A DNA stretch of 64,000 nucleotides from contig CP133595.1 of the NCBI GenBank assembly GCA_031200235.1, positions 1,822,877 through 1,886,876 on the forward strand. Direction: 5' to 3'. This document shows positions 1-64,000 of this stretch, one piece after another (within the stretch, counting starts at the first letter, position 1; each line of letters begins with the position of its first letter). The position numbers and the translations under genes are program-made. The DNA comes from Cuniculiplasma divulgatum. GTDB lineage: Archaea; Thermoplasmatota; Thermoplasmata; Thermoplasmatales; Thermoplasmataceae. The notes beneath the pieces are model-generated. The model was not told the DNA's origin. It did no database searches and worked only from the letters and a program-made list of their open reading frames with translations.

Positions 1-2
1 TT

Positions 3-644
3 GCTGATCTAGAAATTCTGGGGATAAAATCAAAAAATATCTCCATAATACGCCCGGGTGTGAATAGTGAACTGTTCCACCCTGCAATAAAAACCGGATA
101 TCCTTCAGTTGTTTATTTTGGCGGTATGCGTCCGTATAAAAGACCCGAAGAGTCACTGTATCTACTGAGAGAACTTAGAAGTCAAATTACTGATCTTAAG
201 CTCACAATGATAGGCGACGGATTTTCCAGGCGAGGCCTTGAAATGTTGTGCGAGAAACTGAACTTAAAAGAAAATGTAACATTTACAGGTAAAATCTCCG
301 ATAGTGAAGTAGCGGAGATTGTCGCCTCCTCTTGGTTAAATATCCACTCATCGATTACAGAGGGCTGGGGCATCTCCATAATTGAAGCCGCATCGGCCGG
401 CACACCTACCGTTGCGTTTAAAGTACCAGGGGTTTCTGATAGCGTGGAAAACGGTTTAAATGGCATAACCGTTGAGAATGGCAACAGGCAATCACTGACT
501 GAAGCTGCACTGGAGATCCTGAGAAATCCCGAAAAATGGTGGTCTTCCTCTGTTGAAGTCGCAAAGAAGTATTCATGGGACAAAACCGCGGAATTGTGGG
601 AAAAGCTGATCAAAGAAATAACTGATGATCGCAGCAACAAATAA
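3..644 (+). CDS. Glycosyltransferase family 4 (GT-B), 5' end outside the window
   Basis: This is the C-terminal part of a GT4 glycosyltransferase, which moves a sugar from a nucleotide-sugar donor to a glycan acceptor at the cytoplasmic face of the membrane. The open frame runs back without a stop to position 3. The apparent GTG start at 60 is an internal Val in the usual family stretch R-P-G-V-N-S-E-L-F-H-P, so the true start lies upstream of the window. Visible family features are the donor-site G-G-x-R-P-Y-K-R-P motif and the EX7E motif E-G-W-G-I-S-I-I-E followed by A-S-A-G-T-P. It opens a surface-glycan island. The family is clear; the sugar and acceptor are not. Confidence 0.85.
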   Translation, partial: ADLEILGIKSKNISIIRPGVNSELFHPAIKTGYPSVVYFGGMRPYKRPEESLYLLRELRSQITDLKLTMIGDGFSRRGLEMLCEKLNLKENVTFTGKISDSEVAEIVASSWLNIHSSITEGWGISIIEAASAGTPTVAFKVPGVSDSVENGLNGITVENGNRQSLTEAALEILRNPEKWWSSSVEVAKKYSWDKTAELWEKLIKEITDDRSNK

Positions 645-659
645 GTTCCCGGGAAATCA

Positions 660-673
660 TAATATATAATATT
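660..673 (+). promoter_or_regulatory. TATA box for gmd
   Basis: An AT-only stretch of the form ATAATATATAATATT is centred about 24 nt upstream of the gmd ATG at 688. This spacing fits leaderless archaeal transcription. Confidence 0.55.
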
Positions 674-687
674 TTCAATCCCCTTAG

Positions 688-1698
688 ATGAAAGCGGTAA
701 TCACTGGCATATCAGGTCAGGACGGGTATTTTCTTTCGCAGTTACTCCTGTCGAAGGGATACGAGGTGCACGGCATTTTGCGCCGGAATAGCTCAATGAC
801 ACAGGGGACTGTAGATCTTCTGCCTGAGAGTTTCAGAAAACAGATCATCATTCACTACGGTGATATAACGGATGGAAATTTTCTCTCAAATCTTCTTTTG
901 AAGGAGAAACCTGAAGAACTGTATCATCTGGCTGCACAGAGTTTTGTTGGATACAGCTTTCAGAACGCTCTTTCCACATACGATGCCAATATCGGAGGCA
1001 CCCTTAATGTCTGCAATGCTGTGAAGGATTCATCTCCCGATACAAGGATGTATTTTGCTGCCACATCAGAACTGTTCGGGCAGCCAAAGGAGGCTCCACA
1101 GAACGAAATGACGCCATTCTTTCCTAGGAGTCCGTATGCAGTATCGAAACTTGCAGGCATCTGGACAGTGAGAACATACAGGGAGGCATACAAATTGTTC
1201 ATGTCGAACGGCATACTATTCAACCATGAATCAGAAGTTCGCGGACCCGAGTTTGTGACCAGGAAGATATCAAAATCAGTTGCCAAGATATATAACGGCT
1301 CAAAGGAACCGGTCGTACTAGGAAATCTCTCCGCGGTGAAGGACTGGGGATATGCCAGGGATTATGTGGAAGGCATGTGGATGATGCTCCAGCAGGACTA
1401 CCCAGATGATTTCGTTCTGGGTACTGGAGAATCGCATACAGTCAGGGAATTTGCCGAGGCTGCATTCAAGGAGATTGACATGGATATTGAATGGATTGGC
1501 AGCGGGATGAATGAGGTCGGGTTATCAGAAGGTATGACAAGAGTTAAGGTCAGCAGGGAATTTTATAGGCCTTTGGAATCTGATAACTATCGCGCAGACT
1601 ATTCAAAGGCTAAACAAACCCTTGGGTGGAAGCCAAAAACCAACTTCAGGGATCTGGTAAAAATAATGGTGAAGAACGATATAGACCTCACGGGATGA
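688..1698 (+). CDS. gmd: GDP-mannose 4,6-dehydratase
   Basis: The enzyme converts GDP-D-mannose to GDP-4-keto-6-deoxy-D-mannose, the precursor of GDP-linked 6-deoxyhexoses such as rhamnose, fucose or perosamine. It is an extended SDR protein of 336 residues, normal for Gmd. The NAD(P)-binding motif G-I-S-G-Q-D-G lies at residues 7-13, and its Q-D-G ending is typical of Gmd. R-R-N-S-S follows near 32-36, the active-site T-S-E is near 126-128, and the catalytic pair Y150-x3-K154 sits in Y-A-V-S-K. A TATA box about 24 nt upstream supports the ATG at 688. No partner reductase or epimerase is adjacent, so the final GDP-sugar cannot be named. Confidence 0.93.
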   Translation: MKAVITGISGQDGYFLSQLLLSKGYEVHGILRRNSSMTQGTVDLLPESFRKQIIIHYGDITDGNFLSNLLLKEKPEELYHLAAQSFVGYSFQNALSTYDANIGGTLNVCNAVKDSSPDTRMYFAATSELFGQPKEAPQNEMTPFFPRSPYAVSKLAGIWTVRTYREAYKLFMSNGILFNHESEVRGPEFVTRKISKSVAKIYNGSKEPVVLGNLSAVKDWGYARDYVEGMWMMLQQDYPDDFVLGTGESHTVREFAEAAFKEIDMDIEWIGSGMNEVGLSEGMTRVKVSREFYRPLESDNYRADYSKAKQTLGWKPKTNFRDLVKIMVKNDIDLTG

Positions 1699-1805
1699 CA
1701 TCGGGACCTTTTAAGCATATAAACTGAGACTATCATTCACTATGCCGGCATCCTTCTGGAATGCACAACTTCAGTGCTTTCATTTCACACGATTGTTTTA
1801 TTGCC

Positions 1806-1892
1806 CCGTACGGCCGGTATACGGGACACCGTATGGGCAGATATACGGAGCGGTGTACGGACATACCGGCGGCGGTACCAGTCAGCGTACGG
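1806..1892. repeat. Cluster of eight TACGG/CCGTA short repeats
   Basis: Within 87 nt the pentamer TACGG or its complement CCGTA/CGGTA occurs near 1809, 1820, 1829, 1844, 1856, 1864, 1873 and 1888, in both orientations, with spacings of about 8-15 nt. The first copy is the perfect palindrome CCGTACGG, and one copy is within GGTACC. The density is far above the surroundings. It could be an iteron-like origin or a multi-site operator for the adjacent mobile block; neither role is shown. Confidence 0.5.
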
Positions 1893-2267
1893 AAAAGGAC
1901 ACATGACGGTGAACCTATTATAGGGGAGGTATTCCCTGCCACATCAGCGGCTGAGAATTTCCAGAAACTGCAAATTCACGCCGACTCGCCAACGGGAATT
2001 CGGATCGGATTTCGGGCTGGCTGGCAAAATTTCCGTACAGGCTTCTGACATGGCATCTCGCATGTTGTTTCATGGGGTTCCGGTAATGATTGGACATCAA
2101 TAAAAACTGAACGGATTAGAACCGAAAATGGAAGTTTGATCTGTAAAGCATACAATAACAGATTCAATTATGCTCCGGAATTGCACTGTGCGATTATGAA
2201 AATTACAAGCTTTCCTTTCTTTAATTGTAATGCAGACCCTGAAAATTTGGTTCGGAATTTCAATGTA

Positions 2268-2277
2268 AATATAAATA
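2268..2277 (+). promoter_or_regulatory. TATA box for the HTH gene at 2299
   Basis: AATATAAATA is centred 26 nt upstream of the ATG at 2299, the expected distance for a leaderless transcript. Confidence 0.5.
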
Positions 2278-2298
2278 CAATAAACTGTTATTTTTCAC

Positions 2299-2484
2299 AT
2301 GGACATTCAAACGCTGCGGAAAGTAATAGAACTCTACCTCAGGGGATTTGGCTATCAGGAGATATCAAAGCGCACTTGCATTGCCAGATCCACTGTCCAG
2401 GACACAGTGAACAGATGGAGGGAGGGCCAGACAGGCTGTGGAAAAATTGAGGCAGTACACAGGCTCTGTTGTGAGTATGAATGA
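2299..2484 (+). CDS. Short helix-turn-helix protein, probably the N-terminal part of a frameshifted gene
   Basis: The 61-residue product contains a clear resolvase/Sigma-type HTH: Y-L-R-G-F-G-Y-Q-E-I-S-K-R-T, then a turn and R-S-T-V-Q-D-T-V-N-R-W-R-E-G near residues 13-44. Related HTH proteins continue after R-W-x-x-G-x-T-G into a coiled or helical region. Here the frame instead runs into a low-quality tail (C-G-K-I-E-A-V-H-R-L-C), while the overlapping frame at 2438 supplies V-E-K-L-R-Q-Y and a plausible continuation. Removing one T near 2437 would join them. It may be a frameshifted pseudogene, a programmed frameshift or two overlapping genes. A DNA-binding role is inferred from the HTH. 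Confidence 0.55.
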   Translation: MDIQTLRKVIELYLRGFGYQEISKRTCIARSTVQDTVNRWREGQTGCGKIEAVHRLCCEYE

Positions 2485-2899
2485 TCTCCAGGATGTCATC
2501 AGCAGGCAGAATGAAATGAAAAAGGATCTGGAGACTTCGATAGACGTACTGAACCGGAAGCTTGCCGGGAACCCGTTGATATTTCTCGCTGCACCCAGCG
2601 GATCATCGGGCAGGGTTGAGGTGGGATCAATCAGCATACAGGACCTGGTGGCACGGATAAGATCAGGTTCCGGGTCCGTGGAAATGCAGACCGGTAACGG
2701 AAAGGTATCGCTTGACACATGCACTGCAGTCATGGAGTTACTGGAAATGTATCTGGATCCGGCCACGCTGGAAATGCTCAGGAAGGCCTGGAGGGAGTCC
2801 GTTATCAATAAGACTGATAAACATGAAAAGGCCGGTATGACAAGGTACGGAGGGCTGGTCAATAGGGATCAGATGGGGGGAAGGAAGGGGTCAGGATGA
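2438..2899 (+). CDS. Coiled-coil/helical protein, probable C-terminal continuation of the HTH gene
   Basis: The frame opens at a GTG inside the preceding HTH gene and encodes 153 residues. The first 45 are helical and rich in charged residues (D-L-Q-D-V-I-S-R-Q-N-E-M-K-K-D-L). The middle has a Ser/Gly-rich stretch, and the C-terminus is basic and Gly-rich. I recognise no domain. It begins where the HTH motif of the neighbouring frame ends, which suggests one original gene of about 200 codons. The last bases overlap the convergent gene at 2891 by 9 nt. Confidence 0.5.
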   Translation: MEKLRQYTGSVVSMNDLQDVISRQNEMKKDLETSIDVLNRKLAGNPLIFLAAPSGSSGRVEVGSISIQDLVARIRSGSGSVEMQTGNGKVSLDTCTAVMELLEMYLDPATLEMLRKAWRESVINKTDKHEKAGMTRYGGLVNRDQMGGRKGSG

Positions 2900-3157
2900 T
2901 TTCATCTGCATTTCCTCAGCATGGGATGCGAGGATTGAAGCTGCCATGACACACGCATAGTCTCTAGGGTCTGATAATCCAATACTCAGAAGCCTCTCCA
3001 TGGTCTCAGCCGCAAGGTCAGGAATGCTGTCCTGGAATTCATGCAGAATGCCATTCATCATGGCATCATGGGATAGAAGATCAATGAGGAATTCAACCGT
3101 ATTCCTGAAATCTTCATCAACAGCATCGAGATGGCAATCCGCATTCCGTTCCGCCAT
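2891..3157 (-). CDS. Small acidic protein of unknown function in the mobile block
   Basis: An 88-residue protein is obtained from the ATG at 3157 (M-A-E-R-N-A-D). A longer frame reaching 3250 would overlap the end of the winged-helix gene, so the shorter start, 16 nt downstream of that gene's stop, is preferred. The product is helical and acidic, with no recognised motif. It is co-oriented with, and directly downstream of, the winged-helix regulator at 3174-3473, so the two probably form an operon. Confidence 0.5.
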   Translation of the reverse strand: MAERNADCHLDAVDEDFRNTVEFLIDLLSHDAMMNGILHEFQDSIPDLAAETMERLLSIGLSDPRDYACVMAASILASHAEEMQMKSS

Positions 3158-3173
3158 TGCGAAATCAATACAT

Positions 3174-3473
3174 TCATTTATATAAACTATACCCACGCAG
3201 CTGCTGCACGTCTGGAAATTCCTTCCTGATTGTGTCAAGAATGGATGCAATCCTCTTCCCCTTCTCCGTAAGGGATATGAAAAACACCCTCCTGCCCTGC
3301 ATTTCCTCCCTCATGGCTGTGATGCCCTCATCCGTCAGTGTTTTCAGCAGCGCGTCAATGGTGTTTATGGAGGGGCCGAAATCCATGATCTGCATCTTTT
3401 TCACCTCTCCCCTGTCGTATATGCCCAGGATAACCGAAACTGCATGCTTCTCGGACAGCGTCTTCACTATCAT
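3174..3473 (-). CDS. Winged-helix DNA-binding protein
   Basis: The 99-residue protein has the pattern of a MarR/PadR-like winged helix: a first helix (K-H-A-V-S-V-I-L-G-I-Y), a recognition region around N-T-I-D-A-L-L-K-T-L-T-D-E-G, and a beta-wing ending R-R-V-F-F-I-S-L-T-E-K-G-K-R-I. This is the usual L-T-x-K-G-x-x-x-A ending. It is transcribed away from the annealing-like gene at 3566 and shares the intergenic region 3474-3565, where a 12-bp element also found at 4458 lies. It is a likely autoregulator of the plasmid- or virus-like block; the ligand is unknown. Confidence 0.7.
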   Translation of the reverse strand: MIVKTLSEKHAVSVILGIYDRGEVKKMQIMDFGPSINTIDALLKTLTDEGITAMREEMQGRRVFFISLTEKGKRIASILDTIRKEFPDVQQLRGYSLYK

Positions 3474-3505
3474 AATTCATGATTGAATATGCATTCTTAA
3501 TGGTT

Positions 3506-3517
3506 ATGATGCACAAT
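3506..3517. repeat. 12-bp repeat ATGATGCACAAT, copy 1 (candidate operator)
   Basis: ATGATGCACAAT lies between the divergent winged-helix gene and the annealing-like gene. An identical 12-mer is at 4458-4469, over the start of the ribbon-helix-helix gene. A shared operator is inferred. Confidence 0.4.
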
Positions 3518-3537
3518 CAAGCTTGATGGCGGATACC

Positions 3538-3545
3538 TTATATAC
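3538..3545 (+). promoter_or_regulatory. TATA box for the annealing-like gene
   Basis: TTATATAC is centred about 25 nt upstream of the in-frame ATG at 3566, which favours that start over the ATG at 3551. Confidence 0.5.
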
Positions 3546-3565
3546 ATGTAATGCATGCATGGATC

Positions 3566-4177
3566 ATGGATATCAAACTGGAGGGCTGGACATTCATGCC
3601 CAGCTATATGGCAGAGGCCATGAATGCAAGGCTTCGTGAGATATTTGCGGGAATGGCTGAGAACACGCACTTCATAATCGGGGGTGAGAAGCCCACGCTG
3701 CTCAAGGCAGGAGCCGAGCTCATCATGATGCAGATGGGGCTGATATTCCGCTCTCGCGTTCTATCCCACGGGCACAGCACAGGAGAGTTCATTGCCGAAA
3801 CCGTGATATATCGTGATGGCACTGAACTGGGCAACGGCCTGGGCTATGCGGTTGTATCGGATCACGGCAATGATGGGAATGTGGCACTGAAGATGGCAAA
3901 GAAGAGGTCATACATCGATGCTGTCCTGAGCGTCACGGGCGCTTCTTCAATATTCACTCAGGATTATGGCGAATCCGGCGATCCCATAACAAGGAACCAG
4001 CTCTCATACATCTCCAGCCTCGCCAGGGGCAGCCAGATCCCCGATGATGTCATGGACGCCATGATGCATGCATGCGGCTCCGAAAAAATTCAGGAGATGT
4101 CAAAGCAGCAGGCATCAAGGCTCATTGATTCCATGCTGAAGTACATCCACAGCGGGAACCATGGCGGAAACAGGTGA
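3566..4177 (+). CDS. Phage/plasmid-type Rad52-like single-strand annealing family protein
   Basis: The product is about 203 residues. It carries the block G-G-E-K-P-T-L-L-K-A-G-A-E near the N-terminus and A-L-K-M-A-K-K-R-S-Y-I-D-A-V-L followed by I-F-T-Q-D in the middle. These match conserved stretches that I recall from phage and conjugative-element recombination proteins related to Rad52-type annealing factors. The tail (T-R-N-Q-L-S-Y-I-S-S-L-A ... A-S-R-L-I-D-S-M-L) is the helical module often attached to them. The role would be annealing or recombining single-stranded DNA during element replication; this is inference. The ATG at 3566 is chosen from TATA spacing; 3551 is possible. Family confidence is moderate. 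Confidence 0.65.
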   Translation: MDIKLEGWTFMPSYMAEAMNARLREIFAGMAENTHFIIGGEKPTLLKAGAELIMMQMGLIFRSRVLSHGHSTGEFIAETVIYRDGTELGNGLGYAVVSDHGNDGNVALKMAKKRSYIDAVLSVTGASSIFTQDYGESGDPITRNQLSYISSLARGSQIPDDVMDAMMHACGSEKIQEMSKQQASRLIDSMLKYIHSGNHGGNR

Positions 4178-4179
4178 AT

Positions 4180-4188
4180 TTTATATAT
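4180..4188 (+). promoter_or_regulatory. TATA box for the small basic gene at 4209
   Basis: TTTATATATT-like sequence is centred about 25 nt before the GTG at 4209. It lies inside the longer frame that opens at 4161, whose residues E-F-Y-I-F-S-F are simply the translated TATA box. Confidence 0.5.
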
Positions 4189-4208
4189 TCTCCTTCGCAT
4201 ATACATGT

Positions 4209-4433
4209 GTGCAGAAAGACCGCAGCCTGAAGCTTCTTGACGATCTTGATCTCGTCATGGCGCAGATCATCAGGGAGAGCAAAACTGTCAGGAGGGATGC
4301 AGGGAAGGCCATGAAGCTCATGGCATCCGGCAGGACACGGAAGGCGCTGAAGCGCATATCTCGCATCAGGAATGCAGACATGGATGAACTTATGTCATAC
4401 ATGAAGGGCATCATAAACCAGATGCTCAGGTGA
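4209..4433 (+). CDS. Small basic helical protein of the mobile block
   Basis: About 74 residues are encoded, rich in Lys/Arg and predicted helical (R-K-A-L-K-R-I-S-R-I-R-N-A-D-M). No known domain is recognised. A longer frame from the ATG at 4161 overlaps the previous gene by 17 nt, but its first residues translate the TATA box, so the GTG at 4209 is preferred. It lies between the annealing-like and ribbon-helix-helix genes in the same direction, which suggests a role in the element's replication or packaging. That is only an inference from position. Confidence 0.5.
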   Translation: MQKDRSLKLLDDLDLVMAQIIRESKTVRRDAGKAMKLMASGRTRKALKRISRIRNADMDELMSYMKGIINQMLR

Positions 4434-4437
4434 GTGA

Positions 4438-4447
4438 AATTTTTATC
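4438..4447 (+). promoter_or_regulatory. TATA box for the ribbon-helix-helix gene
   Basis: AAATTTTTATC is centred about 26 nt before the ATG at 4468. Immediately downstream is the repeat ATGATGCACAAT, which would cover the transcription start. Confidence 0.5.
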
Positions 4448-4457
4448 AGTGCTGGTC

Positions 4458-4469
4458 ATGATGCACAAT
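4458..4469. repeat. 12-bp repeat ATGATGCACAAT, copy 2 (candidate operator)
   Basis: This copy is identical to 3506-3517 and overlaps the first two bases of the ATG at 4468. A protein bound here would block a leaderless start. Confidence 0.4.
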
Positions 4470-4926
4470 GGAGAAGAAGCGCATATCGCTGTCAATACCT
4501 GCTGATTTATACGACAGGCTGGAGGACATAAGGGAGAAGAGGCAGCCCATGTCCGGGCTGATATCGGATATCCTGCATTTTTATGCGGACAACCACGGGA
4601 ATATACTGACGAAAGACGAGCACATCGAGATCATTGGAAAGAAGGACAATGTCATTCAGGATCTGAGCAGAAGCATTGACGATATGAATGCCACGGTGAG
4701 CGGGCTGACGGAGAAGATCAGGTCCGTGTCGCATGAACTGGGCATGGCTCTGGATGAGGTAAAGCAGAAGGATAATGATTTCAGGGAGATGCGTGACGAC
4801 CGCAACAACATTGCAAGCATCAACAGGGTGCTCCAGAGCACCATTGAGGAGCTCAGGGAGGAGAATGAAAGCCTACGCGAGAAGGCGAACGGTAGGAGGA
4901 TCTTTGGCAGGGATCCGGGAAAATAA
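4468..4926 (+). CDS. Ribbon-helix-helix protein with long C-terminal coiled coil
   Basis: Residues 1-45 read as an RHH (CopG/MetJ-type) DNA-binding domain: a beta strand R-I-S-L-S-I-P-A, then helix D-L-Y-D-R-L-E-D-I-R and helix M-S-G-L-I-S-D-I-L-H-F-Y. Residues 60-140 are strongly heptad-like and charged (E-L-R-E-E-N-E-S-L-R-E-K), consistent with a coiled coil. RHH proteins of this kind commonly control plasmid copy number or partition; the role here is inferred from context in the block at 2.3-4.9 kb. The TATA box at 4438-4447 supports the ATG at 4468. The epimerase gene starts 27 nt after its stop, where the glycan island resumes. Confidence 0.7.
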   Translation: MEKKRISLSIPADLYDRLEDIREKRQPMSGLISDILHFYADNHGNILTKDEHIEIIGKKDNVIQDLSRSIDDMNATVSGLTEKIRSVSHELGMALDEVKQKDNDFREMRDDRNNIASINRVLQSTIEELREENESLREKANGRRIFGRDPGK

Positions 4927-4953
4927 TAATACAACCGCAATATTTCCATTGGC

Positions 4954-5853
4954 ATGGGCAAAAGATTTCTCATCACGGGCGGAGAGGGATTCATTGGAAG
5001 GAACATCCGGAAGTATATTGCTGATCACGGCATGGATGCGTCAACGCTGGATATTTCGGGAAATCCCGATTACATGATATCTGTCACAGATTTCACTTCC
5101 CTCATGAAGATTGAAAATCGCTTCGACGGCATATTCCACATGGCAGCGGTAACATCACCTCCGCAGTTTGAGGACGATCCGCTATATGGATTTCAGGTGA
5201 ACGCAAACGGCACCCTGAATATTCTGGAGCTTGCCAAGCGGAGGGGAATCGGGAGAGTGGTGCTTGCATCATCCTCGGCAACGTACGGCGACACTGGAAA
5301 AGTTTCTGTGGAGGATAACCTGCCTCAGGCATATTCCAACCTTTATCCGGTGACTAAGATAGTGGACGAGCACCTGGCAAGGTACTATTCGGTCAGAAAT
5401 GAGGTGGAATGCATCTCCCTGAGATATTTCAACACCTATGGTCCAGGGGAGAACACCAAGTCGCAGTATGCCAGCGTCATATGGCGCTTCATCAAGGCAA
5501 TACACAGCGGGGATAGGCCCGTGATCTACGGTGACGGCAAACAGAGGCGGGACTTCATATATGTTGAAGATACTGCAAGGGCATCAGTTCTGGCAATGCT
5601 GCATGGATCACCTGGTGAATCATACAACGTAGGAACCGGCGTTAGCACAACATTCAATGAAATTTTCAACACTGTCAGGGAGGAGATGCATTCTCAGGCG
5701 CAGGCGGATCATGTGCCAAATCCGCTGAAGAACTATCAGTATTTCACACAGGCGGATATGACAAAGACCGCAAGGGACATTGGATTCAAGCCGGAATTTG
5801 ATCTGAGATCTGGAATAAGGAAGATGTTGCAGAATGATATTAAATCCATCTGA
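4954..5853 (+). CDS. NAD-dependent nucleotide-sugar epimerase/dehydratase (extended SDR, GalE-like)
   Basis: The 299-residue protein is an extended SDR enzyme acting on a nucleotide sugar, most likely a 4-epimerase. The N-terminus has the Rossmann motif I-T-G-G-E-G-F-I-G at residues 7-15, and the mid-region has S-S-S-A-T-Y-G near 106-112. The catalytic pair is Y131-x3-K135 (Y-P-V-T-K). The substrate-side block R-Y-F-N-T-Y-G-P and R-R-D-F-I-Y-V-E-D are standard for UDP-glucose 4-epimerase relatives. Its 3' end overlaps the convergent GT2 gene by 14 nt. It serves glycan synthesis with the neighbouring transferases; the exact sugar cannot be told. Confidence 0.85.
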   Translation: MGKRFLITGGEGFIGRNIRKYIADHGMDASTLDISGNPDYMISVTDFTSLMKIENRFDGIFHMAAVTSPPQFEDDPLYGFQVNANGTLNILELAKRRGIGRVVLASSSATYGDTGKVSVEDNLPQAYSNLYPVTKIVDEHLARYYSVRNEVECISLRYFNTYGPGENTKSQYASVIWRFIKAIHSGDRPVIYGDGKQRRDFIYVEDTARASVLAMLHGSPGESYNVGTGVSTTFNEIFNTVREEMHSQAQADHVPNPLKNYQYFTQADMTKTARDIGFKPEFDLRSGIRKMLQNDIKSI

Positions 5854-6688
5854 ACTTCCTGTGGTAAAGCTTAACGAGGAATTGTGGAATATGCGCATAG
5901 AGCGGTGAATTCCGGATTCTGAATGCAACCAGCGAAATGCCGAAGCTCATTGCCATGGATAAGGGATTGAGTTTTCCGTCGTCGGCATGAGTGTATTCGG
6001 CCGGCGTCTCCGTAATGCGCCCGCCCATCTTTTTTATATGATACAGAAGTGCAACATCATACGATGCGTTTGTTACTGTTACTCTGCGCATTGCACCAAC
6101 AAAGAAATCGCTCCGGAACAGTTTATAGCCGCTCTGTGTGTCTGAGACACTTAAGCCGGTAATAGATCGGACAATTATGTTGAAGCCCCGGCTCAGGAAA
6201 CGCCTCAGCAGTGGTATCTTGTTTTTTCCGGTATAACGGGACAGAATTACGGCATCACTCTTCTCCAGCCGCTGTATCGCCTCGACGATATCGATGAAAC
6301 CAATGCTGTTGTCTGCATCCATAATTATGGTGAATTCGCCGTCAATTTTTGGTAGCACCCTTTTGATTGCACCGCCTTTCCCACTTCTTTCATGGCTCCG
6401 ATCAATACTAATAAAATCATAGGTTTCAGCAAAATTTACTGCAATATCGTATGTGGAATCGTTACCGTCAATTGCAACAATAACATCCCAGGGAAGCTTG
6501 TTTTCAGAGATGAAGCGGCATATGTCATTCAGAACTGGAGAAATCCGTTTTTCCTCATTGTATGCCGGTATAATGACGGTAAATCTCTTCAGATATATAT
6601 CAGGAATCTCTTTTTTCTTCTCCGAATGTGTGAAGTCTGGCTGGTGAACTATCTGGTATGTTTCCAATATTAAGTGACATATTGGCAT
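5840..6688 (-). CDS. Family 2 glycosyltransferase, dolichyl-phosphate glucose/mannose synthase type
   Basis: The 282-residue protein starts its catalytic domain with T-V-I-I-P-A-Y-N-E-E-K-R-I. It continues with R-S-G-K-G-G-A-I-K-R and the DxD-type metal motif in I-I-M-D-A-D-N-S, then S-D-T-Q-S-G-Y-K-L-F, the pattern of DPM1/ALG5-like enzymes that load a hexose onto a polyprenyl or dolichyl phosphate carrier. No obvious multi-span membrane tail is present, as in ALG5-like short forms. The first 30 residues precede the family core, so a later start is possible; an AT-rich TATA-like stretch lies only about 10 nt before the ATG at 6688. The gene is convergent with the epimerase and probably supplies lipid-linked sugar. 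Confidence 0.82.
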   Translation of the reverse strand: MPICHLILETYQIVHQPDFTHSEKKKEIPDIYLKRFTVIIPAYNEEKRISPVLNDICRFISENKLPWDVIVAIDGNDSTYDIAVNFAETYDFISIDRSHERSGKGGAIKRVLPKIDGEFTIIMDADNSIGFIDIVEAIQRLEKSDAVILSRYTGKNKIPLLRRFLSRGFNIIVRSITGLSVSDTQSGYKLFRSDFFVGAMRRVTVTNASYDVALLYHIKKMGGRITETPAEYTHADDGKLNPLSMAMSFGISLVAFRIRNSPLYAHIPQFLVKLYHRKFRWI

Positions 6689-6797
6689 TATTTAATAATT
6701 TTCCCTGTCTTATTTCAATCAATGAATATTTTCGTATGATAAAATTCAGGAATGATGTTACCTTTACAGAATCCTATGCCATTACCTGGATATCCTT

Positions 6798-7115
6798 GGG
6801 GTGTCCAAACTTGCGTCAAACAACGAGGCCCAGTATTTCCCTATTTGATCTTTGTCTTATATGATTGATCGGGACAATTCAGTTGTATACCACTTTCCTT
6901 TCGTCAACAGCAACCTCATAGTTCCTGTTGCTGACATACCGGATATGCTCACAATGGATTATCTCCTCCAGAATGGAAAATGTCCGCTCTATTTCCAACC
7001 TTAACCTGTATCTGGATTTCTCCCTTTCCCTAATGATTATTCCCTGCTTCCTGTTGAATGCCAGGTTATGTGGAACATTCCATAGATCCTTGGACACTCT
7101 ATGTCTCATTTCCGT
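6798..7115 (-). pseudogene. 3' remnant of an insertion-sequence transposase (same type as 53,540-54,409)
   Basis: The minus-strand frame encodes G-I-I-I-R-E-R-E-K-S-R-Y-R-L-R followed by E-I-E-R-T-F-S-I-L-E-E-I-I-H. This closely matches the C-terminal DDE region of the transposase remnant near 53,566-53,952. Nucleotide similarity continues past the stop to about 6798, where both loci share GTGTCCAAAC near the element end. Only about the last third of the gene is left. The element appears to be IS4/IS5-like by its R-Y-R-x-R-W-x-I-E-R-T-F pattern. It is dead. Confidence 0.7.
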
Positions 7116-7149
7116 AAGTAAGAAAGAGTGCACAAATGCAGTGCGGCAT

Positions 7150-7160
7150 AAATTTTTAAA
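7150..7160 (+). promoter_or_regulatory. TATA box for the GT2 gene at 7182
   Basis: AAATTTTTAAA is centred 26-27 nt upstream of the TTG at 7182, supporting this rare start codon in a leaderless transcript. It lies beside the transposase remnant. Confidence 0.55.
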
Positions 7161-7181
7161 CATAACATAATTATCTTAAGG

Positions 7182-8069
7182 TTGGCTATAGCACAGGGGT
7201 TAAAGACAGGACTATCTGCGGTAATAATAACTAATTCGAAAATCAGTGCAATTAAATCGCTAAACAGACTTTTGGAAGTTACTGAACATATCGTTATAGT
7301 TACTAACAGTAAAGAGGATTTGGCGCCTAATGAAAACCTGAAAATAATTTATTCAAAATCACAAAACTATGCTTATCTACGTAATCTAGGCGCATATTAT
7401 GCAAATACCACACATATTTTCGTGATAGATTCAGACGAACTGGTGGACGACACCCTGATAAATACGCTCGAAAATTTGGACTTCAGATTCAGGCTTTATT
7501 GCGTTAGGGTGAACATGTACATTGGTTCATATAAAATGATGATGACCACTAAATATGGGCAAAAATTATATGATAAAAGATATTTTTTCTATATTGGGCG
7601 GGTTCACGAAGGCCTCTTTGGTTCTGTTAAAGATTGTGTTAAAATAAATGGAGATATAAGTAACTTTAGTCAGGAAGATTGGCAGGAATGGCACCGAAAA
7701 GCCAAGAGATATACTGCCCAAGAATCAATTAGGTGGGACTTGATAACGAGGGCAACATATTCACTGTATGTCTTTTTCAAACATCAAGGCTGGAGAGACG
7801 GCCTATTAGGAGTTAAATGGACAATAAGAAGTCTGCAATACATAGCTATGACTTTAATTTACGGGCGGAAAGGATATATAACGTTAAATCCACAAGATAT
7901 AAAGTCCCGCCTATCCGCGTCTGAAATTTCCCAAGATGAAAAAAATTATATCAGTTCCGTTATGAAACAATACTTTGATGAAGATAAATCCTTTCCTCTA
8001 CAAGACATGGATTCGGTTACGTTGGATATTCTGGAACAGATCTCAAGTCCATTCATCAGTTATTCTTAA
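7182..8069 (+). CDS. Family 2 glycosyltransferase
   Basis: The 295-residue protein has a short GT-A fold: L-S-A-V-I-I-T-N-S near the N-terminus, R-N-L-G-A-Y-Y-A-N before the metal-binding motif F-V-I-D-S-D-E-L, and a basic, aromatic C-terminal half. The D-S-D-E motif and the R-N-x-G block resemble LPS-core GT2 enzymes of the WaaE/KdtX type. The start is a TTG, supported by a TATA box about 26 nt upstream. The gene is visibly AT-richer than gmd, like the rest of the 7-17 kb island, which suggests transfer. Acceptor and sugar are unknown. Confidence 0.8.
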   Translation: MAIAQGLKTGLSAVIITNSKISAIKSLNRLLEVTEHIVIVTNSKEDLAPNENLKIIYSKSQNYAYLRNLGAYYANTTHIFVIDSDELVDDTLINTLENLDFRFRLYCVRVNMYIGSYKMMMTTKYGQKLYDKRYFFYIGRVHEGLFGSVKDCVKINGDISNFSQEDWQEWHRKAKRYTAQESIRWDLITRATYSLYVFFKHQGWRDGLLGVKWTIRSLQYIAMTLIYGRKGYITLNPQDIKSRLSASEISQDEKNYISSVMKQYFDEDKSFPLQDMDSVTLDILEQISSPFISYS

Positions 8070-8578
8070 TGAAAACAGCCAATGCAATACTTACCCTATC
8101 CAAATTTAGAACTTTGGAATCTCTTTGATTATTGAATCTGCCCTGGCACCACTGTTTCCAAATACGTACTGGCCAGTGCCACATTAAGATGATTATGATA
8201 GAAGTGAAACCGTTCAAATGACCCATATCATGAATGAGTTCCAGGGTATCGTCTGTGAGCCACTCTAAAGTGGTTAGTGAGGTCAGGCGTCTGATAGGTT
8301 CATTCATAAACTAGTAAATACACGGTCCTTCTTGAGAATCCCTAGGGGAAATCCACCTTTGCCCTTGTTCCAAATATTCTCACGGCCTTCACGAAGAATG
8401 CTTCTGCGCCTTATTTCTTCGGCAGTTTGTCACAATTATTAGGATTTTTTTATTTGGTATGAAACGGATACCTACGTGATATGAATAAAAATTTCGCTAA
8501 TTTAGAGAAAAGTCAAATATACATTATCACATTATTAATACACTTATCTTAGGATATACGGGCATATGAAATAAAATT
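8070..8578. other. 509-nt stretch with possible decayed minus-strand coding sequence
   Basis: No intact gene is seen. On the minus strand an open frame of 83 codons (8056-8307) and, upstream and interrupted by a stop, a stretch reading N-K-G-K-G-G-F-P-L-G-I-L-K-K-D (about 8330-8440) have protein-like composition and may be one decayed gene, perhaps from a mobile element. I do not recognise the family. The stretch ends at the ISL3 target duplication (8571-8578). Confidence 0.35.
8571..8578. repeat. Target-site duplication, left copy (ATAAAATT)
   Basis: ATAAAATT directly abuts the left terminal inverted repeat and is identical to 9889-9896. An 8-bp duplication is typical of the ISL3 family. 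Confidence 0.85.
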
Positions 8579-9888
8579 GGTTCATCCTACAATATTGGGG
8601 ATAGAATAATAATGGGTGTTCCATTTCATTGCCATGGATGACAGGAAACTTGTTGAAGATCTGTACTCAATCACCAAACCATGGTTTGTTTCAAGGATCA
8701 CACTCTCTCCAGACAGCCTCAGGCTTGACGCCTATCTTGATCATGAGGAGAACTGCAGATGGCAGTGTCCTGTCTGCAGTAAGGAATACTGTATCTCTGA
8801 CCATGTGAAAGAGAGGATATGGCGGGATCTTGACAGTGGTATATACCAGGTCTATATTCATGCCAGAATACCCAGGGTGAACTGTATTGAACATGAAAAA
8901 CTGCAGGTCACAGTTCCATGGTCAGCGAAACATTCCAGGTTCTCAATGCGTTTCGAATCCCTGGCACTGGGAATCATTAGGAACATGGATATCATGAATT
9001 CATCCATGATTCTGGGAATAACGTGGAATATGGCACATGGCATCATGGGGAGAGCAGTGGAAAGAGGCCTTGCAAGAAAATCATCCGTGCCGGAACGCAT
9101 GGGCATAGATGAAAAATCGTATGGAAAGAACCACCACTACATGACCATAATATACGATCGGGATTGATCCGGGGTGGATCATGTGGAATTCGATCGTAAA
9201 GAATCATCCCTTGATCAGTATTACAGGAGCATTGGAGATAAGGCATCCTGTATCAAGGCAGTATCCATGGACATGTGGGACCCGTACATAGCATCCACCA
9301 AATCACATGTGAATGATGCAGAATCAAAGATCATATTCGATCGATTCCACATAATGAAGCACATGAATTCAGCTGTGGACGATGTTCGGAGATCCGAGTC
9401 AAGAACTGCAGAGGCAAAGGATCTGCTTAAAAGATCAAGGTACATTTGGACATATTCTCAGGAGAATCTGCCTGAAAGATACAGGGAAAGATTTGAACTG
9501 CTGAAGAAATCCGATCTGAAAACTGCAAGGGCCTATGCCATAAAGGAGAATCTCAGGAATCTCTGGCAGTCGTCCACAGAGGAGGAGGCCAGATCATTCT
9601 GGAATGACTGGTACATGTGGGCACTGCATTCCAGACTGGCACCTGTGGCCAGAGTTGCAAAGATGATGAAGCACTACCTTTACGGAATACTTTCGTTTTT
9701 CAAACATCATATAACCAACGCAATAGCAGAAGGCATCAACTCAAAGATTGCAACAGTCCAGAAGATGGCCTATGGTTACCGGAATAAAGAAAATCTGAAA
9801 ACTGCAATATACTTCCACTGTGGCAATCTGGACATGGGGTTCTAATTTCTATGAAGAAATATACGTCCCCAAAAAAGTGGGAAGAACC
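8579..9888 (+). mobile_element. ISL3-family insertion sequence, 1,310 bp
   Basis: The element is bounded by imperfect terminal inverted repeats. The left end begins GGTTCATCCTAC and the right end, read on the minus strand, begins GGTTCTTCCCAC; 18 of the first 23 positions match, including a shared GGGGA block. It is flanked by the perfect 8-bp direct repeat ATAAAATT (8571-8578 and 9889-9896). It carries one ISL3 transposase gene broken by an in-frame TGA at 9165. The right end is 34 nt from the start of the aminotransferase gene at 9923, so it inserted in that gene's promoter region. The exact duplication suggests a recent insertion. Confidence 0.9.
8634..9845 (+). pseudogene. ISL3-family transposase interrupted by one in-frame stop
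   Basis: Two open frames, up to 9167 and from 9174, are in the same reading frame and separated only by a TGA at 9165-9167, so a single nonsense change splits a gene of about 400 codons. The N-terminal part has the ISL3 zinc-finger pattern (C-R-W-Q-C-P-V-C-S-K-E-Y-C) and the HTH region. M-G-I-D-E-K-S-Y gives the first catalytic Asp, and V-S-M-D-M-W-D-P-Y with F-D-R-F-H-I-M-K-H gives the second catalytic block. The C-terminal N-A-I-A-E-G-I-N-S-K-I supplies the catalytic Glu. A GTG at 8616 could extend the start. The copy is probably inactive unless the stop is read through or complemented. Confidence 0.88.
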
Positions 9889-9901
9889 ATAAAATTAATA
9901 A
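9889..9901 (+). promoter_or_regulatory. Target-site duplication, right copy, doubling as TATA box for the gene at 9923
   Basis: ATAAAATT at 9889-9896 is the right copy of the ISL3 target duplication. Together with the following AATAA it forms an AT-rich element centred about 27 nt upstream of the GTG at 9923, the right place for the promoter of the aminotransferase operon. Confidence 0.55.
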
Positions 9902-9922
9902 GCGGCAGAATGTTGACATGCC

Positions 9923-11041
9923 GTGAAAGTGCCGTTTTCTAGACCCGTCATTAATGAAACGATGATTAATGCAGCAATTGAATGTCTCCGCAATGATAGG
10001 CTTGTTGGGGGAAAATCAGTAACTGAGTTTGAGAACAATTTTGCTGAATATGTAGGAACAAAGCATGCAGTTGCCGTGAATAGCGGAACAGCTGCACTGT
10101 TCTTGTCATTAAAGTCTCTAGGCATTGGCGAAAATGACCTAGTTTTGACACAATCTGCAACATTTATAGCAACTGCTAATGCAATAAGTCAAACTGGAGC
10201 TAAACCAATTTTTCTTGATATAAATAACCATGATACCACCATTTCATTACAGCAGCTTATAACTGCAATCAAGAAATATGGGCAAAAGATTAAGGCAATT
10301 CTCCCTGTGCATTTATATGGAAGGACTGGAGAATTAGGTCCCATTTTAGAAGTCGCGTCTGACTTTGGAATTCCAGTAGTTGAGGATGCCTGTCAGGCAC
10401 ATGGAGCTACATTCAAGAACAAGAAAGCAGGAAGTTTTGGAGAACTTGGTGCATTTTCTTTCTATAGTTCCAAGAATATGACTGTTGGTGGTGATGGCGG
10501 CATGGTAACCACAAATAATGAAGAGTTAGCCGAAAGTATTCGAATTTTGAGGAATCAAGGGAGTTCCAAGGAGAATAGATATAAAAATGACGTGATGGGT
10601 TACAATTTTAGGCTAAACTCAGTTAACGCATCAATAGGAAATGTTCAGCTACATCTTCTAGATTCATGGAATAAGAGGAGAAAGCAAGTAGCAACAATCT
10701 ATCATAAGCGTTTTGAGACTTTTGAGAAAATAGGTCTACCCCCCGCCGACAGTGATGATATCAAGTCGTCTTGGCATATATATTCGGTCAGGATAAAACA
10801 GAGAGAAAAATTGATTAATTACCTGAAGTCTAAAAATATCGAAACTGGAATTCATTACCCGATTCCCGTCCATCTTCAGGTGCCATATGTCGAGAATATG
10901 GGGCAATATCATTTTTCATTAGAAAACACCGAAAAATGGGCCAGTGAAAATGTTAGCCTGCCGATATATAATGACATTACTGATGAAGAACTGGAATATG
11001 TGATTGAAGTCACAAGAGATTTTCTCGGTGAAAATTATTGA
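9923..11041 (+). CDS. DegT/DnrJ/EryC1-family sugar aminotransferase (WbpE-like)
   Basis: This PLP enzyme transfers an amino group to a keto-nucleotide sugar. The 372-residue protein has the family landmarks N-S-G-T-A-A-L near 53-59, E-D-A-C-Q-A-H-G-A with Asp near 155, and the Schiff-base Lys near 184 in F-Y-S-S-K-N-M followed by G-G-D-G-G-M-V. It starts at GTG. Its TGA overlaps the TTG of the next gene, an oxidoreductase, which is in turn followed by a hexapeptide acyltransferase. That order matches WbpE-WbpB-WbpD, which build UDP-2,3-diacetamido uronic acids; the assignment to that pathway is inference. The ISL3 element lies just upstream. Confidence 0.88.
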   Translation: MKVPFSRPVINETMINAAIECLRNDRLVGGKSVTEFENNFAEYVGTKHAVAVNSGTAALFLSLKSLGIGENDLVLTQSATFIATANAISQTGAKPIFLDINNHDTTISLQQLITAIKKYGQKIKAILPVHLYGRTGELGPILEVASDFGIPVVEDACQAHGATFKNKKAGSFGELGAFSFYSSKNMTVGGDGGMVTTNNEELAESIRILRNQGSSKENRYKNDVMGYNFRLNSVNASIGNVQLHLLDSWNKRRKQVATIYHKRFETFEKIGLPPADSDDIKSSWHIYSVRIKQREKLINYLKSKNIETGIHYPIPVHLQVPYVENMGQYHFSLENTEKWASENVSLPIYNDITDEELEYVIEVTRDFLGENY

Positions 11042-11985
11042 AAATAGGAATTATTGGAATTGGTTACTGGGGAAAAAAAGTCGTCTCGGAATATATCTCA
11101 CTGTTATCTGACAACCTAATTGATGGTTTGGTCCTTTACGATAATGAAAACAGCATGACGGATAAATTCAAAGGCATTAGCAACCTGGAAATAGCGAGCA
11201 GTATTGATGATCTCCTGGACAGAGTTGATGGGGTACATATTTGCTCTCCAAATGCCACACATTTCGAAATAATTATGAAAGCAATGGAAAAAAATGTGAA
11301 CGTCCTTGTTGAAAAGCCGATAACAACAAATTCGGATGATGCCTTCAGACTTCTAGAAATCGCACTAGCAAAGGGTCTAGTCTTTCAGGTCGGGAATATT
11401 TTCAGGTTCTCTAATGCAATGGTGGAGATCAAGAAATTGTTAGATGACGATACGATCGGAAATGTAGTCCATCTATCATTCATTTGGGATCATATCTCAC
11501 CGAGTCCCAGTTCATCCAATGAAGATGTCATTTGGGACCTGATGCCACATATCCTTGATATGATTAACTTTATTCTTGGAAGCTGGCCAAGAGAAATTGT
11601 TAGTGTTTCAACTAAAAGAGATGGTATCGGGGAAACTGTCAACAAGAGTTCTGATGTCTTACTGTACTACGGAAACAATGTTTACATTAATGTAAGAATC
11701 AGTCTATCAAGCCATAAAACAACTAGGCAGATTGAAATTCAAGGCAAAACTGGTACAATTGTGTTTAATCCTGTAGCTCAAAATGGCTGGCTCTACAGAT
11801 CTGGAAAGCAACAGGAAATAGTTATGGAACCAAATAATACAATTCTTGCAGAAATAAAGAACTTCGTTGAGTGTATTGCTGAGAAGAAAATAAAAATAAA
11901 TTCGGCACATCTTGGTGCTTTAATAATCAAAGAAATCGAGGCAATTAAGCGAGTTGAGGAAATTGAACGATCAAAGAAGGTTTAG
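11038..11985 (+). CDS. Gfo/Idh/MocA-family nucleotide-sugar oxidoreductase (WbpB-like)
   Basis: The 315-residue protein begins at a TTG overlapping the stop of the aminotransferase gene by 4 nt. It opens with the Rossmann motif G-I-I-G-I-G-Y-W-G and has H-I-C-S-P-N-A-T-H and the hallmark V-E-K-P-I-T with the conserved Lys near residue 93. The catalytic-side block W-D-L-M-P-H-I-L-D carries Asp and His. In the WbpB/WlbA group this enzyme oxidises C3 of a UDP-sugar uronate to give the keto substrate of the aminotransferase. Translational coupling with both neighbours supports a shared pathway. Confidence 0.87.
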   Translation: MKIGIIGIGYWGKKVVSEYISLLSDNLIDGLVLYDNENSMTDKFKGISNLEIASSIDDLLDRVDGVHICSPNATHFEIIMKAMEKNVNVLVEKPITTNSDDAFRLLEIALAKGLVFQVGNIFRFSNAMVEIKKLLDDDTIGNVVHLSFIWDHISPSPSSSNEDVIWDLMPHILDMINFILGSWPREIVSVSTKRDGIGETVNKSSDVLLYYGNNVYINVRISLSSHKTTRQIEIQGKTGTIVFNPVAQNGWLYRSGKQQEIVMEPNNTILAEIKNFVECIAEKKIKINSAHLGALIIKEIEAIKRVEEIERSKKV

Positions 11986-12463
11986 ATCAATATTCGAGTG
12001 TGACATCGGCGAAAGTACCGTAATACATGATTTTGTTGACCTTTATAAATGTAAAATAGGGTCCAACAGTAAGATTGATTCTTTCGTTTACATTGAAGAA
12101 GATGTTGTTATAGGTAATTTCGTTAAGATTCGCCCCTTTACATTCATTCCAACCGGTGTGACAATAGGCGATTATGTTTTCATAGGTCCAAATGTAACAT
12201 TTACTAATGATAAATATCCCAAGATAGGAGAGGAATGGCAACTTCTTCGTACGAATGTAGAGGATCATGTTTCAATTGGAGCGGGTTCCGTTATCCTACC
12301 GGGAATAAATATTGGAAAGCACAGCATGATTGGCGCCGGCACCATTGTTACCAAAGATGTGCAGCCAGGAACAGTTGTGACAGGAAATCCAGCCAGACCC
12401 CGGCTGCAGGGCAAGCGAAATACAATAAGTGCAGAGAAATCCAAATCCAAATTAACACGTTGA
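11954..12463 (+). CDS. Left-handed beta-helix (hexapeptide) N-acyltransferase (WbpD-like)
   Basis: The protein of about 169 residues consists mostly of hexapeptide repeats of the [LIV]-G-x4 type (I-G-S-N-S-K-I, V-I-G-N-F-V-K-I, I-G-D-Y-V-F-I-G-P-N-V, I-G-A-G-S-V-I, I-G-K-H-S-M-I-G-A-G). It ends with the typical G-N-P-A-R-P before a basic tail. It would acetylate the amino group installed by the neighbouring aminotransferase, using acetyl-CoA, as WbpD/WlbB do. The TTG start used here overlaps the oxidoreductase gene by 32 nt; another TTG at 11963 is possible. The tail (after K-R-N) is longer and more basic than usual. Confidence 0.87.
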   Translation: MRKLNDQRRFRSIFECDIGESTVIHDFVDLYKCKIGSNSKIDSFVYIEEDVVIGNFVKIRPFTFIPTGVTIGDYVFIGPNVTFTNDKYPKIGEEWQLLRTNVEDHVSIGAGSVILPGINIGKHSMIGAGTIVTKDVQPGTVVTGNPARPRLQGKRNTISAEKSKSKLTR

Positions 12464-12768
12464 AAAACATGCGCAAGACTACAGACATAAGATTTGAATC
12501 TTTTCGCAACTTAATTAATATAGGCAATATATGACACTATGAGTTCAGGCATCATCATGAAGCATCCAAAGGTATTGAGAATGCATTTACGAGATACATT
12601 GAACGCATCTCGCATTCATTCAATGGTTATCTTCTTTCAGGAAAATTTATCAGGGAATTCCCCAGTTGATTATCCAGTTGTAAGGGAAAGATTCAATTGG
12701 AAAGCATCGAAGTGATAAAATATGAGAATTGAAAAAAATGATTTCAAATTTTTAAGGGGAAAATCGGT
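12464..12768. other. 305-nt gap with a possible decayed reading frame
   Basis: A 58-codon open frame (12,539-12,715) is protein-like but ends in mixed frames. Its last residues (R-E-R-F-N-W-K-A-S-K, stop) resemble those of a short open frame at 22,741-22,809 (A-R-R-H-F-S-G-A-S-K-W, stop), so both may be tails of the same lost mobile gene. A TATA-like CAAATTTTTAAG at 12,745-12,756 precedes the next gene. Confidence 0.3.
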
Positions 12769-13833
12769 ATGGCGTGTTCGAACGAGATGAAAACAGCGAT
12801 AATTAATGAGTCTACAAAATTTTCAGGTCTGGGCAGATACGCACAGTACCTTGCAAAGGCTACAAACTCTGAATTATTCTCCTTAAGATTGGATTATTCG
12901 ATTAATCCTTCTAACTACCCAGGCAATGTAATGGTGTTCACTCCAATTGTGAAGGTAGGGAATGGATGGTATTTTAACCACAGGTTTCCTGCTATTTCGT
13001 TAAGGATGCCTAAAAAGTGGGTGAAGGATAAAATATCTAAAGAAACTGTATTGCACTACTCATCACAGTTAATTCCATGGATTAACCTTGAAAACAGATA
13101 TATTTTCACAGTTCACGATCTTTTCGGGCTGAACAGAGAATTTGGCAATAATAAAATTGAAAAGATCCTTAAACAAAACTTAAAAGATATTATTTCAGCA
13201 GATAGAATAGTTACGGATTCAAATCATGTGCAAAAGCAATTAGATGCACTGGGAGCCTCAGGGAAAACAACAACAATATATCCTCCGGTTTCAAGCTCTT
13301 TCAAAAAATTGGAGAATAAATCCAGTACCCGGAATTACCTGGGATTGCCAGATAACAAGATTCTTGTTTTAAGTGTTTCCTCGCAGGACCCAAGGAAGAA
13401 TCTTAAGGCCGTTGTTGAGACTATGAATGTGCTGGGAAATGATTTTGCCTTGGTAAGGGTTGGTAAGCCAGTTGATAGATGTTATTCTTTTACTAACGTA
13501 GATGATGAGAAGTTGAATATGATATTTAATGCATGCGACGCATTGCTGTTCCCATCCCTGGACGAGGGTTTTGGCTACCCTCTGGCAGAAGCAATGACTG
13601 TTGGCCTGCCTTCTGTTGCTTCGGATATAGAAATATTCCGTGAAACAGCAGGTGATGCAGCAGTGCTGGTTGATCCTTCTCCTGTAAAACTGGCCAAAGC
13701 TATACAAGAAGCCATAGCTAATAGTGAACACCTTGCTAAAAAAGGGATTAAGAAATCTGAGCGTTATTCTTTGGAACGCTTCAAATCTGATGTCTGCGCC
13801 TTATATAGTGAATTGGAGCTAGACGGGTTTTGA
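12769..13833 (+). CDS. Glycosyltransferase family 4 (GT-B)
   Basis: The 354-residue protein is a GT4 enzyme. The N-terminal acceptor half includes G-L-G-R-Y and F-T-V-H-D-L-F. The donor half has V-S-S-Q-D-P-R-K-N (donor-phosphate contact), then P-S-L-D-E-G-F-G-Y-P-L-A-E-A with the EX7E motif, and A-S-D-I-E-I-F-R-E. This last pattern is common in mannosyl- and rhamnosyltransferases of surface glycans. Start choices are ATG 12,769 or ATG 12,787 (M-K-T-A-I-I-N); the TATA spacing fits neither exactly. It leads a run of four transferase genes on the plus strand. Sugar specificity is unknown. Confidence 0.85.
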   Translation: MACSNEMKTAIINESTKFSGLGRYAQYLAKATNSELFSLRLDYSINPSNYPGNVMVFTPIVKVGNGWYFNHRFPAISLRMPKKWVKDKISKETVLHYSSQLIPWINLENRYIFTVHDLFGLNREFGNNKIEKILKQNLKDIISADRIVTDSNHVQKQLDALGASGKTTTIYPPVSSSFKKLENKSSTRNYLGLPDNKILVLSVSSQDPRKNLKAVVETMNVLGNDFALVRVGKPVDRCYSFTNVDDEKLNMIFNACDALLFPSLDEGFGYPLAEAMTVGLPSVASDIEIFRETAGDAAVLVDPSPVKLAKAIQEAIANSEHLAKKGIKKSERYSLERFKSDVCALYSELELDGF

Positions 13834-14048
13834 TTTCAACGGGCAAATTCTATCTCAGAGGGTAATATCTGAACTGTTAGTATACTTCCATTTTTTTGTA
13901 AGCGGGAAAGGAACGGACTTGCTCTAAAAATGGATCAACTCATTGTGAATGTACACCTTCAATAGAAAACATTCAGTAGTTATACACTATTTTTCTTTAC
14001 GGTCGGCAAAATTTATCAGGACCAGTTCATTAGCTGAAAGATAAAGAG

Positions 14049-15080
14049 TTGAGTGACTGCTTCTTGTCTGCACTGATTGCTTCCCATCATAGACCAGTTG
14101 TTGTAGAAGCCATAAGAAGCGTATTAAATCAGGATCTTGACAGAGATAAATATGAGATTCTGGTTGTAGCGGACACAAAACTGAAAGAGTTACGAGAATT
14201 TGAAAATAATCCCAGAGTTAAAATAATTTATTCGGACAGGGATGATCCGGGCGGGAAATGGGCTGAGGCTATTGAAGCATCCAAGGGAGATGTGCTCTGT
14301 TTCCTCGACGATGATGACATGTGGGTCAGCAACAAGCTCAGTTACGTAAAGGAGAAGTTCGACCATGATGATTTATTGGGATATTTTCACAACGGCCACA
14401 AAAGTGTTGATTTCTCAGGGAACATAATTCACGGCTATAAGGAGCTGAGACACTACTATGCCGTTCAAAAGATAAAGGAATATTCTGAATTACCTGCCAA
14501 AAGAGGGTCTGTTAACTTTCAGCATCTGGCTTCGCTGGGAGCCCCATTCAACAGCAGCTGCATATCCATCAGAAAGAGCTTAGTTGTGCCATACCTTGAT
14601 TACTTGAGCAGGGGGAAGTGGATGGTGGATTATTTCTGGTTTTACGCGTTTGCTGTTAGTTTAACAAGAATACTTATAGAAGACACTCCCCTGACTTTAT
14701 ACCGCAGACGGCCAGATATAATCGGGGAAAGACTCAACAATATAGAAAACGGAAAGGATCAAAAGATCGAAATCTATAGAAGATACCTTTCATCGCATGA
14801 AATTTACAAAGCTATGGGCAATGGTCTGGAGATCAGCACTTACTTTGATTGGATTATTGCCAAGATAAAAATAATTCTGACAATATACAGTACCACTGAC
14901 TATGATGTGGAAAATAAAAGCATTATATCAGAATTAATTAGGAATATGCCTCTCAACAATTTTAACTCCATTTCCTCAACAATGCTTCTTGTCTTTGCGT
15001 ATCTTATTAGAATAATATCCGGACGCTTGTCAATGATTTTCCTGATTTCCTTGGAAAGGCTTAAGTTATCCGTTTTATAA
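14049..15080 (+). CDS. Family 2 glycosyltransferase with hydrophobic C-terminus
   Basis: The 343-residue protein starts at TTG with a GT-A fold: L-I-A-S-H-H-R-P, then E-A-I-R-S-V-L-N-Q-D-L, and the metal-binding D-V-L-C-F-L-D-D-D-D-M-W, a clear DxD region. The C-terminal 60 residues contain a hydrophobic segment (M-L-L-V-F-A-Y-L-I-R-I-I), possibly a membrane association helix. The TTG start lies about 35 nt from a TATA-like AAAATTTATC at 14,008, so some uncertainty remains. The next transferase starts 9 nt after the stop, suggesting one operon with 15,090-17,261. Confidence 0.83.
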   Translation: MSDCFLSALIASHHRPVVVEAIRSVLNQDLDRDKYEILVVADTKLKELREFENNPRVKIIYSDRDDPGGKWAEAIEASKGDVLCFLDDDDMWVSNKLSYVKEKFDHDDLLGYFHNGHKSVDFSGNIIHGYKELRHYYAVQKIKEYSELPAKRGSVNFQHLASLGAPFNSSCISIRKSLVVPYLDYLSRGKWMVDYFWFYAFAVSLTRILIEDTPLTLYRRRPDIIGERLNNIENGKDQKIEIYRRYLSSHEIYKAMGNGLEISTYFDWIIAKIKIILTIYSTTDYDVENKSIISELIRNMPLNNFNSISSTMLLVFAYLIRIISGRLSMIFLISLERLKLSVL

Positions 15081-15089
15081 GAGTAAAAG

Positions 15090-16121
15090 ATGTTAGGCGA
15101 GATGTCGGATAGGATAACAATAATTTATCCGGAGATATCGACGCCAAGCGGCACCAAAACTTATGTAACCAATTTCCTTAAAGGCATGGACAGGACTGGA
15201 CTGCCATACAGAAAAATACCCATCAAGAAGAGTGAAATTTCTTTCGCGGGAAAACCAATGCTCGGTTTCCTCTCCCAGTATCTCACTTCAAATTTCAAGA
15301 GGTCCAACACAGCAGTATCTCATTCCCTTTCCCCCAGTGCAATTGTGAGAGGTACCAATCTGGTTACTGTACATGATGTCATCCCATTTCTCAACCGTGA
15401 TATTTACCTGAAAAGTTACCTTCAGAAGACCTCGTTTGCCTTGACAATGCGAAGAGTTCTCCACACCCAGTATCTATTACTGTCTTCCAACACCAGCATG
15501 AAACAGTTTCTCTCGTGCGTGGATATGGATGAAGGCAGGTTATTTGTTGTGCCACATGCGATTGACCATGATATTTTTTATCCCACCAAGGAAGCGAAGA
15601 AATTTCCGGACAATAAAATAAGCATTGTTATGGTCAGCGACTTCAATCCGCGAAAGAGAGTTGACATCGCTGTGAAAGCTCTTTCAAATGATCCAGATAT
15701 TGAGTTCTATCACATTGGTCCTGATAATGCCTGGAGCGGTGTCCGTAACAGAATACAAAAACTGAGCGCTGGAGCCAAAAACATTCATTTTATGGGTGAA
15801 ATGAATATTGAATCCATAAGGTCTAATATCAGTTCTGCTGATTTTTTTCTGTTTCTTACGGATAATGAAGGTTTTGGATTGCCTCCTCTCGAAGCGCTTG
15901 CATGCGGGACAAACGTAATAGTGAGCGATCTGGAGATTTTTCATGAAACTATGGGTGATTTTGCCTTTTATGTCAGGAACGAAGATTTTAGTTCAGACTT
16001 TGTTAAAAAACTGCTAAATCGCAAGAAAAAAAAGGAGGAATTAGTATCGTATTCAATGAAATATTCAATAGATAATCTTGCTCTTAATTCCCTGAAAGTG
16101 TACAAAAGAATAATGGAGTAG
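15090..16121 (+). CDS. Glycosyltransferase family 4 (GT-B)
   Basis: The 343-residue GT4 enzyme has T-V-H-D-V-I-P-F in the acceptor half and V-S-D-F-N-P-R-K-R in the donor site. The EX7E motif lies in D-N-E-G-F-G-L-P-P-L-E-A-L, followed by S-D-L-E-I-F-H-E-T. It resembles its neighbour at 12,769 and may have arisen by duplication. ATG 15,090 is used; the in-frame ATG at 15,102 (M-S-D-R-I-T-I-I) is an equally good start. The gene is 9 nt downstream of a GT2 gene and 21 nt upstream of another GT4 gene, so it is probably in one operon that assembles a surface oligosaccharide. Confidence 0.84.
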   Translation: MLGEMSDRITIIYPEISTPSGTKTYVTNFLKGMDRTGLPYRKIPIKKSEISFAGKPMLGFLSQYLTSNFKRSNTAVSHSLSPSAIVRGTNLVTVHDVIPFLNRDIYLKSYLQKTSFALTMRRVLHTQYLLLSSNTSMKQFLSCVDMDEGRLFVVPHAIDHDIFYPTKEAKKFPDNKISIVMVSDFNPRKRVDIAVKALSNDPDIEFYHIGPDNAWSGVRNRIQKLSAGAKNIHFMGEMNIESIRSNISSADFFLFLTDNEGFGLPPLEALACGTNVIVSDLEIFHETMGDFAFYVRNEDFSSDFVKKLLNRKKKKEELVSYSMKYSIDNLALNSLKVYKRIME

Positions 16122-16142
16122 CCTATTATTGGAGTAATATAT

Positions 16143-17261
16143 ATGCAGGAGCATAAAAAGAATGATTTCTCAGTGGTCCAAATATGTCATGGTCCTTTGA
16201 TTCCGGAATATTCAAGTGCATATTCTCTCAGATGTCACTCAGTTATCAGGAATTTGAAACGTACGTTAATCTCATGCGGTGGGGCTATTTTCAGGGATGC
16301 AAAGTCTGGAAATTCAGAACAATACAGATCGCTAATTCTGACCGGATTATCATTGTTTCTGGGAAACCGGTCTCTCGAAATTTACATTTCCAGAGGCAAA
16401 TACGTGAGAAGGAAGTATCTTCGAAGATTATATGAACTGGTTCGCAGCTCTGAAGTGATTATTTTTGAGGGGCCGTGGCAGTATCCGCTGGTGAGAGACA
16501 AGATTAAGGACAAACTTGTTGTCTACGATGCCCACAATGTTGAATATAATCTGAGGGATGGAAACGTATACCAGGATGAATGCAAGAAAGTGGAAGGAGA
16601 CCTGCTGCAAAGGGCGGATATTGTTTTTTCTGTCACCAAGAAAGATATGAAGAGTTTTATTGACATTTACCATGTTGAAGAAAAAAAATTATATTTCACA
16701 CCTCATTTGATAGACATTGCCTCAGCAGGGTGGAAAGGCTCAGATTCAAACTGCATAGTTTTCATTGGTTCCGTTTACTCCCCAAATAATTCTGCACTGG
16801 ATAGAATATATGATCTGGCACAGAAATATCCGAAGTACAAATTCGAGATCATAGGTAGCGTTCGCAGCACAAGGAGACATAAGCCAAAAAATCTGATATA
16901 TCATGGTACCGTAGATGGGCCAACTAAGGACGAGATCATGAGCAGGTGTTTTCTTGCGTTAAATCCGGTCACAGAAGGAAGTGGCAGGAATGTGAAGATG
17001 ATCGACTATCTTGCCCATGGCCTGCCGATACTGAGCACCCCCGTGGGCATAAGAGGACTAGAAGGATTCGATATTTCTAGCTCTGTTGTAGTGAGTCATC
17101 CTGACAAGTTCGGTGAGAACATTGACAAATTAGCTGCTGATCGCGAAGGTCTCAAGAAGATGTCAACTAACGCCAGAGAACTGTATGAAAATATCTTAAA
17201 AGCCGAGGGAAGCATTGATCCGGAAGAGATAATATTGAAGAAATATGAGGTAAAGAGGTAA
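16143..17261 (+). CDS. Glycosyltransferase family 4 (GT-B)
   Basis: The 372-residue protein has a divergent N-terminal half with V-V-Y-D-A-H-N-V-E, a phrase typical of GT4 members. The C-terminal donor domain contains C-I-V-F-I-G-S-V-Y-S-P-N-N, I-I-G-S-V and then E-G-S-G-R-N-V-K-M-I-D-Y-L-A-H-G-L-P. Here the EX7E pattern is of the G-S-G-R-N-x-K subtype, where Lys/Arg contacts the donor phosphate. It is the last transferase of the island before the sugar-catabolic region begins. Acceptor and donor are not predictable. Confidence 0.82.
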   Translation: MQEHKKNDFSVVQICHGPLIPEYSSAYSLRCHSVIRNLKRTLISCGGAIFRDAKSGNSEQYRSLILTGLSLFLGNRSLEIYISRGKYVRRKYLRRLYELVRSSEVIIFEGPWQYPLVRDKIKDKLVVYDAHNVEYNLRDGNVYQDECKKVEGDLLQRADIVFSVTKKDMKSFIDIYHVEEKKLYFTPHLIDIASAGWKGSDSNCIVFIGSVYSPNNSALDRIYDLAQKYPKYKFEIIGSVRSTRRHKPKNLIYHGTVDGPTKDEIMSRCFLALNPVTEGSGRNVKMIDYLAHGLPILSTPVGIRGLEGFDISSSVVVSHPDKFGENIDKLAADREGLKKMSTNARELYENILKAEGSIDPEEIILKKYEVKR

Positions 17262-17504
17262 TGACATATTGATGTGCCGCCCAATGTTTGCCATCCTAGG
17301 TTCATTATCATAGAGAGTGACATATAGCAATCAACATCTATAAGTGCTCTCTTCAAGAATCAATCAAGAATTCATCATAAAGTTACTTGTGTAGAAATAG
17401 TGGGATCATAAATTAGGCATAGACATAATAAAAATGCAGAAAATTAAAAAAGTAGCGGCTGATGAAAACAAAGCGGTATAATCCGAACCATTCCGGAAAT
17501 ATTG

Positions 17505-17514
17505 TTATAAATTA
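17505..17514 (+). promoter_or_regulatory. TATA-like element for the acid-sugar dehydratase gene
   Basis: TTATAAATTA is centred about 30 nt before the ATG at 17,540. A short palindrome TTCCGGAA lies just upstream, near 17,491, and could be an operator. Confidence 0.4.
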
Positions 17515-17539
17515 ATTCATATCTTTTTATCTGATTGTT

Positions 17540-18655
17540 ATGAAGATTTCAAAATTTGAGATTATAGCACGAGACAAGGTGAATCAGCCTCTCTACCCCT
17601 ATGTAAAGCCAACAGACTACTACCTTGACATCCTCGGAGAGAAATCCCCGACAGAAGCTGCGATGATTGACAATGTAGCAATCCTGAAAATGACTGCAGA
17701 TGACGGTTCCAGTTCCTATTTCAACACCTCTTCCCTTGTGGCGGATTACGCCCTTACATTATTCAGGAAGATCGAAAACTGGGATGCCTCAGAGATCGGC
17801 ATGGCATGGGACTTTCTCTACCGTTATTCGCTTCCCCTGGGGAGGGCCGGAGTCTCCATGCATGCAATCAGCGTGATCAACCTCATGATGTATGACCTCT
17901 ACGCAAGGCACCTGAAAGTCCCGGTATATGATCTCCTCGGAGGAAAGACAAGGGGTAAGATCAAAGCATACGCCAGCCACCTTCACCCTCTCCCCCTGAA
18001 AGAACTGCAGAAGGAAGCCCAGGAGTATGTCGAAGAGGGATACAGGGTTATGAAGATGCGTTTCAGCTCAGGGCCGGCAGATCCAAACGCAATGGAGAAG
18101 AACGAGGAACTGGTCAAAGCCGTAAGGGATCAGGTTGGCTACAATATTGAACTTGCTGCGGATGCCTGGATGTCGTGGACCTATAACTTCGCGGTGAGAA
18201 TGCTCAAGAAGCTGGAAAAGTATGATCTTGCATGGGTTGAGGAGCCGCTCCATCCTGATGATTTCGAAGGGTTCAAAACACTGGTCAGGAATGTGGAAAC
18301 GCCCATATCTGCGGGGGAACACCATTACCATGTTCATGACATGAAGAAGCTTCTTGATGCGGGCATACGGATACTCCAGCCTGACACCATGTGGACAGGC
18401 GGGCTCACCAGCATGAAGAAGATAGCGGGGCTTGCAGAATCCTATGGTGCCCAGGTCATTCCCCATGCAGGAAATGTATATAACCTGCATTTCATCATAT
18501 CCGAACCGCAGGCCATTACCCCTCTGGCAGAGTACCTCACCAGGTACAGGGAATGGATGGAACAGCACATGACCGGAATTCCGCACCCGAAGAACGGTTA
18601 CATCACACTGCCTGAAAGGCCCGGCTTTGGAGTTGAATATGACGGTGGAAAATAA
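17540..18655 (+). CDS. Enolase-superfamily acid-sugar dehydratase, L-rhamnonate dehydratase type
   Basis: The 371-residue protein belongs to the mandelate racemase subgroup. It would dehydrate L-rhamnonate (or L-fuconate/L-lyxonate) to the 2-keto-3-deoxy acid. Metal ligands are visible as D208 (A-A-D-A-W-M-S-W), E234 (W-V-E-E-P-L) and E260 (S-A-G-E-H-H). The general base dyad is D282 (L-Q-P-D) with H309 (V-I-P-H-A-G-N-V-Y). The W-M-S, S-G/A-G-E-H-H and P-G-F-G-V-E blocks resemble rhamnonate dehydratase. Its 3' end overlaps the next gene by 17 nt. Together with the mutarotase, SDR, MDR and FAH genes up to 26.9 kb it forms a complete oxidative route; rhamnose is the best fit because a RhaM gene is present. 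Confidence 0.85.
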   Translation: MKISKFEIIARDKVNQPLYPYVKPTDYYLDILGEKSPTEAAMIDNVAILKMTADDGSSSYFNTSSLVADYALTLFRKIENWDASEIGMAWDFLYRYSLPLGRAGVSMHAISVINLMMYDLYARHLKVPVYDLLGGKTRGKIKAYASHLHPLPLKELQKEAQEYVEEGYRVMKMRFSSGPADPNAMEKNEELVKAVRDQVGYNIELAADAWMSWTYNFAVRMLKKLEKYDLAWVEEPLHPDDFEGFKTLVRNVETPISAGEHHYHVHDMKKLLDAGIRILQPDTMWTGGLTSMKKIAGLAESYGAQVIPHAGNVYNLHFIISEPQAITPLAEYLTRYREWMEQHMTGIPHPKNGYITLPERPGFGVEYDGGK

Positions 18656-19406
18656 TACATTCAGCATCAATGTAATCAAGACCGGCGAATCCGAAGTGCC
18701 TGCTCCTGAGGTATTCTGGATGGAGGGCTGGAATCAGTGGGAGAAGCTTTCATTTCACGCACTCCTGCTGCGGAACAAAAACATGAATTTTCTCATCAAC
18801 ACAGGGCTACCATCCGATCTCAGCGAGAGAAACAGGGCCATGGTGGATTTTGGAGGAGAACGCTGCATTTTCAGGTCCATTGACATCACCAGGGAACTGA
18901 AACGCCTTGGCGTGGAACCTTCTGATGTTAATGGCATTTCCTTCACGCCCCTGCAGGATTACACAACAGGAGGGATTCCTCTTTTCCAGAATGCGAAAAT
19001 CTACCTGGACAGGAGAGGATGGACGGAGGATATTGTGGCACCGCGTGTCAGGAAACATCAGTCAAGAAACCTTTTCATCCCCGAACAGAATCTGCGCCAT
19101 CTGATGTTTGACGCGTGGAACCGCGTTATATTGTTTGACAGCGTGTACCCTTACAGCATAGCCCCTGGTCTTGCAGTCATGTGGGTGGGATGCCACCACC
19201 GTTCATCACTTGCTTTCCAGATTTCAACCAGGTCAGGTAACGTCATTTTCTCGGACTGCTCATTCAAGAGGAGGAACCTGGAGGAGAACATACCCATAGG
19301 CATAGCTGAAAATACCCTGGAATGCCTGGATGCATATTCAAGATTCAGTGGAAAAGGCACATTCCTCTCTGCATACGATCCGGAGATTGACGGGCTGGAG
19401 TTTTAG
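18639..19406 (+). CDS. Metallo-beta-lactamase-fold protein with degenerate metal site, lactonase-like
   Basis: The 255-residue protein follows the layout of AHL-lactonase-type MBL proteins. However, the metal motif H-x-H-x-D-H is replaced: T-P-L-Q-D-Y-T-T-G-G stands where T-H-L-H-x-D-H-x-G-G is expected, removing all four ligands. The third His region survives as V-G-C-H-H-R-S-S and the Asp as F-S-D-C-S-F; the last His region reads S-A-Y-D-P. It is therefore probably not a standard zinc hydrolase. A GGAG at 18,629 precedes the ATG at 18,639; a TTG at 18,627 is the alternative. Overlap with the dehydratase gene implies a linked role, for example binding or opening the sugar lactone. Confidence 0.7.
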   Translation: MTVENNTFSINVIKTGESEVPAPEVFWMEGWNQWEKLSFHALLLRNKNMNFLINTGLPSDLSERNRAMVDFGGERCIFRSIDITRELKRLGVEPSDVNGISFTPLQDYTTGGIPLFQNAKIYLDRRGWTEDIVAPRVRKHQSRNLFIPEQNLRHLMFDAWNRVILFDSVYPYSIAPGLAVMWVGCHHRSSLAFQISTRSGNVIFSDCSFKRRNLEENIPIGIAENTLECLDAYSRFSGKGTFLSAYDPEIDGLEF

Positions 19407-20024
19407 TCGAGTGCAGTGAGAAATATTTTTTCAAACTTTTTTGATTCTAAGTTTTAGATAATGTGCCTATAATTGGTTTAAGATTTTTAATTTTCTGGAG
19501 TTTTACTCTATATGAAGCGTCGTCCACGAATGATTATATAATTACGCCAGTGGATCCTCTAGGCAAATAGGATCGGTTTCATTCCTAATCTTAATCCATA
19601 AAGGATTCTAGCTGTTATGAAGGGTTTAAGGATAGTGTACCGAATTTTGTGTAATTCCTAGACCTATTACTAGGATCATGAGAGAAGTTTCATGAAAAAT
19701 GAAAGGATGCCTCCAGGAACCACCCAAGGGTCGATAAACCATAGAAAACCCAAATAAAAGGTCATCTGATAGTGTTACACCGACTATAATGGCGTTCATT
19801 TGATGTTTCTATAATACCAATAATATGCATTTCATGAACGGCCGTAATATTTCTTCGTTCTTTCTCATCGGAGGAGAGCGCCGTGAAGATGATCTATCTC
19901 AGGGTGGCTGAGATAAATGAGAAATGCTCTCTCAGATCTCTGGGGGGATTCTATAAATGCCAGGATGAGATCAGGAAAAGGTTCCAGAAGAGGTATCCTT
20001 TATAAATACACAACTTTCGGGACG
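19407..20024. other. 618-nt gap with a transposase-like remnant
   Basis: No intact gene is seen. At about 19,880-20,002 one plus-strand frame reads V-K-M-I-Y-L-R-V-A-E-I-N-E-K-C-S and ends R-F-Q-K-R-Y-P-L with a stop. This looks like the last 40 residues of an integrase/transposase C-terminus. The rest is AT-rich and carries stops in all frames. Confidence 0.4.
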
Positions 20025-20972
20025 CTATAAAATGCCGTTTAAGAAATCAATTAGTTTATTAAAAGAAACGGAAAAATCGCTGCGGGAATAGCAAACGCGG
20101 ATGTAAGGGCCAGAAATCCCAAAAAATTTGGCAGGAACGACAGATATTGACTTTTTAAAAAGAAGCTCGGAAAGAGTAAAAGAATCAATTTCAGAATATT
20201 TTGAGTAGTCTATGAACGAGACCGTTCCTAATCTAGGTTTTCTATCTAAATAGAACCTCAAATCACTTTTGTTATTAATAAGAAAGCTATAATTTTGAGC
20301 CTGAATCTCTCTAACTTCTTGAACAATTGAATCCAAATCGCTCATTATTTGGTATGCAACAGAAATATTATACCTGGATACATACTCTGTAAATATTCCT
20401 CTTAGGTTCTCTATAGCCTCAGCATCCTCTCTACTTGGTGCGATAATGTATCCAACTCGCAAGTCATCCCCACCAAAAAATTTAGTAAATGTGTTAATAC
20501 GATAAGTGTTGGCAGGGTAATGTAAAGCATCTAAATTGGAGGAAAACATAAGAAAAGTTTCGTCGATCAAATAAGCTGAATAACCCTCAGGTATCTGTAA
20601 TAGGTCACCAGTAGGATTATTGGGGTTACTAGTAATGAATAAGCCAGAGTCTTTGGAGGTATAACCTAGATGAGGAGGCAATTTATAAAGTGGTTCGTAA
20701 TCAGGAAGATTTGTCAGGCTGCTTCTGATTCCAGTCTCATATATGTGATAGATAGAAGTAAAAAATGCTTCAGTAGCCCCGTGGGTTATTACCACCTGAG
20801 ATTTGTCACAATTGTTTATACTTGCTATAGATTCCTTCAGATCTCCTTCTGAAACTAATGATTTAACATCGAAGTATTTTTCAAGAGATATCCTTCCATA
20901 CATTCCACTCTGAGAGAGATCGTATTTTCCAGTATGGGAGTGAATCCACGAACCAGTTTCAAACCCTATCAT
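20025..20972 (-). CDS. Compact class I/II (fold-type I) PLP aminotransferase
   Basis: The 315-residue protein is a short member of the AspC/HisC-like superfamily. It has T-H-G-A-T-E-A-F near 63-70, S-N-P-N-N-P-T-G near 115-122, and L-I-D-E-T-F with the PLP-pairing Asp near 137. The Schiff-base Lys is near 164 in N-T-F-T-K-F-F-G, then D-D-L-R-V-G-Y with the conserved Arg. It lacks roughly 50 residues compared with typical family members, mostly at the N-terminus, yet all core motifs are present. It overlaps the upstream permease gene by 4 nt, so it likely acts on an imported amino acid or amine. The region is markedly AT-rich compared with its flanks. Confidence 0.78.
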   Translation of the reverse strand: MIGFETGSWIHSHTGKYDLSQSGMYGRISLEKYFDVKSLVSEGDLKESIASINNCDKSQVVITHGATEAFFTSIYHIYETGIRSSLTNLPDYEPLYKLPPHLGYTSKDSGLFITSNPNNPTGDLLQIPEGYSAYLIDETFLMFSSNLDALHYPANTYRINTFTKFFGGDDLRVGYIIAPSREDAEAIENLRGIFTEYVSRYNISVAYQIMSDLDSIVQEVREIQAQNYSFLINNKSDLRFYLDRKPRLGTVSFIDYSKYSEIDSFTLSELLFKKSISVVPAKFFGISGPYIRVCYSRSDFSVSFNKLIDFLNGIL

Positions 20973-22399
20973 TTTACGTTACCTTCTTCTAGTTGGTCCA
21001 GCTTAAATTCTTTTATGTTGTAAAGTTTCACATTTCTTCTGATCAAAATGTAGCCAAGTACTAGCCAGACTACTACCGCTATAGGCATGATCAAGAGGGG
21101 CATTGCAATACCTAAAAGCGAATAATAAAGAATAATCAAAAACACAACAATTGCTATAACAGGTAGAATTATATAATAATATTTGAACTGGTCAATCTTC
21201 TTGAAATAAATGGGCATAGAAATTGATGTCGTGATGTGATAGAATATGAAGACGAAAGTCCCAAAGAGACCAAGCACAGCTACGCCATAAAATACACCTT
21301 CCACCGCACCATATAAAAATACGAACATCTGCGTTAGTCCAAGTGAAAGAACTAGCCCCACTAGTGCAATCAGTAAAGAGCTATTACCTGGGACATCTCC
21401 CTTATTTAGTTTGGAAAACCATTGAGGAATTATACGATCTCTCCCGAGGGAATAATATACCCTTGAGGCCGCACCCATTAGGCCGATGGCAGTGCCATAA
21501 TCTGCAATTAAAAGCAAGACTAAAGCATATATTGCCATAGTTTTTCCTAAATATTTTCCTATAACCGTGTAGCCTGGTGCAGTAAGTGAAACTAATGATG
21601 ATAAATTTGAGAAACCCCAACCCGCAACTATTGCATATGTTCCAAGAATGAAGACAACAGCGGCAGTTATCACAGTAAGCAGCAAAGCCTTTGCAACATT
21701 TCTTTTAGGTATTCTAGACTCCTCTGATAAGGTTAGAATCACACCGTACCCTGAATAACTTCCCAATGCACCGACGATAAATCCTACAAAGAAAGCAGGT
21801 AGTGCGCTTATTTTGGGGAACGATAAAGGTTGAAAGGAATTATGCCCGCCCATTAGAACGATTATGGAAATAGCAATAATAATAGCTGAACCCACCTCTA
21901 TGGCTCCAATGATAGCACCAACGTAAGTCATCAGCTTTACCTTCAGCCGAACTATGAAATAGGCAACTAAAATTACTGAAATATCTATGATATAGATAAG
22001 ATATAGTGGCAATGTGACGTTATAAAAATATGATACAAAAACAGAAGTCAAATAACCTGTTGTCGCGGCCAGTGCGCCCGTACTAACAGTATATCCACCT
22101 GCATAAGCCCATCCTGTAAGATACCCTATCTGCTTTCCTGCTCCAGCAGCCGCATATGCAGCCCACCCACCTGCATTTGAGATTCGCTTACTAAATGGTA
22201 TAGCTATTCCTATAGATACTAGTGTAACTAAGAATCCAACTAAAAAAGCTTCCACAGCAAAGGGCGTGAATGAAATTACACCTATTGCTGCAAATCCAAA
22301 TACTCCGAATGGCAAAATTGTTGCCAATGAATAAAATGAAGCTCTAAGCACAGAAACCTGGTTAGGCTCCAACTTACTTTTGTTGACATAATGCTCCAT
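20969..22399 (-). CDS. APC-family amino acid/polyamine permease
   Basis: The 476-residue protein is almost entirely hydrophobic, with about 12 predicted membrane spans. It has the APC-type first half: G-V-F-G-F-A-A-I-G-V, a glycine-rich A-G-G-W-A-A-Y-A-A-A-G-A-G and a later G-A-L-G-S-Y-S-G-Y-G. It would import an amino acid or amine by cation symport. Its 3' end overlaps the aminotransferase gene by 4 nt (ATGA), indicating an operon and a shared substrate. The gene is AT-rich like its partner, in contrast to the flanking rhamnose genes, so the pair may be an insertion into that cluster. Confidence 0.85.
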   Translation of the reverse strand: MEHYVNKSKLEPNQVSVLRASFYSLATILPFGVFGFAAIGVISFTPFAVEAFLVGFLVTLVSIGIAIPFSKRISNAGGWAAYAAAGAGKQIGYLTGWAYAGGYTVSTGALAATTGYLTSVFVSYFYNVTLPLYLIYIIDISVILVAYFIVRLKVKLMTYVGAIIGAIEVGSAIIIAISIIVLMGGHNSFQPLSFPKISALPAFFVGFIVGALGSYSGYGVILTLSEESRIPKRNVAKALLLTVITAAVVFILGTYAIVAGWGFSNLSSLVSLTAPGYTVIGKYLGKTMAIYALVLLLIADYGTAIGLMGAASRVYYSLGRDRIIPQWFSKLNKGDVPGNSSLLIALVGLVLSLGLTQMFVFLYGAVEGVFYGVAVLGLFGTFVFIFYHITTSISMPIYFKKIDQFKYYYIILPVIAIVVFLIILYYSLLGIAMPLLIMPIAVVVWLVLGYILIRRNVKLYNIKEFKLDQLEEGNVK

Positions 22400-22854
22400 A
22401 AGTCACCTCAATGAATTACTAATTGAAAAAATATAAATCTAATTCCAGACCTGTACGTTATTTAATCACTAAAATTATAATTATTTGTTTGATTATACCG
22501 GAAAATACCTCAATGAGAAAATTTTGAGCAATAATATACTTTTCCGAGCATTTTGCGGTCGATAATATTATTAAGCCTCTTAGAAATTGCCAACATAGTA
22601 CCGTCTGATTGGAGGACCGTATCTGCATTTATAATTCAAGGATATTAGAACATAGATGGGGTACATTAGCGCACCTGTTCGGAAGCATTTTGATATATTA
22701 ATAGGTCATAAATTTGTTAATATGTTGATAACTTACACAATGGATGTTTATACTTTAGAAAGTGTAATTCTGGCACGAAGACATTTCTCCGGAGCATCGA
22801 AGTGGTGAGCGGGTAACCATCACCAATTTTTATTTTACCAGGAGATTGTTTATC
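22400..22854. other. 455-nt intergenic region between divergent genes
   Basis: It holds the promoters of the permease (minus) and the SDR gene (plus). A 22-codon open frame at 22,741-22,809 ends A-S-K-W and resembles the tail of the decayed frame near 12,715. No other gene is seen; the sequence is AT-rich. Confidence 0.4.
22825..22836 (+). promoter_or_regulatory. TATA box for the SDR sugar dehydrogenase
   Basis: AATTTTTATTTT is centred about 25 nt upstream of the ATG at 22,855 and favours that start over the TTG at 22,846. Confidence 0.55.
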
Positions 22855-23622
22855 ATGGCAGATCGATTCAGTGGAAAAAAAGCACTTGTCACAGGAGGAT
22901 CAAGGGGAATAGGAAGGGCAATAGCTCTTGGCCTGGCACGTGAGGGTGCAGATGTATGCATTACCTACTCATCCCATGACAGCGAAGCTGACACATTCGT
23001 AAAGGAAGCTGAAAAACTTGGAAGAAAGGCCTACAAATTCAAAATTGATCAGAGCAGGGTTGAGAATGTTCCATCACTGATGAATTATGTTGAAAAGCAG
23101 ATGGGGCACGTGGATGTTCTGGTCAACAATGCCGGCATCTGCCCATTCAGGGATTTTTTCGATATCGACATGGGGCTCTTCGAAACGGTGATGAAGGTGA
23201 ACGTCGAAAGCCATTATTTCATCACCCAGGCCGCTGCCAGGAACATGATTGCATCAGGCATCAGGGGGCGTATTCTTTTCATCAGTTCCATAAGCGCAAT
23301 TGTTGGAGGGGAATTCCAGACGCATTACACCATAACAAAGTCAGGACTGAACGGGCTTGTCCATTCACTGGCAATAGTTTTTGGAAAGCATGGAATACTT
23401 GTGAACAGCCTTGAGCCCGGAACCATACTGACTGACATCAATGCAGAGGATCTTTCCAACATGGAGAAGAGAAAGTACATGGAAACCAGGACTGCGGTGA
23501 AGCGCCTTGGCCTTCCCGAGGATATGGTGGAGCCTGCCCTTTTCCTGCTGTCGGATCAGAATACCTACGTCACTGGTACTGAGTTACTTGCAGACGGAGG
23601 AATGCTGGTTAATCTCCAGTGA
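22855..23622 (+). CDS. SDR-family sugar 1-dehydrogenase, probably L-rhamnose dehydrogenase
   Basis: The 255-residue classical SDR has the cofactor motif T-G-G-S-R-G-I-G at 13-20, N-N-A-G near 91-94, catalytic S145 and Y158-x3-K162 (Y-T-I-T-K). It ends D-G-G-M-L-V-N. In this cluster it would oxidise L-rhamnose at C1 to the lactone; an L-rhamnose dehydrogenase of this family is known from Thermoplasma. Sequence alone cannot separate it from FabG-like reductases, so the substrate rests on context (RhaM, rhamnonate dehydratase-like, MDR, FAH genes). The TATA box supports ATG 22,855. The gene converges with rhaM, with a hairpin between. Confidence 0.82.
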   Translation: MADRFSGKKALVTGGSRGIGRAIALGLAREGADVCITYSSHDSEADTFVKEAEKLGRKAYKFKIDQSRVENVPSLMNYVEKQMGHVDVLVNNAGICPFRDFFDIDMGLFETVMKVNVESHYFITQAAARNMIASGIRGRILFISSISAIVGGEFQTHYTITKSGLNGLVHSLAIVFGKHGILVNSLEPGTILTDINAEDLSNMEKRKYMETRTAVKRLGLPEDMVEPALFLLSDQNTYVTGTELLADGGMLVNLQ

Positions 23623-23647
23623 TTTGCGTTCGGCATAATTTTCAGGA

Positions 23648-23669
23648 GATGGGTACTGTATAACCCATC
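23648..23669. terminator. Perfect 7-bp hairpin between convergent SDR and rhaM genes
   Basis: GATGGGT and ACCCATC form a perfect 7-bp stem around an 8-nt loop. It sits 26 nt after the SDR stop and about 85 nt beyond the rhaM stop. Position suggests a transcript end or stability element, but no long T-run follows, so termination is only a guess. Confidence 0.35.
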
Positions 23670-23754
23670 CCAGTTCTGTTTCCAGGTTTTCAGTAATAAC
23701 ATGAAACAGTACACGTGTATTGCTTTGACATGTTCTCCCCTGAATAAGTCCGGT

Positions 23755-24060
23755 TCAGTCCAGCCGGAATACTTCCCTCATGCCATCCGAAGTTCTCTCT
23801 GAGGGTGATGTTATGATAACATCATTCATGTATTCCTGCCACCTTGCATTGACATCGCTGCTGTTCACTGTTGCAAGTGTCCTGCCCAGGTCCTCGCATT
23901 CCCAGTAGCCGAACACATGTGTGCCGTCCCTGAAGATTGAATAATTTGATATGCCCGCTTCCTTGAGCATTTTTTTCATGTCGCCCCATACATCTGCGTG
24001 CCTCCTGTCGTATTCATCCTCCATGCCATGCCGTATTGTGAGATGAAAAGCGTACCTCAT
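23755..24060 (-). CDS. rhaM: L-rhamnose mutarotase
   Basis: The 101-residue protein matches the RhaM family (usual length about 104): it begins M-R-Y-A-F-H-L, has H-x-x-V-W form in R-H-A-D-V-W, then I-S-N-Y-S-I-F-R-D, V-F-G-Y-W-E-C-E-D and the ending M-R-E-V-F-R-L-D. It interconverts alpha- and beta-L-rhamnose and so speeds entry to the dehydrogenase. The open frame extends 40 codons upstream, but a TATA box at 24,081-24,090 lies 26 nt before the ATG at 24,060 and fixes the start. This gene is the strongest pointer to rhamnose as the substrate of the whole cluster. Confidence 0.88.
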   Translation of the reverse strand: MRYAFHLTIRHGMEDEYDRRHADVWGDMKKMLKEAGISNYSIFRDGTHVFGYWECEDLGRTLATVNSSDVNARWQEYMNDVIITSPSERTSDGMREVFRLD

Positions 24061-24080
24061 GCTGAAGAATTGTGCCACAC

Positions 24081-24090
24081 CCATATAACA
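24081..24090 (-). promoter_or_regulatory. TATA box for rhaM
   Basis: Read on the minus strand, TGTTATATGG is centred 26 nt upstream of the ATG at 24,060. Confidence 0.55.
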
Positions 24091-24160
24091 GTTGCCCAGT
24101 ACAGTTACGGCATTAATCAGTGCCAGAACTCTGATACAGCTAAAAAAGAGAAACTGATTG

Positions 24161-24871
24161 TTATTTTGAGAAGAGACCATGAAGAAACATATGTTCGGAC
24201 TCCCACTTTGTTATGACCTTGCTCTCTGCCTTTCTCAGTGCCTCAGCAAGCGCAGATTTTGAAAGCCCCACCTTTGCAGCAACATCCTCAAGATGCACCT
24301 GCCTTGGCACTTCATAGTACCCTGAAGAATGGGCCCAGTGGAGTGCATGCCTTTCCTGCGGGGTCAGGTCAAGGTTCGTGCCTACGAAATCATCTATATT
24401 GACATCCCTTACCTTGAAATAGGACAGCTCTCCCAGATTTTCAAGCTCCCTTCTGGCATCATGAACATCGTCCTGCGGGAGGATGGCAACAATCTCCTCA
24501 CCTGTTCCGTCAATGAAATCGCTCTGGAACAGTGATGAATGCTCATACATAACTGTGGACACCATGTCCTCATACTTCTCCCTGAATATGATCCTGTAAA
24601 GTTTTCTCCTGCTGTCAACAGCGTCCAGCTGCATTACCTCCCTTATGGAACCGGAATGCCTGAAACCGTTGTAGAAGAGCCTGAATCCCTTGAGGAACTC
24701 AGACTGGACCTCTATTCCTCCGAAGACATAATTCCTGTCCTTGAACGGCTTTATGATTATTGTGTGTGCAATGCTTCCCGTTTCAGCCAGTGAGTTGGAC
24801 CAGCACCCTTCATGCCTGATCTTGAACTGCACCAGGATGTACCGGCTGTCGTTTCCGGCGGAAATCTTCAT
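24161..24871 (-). CDS. Bacterio-opsin-activator type (HTH-10) transcription regulator
   Basis: The 236-residue protein ends in an HTH-10 domain of the Bat family: L-T-P-Q-E-R-H-A-L-H-W-A near residues 165-180, then V-H-L-E-D-V-A-A-K-V-G-L-S-K-S-A-L-A-E-A-L-R-K-A-E. The first 150 residues form a sensor-like region with no motif I can name. In haloarchaea such proteins activate catabolic and other operons. Located between rhaM and the divergent MDR dehydrogenase gene, it is the likely regulator of the rhamnose genes. A TATA-like TTTTAATT lies about 23 nt before its ATG. Ligand and targets are inferred. Confidence 0.8.
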   Translation of the reverse strand: MKISAGNDSRYILVQFKIRHEGCWSNSLAETGSIAHTIIIKPFKDRNYVFGGIEVQSEFLKGFRLFYNGFRHSGSIREVMQLDAVDSRRKLYRIIFREKYEDMVSTVMYEHSSLFQSDFIDGTGEEIVAILPQDDVHDARRELENLGELSYFKVRDVNIDDFVGTNLDLTPQERHALHWAHSSGYYEVPRQVHLEDVAAKVGLSKSALAEALRKAESKVITKWESEHMFLHGLFSK

Positions 24872-24956
24872 GCATTAGCAATGTGCACTGCAATTAAAAT
24901 GTTTCTAAGAAAAAATATTTTCACATGTCGCACAGGTTCAGGATCACGTTTATCTA

Positions 24957-24966
24957 GCAATTTTAA
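24957..24966 (+). promoter_or_regulatory. TATA-like element for the MDR dehydrogenase operon
   Basis: CAATTTTAAA is centred about 22-24 nt before the ATG at 24,984. It heads the four-gene run 24,984-28,974. Confidence 0.45.
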
Positions 24967-24983
24967 ACTCTCATAATGATTAC

Positions 24984-25988
24984 ATGAAAGCCCTGGAATG
25001 GTCAAACATAAAGGAAATGAAGGTCAGGGAAATGCCGGAGCCCGAGCTTAAGCCGGGATGGGTGCTTCTGAGGGTTGCATTCACCGGCATCTGCGGTTCC
25101 GAGCTGTCCGCATACGTGGGCCAGAATGAACTCAGGAAACCACCCAGCGTCATGGGGCATGAGTTTTCCGGTACAGTAATTAAGGCAGACTCGCCTGAGG
25201 ACGAGTATCTGGTGGGAAAAAAAGTAACAGTGAACCCGCTGGTGACATGCGGCAAGTGCAGATTCTGCCGCAGGGGCGACCGCCAGCTGTGCCCTGAGAG
25301 AAAGATAATTGGCGTGAACTTTCCCGGTTCCTTCGCTGAATTTGTGGCTGTGCCGGCATCATCATGCTACCTGACTGATGATCTGCTTCTCGGTTCACTG
25401 ACCGAACCACTTGCCACGGCATTTCATGCGGTCAGAAAATCACTTGTTGAACCCGGCGACCGGGCTCTGGTCATTGGTGCGGGAACCATAGGGCTCATGG
25501 CAACAGCAGTCCTGAAACTTTTTGGCGCGTCATTCATAGCAGTTTCAGAGACGAACCAGCACAGGCGCGAATGGAGCAGGGACTGGGGAGCAGACATGCT
25601 CATTGATCCTTCCGCCACAAAGGTTGGCAGCAACACAGCTGCTGAAAAGTACGATGTCGTAATAGATGCTGTAGGCCTGAAGGCAACAAGGAAGTTTGCC
25701 ATAAATTCTGCTGAATCAGGAGGCAGGGTCATGTTTGTGGGTCTTCATGAGCCGGATGCCGATGTTCCTGGAAATATGGTTATCAGGAACGAGATCAGCA
25801 TTTCCGGATCATTCTGCTACACCGATGATGATTACAGGAGGTCAGCCGGCCTCATAAATTCAGGGTTTCTCAGCAGCCACAGCAACTGGTATGACATGAG
25901 GGATCTGGAAAGGGGCAACGAATCCTTCATGGAACAGCTGAAGCCGGATGCGCCATTCTCGAAGATTATTCTCTCATCAGAGGCCTGA
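24984..25988 (+). CDS. Zinc-dependent MDR dehydrogenase, probable 2-keto-3-deoxy-L-rhamnonate 4-dehydrogenase
   Basis: The 334-residue protein is a medium-chain dehydrogenase with catalytic-zinc residues C37 (T-G-I-C-G-S-E) and H59-E60 (M-G-H-E). The structural-zinc set is C89, C92, C95 and C103, and E141 follows. The NAD(P) motif is G-A-G-T-I-G at 165-170. In the diketo-hydrolase pathway an enzyme of this class oxidises C4 of 2-keto-3-deoxy-L-rhamnonate to give 2,4-diketo-3-deoxyrhamnonate. The gene is followed after 4 nt by the FAH-family hydrolase that would cleave this product, which supports the role; threonine or sorbitol dehydrogenase would be the generic alternatives. Confidence 0.85.
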   Translation: MKALEWSNIKEMKVREMPEPELKPGWVLLRVAFTGICGSELSAYVGQNELRKPPSVMGHEFSGTVIKADSPEDEYLVGKKVTVNPLVTCGKCRFCRRGDRQLCPERKIIGVNFPGSFAEFVAVPASSCYLTDDLLLGSLTEPLATAFHAVRKSLVEPGDRALVIGAGTIGLMATAVLKLFGASFIAVSETNQHRREWSRDWGADMLIDPSATKVGSNTAAEKYDVVIDAVGLKATRKFAINSAESGGRVMFVGLHEPDADVPGNMVIRNEISISGSFCYTDDDYRRSAGLINSGFLSSHSNWYDMRDLERGNESFMEQLKPDAPFSKIILSSEA

Positions 25989-25992
25989 TACA

Positions 25993-26862
25993 ATGAAGAT
26001 AGGAAACGTCAGGATTGGCGGTAAGGTTGAAGCTGCTGTGCAGATTGAAAACAGAATCATTCCCATGTCTTCTGTTAAAGGGTTTCAGGAAAAGTACGGG
26101 AGTGCAGTTACAGATGACATCATCCGGAATCCGGAAATGTATCAGGCTGCCGCTGCACTGGCAGATCATGTGCCCACATCCGTCCAGATCGATGATGGAA
26201 AGATGTCATTTGCGCCCGTTGTAATGCAGCCACAGAAAATAATCTGCGTGGGGCTTAATTACAGGAGCCATGTAGAGGAGACCAGAGACAGGATTCCCGA
26301 AAGTCCCGTGCTGTTCAGCAAGTATGCAAATTCCCTGGCAGGATCCGGGGATGCCATAGCAATACCGCAGGAAACCAGGCAGCTGGATTACGAAGGTGAA
26401 CTTGGCATAGTCATTGGGAAGAAGGGTAGCAACATAAGGGAATCCGATGCCCTTGATCATGTTTTCGGCTACTTCATAGGCAACGATGTCTCCGCAAGGG
26501 ATCTGCAGTTCAGGACCTCGCAGTGGCTACTTGGGAAATCGGGTGATGGTTTCTATCCATGCGGGCCGTTCATAACAACTGCAGATGAGATCAGGGATCC
26601 CCAGAAGCTGTCCATAAGAACCAGGCTCAATGGGGAAATCAGGCAGGATTCTGACACTTCATACATGATATTCTCCTGCTCTTACCTCATCAGCTACATT
26701 TCAAGATTCATGACACTCTATCCCGGCGACATAATCTCCACAGGAACACCTGAGGGCGTGATACTCGGGATGCCTGAGGACAGGAGGGTATGGATCAGGA
26801 GCGGTGACAGAGTATCAGTAGAGATAGAGGGCCTTGGCAGGCTTGAGAACACATTCTCCTGA
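25993..26862 (+). CDS. Fumarylacetoacetase-family hydrolase, probable 2,4-diketo-3-deoxy-L-rhamnonate hydrolase
   Basis: The 289-residue protein has the FAH fold. I-C-V-G-L-N-Y near 84-90 is followed by the metal ligands E134 and E136 in Y-E-G-E-L-G-I-V-I-G and D165 in G-N-D-V-S-A-R-D. Toward the end it has the family signature G-D-I-I-S-T-G-T-P-E-G-V. The enzyme would hydrolyse the diketo acid to pyruvate and L-lactate. The ATG at 25,993 is 4 nt after the dehydrogenase stop; an upstream in-frame start would overlap that gene. LutA/LutB-like genes that can oxidise L-lactate follow directly, which fits this product. Confidence 0.87.
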   Translation: MKIGNVRIGGKVEAAVQIENRIIPMSSVKGFQEKYGSAVTDDIIRNPEMYQAAAALADHVPTSVQIDDGKMSFAPVVMQPQKIICVGLNYRSHVEETRDRIPESPVLFSKYANSLAGSGDAIAIPQETRQLDYEGELGIVIGKKGSNIRESDALDHVFGYFIGNDVSARDLQFRTSQWLLGKSGDGFYPCGPFITTADEIRDPQKLSIRTRLNGEIRQDSDTSYMIFSCSYLISYISRFMTLYPGDIISTGTPEGVILGMPEDRRVWIRSGDRVSVEIEGLGRLENTFS

Positions 26863-26905
26863 ATGCAAAGGCCAGTGTTTCCAGAATATGGGATAGTGGG
26901 GCAGC

Positions 26906-27835
26906 ATGAGCGTTGAAGGCAGAGAAGTGCAGGATCGGCAGGGAAGAATGATGTTCCAGCAGCTTGAAAGCATACGGGATGTGATGATGGATTCCCTCAT
27001 GAAGAACTATGTCCCTTTTCCCATCGACAGGTCAGTCTGCAGTGCCTGGACCGACTCACTTAAAAAGGGCGGGGAGACAATCATATACACATCATTCATG
27101 TACCAGCTTTCCAGCCTCTTCAGGGCATACGAAAAGCACCTTTCAACCTTTGCAAGGATGGGAGGATCGGCAAGGCTTGCATCACTCGGGAAGTTCTTCA
27201 TAAAGCCTGACAGGGATGATCTCAGGAGAGGCTACAGGATTCTTTCAAACATATCAAACCTGCTCCTGAAGAACGGCATAGATCATGGTTACCTGTACGA
27301 TGATGAGCCATACAGCGGAGGATTACTGCTGGAACTTGGCATGCTTGATCAGTTCTGGGAATACGGATCCAGGGTGCTGAAACTGATGAAAGATCATGGG
27401 GTAAAGCGGGTAATTACTGTGGATCCACACACAACAAATGCAATGAACAGGCTTAAGGAGCATTTCGGAGCAGACATCGAGGTCCATAATTACCTCACCC
27501 TGATCCAGAAATATTCCGGCAGGGGGAAATTTGTCTTCCATGATCCATGCCTGTATACCAGATATGACACCATTGGGGGCAAGATAAGGGAAATCGCCGG
27601 CACCGCAGGAGTTGAGCTCATTGAGGACAGGATGGTCACTAGCCGGGACCTTGGCACGTGCTGCGGAGGACCCCTGGGGCCTGTCAATATGGACCTCAGC
27701 GACAGCATAGCAAAATACAGGGCCGAGAAACTGCTAACCGTATCACAGAACGTCATGGTGGCATGCCCGCTCTGCTACCAGAACCTTAAGCCATACGTGA
27801 GCGGCATGAAGGATCTGGCGGAGGTGATTGAATGA
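26906..27835 (+). CDS. LutA/HdrB-like CCG-domain iron-sulfur protein (lactate oxidation)
   Basis: The 309-residue protein carries the cysteine-rich pattern of LutA/GlpC/HdrB subunits: F-H-D-P-C-L-Y in one block, then T-C-C-G-G-P-L-G-P, and A-C-P-L-C-Y-Q-N in the last. LutA-type proteins act with LutB in oxidation of L-lactate to pyruvate. The N-terminal half is longer and helical, and only one full CCG unit is obvious, so it is not a textbook two-CCG LutA. Its stop overlaps the LutB-like start by 4 nt (ATGA). The link with lactate follows from the FAH hydrolase upstream and is inference. Confidence 0.78.
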   Translation: MSVEGREVQDRQGRMMFQQLESIRDVMMDSLMKNYVPFPIDRSVCSAWTDSLKKGGETIIYTSFMYQLSSLFRAYEKHLSTFARMGGSARLASLGKFFIKPDRDDLRRGYRILSNISNLLLKNGIDHGYLYDDEPYSGGLLLELGMLDQFWEYGSRVLKLMKDHGVKRVITVDPHTTNAMNRLKEHFGADIEVHNYLTLIQKYSGRGKFVFHDPCLYTRYDTIGGKIREIAGTAGVELIEDRMVTSRDLGTCCGGPLGPVNMDLSDSIAKYRAEKLLTVSQNVMVACPLCYQNLKPYVSGMKDLAEVIE

Positions 27836-28974
27836 GCAACTGGAGCATTGCAATTGAACGTGCCCTGGAAAACAACGTGCCTAAGGTTGATTCCATCCTT
27901 GAGAAATATCCATACCTTCACATGATGGCGGATGAAATAAGGGACGCAAAGCTGAGGGTCATTGCCGATCTTGATTCATATGTGAAGCAGACCATGGAAT
28001 CTGTAGAGGCAACCGGAGGCAGGGCATACCTTGCAAGAACAACTGACGAAGCCCGGGACATCCTGAAGAAGATTGTGGGTACGGGCCGAAAAATAGTCAT
28101 GGCAAAGTCAAACGTGGCACATGAGATAGACATTATCAACACTCTTGAGAAAGCCGGTAATTCAGTATCAGAGACGGACCTGGGGGCATATCTGATTCAG
28201 CTTTCTGGAGATGAATCATCACACATCGTCTTCCCGTCACTGCACATGACAAGGGAGGATATAGGCAGGATGCTTCATAAAGAGCTTGGGCTGCAGCTAT
28301 CAGACAGATCAACCACGGAGGAGATTGTTACTGCAGTGAGGCAGCTTTTGCGAAGGAAATACATGGAAGCCGACATTGGCATATCCGGTGCCAATGCAAT
28401 CTCAGCTGACACAGGATCTGTGGTACTTGTAGAAAACGAGGGGAACATACGCATAGATACGGTGCTGCCCCCGGTTCATATCATAATAACTGGAATAGAC
28501 AAGATTGTGCCGACCCTGAATGATGCCATGAAGGAGGCCATGGTCCAGTCGGCATATGCAGGTCTCTATCCCCCAACATATGTTAACATAACATCTGGCC
28601 CAAGCTCAACTGCAGATATAGAGCTGAGGAGAGTGAGCCCGGCAACTGGGCCGAAAGAGGTTCATGTCATCCTTCTTGACAACGGGAGAATGGAAGCGAG
28701 CAGGGACGAATCCATGAAAGAAGCACTTCTATGCATAAAGTGTGGACGGTGTTATTTCGCCTGCCCTGTATACAGAGTACTGGGCAAGGAATGGGGACGG
28801 CAGCCCTATGGTGGACCTACCGGGGCTATGTGGACTGCCATTGTCAACGGGGACTATGCAACGGCAGAGTACTGCACACACTCTGGAGGATGTAGGGAAG
28901 TTTGCCCAATGAAAATCAACATTCCAAGGGTGCTGGAATATATAAAATGGGAAAACATGCGCCCCAGTCAATAA
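27832..28974 (+). CDS. LutB-like LUD-domain protein with 4Fe-4S clusters (lactate oxidation)
   Basis: The 380-residue protein has an N-terminal LUD (DUF162) domain, recognised by R-K-I-V-M-A-K-S-N-V-A-H-E and then G-I-S-G-A-N-A-I-S-A-D-T-G-S-V-V and V-H-I-I-I-T-G-I-D-K. A C-terminal ferredoxin region follows with C-I-K-C-G-R-C-Y-F-A-C-P and C-T-H-S-G-G-C-R-E-V-C-P-M-K-I. This is the LutB layout, though shorter than the roughly 470 residues of Bacillus LutB. It pairs with the LutA-like gene by a 4-nt overlap. Together they would return L-lactate from rhamnose cleavage to pyruvate. No separate LutC gene is seen here. Confidence 0.82.
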   Translation: MSNWSIAIERALENNVPKVDSILEKYPYLHMMADEIRDAKLRVIADLDSYVKQTMESVEATGGRAYLARTTDEARDILKKIVGTGRKIVMAKSNVAHEIDIINTLEKAGNSVSETDLGAYLIQLSGDESSHIVFPSLHMTREDIGRMLHKELGLQLSDRSTTEEIVTAVRQLLRRKYMEADIGISGANAISADTGSVVLVENEGNIRIDTVLPPVHIIITGIDKIVPTLNDAMKEAMVQSAYAGLYPPTYVNITSGPSSTADIELRRVSPATGPKEVHVILLDNGRMEASRDESMKEALLCIKCGRCYFACPVYRVLGKEWGRQPYGGPTGAMWTAIVNGDYATAEYCTHSGGCREVCPMKINIPRVLEYIKWENMRPSQ

Positions 28975-29189
28975 TTACGAATCAAATTGCTGTCTACTGG
29001 TGGCATGCTCACCCTTTGACATACATAGTTTTGCTGCATGGTTCTCGAAATCAAGTGGCATAAATTTGCTATCCCATCCCTTATGCCGGAGCAATTAGGC
29101 ATAACGTTAGTAATCTTATGAAATGTATTGGCAGTGGGTATGAATTAACCGAAGATATAAATTTGTATATCTTGCGTTAATTGCATATA

Positions 29190-29834
29190 ATGAAATTACC
29201 CATAGCAAAGCAACTGAAAAAACAATCTCAAGTTCAGATTGCCTTTCTTCAGGATGAAATCATAGATGTTCTCTATTCGCTGACAGATGATTTGGTTTTC
29301 CATGGAGGAACAGCCATCTGGCGATGCTATGAAGGTAAGAGATTCTGCGAGGATCTTGATTTTTATTCCCACTCTTTTCCAGAAATCTTGACGGAATTTC
29401 AGGAATCAGTCATGTCACATGGTCTGTCAGTTCCAAGGATTAAAGATACCGGAGATGCAATATCCTTAACCATAAAGAACAATAACGCAATGGTAAGGGT
29501 AGAAGTCAACCACGTATCCAGTGTGACAGGCAATCAGATGGCTTACGAGCTCAGTGATGTGACTCATGTTGAGGTCTTAAGTCTGACAGCTGACCAGTTT
29601 ATCAACGAGAAAATGCTGGCTTATACTGATCGCCGTTACATCAGAGACATTTATGATATTTACCACATTTCAACCAATTATCAATTGCTGGCTTCCACCC
29701 GGATAAATCTTATGGAATTCCTATCCGACTTACCACCAACTGTTGATGAACCCGTACTGCGGACACTTGTTTACACTGGGCTGACTCCAACCTTTGAGAA
29801 CATGGTAAGAGACATAAAGAGGCATATTAGATGA
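29190..29834 (+). CDS. AbiEii-type nucleotidyltransferase toxin
   Basis: The protein of about 214 residues has the AbiEii/MenT signature: V-F-H-G-G-T-A-I-W-R-C-Y then R-F-C-E-D-L-D-F-Y, giving the G-G-T/S and D-x-D nucleotidyltransferase residues. It also has a later D-Q-F-I-N-E-K-M and R-Y-I-R-D-I-Y-D. Such proteins are toxins of type IV-like or abortive-infection pairs and add nucleotides to RNA. The ATG at 29,190 lies about 23 nt from a TTGTATATC box; a TTG at 29,181 is the other option. It precedes its AbiEi-like partner with a 4-nt overlap, the reverse of the classic abiEi-abiEii order. Confidence 0.85.
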   Translation: MKLPIAKQLKKQSQVQIAFLQDEIIDVLYSLTDDLVFHGGTAIWRCYEGKRFCEDLDFYSHSFPEILTEFQESVMSHGLSVPRIKDTGDAISLTIKNNNAMVRVEVNHVSSVTGNQMAYELSDVTHVEVLSLTADQFINEKMLAYTDRRYIRDIYDIYHISTNYQLLASTRINLMEFLSDLPPTVDEPVLRTLVYTGLTPTFENMVRDIKRHIR

Positions 29835-30442
29835 AATTCATGAAGGAATTCATTGCACAGTTTTCCTCCAAACCGGTCTTCACATCATACGAAGCCAGAA
29901 ATTTCTTCACGCTCAGACACGGTCCAGAAGGTTACTATAAGCTTGTGCTGAATAATCTTGTTAAATCCGGAAGAATATACAGGATCACCAGGGGGAAATA
30001 TTCCTTCTATGATGATATCCAGTACGTGGGATTTGCTTTCAAGCCATTTTATTACGGATTGCAGGATGCGTTGTCTATCCGGAATCTATGGGAGCAGGAG
30101 ACGAATCCAGTCATAATTACGCCAAGACGGGTCAGAAGTGGCGTTCGGACTTTTCGGGGAAGGAATTATGTCATACGGTGGATCGAGAGAAGCATGTTTT
30201 TCGGTTACTCTCTTGTGGAATATGGCGATTTCTTCATTCCAGTCGCTGACACAGAAAAGATCCTAATCGATATGGTGTATTACCATGAGTTTTTGCTTGA
30301 GGAAGTCAAAAACGAGATTTTGAGGGCTGTTAACAAGAAAAAACTTCAGGAGTATATTCTCATGCTTCCTGAGTACATGAAGAAACGGGTCATTGCATTT
30401 ATTGGTATTGGCGAATATGAAAAAGAAACAGCACCTGAATAA
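29831..30442 (+). CDS. AbiEi-type winged-helix antitoxin
   Basis: The 203-residue protein begins with a winged-helix region (F-T-S-Y-E-A-R-N-F-F, then L-N-N-L-V-K-S-G-R-I-Y-R-I-T-R-G-K-Y), the N-terminal pattern of AbiEi antitoxins. It continues with Y-G-L-Q-D-A-L-S-I-R-N-L-W-E-Q and A-D-T-E-K-I-L-I-D-M-V-Y-Y, also typical of AbiEi. It would neutralise the nucleotidyltransferase encoded by the overlapping gene and repress the operon. It starts at 29,831, overlapping the toxin gene by 4 nt; M4 is an alternative start. Sequence evidence for the pair is good. Confidence 0.83.
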   Translation: MKFMKEFIAQFSSKPVFTSYEARNFFTLRHGPEGYYKLVLNNLVKSGRIYRITRGKYSFYDDIQYVGFAFKPFYYGLQDALSIRNLWEQETNPVIITPRRVRSGVRTFRGRNYVIRWIERSMFFGYSLVEYGDFFIPVADTEKILIDMVYYHEFLLEEVKNEILRAVNKKKLQEYILMLPEYMKKRVIAFIGIGEYEKETAPE

Positions 30443-30680
30443 ATGCGCAGCAGAAACAGGCCCATGGTAAACAAATGAATAAACGTTTGATTAGGTTCTA
30501 CAAATAAACCATTATGGGTTTTCCCGGAACCCTCATTTGTTGGTTAGTAGCCACAAAATCCGAATTCACAACGTTATTCATATTGTGTATTTATTCTTAC
30601 ATAAAGTGGTCCAGGATAAAGCTAATGAGAGGGAATAATCCCAGAAGCACTATCCAGGCCACATTTATTCATCCTGGTGC

Positions 30681-31370
30681 CTATGTTTCCGACCTGAAGC
30701 TCTTGCCAAGCTCCATTCCAAGCGTGAAGTAGTGGCGGAAAGAATAGATGAGGGGTTTCCACAAGGGCGGATTAACATGGCTTCTGTCCAGAATTATGTC
30801 CCTGTGCGCATACACCGCTATTGCTTTGACCTCCACGATTGCGGCAAAGGCGGAATTGCCCTCCCTCAGATCATAAATGTTGCTCACCGAGCACTCCATC
30901 TGCAGCTGGCATTCAAGCACCCTTGGCGGCGTTACATTTTCAGACATTACAGGTGTAAGGCCGGAGGCAGAGAATTTATGGGGTTCATACCTGAAAACAC
31001 TTGATTTCTGTTCAGGCACGGGATTCTTTCCCGTGAGGGGTGCCAATTTCTCTACATTCTTCCACATTGTGCCATCTGGGAAGTTCAGTGTGCATTCTCT
31101 GGTGTTCCGGAGATTCTCGAAGGTTTTCCCAAGTGTCGAGAGCCCAAGTACAATGGAGTTTCCAAGCGCCCATGCCGATGACATCGGAGAGAGATTGACA
31201 TTTCCTTCACTGTCAACTGTTGAGACCAGTACCACTGGGGTGCCAAAATACAGTATTTTTGGCTTGATTTTTTCTATGTCATGTTCGTAACTGGTCTCAT
31301 AAGTATTGTCATCGCTACTATCTGCACTTTTCTGATTCCATGCTGTCCCAGATTCCTTATCTGTTGCCAT
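30681..31370 (-). CDS. Flavin reductase-like FMN-binding split-barrel protein
   Basis: The 229-residue protein belongs to the flavoredoxin/flavin reductase family. It has P-V-V-L-V-S-T-V-D-S-E-G-N-V-N-L-S-P-M-S-S near residues 45-65, I-V-L-G-L-S with K-T-F-E-N-L-R, E-C-T-L-N-F-P and later C-Q-L-Q-M-E-C. The first 30 residues are polar and probably disordered. It would bind FMN and reduce flavin or an oxidised metabolite. It is divergent from a winged-helix regulator gene, 99 nt away, which may control it. A later start is possible because the polar leader is unusual. Confidence 0.78.
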   Translation of the reverse strand: MATDKESGTAWNQKSADSSDDNTYETSYEHDIEKIKPKILYFGTPVVLVSTVDSEGNVNLSPMSSAWALGNSIVLGLSTLGKTFENLRNTRECTLNFPDGTMWKNVEKLAPLTGKNPVPEQKSSVFRYEPHKFSASGLTPVMSENVTPPRVLECQLQMECSVSNIYDLREGNSAFAAIVEVKAIAVYAHRDIILDRSHVNPPLWKPLIYSFRHYFTLGMELGKSFRSET

Positions 31371-31469
31371 ACTAGCAGATAATTGATTCCTATAGGTTTG
31401 TTGTCATATATCTGCAGATTGAAATACGTTGATGTATTTTTATACTGGAAGGCGATCATCCTATCATAA

Positions 31470-32138
31470 TTGAAAAAAGAAGAAATTTTCCTGGCGCTTT
31501 CCAGTACCCTGAGAATCAGCATTGTTGAATTTCTTTCCCGAGGACCCGCTTCAGTTAACCAGATTGTGGCAGGCCTGAATTATGCTCAACCTAGAGTTTC
31601 CAATGGTCTGTCAGTTCTCCAGGCATCAGGGCTAGTGGATTCCATAAAGATAGGAAGAGAAAAGTTCTACAGACTTTCCCCTGAATATCTCGAGGATATT
31701 GTGGGGTGGCTTGATTCCATACTCAATTCAAAGGAAACTGCAGGACCCAAAACAACACGTGTTCTTTCAAGGGCCATGGTGGAGGTACATTATGCACGAA
31801 CATGCTACGACCATCTGGCTGGCATAAAGGGAGTGGACTTCCTGCAAAGATGTATCGCGGAAGGATGGCTGATCCAAGACACAGGCGATAAGGGAATATC
31901 ATTGACGGAAAAAGGGCGTGTGGAACTACTATCCAGAAACGTTGAGATTCCCATCAGGAAAAACAGCAGGAGGAAATTTGCATATGGCTGCATGGACTGG
32001 ACAGTAAGAAGTTATCACCTTGGGGGAGCCCTCGGCGCTTCCGTCTTCAGAACACTGGTGAAATCCGGCTATGTTGAAAAAATTCCAGAAACAAGGAAAG
32101 TGAGAATGCTGAAAGACCTGGAAGAGTTCTTTGTGTGA
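31470..32138 (+). CDS. ArsR-like winged-helix transcription regulator with C-terminal domain
   Basis: The 222-residue protein starts at TTG. Residues 5-70 form an ArsR winged helix: L-S-S-T-L-R-I-S-I-V-E-F-L, then Q-P-R-V-S-N-G-L-S-V-L-Q-A-S-G-L-V and the wing I-G-R-E-K-F-Y-R-L-S. A C-terminal domain with C-M-D-W-T-V-R-S-Y-H-L-G-G-A-L-G-A is characteristic of a larger ArsR subgroup whose function I do not know. It lies divergent to the flavin reductase-like gene and may regulate it. Confidence 0.78.
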   Translation: MKKEEIFLALSSTLRISIVEFLSRGPASVNQIVAGLNYAQPRVSNGLSVLQASGLVDSIKIGREKFYRLSPEYLEDIVGWLDSILNSKETAGPKTTRVLSRAMVEVHYARTCYDHLAGIKGVDFLQRCIAEGWLIQDTGDKGISLTEKGRVELLSRNVEIPIRKNSRRKFAYGCMDWTVRSYHLGGALGASVFRTLVKSGYVEKIPETRKVRMLKDLEEFFV

Positions 32139-32509
32139 TACCAGCTTATTGGATATTTTTCAGAGTCTCTCAAGCTTTCCTGTGAATTTAATATTAATGT
32201 TGAAAATTCACCTTGATGCATCTTACCCTCAGTCCACGGATTCGAGAGCTGTTCTTATTTGCTAATAAATCTGAGTTCAGGTAATACTGAATAAACCTCG
32301 GATCTGTTGGCACGTAATTTTCTTCTGCAGAGAGTTATTCAGATGAGGGGCTTAAGGAGCGCTTGACAGATCGATGTCGCTACGCTTAGTGCAGACTTAT
32401 AGCAACACGAGGGTTTCTCGATCCGTGTTACTTCCCAACTATTCATTGGGCGGTTTTATTATGTGAACCTTTTAATAGGATTATTTTATCCTAATTTTGT
32501 TGTTCTTGA
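32139..32509. other. 371-nt intergenic region before the HicA-like cassette
   Basis: No gene is seen. A weak inverted repeat AACACG/CGTGTT flanks 32,404-32,429, and a TATTTTATCC-type AT-rich stretch precedes the ATG at 32,510. Nothing else is supported. Confidence 0.35.
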
Positions 32510-32791
32510 ATGTCATATACAGTTGATGTCGTTGTTACCGAGATAAAAGCAGACTTTGCTCCTCCAACTAGTGCCGAGTTTGTGCAGGTCTCTTTTGGAT
32601 ACAGGCTACCAGTTCCAATGCCTCCACAGCAACCAGGTCAAATTCAAATCGGAGCTCCGGTACTGTATAAACATGCGATGCATCTTTTCATACCAAAGCA
32701 AAACTGGCTATCTCAGTTCACAATGTGGGAAAATTGCACCATTACTGTTTCTGACGAGGGAGAGGTACAGGTTAAGAAGAAGGTGGACTAA
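32510..32791 (+). CDS. Small beta-rich protein of unknown function, first gene of a HicA-like cassette
   Basis: The 93-residue product is rich in beta-forming residues and Pro (L-P-V-P-M-P-P-Q-Q-P-G-Q-I-Q) and I do not recognise it. Its stop shares one base with the ATG of the following gene, so the two are translationally coupled. It is AT-rich like the rest of the cassette 32,510-33,558. Being first in a probable toxin-antitoxin operon it could be an accessory antitoxin or an unrelated passenger. Confidence 0.5.
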   Translation: MSYTVDVVVTEIKADFAPPTSAEFVQVSFGYRLPVPMPPQQPGQIQIGAPVLYKHAMHLFIPKQNWLSQFTMWENCTITVSDEGEVQVKKKVD

Positions 32792-33258
32792 TGAGTGAAG
32801 GTGAAATCTATTACTCGTATTATTCAACCTATGATGGCCAGATCACTACGAGTCCTAGCATGTACTTATTTAATCCGCGCCCGCCAATGTCGATTTCAGA
32901 CCAAGTTTATTCTATTCCTGTATTGGATGAACCAAGCGTCTTTCAGGGAAACGCTGAAAATGTGACCGTCAAGAAGTTCCCGGTTCATTTTATAGAATTG
33001 TATGGTCTTAAAGATTTACAAATTGATTTTGCGTTACCTCTAAAGCTTGCCTACAGTTATGAGCCTGACACAAAGCTTCATTTTTTTCAGAATTCCGACC
33101 TTAATATCAGTTATTCAAATTCTAACTATGAAACGTGTCTAAATGATGTTTTAGAGGAGATATCCGTATTGTGGAAGGAAATAGTTATGGCTGAAGATTC
33201 TGAGCTTACATCAGACGCGCTTAAAATTAAACGATATCTTCTTTCGATTACAAAGTAA
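32791..33258 (+). CDS. Probable antitoxin partner of a HicA-like toxin
   Basis: The 155-residue protein has a C-terminal helical stretch, Y-E-T-C-L-N-D-V-L-E-E-I, then L-W-K-E-I-V and L-T-S-D-A-L-K-I-K-R-Y-L-L. This resembles the C-terminal helix pair common in antitoxin-like proteins next to HicA genes. The N-terminal 110 residues are beta-rich and not recognised. It lies 12 nt upstream of the HicA-like gene and is coupled to the gene before it. The antitoxin role is inferred from order and this tail. Confidence 0.45.
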   Translation: MSEGEIYYSYYSTYDGQITTSPSMYLFNPRPPMSISDQVYSIPVLDEPSVFQGNAENVTVKKFPVHFIELYGLKDLQIDFALPLKLAYSYEPDTKLHFFQNSDLNISYSNSNYETCLNDVLEEISVLWKEIVMAEDSELTSDALKIKRYLLSITK

Positions 33259-33270
33259 ACTGTGGCCTAA

Positions 33271-33558
33271 TTGACTGTAATCAAGACCAGAGATATAGAA
33301 AGAGCTTTACTTTCTAAGGGATTTCAGCGCGTTGATTCAAACCACAAGTATTATTTTTTCTACATTAATGGAAAAAAAACATCAGTAAGGACAAAGATAA
33401 GTCATGGGACAGATGAGTACAGTGATCATCTATTGGGTCTTATGAAAGATCAGTTGCATCTTGATAAAAGAGAACTAGAGGAGTTTGTTGAATGTAGCTT
33501 GAGCGGAGAAAAATATAAAGAACTTCTAATTGAAAAAAGGATAGTGGTTTATCCATAG
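33271..33558 (+). CDS. HicA-like mRNA interferase toxin
   Basis: The 95-residue protein reads as a HicA/YcfA double-stranded-RNA-binding-like fold: A-L-L-S-K-G-F-Q-R-V-D-S-N-H-K-Y-Y-F-F, where the family has K-x-G-F with the catalytic His in the next strand, then S-V-R-T-K-I-S-H-G. A helical extension follows (L-M-K-D-Q-L-H-L-D-K-R-E-L-E-E-F-V-E-C), as in many archaeal relatives. It would cleave mRNA when free of antitoxin. The start is TTG, 12 nt after the preceding gene. The His near residue 24 is the putative catalytic residue. Confidence 0.65.
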   Translation: MTVIKTRDIERALLSKGFQRVDSNHKYYFFYINGKKTSVRTKISHGTDEYSDHLLGLMKDQLHLDKRELEEFVECSLSGEKYKELLIEKRIVVYP

Positions 33559-33714
33559 TAGTCACCTTAAAACACTAATCGAATTCCGATCAGTCAATTT
33601 ATTAAGTTAAATTTTTAGGTATATATATTCATTTTAATAATGCGAATATTTAGATTCAGCGTTATCTGGAACTTGTTTAACCGTCTCTTCCGGAGCAGGG
33701 ATTGTGAAGAAGTT

Positions 33715-33723
33715 CTTATAAAG
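33715..33723 (+). promoter_or_regulatory. TATA box for the winged-helix/PIN module 1
   Basis: CTTATAAAG is centred about 24 nt upstream of the in-frame ATG at 33,743, which is therefore chosen over the TTG at 33,725. Confidence 0.5.
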
Positions 33724-33742
33724 GTTGATTATATGCATAGGT

Positions 33743-34279
33743 ATGCAGAAATTGGATCTTCTTAAATTGCTTATTTATGCTAGGGGATCCACAATGCGGG
33801 ATAATGAGGGCATAACGTCCAAAACTCATCTACAGAAGGAAATGTTTCTCCTCTTAAAGGAGACAGTTTTCCAAAAGGTGGAAGGATATAAATTCATCCC
33901 TCATTATTATGGACCATTTTCCCGTGAGTTGGACAGCGATCTCAATGAACTGGTGGCATCGGGTCTTGTAAATGATTCAGACGGTTTCATCCTCACTCCA
34001 GAAGGCTTCAAAGATGCACATGCACTGTGGAACCGTCTTGATCAACCTCACAGGGCAGCACTTTCAAGAATCAAAGAAAGATACAATAGATTAGCTTCGG
34101 AGAAACTCTTAGCTTATGTGTATGAAAAATATAAAAAATATACTGTTAAATCTGCCATAATACCCGATAATCTGTACAGCTACTTTGATTCGTTTGCACT
34201 GGAAAATGATCTTACTATTGATGATTTAGACACTGCATTTAACAGAATCAGGCATCCCATAAATGAAAATTGTAACTGA
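33743..34279 (+). CDS. YwgA/SocA-like winged-helix protein, probable antitoxin of module 1
   Basis: The 178-residue protein has T-H-L-Q-K-E-M-F-L-L, then I-P-H-Y-Y-G-P-F-S-R-E-L-D-S-D-L-N-E-L and F-I-L-T-P-E-G-F. The Y-G-P-F-S-x-E-L phrase is typical of YwgA/SocA (Panacea)-like proteins, several of which are antitoxins. A close relative of the same length is encoded at 61,342-61,872, and both sit directly upstream of a PIN-domain gene. It overlaps the PIN gene by 17 nt. The start is set by the TATA box. I infer a DNA-binding antitoxin; the family link is moderate. Confidence 0.65.
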   Translation: MQKLDLLKLLIYARGSTMRDNEGITSKTHLQKEMFLLLKETVFQKVEGYKFIPHYYGPFSRELDSDLNELVASGLVNDSDGFILTPEGFKDAHALWNRLDQPHRAALSRIKERYNRLASEKLLAYVYEKYKKYTVKSAIIPDNLYSYFDSFALENDLTIDDLDTAFNRIRHPINENCN

Positions 34280-34703
34280 TTCTAACGTATTTTTTCGAGC
34301 AATTCTTGGCAGAAAAGCCGGAACTGCAAGTAAATTGGTGATACAATTGATCAGAGATGGTAGAGTCACATCTTACACCTGCGACGCCCTGATGGGAGAA
34401 ATTGGAAGAATAATTAAGAGCGACCCGAAACTAAGTAAAATTGATCCTGTATATTTCAGGCAATTTATGGATGATATTGACACCTGGCTTAGTTACATCC
34501 CCATGAAAGATTTAGAGCACAATCAGAAAATTCTTAACAGGATCGGAAACGATTGGTATCTTATTGCAATTGCTAGAAGCATCGGCTCTGACTTCATTAT
34601 TACGTATGATAAGGATCTGATTTCCATGAAGAGCGAATTGAAAAATCAAGACGATATTGAGGTTTTGGCTTCAGAAGAGTTCATTGAAAATTATAAAAGT
34701 TAA
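34263..34703 (+). CDS. PIN-domain ribonuclease, probable toxin of module 1
   Basis: The 146-residue protein has the PIN-domain acidic residues: I-V-T-D-S-N-V-F at the N-terminus (first Asp), Glu in G-E-I-G-R-I-I near residue 46, and D-W-Y-L-I-A-I-A near the C-terminal third with T-Y-D-K-D. PIN proteins cleave RNA and act as toxins in many archaeal type II systems. It overlaps its winged-helix partner by 17 nt. A related pair on the minus strand at 60,850-61,872 has the same order, with G-N-D-W-Y shared by both toxins. Confidence 0.8.
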   Translation: MKIVTDSNVFFRAILGRKAGTASKLVIQLIRDGRVTSYTCDALMGEIGRIIKSDPKLSKIDPVYFRQFMDDIDTWLSYIPMKDLEHNQKILNRIGNDWYLIAIARSIGSDFIITYDKDLISMKSELKNQDDIEVLASEEFIENYKS

Positions 34704-34852
34704 AACCTCAGCATCTAATCGACACGTAATGAGTAAGAACATCTTGGATTTGAAGTTGAGTTCCTTAGGAAAATATGGAAGTATTGAAGTTCTATAATGC
34801 GGGTAAATAAGCATAATTCGTTCAATGGAATAAATGTAAAAAAGATTGGTAA

Positions 34853-37800
34853 TTAGTGTTTCTTTCTCAGATACACATAGCTCCCGGCTCCGGCAGCTAT
34901 CACAACAGCGATCGCTGCTGTTGCGTAAATCGCCAAAGTTGGAATATTAGTCACCGGTGTTGCCGGTTCAAACTGAGATATCTCGGATATGGTTTCAGAA
35001 AGATCATTGTAATCGAAGACAGTGTTGCCCCCAGTCACCAGAATCATTGAGAAAGGCCCGTAATCCACTGGGATTGATGTAACATAACTGTTGTTTTTAG
35101 CATTGATAATGAATATCTCAGAATTCTGGTCACCAATATACACGTATCCATTTGAAGAGTCATAAAGCATGGTTGTAACATAGACTCCAGGAAGTGTTAT
35201 GTTTCTTTCGAAAGATAGGTTGGAAGCATTCATAACTGTGACATTATGATTCTGGAATCCTGCTACATACAGTGAATCTGTGGAAGGAATAAATGCAATT
35301 GACGTTGGAAGCTGTGCATATTGCAATGTAACATTCATGATGACCCTGTTGTCGCTTCCATTTATTTCCGTTATATTTCCTGAGTTCTGGTTCAGAATGA
35401 AAACATTGCCGTCTTCCGTGCTGAATGTTATTAGGGATGAATCAGCATGAATGGAATCGCCTATGATATTCCCCACTGTTATATTTCTGATTAACTCATT
35501 GGAGGTTGTATTAACCACTGAAACGTTTCCAGTGCCGCGGTCATAGGCGTATAGATATTTGTTATATGCGTTGTAAAGCAGCAAAAGTGGCTGTGAATTT
35601 TGTCCCATGGGTATCTGCTGAGTAACCCTGTTGATCGAAGTGTTGACTACTGCTATGGTATTGCTGCCAGAATTTGCCACGTAGACATGTCCGTTGCTGC
35701 TATCATATGCTATGCCATATGGCCCATTGAAGCCTGTCTGCATGTAAAGGGGAATTACAGAACTGCTGGAGTTTATTACAAGAACACTGTATGAATTTGC
35801 CATATAGATCATTCCGTTTGCTGAATCGTAAGCCATCATTGCTGGACTTGAACCATACTGCTGATTCACATAGTAGTCACCTGATGACACACGTCCACTT
35901 ATAAGACTGATGGTTTTGCTGACGTAGCCGACACTTTCATTGGTTCTCGGCTGAAACTGAACTGAGAATACTGTGTTTCCAAAAAGGGGAATCTCTCCTG
36001 ACGATGGGTAGGCGATGTAACCTGACGGCGCTGAGATGGAGAACAGGTATTCTCCATGAGGTTCAGTAAAGTATACTTCAGATGTGTTAGACGAATGAGA
36101 GATATTGCCAACTGTCACACCCCAAAGAGTATTAGCAGGAAGCCCACGCTCGCTGAAATCAATTGTGGCATACTTTGTCCAGTCCAGATTGATATGGATA
36201 ACAACATTATGTCCATTCACAAATGCTGTGCCACTGATGACACCGTTAATGGTATAGCTGTAGGTGCCATTTTCTGCCACATATGTAACATTGTTCCCGT
36301 TGCTGGAAGAATAGTAATATCCTCTGTAATTTGGATAATCGAGCGTAGTGTACCACTGTGTGCCTGAGATGAGCCCATTTTCAATGAATGTTAGTGTGTA
36401 AAAATTGCGGGCGGTCTTGAAAGGAACATTCACTGTTGCTCCTGAAGTAGTTATGGATATTCTTCCTGGCGTTGTTCCATTCTGGAAAGCATTGGAACTG
36501 TATGGCGAGTTGAAAGGGTATGCTGTAAATGAATATGTGTATGTTAAGTTCGGCACATAGTATACAATATCATCAGGAGCAGTCTGCTGCATGTTATAGC
36601 TTTGTATACTGCTGTTGAATATGTTAACCGACCAGGTCGACTGATACGGAAGACCGATTTCTTGGAATGCAAGTTTATAAAATGTTGCAGCGACAGATTG
36701 GGATCTGCCCGATACGGTTAACGATTTATAAACGGATAATGTTGGGTTCGATAACTGATAGCTGTAAGACCCATTCGCGATGTAAAGAGACAACGTGCTT
36801 CCGGATGTTGAAAAACTTGTATAACCTGTTGTTGGAAGATATATGTTCTGGATTGACCAGTCTGTCCCTGCAGGAAGTCCAGTTTCCGTAAAAGTAACGT
36901 TGTACACACCCTTGAAAACCACAGTGGGGGCACTCACTGGAGAATGATTCACATTAATTGGGAGTGGTGTGTCATTGGAGTATGTTGGCTGATGCCCCGA
37001 GACAATATACGATACGTACTCATAGTTTCCTGATAAGAGGTAAAGGCTGCCAGCAGACTGTCCTGTTACGAACGCGTCTGAAGCTGAAGTGGATTCGTTG
37101 AATGCAGCAACTGCCCACCTGGCACCTGCAGGCATGCCCTTCTCACTAAAGGTAATCTTTTCAAAAGCGAGAGAAACTCCAGTGGATATTGATGTGTTGA
37201 TGTAACCTGTTTTTACCGGGAAGGAAGTGGCCCCAAGTTCCTGTATCTGAGCGTTGATATACTGAACAGAATATGTGTAATTCCCGCCAAGCACAAAGAG
37301 ACTCAGCGAACTGCCGGGTATTCCAATCTCAACATTAAAGCCTGTTTTGTTTGAAATTCTGGCAGACCATGAATACCCTGTCTGTGAAACAGGCAATCCA
37401 GTTTCTGATACACTGAGCCTGTAAAACTTCAAATAAACAGTCATGCTGCTACCAGACACCACTCTGTAACCTGATGCGACTTCATACATGTTGTACATTG
37501 TGCTGTTCCCGGACATTACAGAATAACTGTAGTTACCGTTTGCAACGTAGAAAGTAACGCTGTCATTATTTCCACAATATGAGTCTGAATACCCTGTCTC
37601 ATTCTTCAAACTTATTTCCCATGCAAATCCAGATGTTGCACCTGTATTGCTGAATGTTAGGGCATGAAATGCCAGGGATACTGATACGGATGAACCAGAA
37701 ACAATGGTGTTTCCATGAAATACATATCCTGAATATCCACTGTAATAGGCGAAATAGCTATAACTACCATCGATAACCTTGAAAGTTATACTTGAACTAT

Positions 37801-38053
37801 TGGAACTTGCAAAGAGATTTCCAAATTGCACAGACCAGTGAGTGCCTGATGGAAGGCCATTTTCAGTGAATGTTACAATTTCTTTTGCCCCGGCAGATGA
37901 ATCAACAGAAATGTCACTGGCAATTTCTGGTGATGTTCCGGGATGAGGGGGATTTTGCGTCTCAACGTGTACTGCACCAAAAACAGACAGAACCATGGCT
38001 AAAGCCATTAATACTGCCAATCCACCGATGTATCTTTTTCCTTTGTTTTTCAT
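34853..38053 (-). CDS. Large secreted surface protein with eight beta modules and a YVTN propeller
   Basis: The protein of about 1,066 residues begins with a signal peptide (K-N-K-G-K-R-Y, then a hydrophobic run L-A-V-L-M-A-L-A-M-V) and ends with a membrane anchor followed by Y-L-R-K-K-H. Residues about 60-700 contain eight modules of about 80-95 residues, each starting like F-T-E-T-G-L-P-A-G-T-D-W-S. Residues about 720-1,030 form a YVTN-type beta-propeller with repeated A-Y-D-S-S-N-G-x-V-Y-V-A-N. It is exported and displayed on the cell surface. An SD-like GGAG precedes the ATG at 38,053; a TTG 9 nt upstream is less likely. It is divergent from a tandem-HTH regulator that may control it. Ligand and role are unknown. 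Confidence 0.85.
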   Translation of the reverse strand: MKNKGKRYIGGLAVLMALAMVLSVFGAVHVETQNPPHPGTSPEIASDISVDSSAGAKEIVTFTENGLPSGTHWSVQFGNLFASSNSSSITFKVIDGSYSYFAYYSGYSGYVFHGNTIVSGSSVSVSLAFHALTFSNTGATSGFAWEISLKNETGYSDSYCGNNDSVTFYVANGNYSYSVMSGNSTMYNMYEVASGYRVVSGSSMTVYLKFYRLSVSETGLPVSQTGYSWSARISNKTGFNVEIGIPGSSLSLFVLGGNYTYSVQYINAQIQELGATSFPVKTGYINTSISTGVSLAFEKITFSEKGMPAGARWAVAAFNESTSASDAFVTGQSAGSLYLLSGNYEYVSYIVSGHQPTYSNDTPLPINVNHSPVSAPTVVFKGVYNVTFTETGLPAGTDWSIQNIYLPTTGYTSFSTSGSTLSLYIANGSYSYQLSNPTLSVYKSLTVSGRSQSVAATFYKLAFQEIGLPYQSTWSVNIFNSSIQSYNMQQTAPDDIVYYVPNLTYTYSFTAYPFNSPYSSNAFQNGTTPGRISITTSGATVNVPFKTARNFYTLTFIENGLISGTQWYTTLDYPNYRGYYYSSSNGNNVTYVAENGTYSYTINGVISGTAFVNGHNVVIHINLDWTKYATIDFSERGLPANTLWGVTVGNISHSSNTSEVYFTEPHGEYLFSISAPSGYIAYPSSGEIPLFGNTVFSVQFQPRTNESVGYVSKTISLISGRVSSGDYYVNQQYGSSPAMMAYDSANGMIYMANSYSVLVINSSSSVIPLYMQTGFNGPYGIAYDSSNGHVYVANSGSNTIAVVNTSINRVTQQIPMGQNSQPLLLLYNAYNKYLYAYDRGTGNVSVVNTTSNELIRNITVGNIIGDSIHADSSLITFSTEDGNVFILNQNSGNITEINGSDNRVIMNVTLQYAQLPTSIAFIPSTDSLYVAGFQNHNVTVMNASNLSFERNITLPGVYVTTMLYDSSNGYVYIGDQNSEIFIINAKNNSYVTSIPVDYGPFSMILVTGGNTVFDYNDLSETISEISQFEPATPVTNIPTLAIYATAAIAVVIAAGAGSYVYLRKKH

Positions 38054-38124
38054 ATACTCCAATATTTTAATATTCAGGTTTTATTAATACAGCACTGGAC
38101 GCCACCAAGCATTAAATGGCACGT

Positions 38125-38133
38125 TTTATATAT
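38125..38133 (+). promoter_or_regulatory. TATA box for the tandem-HTH regulator
   Basis: TTTATATAT is centred about 29 nt before the ATG at 38,158. A frame opening at 38,116 would translate this TATA box (F-I-Y-L), which argues against that start. Confidence 0.5.
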
Positions 38134-38157
38134 CTCAGGTACGATTACTTCCCAAAG

Positions 38158-39063
38158 ATGGACAGAGAACTGCTTTCTGCACTTCGACTTATCCAGTGGC
38201 CAAATTACGCTTTGAATAACAGACCAACGTACTGGCAGATCGCAAGATATCTGGACATTTCCCCGAAGGCTGTAAGAACTAAATTTGACAGGCTTTCTGA
38301 GATCGGTGTGCTTGGCGGAATAAATATAGTTCCTGACGTGACGTCGTTCGGTCTTTTCAGGACCGCCATTTACATTTCCGCGGACAGAGGTGTTCTGGAC
38401 AGGATCTGGAATAATTTCTCAACCCTTGATACCATTATGTATCTTCACAGGTATGGTCTTTCCAGTGATAGCCTCGTAATGGAGGTCATTCATTACGATG
38501 AGGAGCACCTGGACAGTCAGCTGAAGCTGTTCTCCAGCGCATTCGGCCAGATTAATGTATTGGGAAGGCAAAAGCATATAACCGAAAATCATTACAAGTT
38601 CGATGCTAAGGACCTTGCCATACTCAGGGTGCTTGTCACAGAACCCATGGCAAGGCTAAGCAAGATATCCTCCATGACCGGAATCGGAGTCAGAACCATA
38701 AACAGTAGGATACATGAAATGGCTTTCAGCAATGCTATTTCATGTGAACCTATCTTCAACGGATACAACGGTGTAAATCCTCTTTTCTATATAGTTTCCA
38801 TAAATCACGGAGATATGAGGAGCAATGAGATAAAAGAAAAAGTTCTTGATCTTCTTAAATCCAGCTATGTTTCCTTCAAGGAAAATTTTGATGGGACTAT
38901 CCTTATTCTGGTAGCTGTGGAGAATTTTCAGGAAATGTTAAATATTTTCAGTGAATTGAAAGAAAGCCTGCTAGGATACCAGGTAACACTTATACATCCG
39001 TTTGAAAGCAGGTACAGTCTTCCAAGAATTGTCAAGGCTAAGCTGAACGGCAATGCAATCTGA
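38158..39063 (+). CDS. AsnC/Lrp-like regulator with two HTH domains
   Basis: The protein of about 301 residues has one HTH near the start (T-Y-W-Q-I-A-R-Y-L-D-I-S-P-K-A-V-R-T-K-F-D-R-L) and a second in the middle (D-L-A-I-L-R-V-L then R-L-S-K-I-S-S-M-T-G-I-G-V-R-T-I-N-S-R-I). Each is followed by an alpha-beta region resembling an AsnC effector domain. This duplicated layout occurs in several archaeal regulators. Divergence from the surface-protein gene, with only about 100 nt between, suggests mutual control. ATG 38,158 is chosen from TATA position. Effector unknown. Confidence 0.7.
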   Translation: MDRELLSALRLIQWPNYALNNRPTYWQIARYLDISPKAVRTKFDRLSEIGVLGGINIVPDVTSFGLFRTAIYISADRGVLDRIWNNFSTLDTIMYLHRYGLSSDSLVMEVIHYDEEHLDSQLKLFSSAFGQINVLGRQKHITENHYKFDAKDLAILRVLVTEPMARLSKISSMTGIGVRTINSRIHEMAFSNAISCEPIFNGYNGVNPLFYIVSINHGDMRSNEIKEKVLDLLKSSYVSFKENFDGTILILVAVENFQEMLNIFSELKESLLGYQVTLIHPFESRYSLPRIVKAKLNGNAI

Positions 39064-39743
39064 CTTTCGCTTTTGCACTATGTTTTGATGCACTATTTTA
39101 ATCGTGTGGAACGTCTTCACAAATTGCTGTATTCATAGTTTTACTTCCGCTGCAATATTTGCTGCAATATATTAGCTAAGTCCCAGCCAAGCGTAAAGGC
39201 GCGTGGAGACTGACCGGTTGTTCCTGGAATAATACCACATATTATGAAGATTGCGTAACTGTATTGAGCAGGATTCACGAGATTAATCCGTGCCTGTATA
39301 TATTCTGCCATGCCACAGGACATTCCTCTTCTCATCCTGTACCTCTGCATAATGCATCTCCCTGTGTGTGTCCACTCTCAACCATAGAATTATACCACTT
39401 CCTGCCCTCATTCCTGTGCGGGGAGAGAAGATTCCATGGCATACACCTATTACTTCTCCCACAGAGAAGAAAGTGCCAATGGGCCATATGAATCAGGGGG
39501 AGATTCATTTCAAAGCCTCAAGGGCAGTTTCACGCAACTCCCCATTCCTACACCTGAATCCGGCATAACCAGATTTAGCGGACACAGTTTAAATCTTATG
39601 GCATTTTTTTCATTTTAAGTTCGATCAATGTTGAATATACCTGGCATTCACCCAGGAAATAATATATCCAAATATTTGATAAAATCACTAACACTGAAAT
39701 GGGAAGAACCAAATTTTTAAGCCAGACGGGAATTATGTGGACA
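39064..39743. other. 680-nt region without a supported gene
   Basis: Several short open frames exist on both strands but none has convincing composition, a promoter and a recognisable motif. The right end contains the promoter of the TrmB gene (AAATTTTTAA at 39,711-39,720). The middle may be decayed coding sequence; I cannot assign it. Confidence 0.4.
39711..39720 (+). promoter_or_regulatory. TATA box for the TrmB-family gene
   Basis: AAATTTTTAA has its TTTTTAA core centred 26-27 nt before the ATG at 39,744. Confidence 0.55.
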
Positions 39744-40769
39744 ATGGATAATGCAGAGCAGTTTGAACAGGACCTTATGAGGTTTGGACTAAGCAAATAT
39801 GAAAGCAAGGTCCTTATTGCTTTGCTAGTCCACGGTCCTCAGACGGCGTCAGGGGTTGTTAAATTGTCTGGAATTCCTCAGCCCAGGATTTATGACGTTT
39901 TTTCGTCGCTTTCAAGAAAAGGATTTGTAGAATCAACATCAGGCAGGAAAAAGCTGTACAGGGCTATTCCCGTACAGTCTTCCCTTGGGAAATATGTAAA
40001 TGACATGGATAAATTTGTGAAGAGACTTGATGTAGAAATAGAGAGTATTAAAAGCATCAAACCAGTTAAGGCGTATTATATATGGACAATTGAGGGTCCA
40101 CAAAATATAGACGCTAGAATAGAATCGATGGTTCATCAGGCCAGAAGCGAAATAATACTATCGGTAGATCGACGAAAACTTAGAAATAACCTCCAGGCCA
40201 TCCGAAATGCATCTGATCATGGGATTACGGTGGCACTCGTTGTGTTTGATGATGTTGATCAGGAAACGATCAACCTGATTCCGAGTGACGTGATTGTTAA
40301 CCGGAGAGCAGGACGTGCTGCAGAAATAGTAATGGTGGATCGGGCCCTTGGCCTTGTTGATCTGGGCATTGCTGACGACCCGGAAGATTATGCCATATAT
40401 TTTGATGATAATAAGATGCTTCATCTTCTCAGTTATTATTTTTATTTGATGGTATGGCAGAACAACCGGGACACACTTAGAATTCCAAAGTTAAGTCATT
40501 ACACCCTGAACAATATCTGGCTTACCTGCGAGATCATAGATTCTTTCATCAAGGACAATATATCTTTGTCAGGCGAAGTAGATGGAATTATGAACGGAAC
40601 AGCAATTCATCTGATTGGGAAAGTGACTGGAACTAAGGTTCTACCAGGAGTCCAACAGACTTTTTTCCTCGAATGCGCTGATCGCACATACTCTGTAGGT
40701 GGCAAAACAGCGGTAATAGAGGATGTCAGAATGTCTAAGATCACGCTGAAAATGCAGTATGGAAAATGA
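39744..40769 (+). CDS. TrmB-family transcription regulator
   Basis: The 341-residue protein has an N-terminal TrmB winged helix: L-M-R-F-G-L-S-K-Y-E-S-K-V-L-I-A-L-L, then A-S-G-V-V-K-L-S-G-I-P-Q-P-R-I-Y-D-V-F-S-S-L and K-G-F-V. A middle PLD-like domain (S-E-I-I-L-S-V-D-R) and a C-terminal beta domain correspond to the sugar-binding part of TrmB. TrmB proteins sense sugars and control sugar transporters. It stands 80 nt upstream of the GH1 glycosidase and the ABC ATPase and is their likely regulator. The start at 39,744 follows from the TATA box; ATG 39,735 is also possible. Confidence 0.85.
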   Translation: MDNAEQFEQDLMRFGLSKYESKVLIALLVHGPQTASGVVKLSGIPQPRIYDVFSSLSRKGFVESTSGRKKLYRAIPVQSSLGKYVNDMDKFVKRLDVEIESIKSIKPVKAYYIWTIEGPQNIDARIESMVHQARSEIILSVDRRKLRNNLQAIRNASDHGITVALVVFDDVDQETINLIPSDVIVNRRAGRAAEIVMVDRALGLVDLGIADDPEDYAIYFDDNKMLHLLSYYFYLMVWQNNRDTLRIPKLSHYTLNNIWLTCEIIDSFIKDNISLSGEVDGIMNGTAIHLIGKVTGTKVLPGVQQTFFLECADRTYSVGGKTAVIEDVRMSKITLKMQYGK

Positions 40770-40818
40770 TCTGTTTCAGTTAACAGTAGGAATACTACTA
40801 AATAGTGTTTAAGATAAT

Positions 40819-40828
40819 GTTTTAATAA
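40819..40828 (+). promoter_or_regulatory. TATA box for the GH1 gene
   Basis: GTTTTAATAA is centred 26 nt upstream of the ATG at 40,850. Confidence 0.55.
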
Positions 40829-40849
40829 TATACGGAATAATCGATAGGA

Positions 40850-42295
40850 ATGTTACCCAATGGTTTTAAATTAGGTTTTTCTGAAAGCGGTTTTCAATTT
40901 GAAATGGGCTTATCAGATCCGGATACAAATTCAGACTGGTATGCGTGGTGTCATGATAGGAGGAATATGGATCTTGGCTATGTATCCCGAGATTTACCGG
41001 AAAATGGGGTTGCATACTGGGACAAGTTTCAAGAAGATCATGACTTGGCTTCATCCATTGGGATGAATGCGGCCAGGCTGGGCATCGAGTGGTCAAGAAT
41101 TTTTCCAAAGCCAACCTATGATGTGAAGCTGAATGCAGAATTCAGCAAGGGAAGGATGATATCTGCTGAAATAGAAGATAATGAGCTGGAAAAACTTGAC
41201 AAAATAGCGAATTCAGCCGCTTTAAACCATTACAGGAGGATATTTGAGGACTGGAAGAACCGTAATAAATTTCTCGTCATAAACCTGTATCACTGGTCGA
41301 TCCCCATTTGGTTGAACGATCCTTCTCGCATACCATATGATCAGAAAGAGAGGGCACTTGGGGGATCATTTGACAGAGAAGTAACACTGGAATATCTGAA
41401 GTATGCAGCGTATATAGCATGGAAGTTCGATGATCTGGCCGATATGTGGTCAACAATGAATGAACCAAACATGGTATTCCAATACTGTTCCACGGACCGA
41501 AGTAGGAAAGCAACCGATCAGCGAAAGAGAGACTTTGCAGAGGCACACGCTAGGGCATATGACCTTATAAAGAGAATATCAAAGAAACCTGTTGGAGTTA
41601 TTTACGCCAATGGGGACCTTCAGCCTCTCTCTCCGTCGGATGAGGAGGCAGTTAAGCTGGCAAGATACAATATACGCTTCTCATTTTTTGATTACATCAT
41701 CAGGGGAGATGGTCAGTGGCTCTCTACCAAGGATGGTGGTGAATCCGGTGTTCCTGATATCATGGACGACATGGTTGGAAAGACGGACTGGATAGGTGTA
41801 AATTACTACAGTAGAGATATGGTCAGGAGTAATGGCGCCGGATGGGAGATAGTTCCCGGATACGGCCACGCTACAGGTCAGCAGCCTCTTTCCCTTGACG
41901 GTAGATCCGTAAGTGAGACCGGTTGGGAAATATATCCTGAAGGAATTTACAATGTTGTTATGGAATATCAGAAAAGATATTCAGTTCAAATGATGGTGAC
42001 TGAGAATGGCATGGCTGATGCTACGGACAAATTCCGCCCGAGATACCTGGTTTCACACATCAGCCAGCTAGAAAGAGCCATTGAGGACGGGGCGAACCTT
42101 AAGGGATATTTTCACTGGGCACTGACGGATAATTTTGAATGGGCCAGTGGTTTCTCGAAGAAATTTGGCCTTTTCGGCGTTGATCTGAGGACAAAACAGA
42201 GACAGCTCAGGCCAAGCGCACTTATATTCTCAAGATTGTCAGAAAACAATGGGGTTCCTGATAATCTTCGCTGGATGACTGAAGAGAAGATATAG
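40850..42295 (+). CDS. GH1 beta-glycosidase (LacS/BgaS-like)
   Basis: The 481-residue protein matches archaeal family 1 beta-glycosidases in length and motif order. It begins F-K-L-G-F-S-E-S-G-F-Q-F-E-M-G, has the acid/base Glu in M-N-E-P-N (T-M-N-E-P-N) and the nucleophile Glu in V-T-E-N-G. The aglycone region reads F-H-W-A-L-T-D-N-F-E-W and F-G-L-F-G-V-D. It hydrolyses beta-glucosides or beta-galactosides with retention. It lacks a signal peptide, so it acts in the cytoplasm, presumably on glycosides imported by the adjacent ABC system. The fused ABC ATPase gene follows after 28 nt. Confidence 0.93.
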   Translation: MLPNGFKLGFSESGFQFEMGLSDPDTNSDWYAWCHDRRNMDLGYVSRDLPENGVAYWDKFQEDHDLASSIGMNAARLGIEWSRIFPKPTYDVKLNAEFSKGRMISAEIEDNELEKLDKIANSAALNHYRRIFEDWKNRNKFLVINLYHWSIPIWLNDPSRIPYDQKERALGGSFDREVTLEYLKYAAYIAWKFDDLADMWSTMNEPNMVFQYCSTDRSRKATDQRKRDFAEAHARAYDLIKRISKKPVGVIYANGDLQPLSPSDEEAVKLARYNIRFSFFDYIIRGDGQWLSTKDGGESGVPDIMDDMVGKTDWIGVNYYSRDMVRSNGAGWEIVPGYGHATGQQPLSLDGRSVSETGWEIYPEGIYNVVMEYQKRYSVQMMVTENGMADATDKFRPRYLVSHISQLERAIEDGANLKGYFHWALTDNFEWASGFSKKFGLFGVDLRTKQRQLRPSALIFSRLSENNGVPDNLRWMTEEKI

Positions 42296-42323
42296 TAGCG
42301 GGATAACCAATGGGTGAAAATGT

Positions 42324-44144
42324 ATGTCTATAATTTCCACTGAAAAAATAACAAAAGTATTCGTGAAGAGGACGGGTTACCTGAGCAGGGAAAATGTCGT
42401 TGCTCTTGATAGGGTCACCGTAGAGCTTAATAGCAAGGAGATTGTGGGAATAGTTGGTGCCAGTGGAAGTGGTAAAAGCACACTTGCAAAAACTCTCGTA
42501 TTAATGCACAAACCAGATTCAGGAAAAGTCCTTTACAATGGAAAGCCCATAGATTTCAAGAAGAGTCGGGAAATCAGTGCATACAGAAAGAAGGTGCAAA
42601 TGGTTTTTCAGGATCCCTATGCATCCCTGGATCCAAACCACGACGTGGAATGGCATATAAAGAGGCCTCTTCTTCTTCACAGATACTCGGGCAACATGGA
42701 CAATAGAGTTGATGAACTTCTTGAGATGGTTACTCTTCATCCGGCACATTACTACAGGAAGAAATTTCCATATCAACTGTCCGGTGGACAGAGGCAGAGA
42801 GTCTACCTTGCAAGAGTCCTTGCCCTGGAACCGGAGGTCGTCATAGCAGATGAACCTGTGTCCATGCTTGACATGTCGGTGAGGATAGATATCCTTTCTC
42901 TCATAACAAAGCTTCGGGATACACTGGGCCTTTCCTTCTTTTACATAACACATGATCTGAATACAGTAAGCTACCTGACGGATAGAATCTATGTAATAGA
43001 AAATGGTTCCGTTGTTGAACAGGGCCCCACTTCCCAGATTCTGGCAAATCCCAGAACAGATTATACTAAGAGCCTCATCCAGGCAGCCCCGGATCCGTAT
43101 AAGAGAATTGAGCCATACGGTGGAACAGACACTGGATCAGTTGTGTATGGTGAACAGGTCCTGAAGGTAAAGGAACTTTCGGCGGGATACCACACAAGCG
43201 ATGGATTTGTGGACATACTCAGTGATCTGAATTTCAATGTTTCCCGTGGAGAAATCTTTGGCATTGCTGGAGAGTCTGGTTCTGGCAAGAGCACCGTTGC
43301 ACAGGCTGTTTTCTCAATGCTTGACTATCCAGGCGAGATTACCCATGGTACGGTTGAGGTCAACGGCGAGAACATTTACAATTATTCGGAAAACAAGTTA
43401 AGATCGTCAAGGGGAAAAAGAATGTCATATGTACCTCAAGCCGCAATGAACTCCCTTAATCCGGTGAGGAGAATTGAAGATCAGTTCATTGATCTTTTCA
43501 TGGCCCACAATATAGATATGGAAGATTATCACAGGAAGTTTGTGGACAAACTTTCTCTTGTCCGCCTCAATGAATCTGTCCTCAGGCTTTTTCCCTATGA
43601 ACTGAGTGGTGGGATGAGGCAGAGGGTCGTTATCGCTATGGCGCTGCTTCTTGATCCCACCCTGATAATTTTCGATGAGCCAACTACAGGTCTTGATGTA
43701 CTTGTGGAATACGAGATTCTCAGGGACATCAAAAGCATTCAGCGGAAGCTTAACCTTACCATTGTTTTCATAACACACGATCTATCCATCCTTTTTGAGA
43801 TTGCTGACAGGATTGGCGTAATGTATGGTGGAGAATTTGTCGAGATGGGGAATGTAAAAGAGCTGCTAGCTAGCCCACACCATCCATATACCTATTTGCT
43901 CATAGGTAGTATTCCCAGGATCGGCATACCGAAGGATAAAGTGATGAGGATACCAGGAACATCACTTGACTTCAGGTCTCCTAGAACAGGTTGCCTCTTT
44001 TCTGACAGGTGCCCATTTGCTGCCCCGGAGTGTAAGGTTACGCATCCTGATTTTGTGCAAGCTAAAGATAATCCAGTGCATTATTACCGGTGTATCAGGT
44101 ATCCAGAATGGAAAAAGGCTGCTCCCATGCCAATAAAAAGTTAA
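42324..44144 (+). CDS. Fused OppD-OppF type ABC transporter ATPase (two nucleotide-binding domains)
   Basis: The 606-residue protein has two complete ATPase domains. Domain 1 carries G-A-S-G-S-G-K-S-T, L-S-G-G-Q-R-Q-R and V-V-I-A-D-E-P; domain 2 carries G-E-S-G-S-G-K-S-T, L-S-G-G-M-R-Q-R and L-I-I-F-D-E-P. The C-terminus has the Opp/Dpp-type zone C-L-F-S-D-R-C-P-F-A with Cys residues, as in OppD/OppF C-terminal cluster-binding tails. In bacteria these are two proteins; here they are one chain. It would power the permeases encoded convergently at 44,183-46,190. With GH1 and TrmB beside it, the substrate is probably an oligosaccharide rather than a peptide; that is inference. Confidence 0.92.
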   Translation: MSIISTEKITKVFVKRTGYLSRENVVALDRVTVELNSKEIVGIVGASGSGKSTLAKTLVLMHKPDSGKVLYNGKPIDFKKSREISAYRKKVQMVFQDPYASLDPNHDVEWHIKRPLLLHRYSGNMDNRVDELLEMVTLHPAHYYRKKFPYQLSGGQRQRVYLARVLALEPEVVIADEPVSMLDMSVRIDILSLITKLRDTLGLSFFYITHDLNTVSYLTDRIYVIENGSVVEQGPTSQILANPRTDYTKSLIQAAPDPYKRIEPYGGTDTGSVVYGEQVLKVKELSAGYHTSDGFVDILSDLNFNVSRGEIFGIAGESGSGKSTVAQAVFSMLDYPGEITHGTVEVNGENIYNYSENKLRSSRGKRMSYVPQAAMNSLNPVRRIEDQFIDLFMAHNIDMEDYHRKFVDKLSLVRLNESVLRLFPYELSGGMRQRVVIAMALLLDPTLIIFDEPTTGLDVLVEYEILRDIKSIQRKLNLTIVFITHDLSILFEIADRIGVMYGGEFVEMGNVKELLASPHHPYTYLLIGSIPRIGIPKDKVMRIPGTSLDFRSPRTGCLFSDRCPFAAPECKVTHPDFVQAKDNPVHYYRCIRYPEWKKAAPMPIKS

Positions 44145-44182
44145 AAATTTTTGAGAATTCGTAAAATTTTGGGATTTTAGAA

Positions 44183-45115
44183 TCAATATTTCCTCAGCGA
44201 TGGATTCGAGACCTCGTCAACTCCAAAATTTATCAGTACAAAAGTAAACATCAGGAGAGAAATGAGTATACTGGGAGGCATTATCCACCACCATTCTCCG
44301 GTAATGTATGCCTGATTATTTATTGCCCAGTATAGTGTCGTTCCGAGGTTTACTTCAAGAAGATTACCCACACCAAGATACTCCACAAAGGTCAGGCCCA
44401 TGACGCCATAAATTGCAGTGAAAAAGAAGTTTGAAACGATTATAGGTAACATGGCCCTTATTATCTGCCTGAAAATTATGCTCAATCTTTTTTCTCCTAT
44501 TAGAAGAGATGAAGTTATGAAATCATTCTTTGCCGTGGAGAGTGCTTGAGATCTCAGGGTACGTGCCCCCCAAGCCCATCCTGTGAGGGATAGGATCACA
44601 ATCATGGCAATATATCCAAGAGACGTGTGATCTCCAAGGAAGAAGGCTCCGAAAAGCATTATGATTACGATTCCAGGTATGACAAGGAATACATTGGTAA
44701 CAGCATTTATGGCGGAACTCACTCCCTCGGATGAAAAACCCGCAGACAGTCCTGCAAGTACGGATATCCCGGTTGCAATTATACCGGTAAGAAAGCCCAC
44801 GGCAAGTGTTGGTCCAATTCCGGTGAGGATCTGCGAGAAAACGTCCTGACCGTATGCTGTGGTACCCAAAGGATGTGCAAGTGAAGGGGGGAGATTTGCC
44901 GCAAATTCATATGCAGTAGGACTGTATGGACTTAAGAGTCCACCGAAAATGCCTATGAATATGTATGCGATGAGTATTATCAGGCCAATTTTAGATTTCC
45001 TGTTACCCAACAACAGTCTTATGGTTGTACTGTGAGTGAATGCACTTATGGCATCAAAGAGGGACTGTTTTTTAATTTTGGAACCTACTGTGGCTTCCAT
45101 ACTCATATCATCCAA
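44183..45115 (-). CDS. DppC/OppC-family ABC permease
   Basis: The 310-residue membrane protein has about six spans and the binding-protein-dependent permease loop near its C-terminus. The N-terminal OppC-type segment G-L-I-I-L-I-A-Y-I-F-I-G-I-F-G is followed by H-P-L-G-T-T-A-Y-G-Q-D-V-F-S, a hallmark of DppC/OppC (H-x-L-G-T-D-x-x-G-R-D). It pairs with the DppB gene just upstream, overlapping it by 8 nt. It converges on the fused ATPase gene, leaving 38 nt between stops. Confidence 0.92.
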   Translation of the reverse strand: MDDMSMEATVGSKIKKQSLFDAISAFTHSTTIRLLLGNRKSKIGLIILIAYIFIGIFGGLLSPYSPTAYEFAANLPPSLAHPLGTTAYGQDVFSQILTGIGPTLAVGFLTGIIATGISVLAGLSAGFSSEGVSSAINAVTNVFLVIPGIVIIMLFGAFFLGDHTSLGYIAMIVILSLTGWAWGARTLRSQALSTAKNDFITSSLLIGEKRLSIIFRQIIRAMLPIIVSNFFFTAIYGVMGLTFVEYLGVGNLLEVNLGTTLYWAINNQAYITGEWWWIMPPSILISLLMFTFVLINFGVDEVSNPSLRKY

Positions 45116-46190
45116 CCTCCTGCCTTATCCTCGGGTCTAGGATGCCGTAGAGGATATCAACAATGAAATTAGCAACAAGAACAGCTATAATTACAAGAAG
45201 GAATATGCCTTGTATCAAAGGGTAATCCAGTGAATCTATTGCTGTGATCATGTATAATCCTATACCGGGGTATGAGAATATCTCCTCCTCCAAAAGGACA
45301 CCGGTGACAGAAAATCCAAGAGACATTGCAAATCCTGTAAGGTTTGGCAGAAGAGCATTTCTATAAGCGATCCTGTTGATCTGGCTCTTCCTGAATCCCA
45401 GTGATCTGGAAAACTTGATGAAATCGCTGTTCAGTGATGGGATGATATTATTCCTCAATCCAATCACCCAACCTCCCAGTGATGTAAGAATGATGGTAAG
45501 CAACGGAAGTATTGAATGATATATCACACTCACAATGAATGGAAAGTTTAGACCCGGGGTAACAGATCTCCCGTAGGCTTCTCCAATTGGGAAGAGGGGC
45601 AGCTCAACAGAGAATATCAAGAGAAGTATGAAACCGAGAACAAATGCAGGGAATGACTGAAAGAATAGTGTTGTTATATCTATTATCACATCCTTCCTTG
45701 CGTTCCTGTTGAGTCCCGCATATCTTCCAAGTCTGTTCCCCATAAAGAACGATATAACCGTTGCAGTAACAACAAGATAGAGAGTCCACGGAAGTGCAGT
45801 TAGCAAAATTGATGAAACCGGTTCAGGGAAATATGAGAGGGACACGCCAAGATTTCCGTGGAAGAGAGCCACGAGATAATGGAAGTACTGAACCAGTATG
45901 GGAGCATTGGATATTCCGTACTCGACCTCAAGCTGGTGCAGATAAGCGGGACTTATGGATGTTGCACCCTCCCTTACGAGCGTTGAGTACACAACTTCTG
46001 CAGGATTTCCGGGAAGCAATCTTGGAAGTATAAAATTAACTGTCAGGGCAGAAAATAAGACTACGATAAATGTGATAGTCTTCTTTATTATGTATACATA
46101 GGGAATACCTGGCTTACGCCTCACGTTTGAACTCATTTCGTTGTTCCCGCCAGTTATTTTACTTTCAATATTTTGTGGATAATCTGCCAT
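45108..46190 (-). CDS. DppB/OppB-family ABC permease
   Basis: The 360-residue protein has an OppB-type N-terminus (T-F-I-V-V-L-F-S-A-L-T-V-N-F-I-L-P-R-L-L-P-G-N-P) and six predicted spans. It also has the E-A-A-like loop near R-S-L-G-F-R-K-S-Q-I-N-R-I-A-Y-R-N-A-L. It forms the membrane channel with DppC. An AT-rich ATTATCAATAAT lies about 27 nt before the ATG at 46,190, so it may have its own promoter, separate from the binding protein. The first 28 residues are polar and a later start at 46,136 is possible. Confidence 0.92.
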   Translation of the reverse strand: MADYPQNIESKITGGNNEMSSNVRRKPGIPYVYIIKKTITFIVVLFSALTVNFILPRLLPGNPAEVVYSTLVREGATSISPAYLHQLEVEYGISNAPILVQYFHYLVALFHGNLGVSLSYFPEPVSSILLTALPWTLYLVVTATVISFFMGNRLGRYAGLNRNARKDVIIDITTLFFQSFPAFVLGFILLLIFSVELPLFPIGEAYGRSVTPGLNFPFIVSVIYHSILPLLTIILTSLGGWVIGLRNNIIPSLNSDFIKFSRSLGFRKSQINRIAYRNALLPNLTGFAMSLGFSVTGVLLEEEIFSYPGIGLYMITAIDSLDYPLIQGIFLLVIIAVLVANFIVDILYGILDPRIRQEVG

Positions 46191-46312
46191 ATTTCTCTAT
46201 CCGCCCTGTATTATTGATAATTCATAGGCCATGAAAGTTCTCATGCCACATGAAGTAAAGAACTTTAAAGTGAATAAAAGATTATGTTCTTGGTAAATAA
46301 GTGTCAATGTAT

Positions 46313-48181
46313 CTATTCCTCTTTTTCTTTGCCTTTCCCTCCGTTCTTCTTTCTTGACCTTGATACCATTGTTCCGTAGACCCCGCCTATTATAACCACA
46401 GCAGCCACTACGCCACCGATTATATAGTAGTCATCGGCAGACAATGCAAATGTGGATTTTGACGGCGACGATTTTACATAGAGATGCAGTGCAACAACTT
46501 CCATTATCCCAGGGTCCCACGAAAGAGGTATCCAGTAATTATTGCTTGGGGTAACAAAACCACCTATGGTTTTGTTGACATATTCATACCAGTCGGCAGA
46601 ATAGACCAGCGATATGACTGGCATATCTTTCAGCATCACTCCTGCCATGTCGTTTATCAGCTGTTTCTGAGTTGCCGGGTTACTTGTACTCCTGAACGAC
46701 TCGTATGCTCTATAGAAACCTGTGCCAGAACTGTTCCATCTCATCTCGTTGGTTAGCGCCGCTGTTCCAAGCGCTGGAACAGGACCACCAATTCCAGTAT
46801 AGTCATACCAGGGGTTGGGGCCTGCGCTGGTCACGACTTCCTGTGCCATCTGGAAATTCCCAGTGGCGATATCCTGAGTAACCTCAGTACTGGTAGGCGT
46901 AACTATATTAACATTCAGACCTATGCTCTTGAGGTTTTGTGATATTATGGACACGTCGGAATCCCAATCTGTATAACCGGCAACAGTCATGAGCGTAATG
47001 GTGGGAATCTCCGTGCCATTCTGGGCGTAGAGTCGACCACCACTCATATAATACCCGTGGCTTTCCAGTATTGAAAGCGCCTCGCTTGTGTTGTACTGAG
47101 CCAAACTTTTTGAAAGATTCTGATTTGTGCTGTTAAGCCAGAATTCCTGCTGCTGCATTATATTTGCAGCATTTGCAGGCTGCTCATATCCGTATTCTCC
47201 AATGCTGGAAATCTGGGTCCTGTTTATTGACAGGCTTAAAGCAACCCTAAAAAATGACTGGTTGAATGGCCATTCAAGATCATTTGTAAGCAGGTTAACT
47301 GTCTGACCCTGTGGGAAGAAGTAGTGGTTGTATGTCGGATCCTTGTTCACAAACAGAGATGTTATGTTTGGGGAGAAAACAGGTGCCCAGTCAACCTGAC
47401 CATCAGCAAGAGCAAGAACGAGAGCATTGTTACTTGTGTAATCAATGTATTCAATTTTTGGTATATGTGGTTCATTTGGCTGCCAGTAATGGGTGTTCTT
47501 CACAAGTATAATTTCCTGTGGACTGAAGCTGCTCAATACATATGGACCGGTTCCGATAGGGTTCGTTATGACCTGCTTCAGAGGACTGGTTACTCCCTGC
47601 CACTGACTCTCAGGAAGGATCCAGTTCGAGGCAATATAGAAAAAGTCAGGAACATCAGCGGTCTTGAAGTTAAAAATGACAGTGTAATTCCCCATTGCCT
47701 TTACACTGGAAAGATAGGAATATTCGTTGATATCTTGCATTTCCATATTGAATGTGAAAACAACATCGGTAGCGTTAAAAGGATCTCCATTTGAAAATGT
47801 GACATTCTGCCTGAGGTGGAATGTGAGAACGGTATCATTGGCACTCCAACTATAATTTGTCGCAAGCCATGGTATTGCGGTTCCATTATAGGCGTTAATT
47901 TGGTACAAGGGCTCGTAGAACAGAGAATCTATACCAGATGGTGGATTATATGGACTGAATGGATTAAAATCATCGACATAGGCAGGAGAAGGACCTGGCG
48001 ATATGTACAAAGTATCACTGCTCGTCTGAATAGTTGTATTTGTAGCGGAAGTGAGAACAGAAGATCGAGCATTCAATAACGATGCATTCGATCCAGCAGC
48101 AGTGGTAACAACAGAAACACTCAACATAACCATAATGGCTGTAATCACGACGGCAATTAATGCCTTATGAACATTCTTCAT
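46313..48181 (-). CDS. Extracellular solute-binding protein, family 5 (Opp/Dpp type), membrane anchored
   Basis: The 622-residue protein has a signal peptide (N-terminal K-N-V-H-K-A-L-I-A-V-V-I-T-A-I). The family 5 core follows with W-S-A-N-D-T-V-L-T-F-H-L-R and V-T-F-S-N-G-D-P-F-N-A-T-D-V-V, then I-G-T-G-P-Y. A C-terminal helix (I-I-G-G-V-V-A-A-V-V-I-I-G-G) with a basic tail anchors it outside the membrane, the normal layout in archaea. It captures oligosaccharides or peptides for the DppBC permeases downstream. A strong SD sequence and TATA box precede the ATG, so its mRNA has a short leader, unlike most genes here. Confidence 0.93.
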   Translation of the reverse strand: MKNVHKALIAVVITAIMVMLSVSVVTTAAGSNASLLNARSSVLTSATNTTIQTSSDTLYISPGPSPAYVDDFNPFSPYNPPSGIDSLFYEPLYQINAYNGTAIPWLATNYSWSANDTVLTFHLRQNVTFSNGDPFNATDVVFTFNMEMQDINEYSYLSSVKAMGNYTVIFNFKTADVPDFFYIASNWILPESQWQGVTSPLKQVITNPIGTGPYVLSSFSPQEIILVKNTHYWQPNEPHIPKIEYIDYTSNNALVLALADGQVDWAPVFSPNITSLFVNKDPTYNHYFFPQGQTVNLLTNDLEWPFNQSFFRVALSLSINRTQISSIGEYGYEQPANAANIMQQQEFWLNSTNQNLSKSLAQYNTSEALSILESHGYYMSGGRLYAQNGTEIPTITLMTVAGYTDWDSDVSIISQNLKSIGLNVNIVTPTSTEVTQDIATGNFQMAQEVVTSAGPNPWYDYTGIGGPVPALGTAALTNEMRWNSSGTGFYRAYESFRSTSNPATQKQLINDMAGVMLKDMPVISLVYSADWYEYVNKTIGGFVTPSNNYWIPLSWDPGIMEVVALHLYVKSSPSKSTFALSADDYYIIGGVVAAVVIIGGVYGTMVSRSRKKNGGKGKEKEE

Positions 48182-48189
48182 TTTTTGTT

Positions 48190-48230
48190 CCTCCGGGTCT
48201 GAGAGTGTATCCTAAGTCTCGTTTATAAAA
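48190..48230 (-). promoter_or_regulatory. Promoter and ribosome-binding site of the solute-binding protein gene
   Basis: On the minus strand, TTTTATAAA (48,222-48,230) is followed by GGAGG at 48,190-48,194, 8 nt before the ATG. The expected transcript start near 48,199 leaves a leader of about 18 nt that contains the SD. Confidence 0.6.
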
Positions 48231-48461
48231 ATAACCTTATACCCTGTACAGTAGTAAATAATAAAATAAATATTCCGATTTTAGTGCACTATGATAGAAA
48301 ATTCTATTGGATGAGTGATTAGGGGAGAGTCAAGCATGAATATCCCTTTAAATCATCATTAGGATAATTCATATGTATGCAATGAAGAAAAAGGCTATCA
48401 GCCCAGTGGATCTGGAAGTGAGGTTTTTAGTTACAAAACACAGCGCAAGAATGATTCTGCT

Positions 48462-49643
48462 ATGTACAAGGAAATAATTCAAGATAGAGACATAACCAAA
48501 TACATCGTATCCTACAATTCATTCAATTTTGCCAACGGTCTTGCAGGGAGCTTCCTCAACATTCTCTTTTTCAGTGCCGGAAATTTAGCTACTGTCATTG
48601 AATACCAGCTAGCCTATCAGATTTCACAACTCCTTTCCTTCATCCTGTCAGGTATTATGGCCAACTACATACAGACTAAATTCATATATTCGCTAAGTTC
48701 ACCATTAAGGGCTGTTTCACTCATAGGCTCGGTTCTTATTGGGGGTATCTTCATGAATCAGTTCTTCTTTGGACTGATCTATGGGATTTCAAGTGGACTG
48801 TTCTGGGCCGGAAATGCCATCATATCCATGGAAGTAAGCAGAGGTAAGGATAGACTGGCTTTTCTATCCTTCAATTCGACTGTGGCATATATCTCTTCAC
48901 TGGTATCGCCAATAATTGGAGGCGTTGCGCTGGAAATTACCCCATTCACGGGTACAATGCGGTATGTTGCTGTGTTCGCCGCAACTGCCGCGTTACTGGT
49001 ATATTCCGGAGCCAGTGGACTTTTGCTCAATGTAACCGAAAGGGAACATCCAAAAATAAAATTCCTGGATTCCATCAGAGCGAATAAACTGATAAAATGG
49101 CAATACAAAAGCTATTTTTACTTTTCATCCTTCTACGGGCTTGCCCTTTCCATAATACTCCCAGTATACATTTTTAAGATAACTGGTAGCTATACCATGG
49201 TGGGGATATTGGTGGCATCGATGGCGGCATCAAGTGCCCTGGGAAACATCTTTACGCCGCGTATGCTGAACCGCAATTCAAACAGTCTGCTCCCATACTT
49301 GTATTCCATATTCATTATACTCGTATCCACAGTCTTTATTGGCAATCTCAATATGCCCATTGCTGTATTATTTTTGGCAGGAGATGTGGCACTCCTCTTA
49401 ACTGCGCCTATGAACAACAGATCAATGTCCAATTTCATGAATTCGGTTGATCTGTTAACTACATCATTTCCATACTGGATAAACCGTGAATATTACCTGC
49501 TGGCCGGGAGATACACTGTATTGATAACTCTACTTATGGTCTTTGTTATATCAGGTTTCACCCATTCCCTCTACGTATTGACCATAATGTCTCTGACAGT
49601 TCTGCCAACGATTCCAGCTATCAATGCCACTTCGCAGCTTTGA
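48462..49643 (+). CDS. MFS-like membrane transporter
   Basis: The 393-residue protein is highly hydrophobic with about 10-12 spans. The interior loop after span 2-3 is short, and the central loop (E-R-E-H-P-K-I-K-F-L-D-S-I-R-A-N-K) divides two six-helix halves, as in major facilitator proteins. Gly-rich S-S-G-L-F-W-A-G-N-A and S-P-I-I-G-G-V-A-L-E resemble MFS spans 4 and 5. It is divergent from the binding-protein gene, about 280 nt away. Substrate unknown; MFS by overall pattern rather than a diagnostic motif. Confidence 0.72.
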   Translation: MYKEIIQDRDITKYIVSYNSFNFANGLAGSFLNILFFSAGNLATVIEYQLAYQISQLLSFILSGIMANYIQTKFIYSLSSPLRAVSLIGSVLIGGIFMNQFFFGLIYGISSGLFWAGNAIISMEVSRGKDRLAFLSFNSTVAYISSLVSPIIGGVALEITPFTGTMRYVAVFAATAALLVYSGASGLLLNVTEREHPKIKFLDSIRANKLIKWQYKSYFYFSSFYGLALSIILPVYIFKITGSYTMVGILVASMAASSALGNIFTPRMLNRNSNSLLPYLYSIFIILVSTVFIGNLNMPIAVLFLAGDVALLLTAPMNNRSMSNFMNSVDLLTTSFPYWINREYYLLAGRYTVLITLLMVFVISGFTHSLYVLTIMSLTVLPTIPAINATSQL

Positions 49644-49844
49644 CAGGAAATAGTTCCCCTGATTTCTGAAACGCAATTCATTCATATCGCGAGCTCAGTG
49701 GCATTCTTGATCTCAATGTTGTTAAGTATTACATGAGCTGATTGAAAACCCAATATACTACTTATGACGTTTCCGCAAACAATTGCTTAACAGATCATTC
49801 TCATTTGAAATGAGGTCATGAAAAATATGCCGTATTCTGACAAA

Positions 49845-50822
49845 TCAAAATTCATCATCTTCCATATCATCATCGTTATCCATATATTCATCGTCTTCCT
49901 CTTGCTCAGAATACATGTTTTCCAGTTGCGAGTGATAGGGATAAAGTTCTGGATTGAAAAACTCACCATAGGCCTCCATGAATCCATCCTTCTTGCTTGA
50001 TTTTCTCCCTTCCAGGGTTTGAAAAAGCCGGTTCATTGGAACAGCCATTTCAATGGCCTCAAGTGGAATAAAGCCTTCAGGTTTCTTCAGCTTTATGCGT
50101 CCCAGAGCTATCTGGCACATCTTGTGGTCCACATATTCAATTGGAAAGCTATCTCTTGCTTTCTCTATGGATTTGATTGCTTTCATGTTCTGCTGCCTAA
50201 CAAGCGCTTCAAGAATGTGAAGTAGATCGAAAAAGCTGTATTTCCATCCGTAGACGGAGGGATCAAATGGTCCGTCAGGCATATTTGAAATATAATCATC
50301 AAGCAAGCCGGTCAGGTATGAAACAGAGGCACCGCTCCTGATGCTGCCTATGCAAAGAAGGATGGAGTCTATGGTATGCTCCAGTGGCTTCCTCTGTTCA
50401 AAGGACATCTGGGTTATCTGGTCAATCCTGGTAAGGAGATATGGAACAGCATCCTTCCCAATGTTGGGTGAGATGAGCTGCGATATTTCGCTGTTGTATT
50501 TCTCGTTATCAAGCAGTTCAACAAGCTTCCTTGCTGGTTCATCGCCCCCGACACCAGATAGAATGAAGCAGCCCAGGATGTAAGCAGGATTGTCCTCATT
50601 GCTGACCAGATCCAGGGCGAGGGCGGCTGTGGCCTCCCGAAACTCTATGATGCGTGCCGCCAGTTCCTCCGCGTCCATTCTGCTCTTTTCAGTGTTTTCT
50701 TCAGCAAGTTTCAGCATTCTGCTGAACAGCGTTTCAGGATCTTCCTTCTCCTCATAACTTTCCTTATTCTTCGTGATTGATCCGGACTTTTTGCTTCCTT
50801 TCCCATTCTTCAATCTACCCAC
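49845..50822 (-). CDS. HEAT-like helical protein with acidic C-terminal tail
   Basis: The 325-residue protein has a basic, Ser-rich N-terminus (K-G-S-K-K-S-G-S) and a central helical part (residues 50-230) resembling HEAT-type repeats (A-R-K-L-V-E-L-L-D, A-V-P-Y-L-L-T-R-I-D, S-V-S-Y-L-T-G-L-L-D). It ends in a very acidic tail (E-Q-E-E-D-D-E-Y ... D-D-D-M-E-D-D). It appears cytoplasmic. I do not recognise a function; repeat scaffolds of this kind mediate protein contacts. The frameshifted TPR gene lies 45 nt upstream on the same strand, so they may share an operon. Confidence 0.55.
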   Translation of the reverse strand: MGRLKNGKGSKKSGSITKNKESYEEKEDPETLFSRMLKLAEENTEKSRMDAEELAARIIEFREATAALALDLVSNEDNPAYILGCFILSGVGGDEPARKLVELLDNEKYNSEISQLISPNIGKDAVPYLLTRIDQITQMSFEQRKPLEHTIDSILLCIGSIRSGASVSYLTGLLDDYISNMPDGPFDPSVYGWKYSFFDLLHILEALVRQQNMKAIKSIEKARDSFPIEYVDHKMCQIALGRIKLKKPEGFIPLEAIEMAVPMNRLFQTLEGRKSSKKDGFMEAYGEFFNPELYPYHSQLENMYSEQEEDDEYMDNDDDMEDDEF

Positions 50823-50867
50823 CTCAGCACCAGCTACCCATCACATTGTACACCGATAGAATCAACA

Positions 50868-51846
50868 TCAGCCGACCTTTCCCCTATGAGTTAAATACTG
50901 TTCAAATTCCTCAATCATCCATTTAATAGCTTCCTCATTGTCCAGCCACAGTGCCCCGCATGACCTCGCATAGGAACCTGCTTCATCAGGCTGCCCTGGC
51001 GTTATGTAGTTAGACGTGCCGGGAATGTCAACGGCTCCAGCCGGCATGGCGGGAACATATATATTTGAAGAAAACGCCTTCCTCAAGGCGGTCTTTGATT
51101 CAATTGTGACACCTGATTTCCTGAATAACAGCAGTGATCGATTATAGTCCCAGTCCGCACCATCCTCATCATAGGTGTTCAGCAATTCCTCAGCCTTATT
51201 CGCACTGCCCTCAATCATATATATGAGCAGTAACGAATATCTCACGCCCTGGTTGTCATCTGGATTCAGTTCCAGCAGTTCTTCATAGATGTTCTTCGCC
51301 TCATCCATTCTGCCAGAATTCCATAGAGAGAGCAAGGCCTTCCTGAGCACGCATATATGGCCTTGTCCCTAGGATCTTCCAAAAATCTCCTCTATATTCG
51401 GTGAAGGCTTTCTCGCCAAGGGTTTTTCTTGCCGCAGTAGAGGCTTTGCGGTAAAGATCTATCTTAGTTTGTGGATTCTTCTCCAGTTCCGCTAAGATCA
51501 CGTAAGCATCGGCGCAATTCTCAGAGATGTCAATATCCTTCAGGGCCATTTCCTTCCTGGCATTCCCAGTTTTCTGGCATGCATCATATGCCATCATCTG
51601 TGCCCTGTCCTCCGGACTTTCAGGCACGTAACTGTTAAGCTTCTCAGAGTTGTATATTTTTTCAATGAATTCATTGGCATCCCCAGCTGTTTCGAATTTT
51701 TCCCTGTCCATAAACTTGTGCATAATCCATGTGCTCTTTTCCATTACCCTTCTATCAATATTTTCCATGGGTACATTTTTGCTTGCGTGTGAGCCCCCCA
51801 TCTTCTTCCGTGCCATTCTCTTTCTCTTGGCGGATCCCATTTTCAA
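50868..51846 (-). pseudogene. TPR-repeat protein gene broken by a frameshift at an (AG)4 tract
   Basis: Two minus-strand frames, 51,301-51,846 (181 codons) and 50,868-51,350 (160 codons), together encode one TPR-type protein. The first ends F-W-K-I-L-G-T-R-P-Y-M-R-A-Q-E-G-L-A-L-S and the second resumes with S-L-W-N-S-G-R-M-D-E-A-K-N-I-Y-E-E-L-L-E-L-N-P-D-D-N-Q-G, the usual continuation in this family. The break lies at CTCTCTCT (51,325-51,332, AG repeat on the plus strand); two more bases (one CT) would restore the frame. The N-terminus is very basic (K-R-K-R-M-A-R-K-K). It may be a disabled gene, a slippage-controlled gene or a sequence error. The cellular role is unknown. Confidence 0.7.
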
Positions 51847-51924
51847 TCCCCCCTGATAATCTGAGTGCTGAACATTTCACTACAAAACTGACAGTGCTTA
51901 AAATATATTTCATGCACATCTTTC

Positions 51925-52341
51925 TTACAGCATGACAGCGGCGCAGCCCACAGGCTTTCCATGAGAATCGGGAATAGCTGGCACAATCTTTCTAATTCTT
52001 CGGAATATGCTTGTGTAGGAGACAGCTGTTATTCCGGTGATCCTTGCAAATATCCTGGCAATTCCCTCCAGTGATCTGAAGGGAATGCTGTACATTGCCC
52101 TGAGTTTTGCTAGGAATGTTATGAATGCATTTGGCGTCCTGTAGGGATGGCCTCTCTTTCCACTGTTGTTATCTGCAAGGAGCAGCTTCCAGTCCATGAG
52201 GAATGAAGTATCAAGGAGATCCTCAATCCTGTCCACCAGGGACCTGTTGTACCTGTCATACCTTCTGTCCGAACCGATCCAATATCTTCTTTTGCTTCTA
52301 TTGCCTGTAGCAGTGATTGGCTTTGGTGTCATACAAACCAA
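51925..52341 (-). pseudogene. N-terminal fragment of an IS5-like transposase
   Basis: The 138-codon frame has the DUF772-like N-terminal domain of IS5-group transposases: G-K-R-G-H-P-Y-R-T-P-N-A-F-I-T-F-L-A-K-L-R, then S-I-P-F-R-S-L-E-G-I-A-R-I-F-A-R-I and S-Y-T-S-I-F-R-R-I-R-K. The frame stops at 51,925, before any DDE residue, so only the N-terminal third is left. It does not continue in the adjacent DNA. A perfect hairpin stands directly upstream of its start. Confidence 0.75.
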
Positions 52342-52346
52342 TCACC

Positions 52347-52370
52347 CCCCTGTATTTCATTATACAGGGG
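52347..52370. repeat. Perfect 9-bp hairpin upstream of the transposase fragment
   Basis: CCCCTGTAT pairs with ATACAGGGG across a 6-nt loop. On the minus strand it overlaps the G-run (GGGGGGTGA) that could serve as ribosome-binding site for the fragment's start at 52,341. It could limit translation from incoming transcripts, as seen in some insertion sequences; the role is inferred. Confidence 0.5.
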
Positions 52371-52523
52371 AATTATGCAACAAACTTTTTGGAAGTAAAA
52401 GCACGACAAATATGAAATATTTTTATCATTGTATATGCTTAGCTTTTTATGATCCCTGTTTATAGTCCCTTTAGTTCCTTGGGCAGCACCTCTGCTAGCA
52501 TATCAAATTCAAACATCGTTTCA

Positions 52524-52745
52524 ATGAATAAGGTCAAACCAAAAGTTTCAATGAATGAGACTGGCAACAGAATATATATTGACTTTGGAGGTATTGCGAA
52601 TAACTGGATATACGCTGATTCCGATGTGGAAGTAGGCCTGTCTGATGGCTTTAGAATTTCATATATTGCCATAGAATTCAAGAAGAAACTTAGTCAAGAA
52701 GAACAGGAATACCTCAAAGAAGCTGTTGATAATGAAAGAATTTAG
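52524..52745 (+). CDS. Small protein of unknown function, first gene of an AT-rich cassette
   Basis: The 73-residue product from the ATG at 52,524 (M-N-K-V-K-P-K-V) reads I-Y-I-D-F-G-G-I-A-N-N-W-I, with an acidic middle and a helical tail (L-S-Q-E-E-Q-E-Y-L-K-E-A-V). I do not recognise it. The open frame extends further upstream, but that part has poor composition. Its end overlaps the next gene by 14 nt, so the two are coupled. Strong AT richness and flanking transposase remnants suggest recent arrival. Confidence 0.5.
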   Translation: MNKVKPKVSMNETGNRIYIDFGGIANNWIYADSDVEVGLSDGFRISYIAIEFKKKLSQEEQEYLKEAVDNERI

Positions 52746-53142
52746 TGTTAAATTGCAGGAACATGAACCGTGTACTGTGGAGATTCCAGAATTAAAACTG
52801 AAAATTGTTATTGAAGTTATAGACGCACAGATAGTAGAAATAGGAAAGGGCTTGAACGTCCTCAATACCACTTTAAAGGTTGTTCACCAGATTCCTGATC
52901 CTTCTAAGGTGTACAATGGTGTGCCCATGAATCAAATTTCTGAGGACAAGTTGGACAAGGTATCAAAGTTCAAGTTCGACACGCCGGCTAGAAGCCGGTT
53001 CAAGGCTGAAACCGGTGACATAATAGATGTATACGCAGAACCTCTAATAGTTAGATACTCTGAAATTTATATTAGTGCTTTAGGAATTCCCCATTACAAC
53101 ATAACCACAATGTCTGGTGCTATTTTTGTGTCAAAAGATTAA
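52732..53142 (+). CDS. Beta-rich protein of unknown function, second gene of the cassette
   Basis: The 136-residue protein alternates hydrophobic and charged residues (L-K-I-V-I-E-V-I-D-A-Q-I-V-E-I-G) and looks mainly beta. No motif is recognised. The ATG at 52,732 overlaps the preceding stop; the following gene starts 16 nt after this stop. The order small-acidic, beta-rich, about 115-residue third gene is reminiscent of the HicA-like cassette at 32.5 kb, but I see no sequence similarity between them. Confidence 0.5.
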   Translation: MKEFSVKLQEHEPCTVEIPELKLKIVIEVIDAQIVEIGKGLNVLNTTLKVVHQIPDPSKVYNGVPMNQISEDKLDKVSKFKFDTPARSRFKAETGDIIDVYAEPLIVRYSEIYISALGIPHYNITTMSGAIFVSKD

Positions 53143-53158
53143 GTTCATTGATAATCAT

Positions 53159-53506
53159 ATGACAGAGAGGGGTCATTTTGACGATATTTTCAAGTATATT
53201 TTCACTGTGATCGGTGATCAGTCACTTGCATCAAATATTGTTGAAAATCTGAAGAATGGTGATCTTAGAATGTTGGAATCCCTTCTGAATGAAAAGAAGT
53301 TTCTAGACTCTTGCACTGATATTCCTCCTAGCGAATACTATAACGAAAATTGGCGAAAAAAGGCTAATCTACAAATAACAATAAAAGAGCAGAAACTTTA
53401 TTTTGAATTTGTTTTTTCAAAAACACCTGACTGCCTGAAAATTGTTACGGCATATCCTAACAGGAGAAAGAAGGACAGCTTCTTCTACCAACCTGTTTTC
53501 TGCTAA
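53159..53506 (+). CDS. Protein of unknown function, third gene of the cassette
   Basis: The 115-residue protein from ATG 53,159 (M-T-E-R-G-H-F-D-D) has a helical N-terminal half and a beta C-terminal half, L-Q-I-T-I-K-E-Q-K-L-Y-F-E-F-V-F then L-K-I-V-T-A-Y-P-N-R-R-K-K-D. An ending of the form I-V-T-A-Y-P is seen in several small toxin nucleases, but I cannot place it in a family. It closes the AT-rich three-gene cassette and lies just before an IS remnant. Confidence 0.45.
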   Translation: MTERGHFDDIFKYIFTVIGDQSLASNIVENLKNGDLRMLESLLNEKKFLDSCTDIPPSEYYNENWRKKANLQITIKEQKLYFEFVFSKTPDCLKIVTAYPNRRKKDSFFYQPVFC

Positions 53507-53539
53507 TCATATATTTGAGCCTTCTTTCTTAGTAAGTAA

Positions 53540-54409
53540 AGTGTCCAAACAACGAAGTCCATTATTTACCTCTTTGATCTCTGCCCTATCTGATTGACCA
53601 GGAAAATGCAGTTGTACGCTACTATCCTCTCACCAACAGCAACATCATAGTTCCTGCTGTGGACATACCAGATATGCTCACGGTGTATTATTTCCTCAAG
53701 TATTGAAAAGGTCCGCTCTATTTCCCATCTCAGCCGGTATCTGGTCTTCTCCCTCTCACTGATGATTATGCCCGGATTCATTTTGAATGTTAACTTATCA
53801 GGAACGATTCCTATCCCTCTGTTGGTATCTATGATGTAGATTGCATCTGTTTTGTCCATGAAGTAATCACAAATTCCGCCTGAATCATAGGCGCCATCCA
53901 TCATTGAAAAGGCCATTATACTGTCATGAATAGATGCTGTGGTCACCTTCAATTCCCCTAATGCAGGGGAATCAACATCCTGTGCAACATGTGTTTTCCT
54001 GCCATATTCAAAGCCTCTTGTTCCATAACCCCATGAACTCTCGGGATCTTTATATTTTCCTGATTTTCATCGTCTCTGCGCAGTTGTATGCTTGCATGCC
54101 TTCACAATGAAGCTGTCAATTACAGCATTCTCCACATTAGATACAGTGAGATCAATTATGCCGTCTGAATCTGATTGGATTAGGTACACCGGCATTGATC
54201 TCATGCTAGTCCATTCTCAGAGCCCTGTATGACAGAGTGCGTAAGTCTGGAATCTTCCTTATCCCAACGAGATTCATGAGTTCCGGACGGTTGCTTACGA
54301 AGTGGCTGAGGATTTGTATGAAATGCCATAGATCTGCAGGATTACAATGATCTTTAGAAACAATCTTATCCAGCCTTTCCATGATCAGCGGGATATGGTT
54401 CGTTTCCAT
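53540..54409 (-). pseudogene. Decayed insertion sequence with broken DDE transposase
   Basis: The minus strand encodes a transposase in pieces. An N-terminal part (54,206-54,409) ends near L-R-T-L-S-Y-R-A-L-R; a frameshifted middle reads G-I-I-D-L-T-V-S-N-V-E-N-A-V-I-D-S-F-I-V-K and W-G-Y-G-T-R-G-F-E-Y-G-R-K-T-H. The C-terminal part (53,566-53,952) has M-D-G-A-Y-D-S-G-G-I, then R-Y-R-L-R-W-E-I-E-R-T-F-S-I-L-E-E. Stops and frame changes make it inactive. The last 320 bp are closely related to the remnant at 6,798-7,115, including the end GTGTCCAAAC. Confidence 0.75.
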
Positions 54410-54533
54410 ATCCCGTAAATATAATCAGACAGATAAAGTCTAACTATTGACAAACATTCCATAGATTTTCGGACGCCCTATGGCATGTAATATTAACAGT
54501 ATCCAAAATTGCTAAGGTCACTGTGCAAAAAAT

Positions 54534-55157
54534 CTAGGAAAAGTATTTTGCAAGATATTCAGGAAGCTCAACTGATGCATCAAGCGGCATGGCTGACCTA
54601 GCAGTCTTCATTGCTATAACTCCTGACCAGTGTGGTAGTGTGACGTCCACTTTTTTCTCCGAGGGACCGCTGATATTGACTTTCACTGACATCTGCTCAA
54701 GTGGAAGTTCAAGAAATCCAGTCGCGCTGATTTCGGCCCTTGACGGATGTCTGCAGTCATTCCATCGCCCTGGAACCATCTTCTCAGCGAGAGCTTCTGA
54801 AATGGCATACTTTCTATCATAATCTTCCACATCCACCATGCTTCCAAATATCATAACAGATCTGTAATTCATGGATGTGTTAAAGGCACTCTTGGCCAGG
54901 ACTATCCCATCTAATATTGTAATACCAGCACAAACGCTGTTTCCAGATATAAGCACATTGTAGAACCTGCCCTGCTTTGAAGAATGGAAGAATACAGAAT
55001 TGCCTATTCTTGCGAAAGTCATTGGAATGTTGAATATTACACCATTATCGGCGAATGCAACATAGGCCATCATTGCCTGATCCAATATTGAATATGCTAC
55101 ATCCCTGTCTCTTACCGCCCTTTCGGGATGCCTGTGCACATTGCTGACTGAACTCAT
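54534..55157 (-). CDS. Pyridoxamine 5'-phosphate oxidase-like flavin-binding protein
   Basis: The 207-residue protein has the split-barrel layout of NimA/flavin-nucleotide-binding proteins: Y-V-A-F-A-D-N-G-V-I-F-N-I-P-M-T-F-A-R, then V-F-F-H-S-S-K-Q-G-R-F-Y-N, M-N-Y-R-S-V-M-I-F-G and a Trp/Arg-containing K-M-V-P-G-R-W-N-D-C-R-H-P. It would bind FMN or a related cofactor and act as an oxidoreductase or protector; the substrate is unknown. It is divergent from the aldehyde dehydrogenase gene, about 165 nt away. Confidence 0.8.
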   Translation of the reverse strand: MSSVSNVHRHPERAVRDRDVAYSILDQAMMAYVAFADNGVIFNIPMTFARIGNSVFFHSSKQGRFYNVLISGNSVCAGITILDGIVLAKSAFNTSMNYRSVMIFGSMVDVEDYDRKYAISEALAEKMVPGRWNDCRHPSRAEISATGFLELPLEQMSVKVNISGPSEKKVDVTLPHWSGVIAMKTARSAMPLDASVELPEYLAKYFS

Positions 55158-55322
55158 GAGAGTGGAACATTGAGATCTTATATTAAATATATGATATTCA
55201 CTCTACCGATGACAGTAATGCATTTTTTCCATAGATTTCATACAACTGGTGGATATAATTCTATCCTGAATAAACTCACCGGAAAATGGACATATTAATT
55301 AACAGATAGTGCATGTTCAACC

Positions 55323-56642
55323 ATGAAGATTACCACTGTGAATCCCTACAGTCAGGAAAAGCTTGGAGAATATGAAGAATATGATGATGGCCGCGTGGAC
55401 AGAATACTTTCTGGACTTAAGGAAGCTCAGAAGACCTGGAAAAAAGATCTTGACGTAAGGATCGATTACCTCCGGACTGTCCTGAAGCCTAATCTCATAA
55501 AGAGAAAGGAAGAACTGGCAAGACTGATGACCGAGGAGATGGGGAAGCCCATAAGTCAGAGTCTGAGCGAGATAGACAAATGCATCAAGCTTGTGGATTA
55601 TGCAATTGAAGATTATCCAAATTTCCTTGAGCCAGAAACCATAAGGACTGAAGGGAAGAAAACGTACGTGCGCTTCGATCCGCTGGGAACAGTACTACTT
55701 ATAATGCCATGGAATTTCCCATTGTGGCAGGTGATGCGGGGTGCAGTTCCGGCAATGCTGGCAGGTAACGCAGTCGTTCTGAAGCATGCATCCATTGTCA
55801 CAGGCACCAGCCTCATGATTGAAGATATATTCTCTTCTGAACAATTCAGGTCACTGATAGTTTCAGGCTCCCGTGCCGGAAAGATCATACAGAAAGTGGA
55901 AGGTGTATCACTTACGGGATCAAGCGGAGCTGGGAAATCAGTGGCACAGGAGGCGGGAAAGAATCTTAAGAAAGTTGTTCTTGAGCTTGGCGGTTCAGAT
56001 CCATTTATTGTAATGAAAAGCGCAGATGTACATCAGGCGTCTGAAAATGCCGTATTCGCGAGGATGCAGAACAACGGGCAGAGCTGCATTGCTTCAAAGA
56101 GATTCATTGTTCATGAGGATATCTTCCAGGAGTTTGCTGATGAAATTGCCGGGAAATTTGCCAGCGTCAGGATCGGCGATCCTCTTGACAAATCAACATT
56201 TCTGGGCCCGCTGTCATCAATGGAGCAAACAAAGACCGTCAGGTCTCAAATCGAGAATCTGTCAGGCATTGGCAAAGTATCATCATTTGGCGAATACAGC
56301 GGCGGAATAGTTCCGCCCACAATCGCGCAGATATCTGGAAAGTATGACGAGGAGGTCTTCGGTCCCGTGGCAATCCTAACGAAATTCAGGACAGATCAGG
56401 AAGCAATTGCTCTGGCAAATGACACTCCATTCGGGCTGGGTGCATCCATATGGGGTAATAGTGATGAAGCTGAACGTATTGTTCCTGAAATAGAGGCCGG
56501 AATGGTATTCGTGAACAAGATTGTTGCATCAGATCCCAGAGTCCCATTTGGAGGAGTGAAACAGAGTGGTATAGGCAGGGAACTGTCAAAATTCGGTACA
56601 AGGGAATTCACCAACATAAAGACCGTATGGATTGATCATTAA
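55323..56642 (+). CDS. NAD(P)-dependent aldehyde dehydrogenase (succinate-semialdehyde dehydrogenase-like)
   Basis: The 439-residue ALDH-superfamily protein has M-P-W-N-F-P-L-W-Q near 120-128, S-L-T-G-S-S-G-A-G-K for the cofactor, and the active-site Glu in V-L-E-L-G-G-S-D-P-F. The catalytic Cys is in N-N-G-Q-S-C-I-A-S-K-R. It ends P-F-G-G-V-K-Q-S-G-I-G-R-E-L. N-Q-G-x-S-C variants with short length resemble GabD/YneI-type succinate-semialdehyde dehydrogenases. It oxidises an aldehyde to its acid and fits with the class III aminotransferases downstream, which would generate semialdehydes. Substrate not proven. Confidence 0.87.
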   Translation: MKITTVNPYSQEKLGEYEEYDDGRVDRILSGLKEAQKTWKKDLDVRIDYLRTVLKPNLIKRKEELARLMTEEMGKPISQSLSEIDKCIKLVDYAIEDYPNFLEPETIRTEGKKTYVRFDPLGTVLLIMPWNFPLWQVMRGAVPAMLAGNAVVLKHASIVTGTSLMIEDIFSSEQFRSLIVSGSRAGKIIQKVEGVSLTGSSGAGKSVAQEAGKNLKKVVLELGGSDPFIVMKSADVHQASENAVFARMQNNGQSCIASKRFIVHEDIFQEFADEIAGKFASVRIGDPLDKSTFLGPLSSMEQTKTVRSQIENLSGIGKVSSFGEYSGGIVPPTIAQISGKYDEEVFGPVAILTKFRTDQEAIALANDTPFGLGASIWGNSDEAERIVPEIEAGMVFVNKIVASDPRVPFGGVKQSGIGRELSKFGTREFTNIKTVWIDH

Positions 56643-56824
56643 GTGTAATTCGCCATTCATATTTATTTCAGAAACAACTGGCATCTGTATATTTTCAGTA
56701 CAGTCATATGTTTTTTCGAGATGCATTGATTTTTGGACATCAATAAGCTTACAAACGAAACTTAATTCATTAGATATAAGAATACGACTGAAAGTTTTTT
56801 AATAATTTCATAATACTGCTGTTG

Positions 56825-57316
56825 ATGGAAGAGACAAAGAAAGCAGAAACCACGCCAATTAAACTGGACGAAATAGATAAGGACATACTGAAGCTCCTTC
56901 TCTATTCAGACGAGGCAAATCTTAAGACCATTGCCGATAAGCTCAAGGTATCAAAGTCCACAGTCCACAACAGGATAAAACGGATGCGCGATGAAAAGTT
57001 TCTCAATGGACTCTACCCGAATCTGGACACCAACAAGATTGGCGATCAGATTTCTGCCATAACTCTCATAGAAGCAAATTACAGCCCTAATTATTCAATA
57101 GAGGTTGGGGAAAGGATCGCCAGAATAAAAGGAGTATGGGCAGTGTACTATGTAATAGGTGAAAATGATTTCGTGGCACTGATCAGGGCAAAATCGCGGG
57201 ATGATCTTGAAAGGATAGTGACTGAATTCTCAAACACTGAAGGCGTGGAAAGAACAAACACCATTATGGCACTGAGCGTGGTCAAGGAAGATCCCAGGGA
57301 TTCCATCATCTTCTGA
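56825..57316 (+). CDS. Lrp/AsnC-family transcription regulator
   Basis: The 163-residue protein has an AsnC HTH (L-D-E-I-D-K-D-I-L-K-L-L, then T-I-A-D-K-L-K-V-S-K-S-T-V-H-N-R-I-K-R-M) and a RAM/effector domain (W-A-V-Y-Y-V-I-G-E-N-D-F-V-A-L-I-R-A-K). Members sense amino acids or related metabolites and bind as octamers. It lies between the aldehyde dehydrogenase gene and the aminotransferase/MmsA operon and is a likely regulator of both. A TTG codon precedes the ATG at 56,825; an AT-rich box lies about 25-30 nt upstream. Confidence 0.87.
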   Translation: MEETKKAETTPIKLDEIDKDILKLLLYSDEANLKTIADKLKVSKSTVHNRIKRMRDEKFLNGLYPNLDTNKIGDQISAITLIEANYSPNYSIEVGERIARIKGVWAVYYVIGENDFVALIRAKSRDDLERIVTEFSNTEGVERTNTIMALSVVKEDPRDSIIF

Positions 57317-57738
57317 TTTATGTGAAACTCAGGGAATCATTATTTCTATGAAATCGTTCAGTGAAATGAAGCTTTTCCTGGCTCCCTTTGTCTTAACTCT
57401 TTACTGGATTATCTGAAAAGCCATCAGTAATCTGCCAGAAAATACACTTATTTTCTCGAAAATAGAACTATCATAACTGCACAGCATCAGAATTTTCTTC
57501 TAATTATTATGATTTTACTGTAGAACATCCAGGAATATGCAGTTAAATGGATAAAGAGAGCAATTTTGTATTATATGTGTGAATTTATACAAACGAGTGT
57601 AAATATTGATAGGATGTTCAAATGTCGAAAATAGAAGATGAAAAAAATTTAACATCTCATGTCTAATGGTACCGAAGTTTAGAACATAATACACAATAGT
57701 GAAAATTTTCCTATTTTACAGAAGATTTTAATACGCTT
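57317..57738. other. 422-nt AT-rich intergenic region
   Basis: No gene is seen. It separates the AsnC gene from the aminotransferase/MmsA operon and carries AT-rich promoter-like sequence (ATTTTAATA near 57,725-57,733). Length and composition leave room for regulator sites, but no clear repeat was found. Confidence 0.4.
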
Positions 57739-59121
57739 GTGCAATTAATACATGGTGGAAAATTGGAAAAGGTTGAACCAATAGCAAACCATGGAGAAGA
57801 ATCGGTATCCACTTCACTGACATACGCTACCTGGCGGAAGCAGGAAGGGTGGAAACCCCTGAAAATTGTTGACGCCGAAGGCGTGAATTTCATAGATTCA
57901 AGCGGTAGGAAATACCTGGACCTCTCATCTCAGCTCATGTGTTCAAATCTCGGCCACAAGAACATGAACATTATCCGGGCTATTAAGAACCAGGCCGAGA
58001 AGATTGCCTATATTGCACCAGGCTTCAATACTGAAGTCAGGGAGGAGCTTTCTTCAAGCCTCAAGACCATTCTTCCTCCAAACCTCAACAAATACTTCTT
58101 CGCAACGTCAGGCACTGAAGCCAACGAAGCAGCAGTGAAGATCATAAGGATGTACAAAAGAAAGGAAGGGAATACCAAGATAATATCGGCATACAATTCC
58201 TACCATGGTTCCACAGGTTCAAGCATACAGGTCACCGGTGACTTCAGGCGCATAGAGATAGATGATGTGCAGCATTCCCCTGGATTCCTGCATATCCCGC
58301 AGCCTTACTGTTACAGATGCCCATTTGGGTTGAAATACCCTTCATGCAACGTTGCCTGTGCAGATTATGTTGAGTATGTAATCAAGAGCGAAGGACATGT
58401 TGGTGGGATTATCCTTGAACCCGTGACAGGAACAAATGGCGTCATTGTCCCACCCAAGGAATACCTGCCAAGGGTAAGTGAGATTGCCAGAGACAATGAT
58501 GTGGTGTTTGTTGCAGACGAGGTCATGACCGGCTTTGGAAGAACGGGTGACTGGTTTGCAGTGAACCACTGGAACGTGAAGCCGGATATCATTACAACGG
58601 CAAAAGGCATCAGTGGAGCTTACATGCCCCTGTCCCTGACTGCGACAGACAAAAGGATTTCCGAGTACTTTGACCAGAACTACTTTGCCCATGGCCACAC
58701 ATACGAGGCACATCCCATGACTCTTGCTGCTGGAGTTGCAGCCATTGAGGAATACAAGAGACTGGACATAATGAAAAAGGTCAGGGGCATGGCTCCGCAT
58801 TTTGCCAGCAGGCTTGAGGAGATCAGGGAAAGGCACAGATCGGTTGGGGATGTCAGGCACATAGGATTATTCGGGGCAGTGGAACTTGTGAAGGATCAGG
58901 AGAAGAAAACGCCATTCAACAGCTACGAGGAGAAGGTGGCTGGAAAACCCCTGATGACCGATCTGGTTGCAAAGAAAGCAATGCAGGATGGCGTTTACAT
59001 AAGCACATGGGTGACGAATCTCATGATAGCTCCGCCACTCATTATTTCAGGTGATGATCTGGACAGGGGATTCGAGGCACTGGATGCTGCCCTGTCCATT
59101 GCCGACAGGGAGGTGATGTGA
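57739..59121 (+). CDS. Class III (omega) aminotransferase, beta-alanine:pyruvate type
   Basis: The 460-residue protein has class III landmarks: F-A-T-S-G-T-E-A-N-E-A-A-V-K near 121-134, Y-H-G-S-T-G-S, F-V-A-D-E-V-M-T-G-F-G-R-T-G with the PLP Asp, and the Schiff-base Lys in I-T-T-A-K-G-I-S-G-A. It transfers an amino group from an omega-amino acid to pyruvate or 2-oxoglutarate. A cysteine-rich insert (C-Y-R-C-P-F-G ... C-N-V-A-C-A-D-Y) is unusual but seen in some family members. It is coupled to mmsA by overlapping stop and start, so the product is likely a malonate-type semialdehyde. The GTG start is uncertain; TTG 57,763 is possible. Confidence 0.87.
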   Translation: MQLIHGGKLEKVEPIANHGEESVSTSLTYATWRKQEGWKPLKIVDAEGVNFIDSSGRKYLDLSSQLMCSNLGHKNMNIIRAIKNQAEKIAYIAPGFNTEVREELSSSLKTILPPNLNKYFFATSGTEANEAAVKIIRMYKRKEGNTKIISAYNSYHGSTGSSIQVTGDFRRIEIDDVQHSPGFLHIPQPYCYRCPFGLKYPSCNVACADYVEYVIKSEGHVGGIILEPVTGTNGVIVPPKEYLPRVSEIARDNDVVFVADEVMTGFGRTGDWFAVNHWNVKPDIITTAKGISGAYMPLSLTATDKRISEYFDQNYFAHGHTYEAHPMTLAAGVAAIEEYKRLDIMKKVRGMAPHFASRLEEIRERHRSVGDVRHIGLFGAVELVKDQEKKTPFNSYEEKVAGKPLMTDLVAKKAMQDGVYISTWVTNLMIAPPLIISGDDLDRGFEALDAALSIADREVM

Positions 59122-60599
59122 TGAAAAGCAGTGTAAATGAAAGCGAGAAAGTGGAAACAATAAGGAACTATCTGGAGGGAAAATATCAGGATATAGAGGG
59201 GGAGCCGGTTTATGATGTCTATAATCCGGCATTCGGTAAAATTATAGCCAGGACTGCAGGTTCGGGGCAGAGAGTGGTTGATGCTGCAGTGGATGCAGCC
59301 ATGACGGCCTTCAGAAGCTGGTCTAAAGTCCCCATCACCGACAGGGTAAAAATTCTCTTCAGGCTTGAAAACCTTTTGAGGGAGAATGCAGACGAAATAG
59401 CACGAATAGTGACCACTGAGCATGGGAAGACCTTTGATGAGAGCTATGGAGAGGTGATGAGAGCCATTGAGAATGTCGAGTCCGCAACAGCAGCAACATA
59501 CCACATAATGGGCAGGAACAATTCAGATATTGCCAGAGGCATTGACGAGGAACTGATCCGCGAACCCATTGGAGTGTTTGCGGTAATTGCACCTTTCAAT
59601 TTTCCCGTGATGGTGCCATTCTGGTTCATACCGTATGCCATAGGGCTGGGCAATACCGTTGTGGTGAAGCCATCAGAAAAAGTCCCTCTCACCATGCAGT
59701 ATGTTTCCTCCATGTTCCAGAAAGCAGGTATCCCTCCGGGTGTTGTATCCGTGGTGAACGGGGGGCAAGAAACAGTTGAAGCGCTTCTTTCAAACCGGCA
59801 TATATCTGGATACAGTTTTGTTGGTTCCACAAGAACAGCCGAGATAATTCACAGGCGCGGTACTGAAACACACAGGCGTGTTCAGGCTGGTGCTTCTGCA
59901 AAGAACTATGAACTTGTCATGCCTGACGCTGATCTGGGAACGGTAATTCCTTCCCTCATAAGCTCATTCTTTGGCAATGCGGGTGAACGCTGTCTTGCAG
60001 GCTCAGTGCTGGTGACGTTGCCTGAGAATCACCGGAAGGTTGTGAATTCTTTCGTTGACGCAGCTTCAAAGCTAAGGCTTGGCTTTGGACTTGATGCTGA
60101 TACAGATATGGGACCGCTCATCAGAGAAGATCACCTGAAGCGCGTGGAATCATATATTGTCAAGGGAGAAGAAGAGGGGGCACATCTCCTACTGGACGGC
60201 AGGAAGAAGAGATCTCAGAAGCATCCCGAAGGTTACTTCCTCGGCCCAACCATATTTGACAATGCCGCCAGTGACATGAAGATAGTCACTGACGAGATAT
60301 TCGGACCGGTGGCATCAGTAATGGAGGTAAGTAACCTGGGGAACGCCATAGAAACCATCAACAGGAGCAGGTATGGAAATTCAGCAACCATCTTCACCTC
60401 AAGCGGTCGAAACGCAAGAGAATTTGTTCATGGCGTTGAAGCCGGTAATTTCGGTGTGAATGTTGGTGTTGCAGCACCCATCTCGTTTTACCCTTTCGGC
60501 GGTTACAAGGATTCCTTCTTCGGGGACCTGCATGCACAGGGCGGGGACGACCACGTCATGTTCTTCACGGAAAGGAAGGTTGTTGTTTCCAGATGGTGA
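59121..60599 (+). CDS. mmsA: Methylmalonate-semialdehyde dehydrogenase (CoA-acylating)
   Basis: The 492-residue ALDH-superfamily protein matches the MmsA length and pattern. It has D-V-Y-N-P-A-F-G, I-A-P-F-N-F-P-V-M-V-P near 155-165, F-V-G-S-T-R-T-A and the catalytic Cys in N-A-G-E-R-C-L-A-G-S, where MmsA has the G-E/Q-R-C-x-A form. The typical C-terminal F-T-E-R-K-V-V ending follows. MmsA oxidises malonate or methylmalonate semialdehyde to acetyl-CoA or propionyl-CoA. The ATG at 59,121 shares its A with the stop of the aminotransferase gene; a GTG just upstream is also possible. The pair would degrade beta-alanine or 3-aminoisobutyrate. Confidence 0.9.
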   Translation: MKSSVNESEKVETIRNYLEGKYQDIEGEPVYDVYNPAFGKIIARTAGSGQRVVDAAVDAAMTAFRSWSKVPITDRVKILFRLENLLRENADEIARIVTTEHGKTFDESYGEVMRAIENVESATAATYHIMGRNNSDIARGIDEELIREPIGVFAVIAPFNFPVMVPFWFIPYAIGLGNTVVVKPSEKVPLTMQYVSSMFQKAGIPPGVVSVVNGGQETVEALLSNRHISGYSFVGSTRTAEIIHRRGTETHRRVQAGASAKNYELVMPDADLGTVIPSLISSFFGNAGERCLAGSVLVTLPENHRKVVNSFVDAASKLRLGFGLDADTDMGPLIREDHLKRVESYIVKGEEEGAHLLLDGRKKRSQKHPEGYFLGPTIFDNAASDMKIVTDEIFGPVASVMEVSNLGNAIETINRSRYGNSATIFTSSGRNAREFVHGVEAGNFGVNVGVAAPISFYPFGGYKDSFFGDLHAQGGDDHVMFFTERKVVVSRW

Positions 60600-60849
60600 G
60601 AGTTTGCAAAATAAATACATGGTCAAACTCTCCTTGATGGGCAGAAATGTTAAAAGTAGGAAAACAAAGTAACTCCCTTTGTTTTAATCAAGTGCTCGGG
60701 CAGTCATAACTGAATGGAGGAATGCTAAAAGGAAGTGCATTAATCCGGATTTTGTTAAAGTTTAAGGGGATACAAAATTCTCATAGAAATTGAGATTAAA
60801 TGATTAATTAAAGCTTATAGTTCGCATTAGATTGTGAAAACGTTGCCTT

Positions 60850-61341
60850 TCATTTTAATGATTGTAAGTATGTTGGAGGATCCAAAATTCTGTTAACGTT
60901 TATGCCATTCCCGGCAGCATATTTGAGAACGTCCTGTGTATTCCATGTGACAATGTAGTCAATACTGATAAATTTGGCTATAGAAATCATGTACCAATCG
61001 TTTCCCACATCTTTTATTGCTGTAGGATCTATTGTAAGATTCTCGGTTTTTACGAAATTTAGCTGCATAACGTAAGGGTCGAGTCTTGAGTTCAGATACT
61101 CATTTCTAACATCATGTAATGCGCGAAATACATTTCCCTCCTTCTTTCCATTCAATGAAATTTTCTCGATCAGATCTGGGTCTAAATCAAGAAGCCTTTT
61201 CAACTCACCGTAGAGTATATCACAGGTAAATGCCTTATCTAAGCCATTCACGACCCTTCTACACACCTTAGCATTTGAGGAACGAGTAGATCCCGATATT
61301 AGATAGGCCAATACAACATTGGTGTCTATTACGAGTTGCAT
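60850..61341 (-). CDS. PIN-domain ribonuclease, probable toxin of module 2
   Basis: The 163-residue protein starts M-Q-L-V-I-D-T-N-V-V-L-A-Y-L-I, with the first catalytic Asp. Glu lies in Y-G-E-L-K-R-L-L, and G-N-D-W-Y-M-I-S-I-A with D-Y-I-V-T-W supplies the last acidic pair. This is a PIN nuclease like that at 34,263-34,703, with which it shares G-N-D-W-Y and a D-L-D-P-D-type spacer. The start codon directly follows the stop of its winged-helix partner, so the two are coupled. RNA cleavage as toxin is inferred. Confidence 0.8.
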   Translation of the reverse strand: MQLVIDTNVVLAYLISGSTRSSNAKVCRRVVNGLDKAFTCDILYGELKRLLDLDPDLIEKISLNGKKEGNVFRALHDVRNEYLNSRLDPYVMQLNFVKTENLTIDPTAIKDVGNDWYMISIAKFISIDYIVTWNTQDVLKYAAGNGINVNRILDPPTYLQSLK

Positions 61342-61872
61342 TTATTGTCTCAATGCCTTCTTAGCTGAGTTGACAGCGGAAACTACATCCTCTTCAGTTA
61401 TTTCATTTTCCTTTAGAAAATCAGCGAAGTACTTATCCACCACCTCTTTCTTAAGGGCCGATCTCTTGGTGAATTTTGGGTACCTTGAATAGACTGTTTC
61501 AAGCAATTCTGTTAAACTCATATAATTGAATGTGGTCTTGACATCAAGTATTTGTTTTTTCTCAAGTTCATTCAAATTATTCCAAACCGAAATGGCAATT
61601 TTAAAACCTTCGCTGGTAAGCCTCAGTTCATCAAAGTAAATCATACCTTTTGATTGGAAATCAATAAGGTCTCCGGATAGTTCCTTTGAAAATGGGCCAT
61701 ACCAAAGGGGTTCGAAGTGATAGATATCTTTCATGTCAGCAAATGGAGTTCTTCTGCAAAGGAGGAAAATCTCTTTCTGTAAATGTGTAACTGAAGGAAT
61801 TGGTTCATTGTTCTTTTTTGATTTCCCCCACGCGTAGATGAAAGAAAGCAACAAATCACTTCTAGAAACCAT
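61342..61872 (-). CDS. YwgA/SocA-like winged-helix protein, probable antitoxin of module 2
   Basis: The 176-residue protein parallels the one at 33,743-34,279: S-V-T-H-L-Q-K-E-I-F-L-L, then F-E-P-L-W-Y-G-P-F-S-K-E-L-S-G-D-L and R-L-T-S-E-G-F. The two share T-H-L-Q-K-E and Y-G-P-F-S-x-E-L, length and position next to a PIN gene. The frame extends to 61,902, but a TATA-like GTATGTATAC about 26 nt before the ATG at 61,872 favours the shorter start. It lies directly upstream of its PIN partner. Confidence 0.65.
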   Translation of the reverse strand: MVSRSDLLLSFIYAWGKSKKNNEPIPSVTHLQKEIFLLCRRTPFADMKDIYHFEPLWYGPFSKELSGDLIDFQSKGMIYFDELRLTSEGFKIAISVWNNLNELEKKQILDVKTTFNYMSLTELLETVYSRYPKFTKRSALKKEVVDKYFADFLKENEITEEDVVSAVNSAKKALRQ

Positions 61873-61894
61873 ACAGAAAGAATATTTCGTCGTT

Positions 61895-61905
61895 GTATAC
61901 ATACC
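61895..61905 (-). promoter_or_regulatory. TATA box for the winged-helix/PIN module 2
   Basis: On the minus strand, GTATGTATAC is centred about 26-28 nt before the ATG at 61,872. Confidence 0.45.
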
Positions 61906-62392
61906 TTATGTAATCTAATAAGTTTGACATGTAGAGTAAACTATGGTTGTATTGCCAAAATGAAATAATAGACCGGACAGAATTTCAGTTACGGAAGTGC
62001 ATGGATGATCTGATAACATTGGGGTTCATGCACAAAACAGAAAACATTACTTTTTTGGGACCTACTTGTAGGAAAGACGGTTCTCTCCATTGCGTCGGGA
62101 GTGTGCTCAATAGTGCCCCAGATTCCTCTATATTGAGCATCAACAGTTAAGCATTCCATATACTAAACAGGTACTATGATCTCAGGAGGCTGCAATGCCG
62201 CATAAAGATTTATTCCATATGCGTGCTAATAATAATGAAGCCTTAGGAAAACATCTGTCAACTATATCATGCCCTTTGATATTTCTTAACTAAATACATC
62301 TCTATAATTCATCGGTGCAAAGCAATTATAGCAATACAAGCCGATTCGTTAATGAAAACACGAATCATTGTATTCGCAGTGCTCTTGAGGGA
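61906..62392. other. 487-nt stretch without a supported gene
   Basis: A short plus-strand frame (61,947-62,150) has weak protein-like composition and may be decayed. Otherwise only AT-rich sequence is seen between the antitoxin gene and the stop of the convergent-side aminotransferase. Confidence 0.35.
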
Positions 62393-63757
62393 TCAGGAGA
62401 CTCCCCGCAATGCGTCCCCAAGAATGTTCATACCTCTATCTGCCAGGTCAGGTTCAATCGTCAGAGGTGCCATGAATCTCAGTACATTGGCATAGTGTCC
62501 GCATGTATGCATCAGAACACCGTGTTTGAACATATATTCCTTTATTCGTGCAGCTCTTTTGGTTCCAGGTTTCTTTGTTACTGGATCGTCAACCATCTCC
62601 AGTGCAATCATGTACCCTCTTCCCCTCACCTCTCCAATGTATCTGTTATTCTGGGCAAATTCCTCAAGTCTTTTCAGAATATGAGAACCATTTGAATGAA
62701 CCATGTCCAGAACGCTGCTCTCCTTAAGGTAGTTCAGTGTGGCATTGCCGGCTGCCATACCAAGCGGATTCCCCCTGTAAGTTCCAAGGTGGAAACCTGG
62801 CGGCAGTTTTTCATCATAATCATTCCGGTAGGCAATCATGGAAATTGGTATTCCTTCGCCAATGCTCTTTGAAACGCACATAATGTCAGGTGACACCTTG
62901 GTATATTCGCTTGCCCATATCTTTCCAGATCTGCCCACACCAGACTGGACCTCATCCAGAATCAGCGGCACCTCATTGTCCTGCGTGATTTCCCTTATTA
63001 TGGGAAGAAAATCGTCAGGAGGTACAACATAGCCGCCCTCTCCCTGTATAGGTTCAACAATGACTCCACCTATTTCCCCAGGTCCAGCGTACGGATCAGA
63101 AATCATGTGGCGCAGCATATCTCCAACATATGCGGACATATCTTCCATCTTCACATTGAAGGGGAACCTGTATGAATATGGGTATGGGATGTAGGCAATA
63201 TCCCTCAGGCCAATACCGGCATACCCGCGGTAGTGCGGATTCGAAGTGGCAGAAATTATCTCTCCTGAAACGCCATGGTAGCTTCCACTGAAAGCCACAA
63301 TAGTTTTCCTTCCTGTTACGTGCCTGGCAAGCTCTATGGCAGTTTCGCAGGCTTCGGCGCCAGTTACTGTGAACATTGTTTTAGAATGATCCTTGAGCCC
63401 TGCAGGGAGTGTGGAATTGAAAGTCTTCAGGAAATTGATCCTCGTCTCAGTAGGCATTTCATTTATGTGCACAACTTTGTCCAGCTGATCCCGGACAGCA
63501 TTCCTGACAGGTGGAAATCCATGTCCAAGGTTGATGACACTGACACCGGAGAAAAAATCAATAAATCTGTTGCCGTCCACATCTTCTATTGTGGAACCTC
63601 TTGCCCTGGAAACCCCGATCCTGAAGACTGACGTGTAAGTCCTGCTTGCAGTTTCATACCTGTCCTGGTCTGCAAGCATTTTCCGGGACTCCGGTCCTGG
63701 AATATCTGTAACAAGTCTTGGTGCATCTTCATAACTACCCCATTCTGTCGACTTCAT
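62393..63757 (-). CDS. Class III aminotransferase (4-aminobutyrate aminotransferase-like)
   Basis: The 454-residue protein has V-T-G-A-E-A-C-E-T-A-I-E-L-A near 125-140, F-S-G-S-Y-H-G, V-E-P-I-Q-G-E-G-G-Y, P-L-I-L-D-E-V-Q-S-G-V-G-R-S-G with the PLP Asp, and the Schiff-base Lys in M-C-V-S-K-S-I-G-E-G. The E-P-I-Q-G-E-G-G phrase places it in the GABA/ornithine aminotransferase branch, which in archaea also includes amino acid racemases of similar sequence. It may feed the aldehyde dehydrogenase at 55,323 with a semialdehyde. It is not in an operon with it. Substrate remains open. Confidence 0.85.
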   Translation of the reverse strand: MKSTEWGSYEDAPRLVTDIPGPESRKMLADQDRYETASRTYTSVFRIGVSRARGSTIEDVDGNRFIDFFSGVSVINLGHGFPPVRNAVRDQLDKVVHINEMPTETRINFLKTFNSTLPAGLKDHSKTMFTVTGAEACETAIELARHVTGRKTIVAFSGSYHGVSGEIISATSNPHYRGYAGIGLRDIAYIPYPYSYRFPFNVKMEDMSAYVGDMLRHMISDPYAGPGEIGGVIVEPIQGEGGYVVPPDDFLPIIREITQDNEVPLILDEVQSGVGRSGKIWASEYTKVSPDIMCVSKSIGEGIPISMIAYRNDYDEKLPPGFHLGTYRGNPLGMAAGNATLNYLKESSVLDMVHSNGSHILKRLEEFAQNNRYIGEVRGRGYMIALEMVDDPVTKKPGTKRAARIKEYMFKHGVLMHTCGHYANVLRFMAPLTIEPDLADRGMNILGDALRGVS

Positions 63758-63924
63758 ATATCCACATCCAGCTCCGGCATGATCCCATACCAGTATTCCT
63801 CATCTGGATCTAATGAGTATTGTAAAGGATCATACCTGATTTATTATACAAAATATAGTACGGATAGATATTAACTTAACTATTTTCAGTAAATAAAGAT
63901 TAAATGTGGAAATAAGAAAATTAT

Positions 63925-64000
63925 TTATGAAGATATTGCACCACTGCCAGATTCCTCTTCTGTTGGCTGCTCTCTTGGCCTTGGAATTCTCCTGACAATG
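63925..64000 (-). CDS. C-terminal end of a gene that continues past the window (minus strand)
   Basis: From position 64,000 leftward the minus strand is open and reads I-V-R-R-I-P-R-P-R-E-Q-P-T-E-E-E, then S-G-S-G-A-I-S-S and a TAA at 63,925. Basic-then-acidic tails of this sort are common at the C-terminus of membrane proteins. The product cannot be identified from 24 residues. Confidence 0.4.
   Translation of the reverse strand, partial: IVRRIPRPREQPTEEESGSGAISS

Follow-up and report, generated by a model that had tools for sequence, protein, structure and literature searches.

A probable diketo-hydrolase-type L-rhamnose cluster in Cuniculiplasma divulgatum and a candidate lactonase family without the usual metal-binding motif

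The window analysed here, a 64,000-nucleotide stretch of the Cuniculiplasma divulgatum genome, carries a conserved cluster of sugar-catabolic genes together with a regulator gene, a permease/aminotransferase-like pair, and the remnant of a transporter gene (Table 1). Its source is an acid-loving archaeon, and L-rhamnose is a plant sugar. A sequence-only reading had listed a RhaM-type mutarotase, an SDR dehydrogenase, a dehydratase-like enolase-superfamily enzyme, a zinc MDR dehydrogenase, a FAH-family hydrolase, and a LutA/LutB pair; all of these lie where it placed them and have family matches, and the 4-nt overlap that it described between the last two genes is real (27832-27835). That reading passed over the AiiA-like gene, the HTH_10 gene, and the minus-strand pair of an APC permease and an aminotransferase-like protein.

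Table 1. Features of the cluster, with positions in the window and the evidence for each assignment
Feature	Position	Strand	Evidence
L-rhamnonate dehydratase-like enolase-superfamily enzyme	17540..18655	+	MR_MLE_C 191 bits; aligns with 2i5q
Candidate L-rhamnonolactonase, MBL/AiiA-fold, without HxHxDH	18627..19406	+	AiiA-like 28 bits; fold; co-occurrence; neighbourhood
PLP aminotransferase-like protein	20025..20972	-	Aminotran_1_2 30.7 bits
APC-family permease	20969..22399	-	AA_permease 78 bits
Remnant, 3' end of MFS sugar-transporter gene	22799..22820 (end approximate)	+	homology to L051
L-rhamnose 1-dehydrogenase (SDR)	22846..23622	+	NF041159 433 bits; TGxxxGxG and YTITK
RhaM-type L-rhamnose mutarotase	23755..24180	-	PF05336 90.8 bits, over cut-off
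HTH_10 (bacterioopsin-activator type) regulator	24161..24871	-	PF04967 65.7 bits
Zinc MDR dehydrogenase, probable 2-keto-3-deoxy-L-rhamnonate 4-dehydrogenase	24984..25988	+	ADH_N/ADH_zinc_N
FAH-family protein, probable 2,4-diketo-3-deoxy-L-rhamnonate hydrolase	25993..26862	+	PF01557 256 bits; NF053535 214 bits
LutA-like CCG protein	26906..27835	+	PF02754 30 bits
LutB-like LUD plus 4Fe-4S protein	27832..28974	+	TIGR00273 335 bits; LUD_dom 158 bits; Fer4_8

The FAH open reading frame begins at 25948 and its likely start is the ATG at 25993, 4 nt past the MDR stop; thus, MDR, FAH, LutA, and LutB read as one operon. The lactate-oxidising genes had been placed in the same operon as the diketo hydrolase, which holds for this group of four but not for the whole span, since the minus-strand APC/aminotransferase-like pair, the HTH_10 gene, and the AiiA-like gene lie within it and the span must comprise several transcription units on both strands. 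The HTH_10 gene is divergent from the MDR gene, and the intergenic region between them is conserved. Its orthologues match at 90-93% in the nearest clusters and at 28-38% in most other clusters of the family, and the encoded protein is probably the local regulator of the cluster. Conserved blocks are seen upstream of the dehydratase and in the MDR/HTH_10 region, where a search for a shared operator gave no convincing common motif.

Among the enzymes of the upper pathway, the SDR groups with L-rhamnose dehydrogenases in sequence comparisons. It scores 433 bits against the NCBIfam profile NF041159 (Rham_dhyd_Thplmales), 17 under the cut-off of 450, while its orthologue in a relative with a 1,564,906-bp genome, which we take to be Thermoplasma acidophilum, is 71% identical and scores 483 bits, above the cut-off. 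Its nearest solved structures belong to the 7b81/7do5 group, the A. vinelandii-type enzyme. For the enolase-superfamily protein, the top NCBIfam model is L-rhamnonate dehydratase, at 204 bits well short of the cut-off of 393, and alignment with the L-rhamnonate dehydratase 2i5q finds D208, E260, D282, and H309 in place. Dehydratase orthologues match at 83-95% in the closest genomes and at 57-66% in clusters of other genera of the family.

The lower-pathway proteins also carry the motifs of their families. The MDR has the zinc-ligand residues C37, H59, E60, and C89/C92/C95/C103, and it matches at 45-49% the MDRs encoded in rhamnose operons of Sulfobacillus and related Bacillota. The top NCBIfam model for the FAH protein is 2,4-didehydro-3-deoxy-L-rhamnonate hydrolase (NF053535, 214 bits against a cut-off of 500); the motifs DYEGEL and GND are present, and the protein aligns over 220 residues with the diketo-deoxyrhamnonate hydrolase 8gsr. 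A second FAH gene at 1707.6 kb was set aside as a general family member, FAH matches being found in most genomes, whether these have the SDR or not. The LutA-like protein has a single complete CCG motif rather than two CCG domains (cysteines C215, C252-C253, C287, and C290). The LutB-like protein combines a LUD domain with Fer4_8 and two cysteine clusters and scores 335 bits against TIGR00273 (cut-off 445). In the window's cluster no open reading frame for LutC follows LutB, the next genes being AbiEii/AbiEi-like. Since the genome holds a second, unlinked LutAB, whose LutB is 58% identical, the linked pair looks specialised.

Taken together, these genes very likely form a non-phosphorylative cluster for L-rhamnose catabolism of the diketo-hydrolase type (Route III), judging from family membership and gene order. 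We infer the catalytic steps as follows. RhaM would interconvert the anomers and the SDR would oxidise L-rhamnose to the lactone, which the AiiA-fold protein most likely opens; the enolase-family enzyme would then dehydrate L-rhamnonate to 2-keto-3-deoxy-L-rhamnonate (KDR), the MDR would oxidise C4 of KDR, and the FAH protein would cleave the resulting diketo acid to pyruvate and L-lactate. LutA/LutB, with a further partner, may oxidise the lactate to pyruvate, and the HTH_10 protein probably regulates the cluster. The route proposed earlier, from rhamnose through rhamnonolactone, rhamnonate, KDR, and its 2,4-diketo form to pyruvate and L-lactate with subsequent lactate oxidation, remains the best fit, given the placement of the SDR among rhamnose dehydrogenases and the joint occurrence of the gene set in archaea and Bacillota.

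The dehydratase and FAH scores lie far under the equivalog cut-offs, so the substrate is not fixed by sequence. It is quite improbable that the cluster serves the breakdown of a related sugar (L-lyxose, L-mannose, or L-fucose) instead of, or besides, L-rhamnose: RhaM is present, the best models and solved relatives of the SDR are L-rhamnose dehydrogenases, and T. acidophilum is reported to grow on rhamnose. Such a role would fit the dehydratase score below the rhamnonate-dehydratase cut-off and the wider substrate range of the characterised archaeal enzyme, which can oxidise L-lyxose and L-mannose as well (PMC12028159). The lower half of the pathway does not discriminate the sugar, because the diketo product is identical for the rhamnose and fucose routes (PMC11199699).

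A search for conserved gene order, which the sequence-only reading had proposed as a check, finds the cluster in about 20 of 77 genomes of the host's family, across nine genera, including the 1,564,906-bp genome of the presumed T. acidophilum. It also occurs in acidophilic Bacillota such as Sulfobacillus, in which LutABC can follow the pathway genes and MDR, FAH, and LutABC can share one operon; one such operon, L152, has the order MBL-MDR-FAH-SDR-dehydratase-LutA-LutB-LutC-RhaM. In Ferroplasma-type clusters neither MDR nor FAH lies nearby, and thus the cluster is not always of Route III.

Compared with its relatives, the window's cluster has had one segment replaced. Between the lactonase candidate and the SDR, relatives have two further genes, one aldolase-like of the DHDPS family and one for a sugar MFS transporter. 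In the window, homology to L051 breaks off at 19406 and restarts at 22799, within the final codons of the MFS gene, so the segment 19407-22798 has been replaced by the APC permease and aminotransferase-like pair, and the cluster is without the clustered sugar transporter of its relatives. No remnant of the aldolase-like gene was found after 19406, where only the MFS 3' end remains. The aminotransferase-like gene is absent from the cluster of close relatives, and an 81% identical copy lies beside the rhamnose genes in L064, which also encodes a 90% identical APC permease; the aminotransferase-like protein is part of the replacement cassette and probably lies outside the rhamnose pathway. The claim that the route closes without an aldolase thus holds for this genome, but as a derived state. 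We consider it highly improbable that KDR is cleaved by an aldolase here (Route I), with MDR and FAH serving another purpose. The aldolase-like gene is kept in the cluster of close relatives and Thermoplasma, and the Ferroplasma-type clusters do without MDR and FAH; in this genome, however, there is no DHDPS-family orthologue (best match 30% identity, 47 bits), the cassette sits in its place, and MDR and FAH are retained together with LutA/LutB. That best match, L075, resembles a general protein of the KDG-aldolase type rather than a hidden DHDPS-family orthologue.

The sole step without a gene was the opening of the lactone, and for this step the cluster probably points to an unrecognised enzyme family that is devoid of the usual metal-binding motif. 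It is literally true of the cluster that no standard lactonase gene is seen, but a strong non-standard candidate, with a probable start at ATG 18639, adjoins the dehydratase. The protein has no Pfam match and only weak AiiA similarity (28 bits). Its AF2 model (pLDDT 88.8) has AHL lactonases as top Foldseek matches, with TM of about 0.73-0.78. The gene occurs in 17 of 20 genomes with the rhamnose SDR and in 3 of 57 others (Fisher p = 2e-11). Sugar-acid pathway genes lie within 3 kb of the family gene at 55 of 63 loci outside Thermoplasmata, and SDR density there is 15.9 per 100 kb, against 1.9 at 6-9 kb distance. Family genes adjoin sugar dehydrogenases in Thermoplasmata, Acidobacteria, Actinobacteria, Verrucomicrobia, Ignavibacteria, and Bacillota, and in the L152 operon, examined in full, no lactonase-like gene other than the AiiA-fold gene is present.

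With AiiA-type N-acyl homoserine lactonases the candidate shares the fold and keeps the His and Asp at the positions of AiiA H169 and D191; it differs in having TPxQxY for HxHxDH and YDP in place of the third histidine. None of 80 aligned homologues has the HxHxDH metal motif, and nearly all have TPxQxY and HHR motifs in its stead. The absence of most metal ligands used by AiiA-type lactonases counts against a lactonase role. We give about even chances to the broader proposal that many non-phosphorylative sugar pathways, archaeal and bacterial, rely on this family as their lactonase, with an active site rebuilt around TPxQxY, HHR, D210, and YDP and no metal-binding motif. A literature search found, among the papers it covered, none that connects metallo-beta-lactamase-fold lactonases with rhamnonolactone.

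One may argue that a standard lactonase encoded elsewhere opens the lactone (the SMP-30 gene lies at 38.7 kb in the genome, the Amidohydro_2 gene at 1977 kb) and that the AiiA-fold protein has some other role, for instance acting on another lactone or being regulatory or structural. Both families do occur in the genome, and the loss of HxHxDH would suit this explanation, but we regard it as rather unlikely: neither gene adjoins the rhamnose genes; two genomes of good quality, G002 and G049, retain the SDR and the AiiA-fold gene but give no SMP-30 match of at least 170 bits; the distribution of Amidohydro_2 does not follow that of the SDR (p = 0.27); and the AiiA-fold gene stands as the sole candidate in L152. 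The two standard families were rejected for the lactone step: they are unlinked, and their distribution follows that of the SDR either more loosely or not at all.

Precedents for the diketo-hydrolase pathway and its lactate-oxidising extension have been published (PMC8305020, PMC3870299), and the pathway itself is a further archaeal case, in which lactate oxidation forms part of the cluster. Of greater interest is the missing lactone-opening step, for which the locus offers a coherent protein family as candidate; should this family prove to be a lactonase, it would close a gap in many reconstructed sugar pathways and show an MBL-fold enzyme that does without the usual metal site. The presumed T. 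acidophilum shares an orthologous cluster and the closely related SDR, and differs in keeping the DHDPS-family gene and the MFS transporter and in having LutB unlinked. The NADP+-specific L-rhamnose dehydrogenase of T. acidophilum was described by Kim et al. 2012, as cited in PMC12028159. As far as its published description goes, the Haloferax volcanii pathway (Reinhardt et al. 2019, cited in PMC8305020) is likewise archaeal and non-phosphorylative, ends in pyruvate and lactate, and uses Lud/Lut proteins for lactate, whereas the window carries an AiiA-fold lactonase candidate and a regulator of the HTH_10 type and has no clustered sugar transporter; in Haloferax, rhamnose goes to pyruvate and lactate, and deletion of ludBC impairs growth on rhamnose (PMC8305020). 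The Sulfobacillus route, whose MDR-type KDR dehydrogenase was characterised by Bae et al. 2015, as described in PMC5674754, shares the MDR family (45-49%) as well as the AiiA-fold protein, FAH, SDR, and dehydratase, and some of the loci also hold LutABC and RhaM; the bacterial operon differs in carrying LutC and in giving no match to the HTH_10 regulator. In the Sphingomonas LRA5/LRA6 pathway, the last two steps follow the same chemistry and the window's FAH is homologous to 8gsr, but LRA5 is an SDR, whereas its counterpart in the window is an MDR.

The genome (2.006 Mb, a single contig) holds the window at positions 1,822,877-1,886,876, and its rhamnose cluster opens on the plus strand with the dehydratase gene and an AiiA-like gene, which overlap each other. 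A minus-strand pair (aminotransferase-like protein and APC permease) follows, then the L-rhamnose 1-dehydrogenase gene (SDR) on the plus strand, RhaM and an HTH_10 regulator on the minus strand, and a closely packed plus-strand run of the zinc dehydrogenase (MDR), FAH-family hydrolase (FAH), LutA and LutB genes. Catalytic residues or motifs were found in the cluster proteins. FAH most likely starts 4 nt past the MDR stop. ORF coordinates bear out the 4-nt LutA/LutB overlap and fit the shared operon of FAH and the lactate genes claimed in the sequence-only reading. Upstream of the dehydratase, a near-invariant block, TAATCCGAACCATTCCGGAAATAT, precedes a TATA-like element, TTATAAAT; both have counterparts in homologous regions of three other loci (L051, L070, L071), and the block is a possible regulator site. 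The divergent HTH_10/MDR intergenic region is also strongly conserved in four genomes (ACAGGTTCAGGATCA block). Directly past the operon lie an AbiEii-type nucleotidyltransferase gene (PF08843, 51.8 bits) and an AbiEi-like one that scores below its cut-off; together they probably form a type IV toxin-antitoxin pair.

Locations of features (window coordinates unless a locus is named)
Feature	Coordinates	Strand
Rhamnose cluster	17,540-28,974	
TAATCCGAACCATTCCGGAAATAT and TTATAAAT	about 17480-17540	
AiiA-like gene	18627-19406	+
Homology with L051 stops	19,406	
Homology with L051 restarts	22,799	
HTH_10/MDR intergenic region	24872-24983	
FAH, most likely start	25,993	+
LutA-like gene	26906-27835	+
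AbiEii-type, AbiEi-like genes	29181-30442	
Second LutAB pair of this genome	L204 7208-9249	
Fused MDR-SDR ORF	L069:7697-8800	
Four AiiA-like matches, second gene set	L063:2739-14908	
DHDPS-like genes	L051:5986-6885; L067:5452-6351	

Window proteins were mapped onto up to 20 kb around SDR and AiiA-like matches in 77 family genomes, including Ferroplasma acidarmanus Fer1 (NC_021592.1, 1,935,211 bp; G020) and a T. acidophilum-sized genome (1,564,906 bp; locus L067). A single recurring cluster was seen in this comparison, of the kind that the sequence-only reading had proposed for gene order in other Thermoplasmatales; strong SDR and strong AiiA-like matches each occur in 20 of the 77 genomes. In the nearest genomes (L051, L052, L053, L054) gene order matches that of the window over the length their contigs cover; where the stretch from the AiiA-like gene to SDR is included, it holds genes for a DHDPS-family protein and an MFS sugar transporter. 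L067 comprises DHDPS-like, MFS, SDR, HTH_10, MDR, FAH, AiiA-like and dehydratase genes. Ferroplasma-type clusters hold SDR, HTH_10, MFS, AiiA-like, dehydratase and, in some, DHDPS-like genes, with neither MDR nor FAH mapped nearby, and may use aldol cleavage. The cluster includes LutA/LutB in the genus of the window and in a small number of others (L051, L054, L064, L068), Thermoplasma LutB lies away from it, and the window genome has a second pair. A decayed locus in a Thermoplasma genome (G062, 1,584,804 bp) joins the N-terminal part of MDR to the C-terminal part of SDR by in-frame deletion, as one 367-aa ORF; FAH, AiiA-like and dehydratase genes were not found near it by the same mapping.

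The sequence-only reading had also proposed a route without an aldolase. No DHDPS-like orthologue remains in this genome, but relatives keep the gene. Nucleotide homology with L051 stops at the AiiA-like stop codon and restarts just inside the 3' end of the MFS gene, in its final codons, upstream of SDR. In another genus (L064), a pair next to the SDR-RhaM-LutAB cluster shares 82% DNA identity with the inserted APC/aminotransferase pair. Break and insertion together indicate that the lack of aldolase-like gene and sugar transporter is secondary. The APC permease may transport rhamnose or lactate, or have no part in the pathway. The DHDPS-like proteins, in related loci too, form a distinctive subfamily (GGE(F/Y)Y, QD and KIEG motifs, Schiff-base lysine retained) that goes with rhamnose clusters, including those that have MDR and FAH.

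A standard lactonase gene is absent from the cluster, as the sequence-only reading had it, but the AiiA-fold protein encoded beside the dehydratase is a candidate. It has no Pfam family match and only weak AiiA-type matches in NCBIfam and PDB; its AlphaFold2 model (pLDDT 88.8) best matches AHL lactonases (TM about 0.73-0.78). HxHxDH occurs in none of 80 aligned homologues, nearly all of which have T-P-x-Q-(D/A/L)-Y at that position; Pro108 and Tyr112 are the same in every one. AiiA H169 and D191 correspond to H190 and D210, and H191, R147, G225, E228 and E232 are likewise invariant; conservation at residues 24-32 and 186-194 is partly built in because the scan patterns spanned them, the TPxQxY motif having played no part in the scan. 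Counting the 77 genomes as independent despite shared ancestry, the candidate co-occurs with SDR at p = 2.3e-11. SMP-30 lactonases, which G002 and G049 lack, do so less strongly (p = 1.3e-5), and Amidohydro_2 does not track SDR (p = 0.27). The AiiA-fold protein is therefore the best available candidate for the lactone step, and may hydrolyse lactones without the usual metals. One genome (G049) has four AiiA-like matches close to a second SDR/MDR/dehydratase set, suggesting expansion to other sugars.

A scan of public genomes found 79 loci of the AiiA-like family. Outside Thermoplasmata, 55 of 63 loci have one or more of the SDR, dehydratase, MDR, FAH and RhaM genes within 3 kb. SDR matches number 15.9 per 100 kb within that distance versus 1.9 at 6-9 kb, the contrast being the fair measure because these matches include generic family members. 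Among Bacillota, bins named Sulfobacillus benefaciens and S. acidophilus among them, it is often beside MDR (45-49% identical to the window protein), SDR (43-47%), FAH, dehydratase and RhaM, and one operon (L152) runs in the order AiiA-like, MDR, FAH, SDR, dehydratase, LutA, LutB, LutC and RhaM. Its LutA has two CCG-matched stretches, in contrast to one, in the C-terminal part, in the window's LutA-like protein and its L204 paralogue.

The literature searched yielded no description of the AiiA-fold family's role or of the aldolase/MFS segment swap. Published precedents are a T. acidophilum rhamnose dehydrogenase (PMC12028159) and a Sulfobacillus MDR-type 2-keto-3-deoxy-L-rhamnonate dehydrogenase (PMC5674754), and the chemistry of Route III, the diketo-hydrolase route, is published (PMC11199699, PMC6336799). 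Haloferax, according to PMC8305020, converts rhamnose to pyruvate and lactate, ludBC deletion impairing growth, and bacterial rhamnose regulons include the lactate dehydrogenase genes lldEFG (PMC3870299). With such precedents for enzymes, route and lactate genes, the window cluster thus belongs to an already known kind of pathway.
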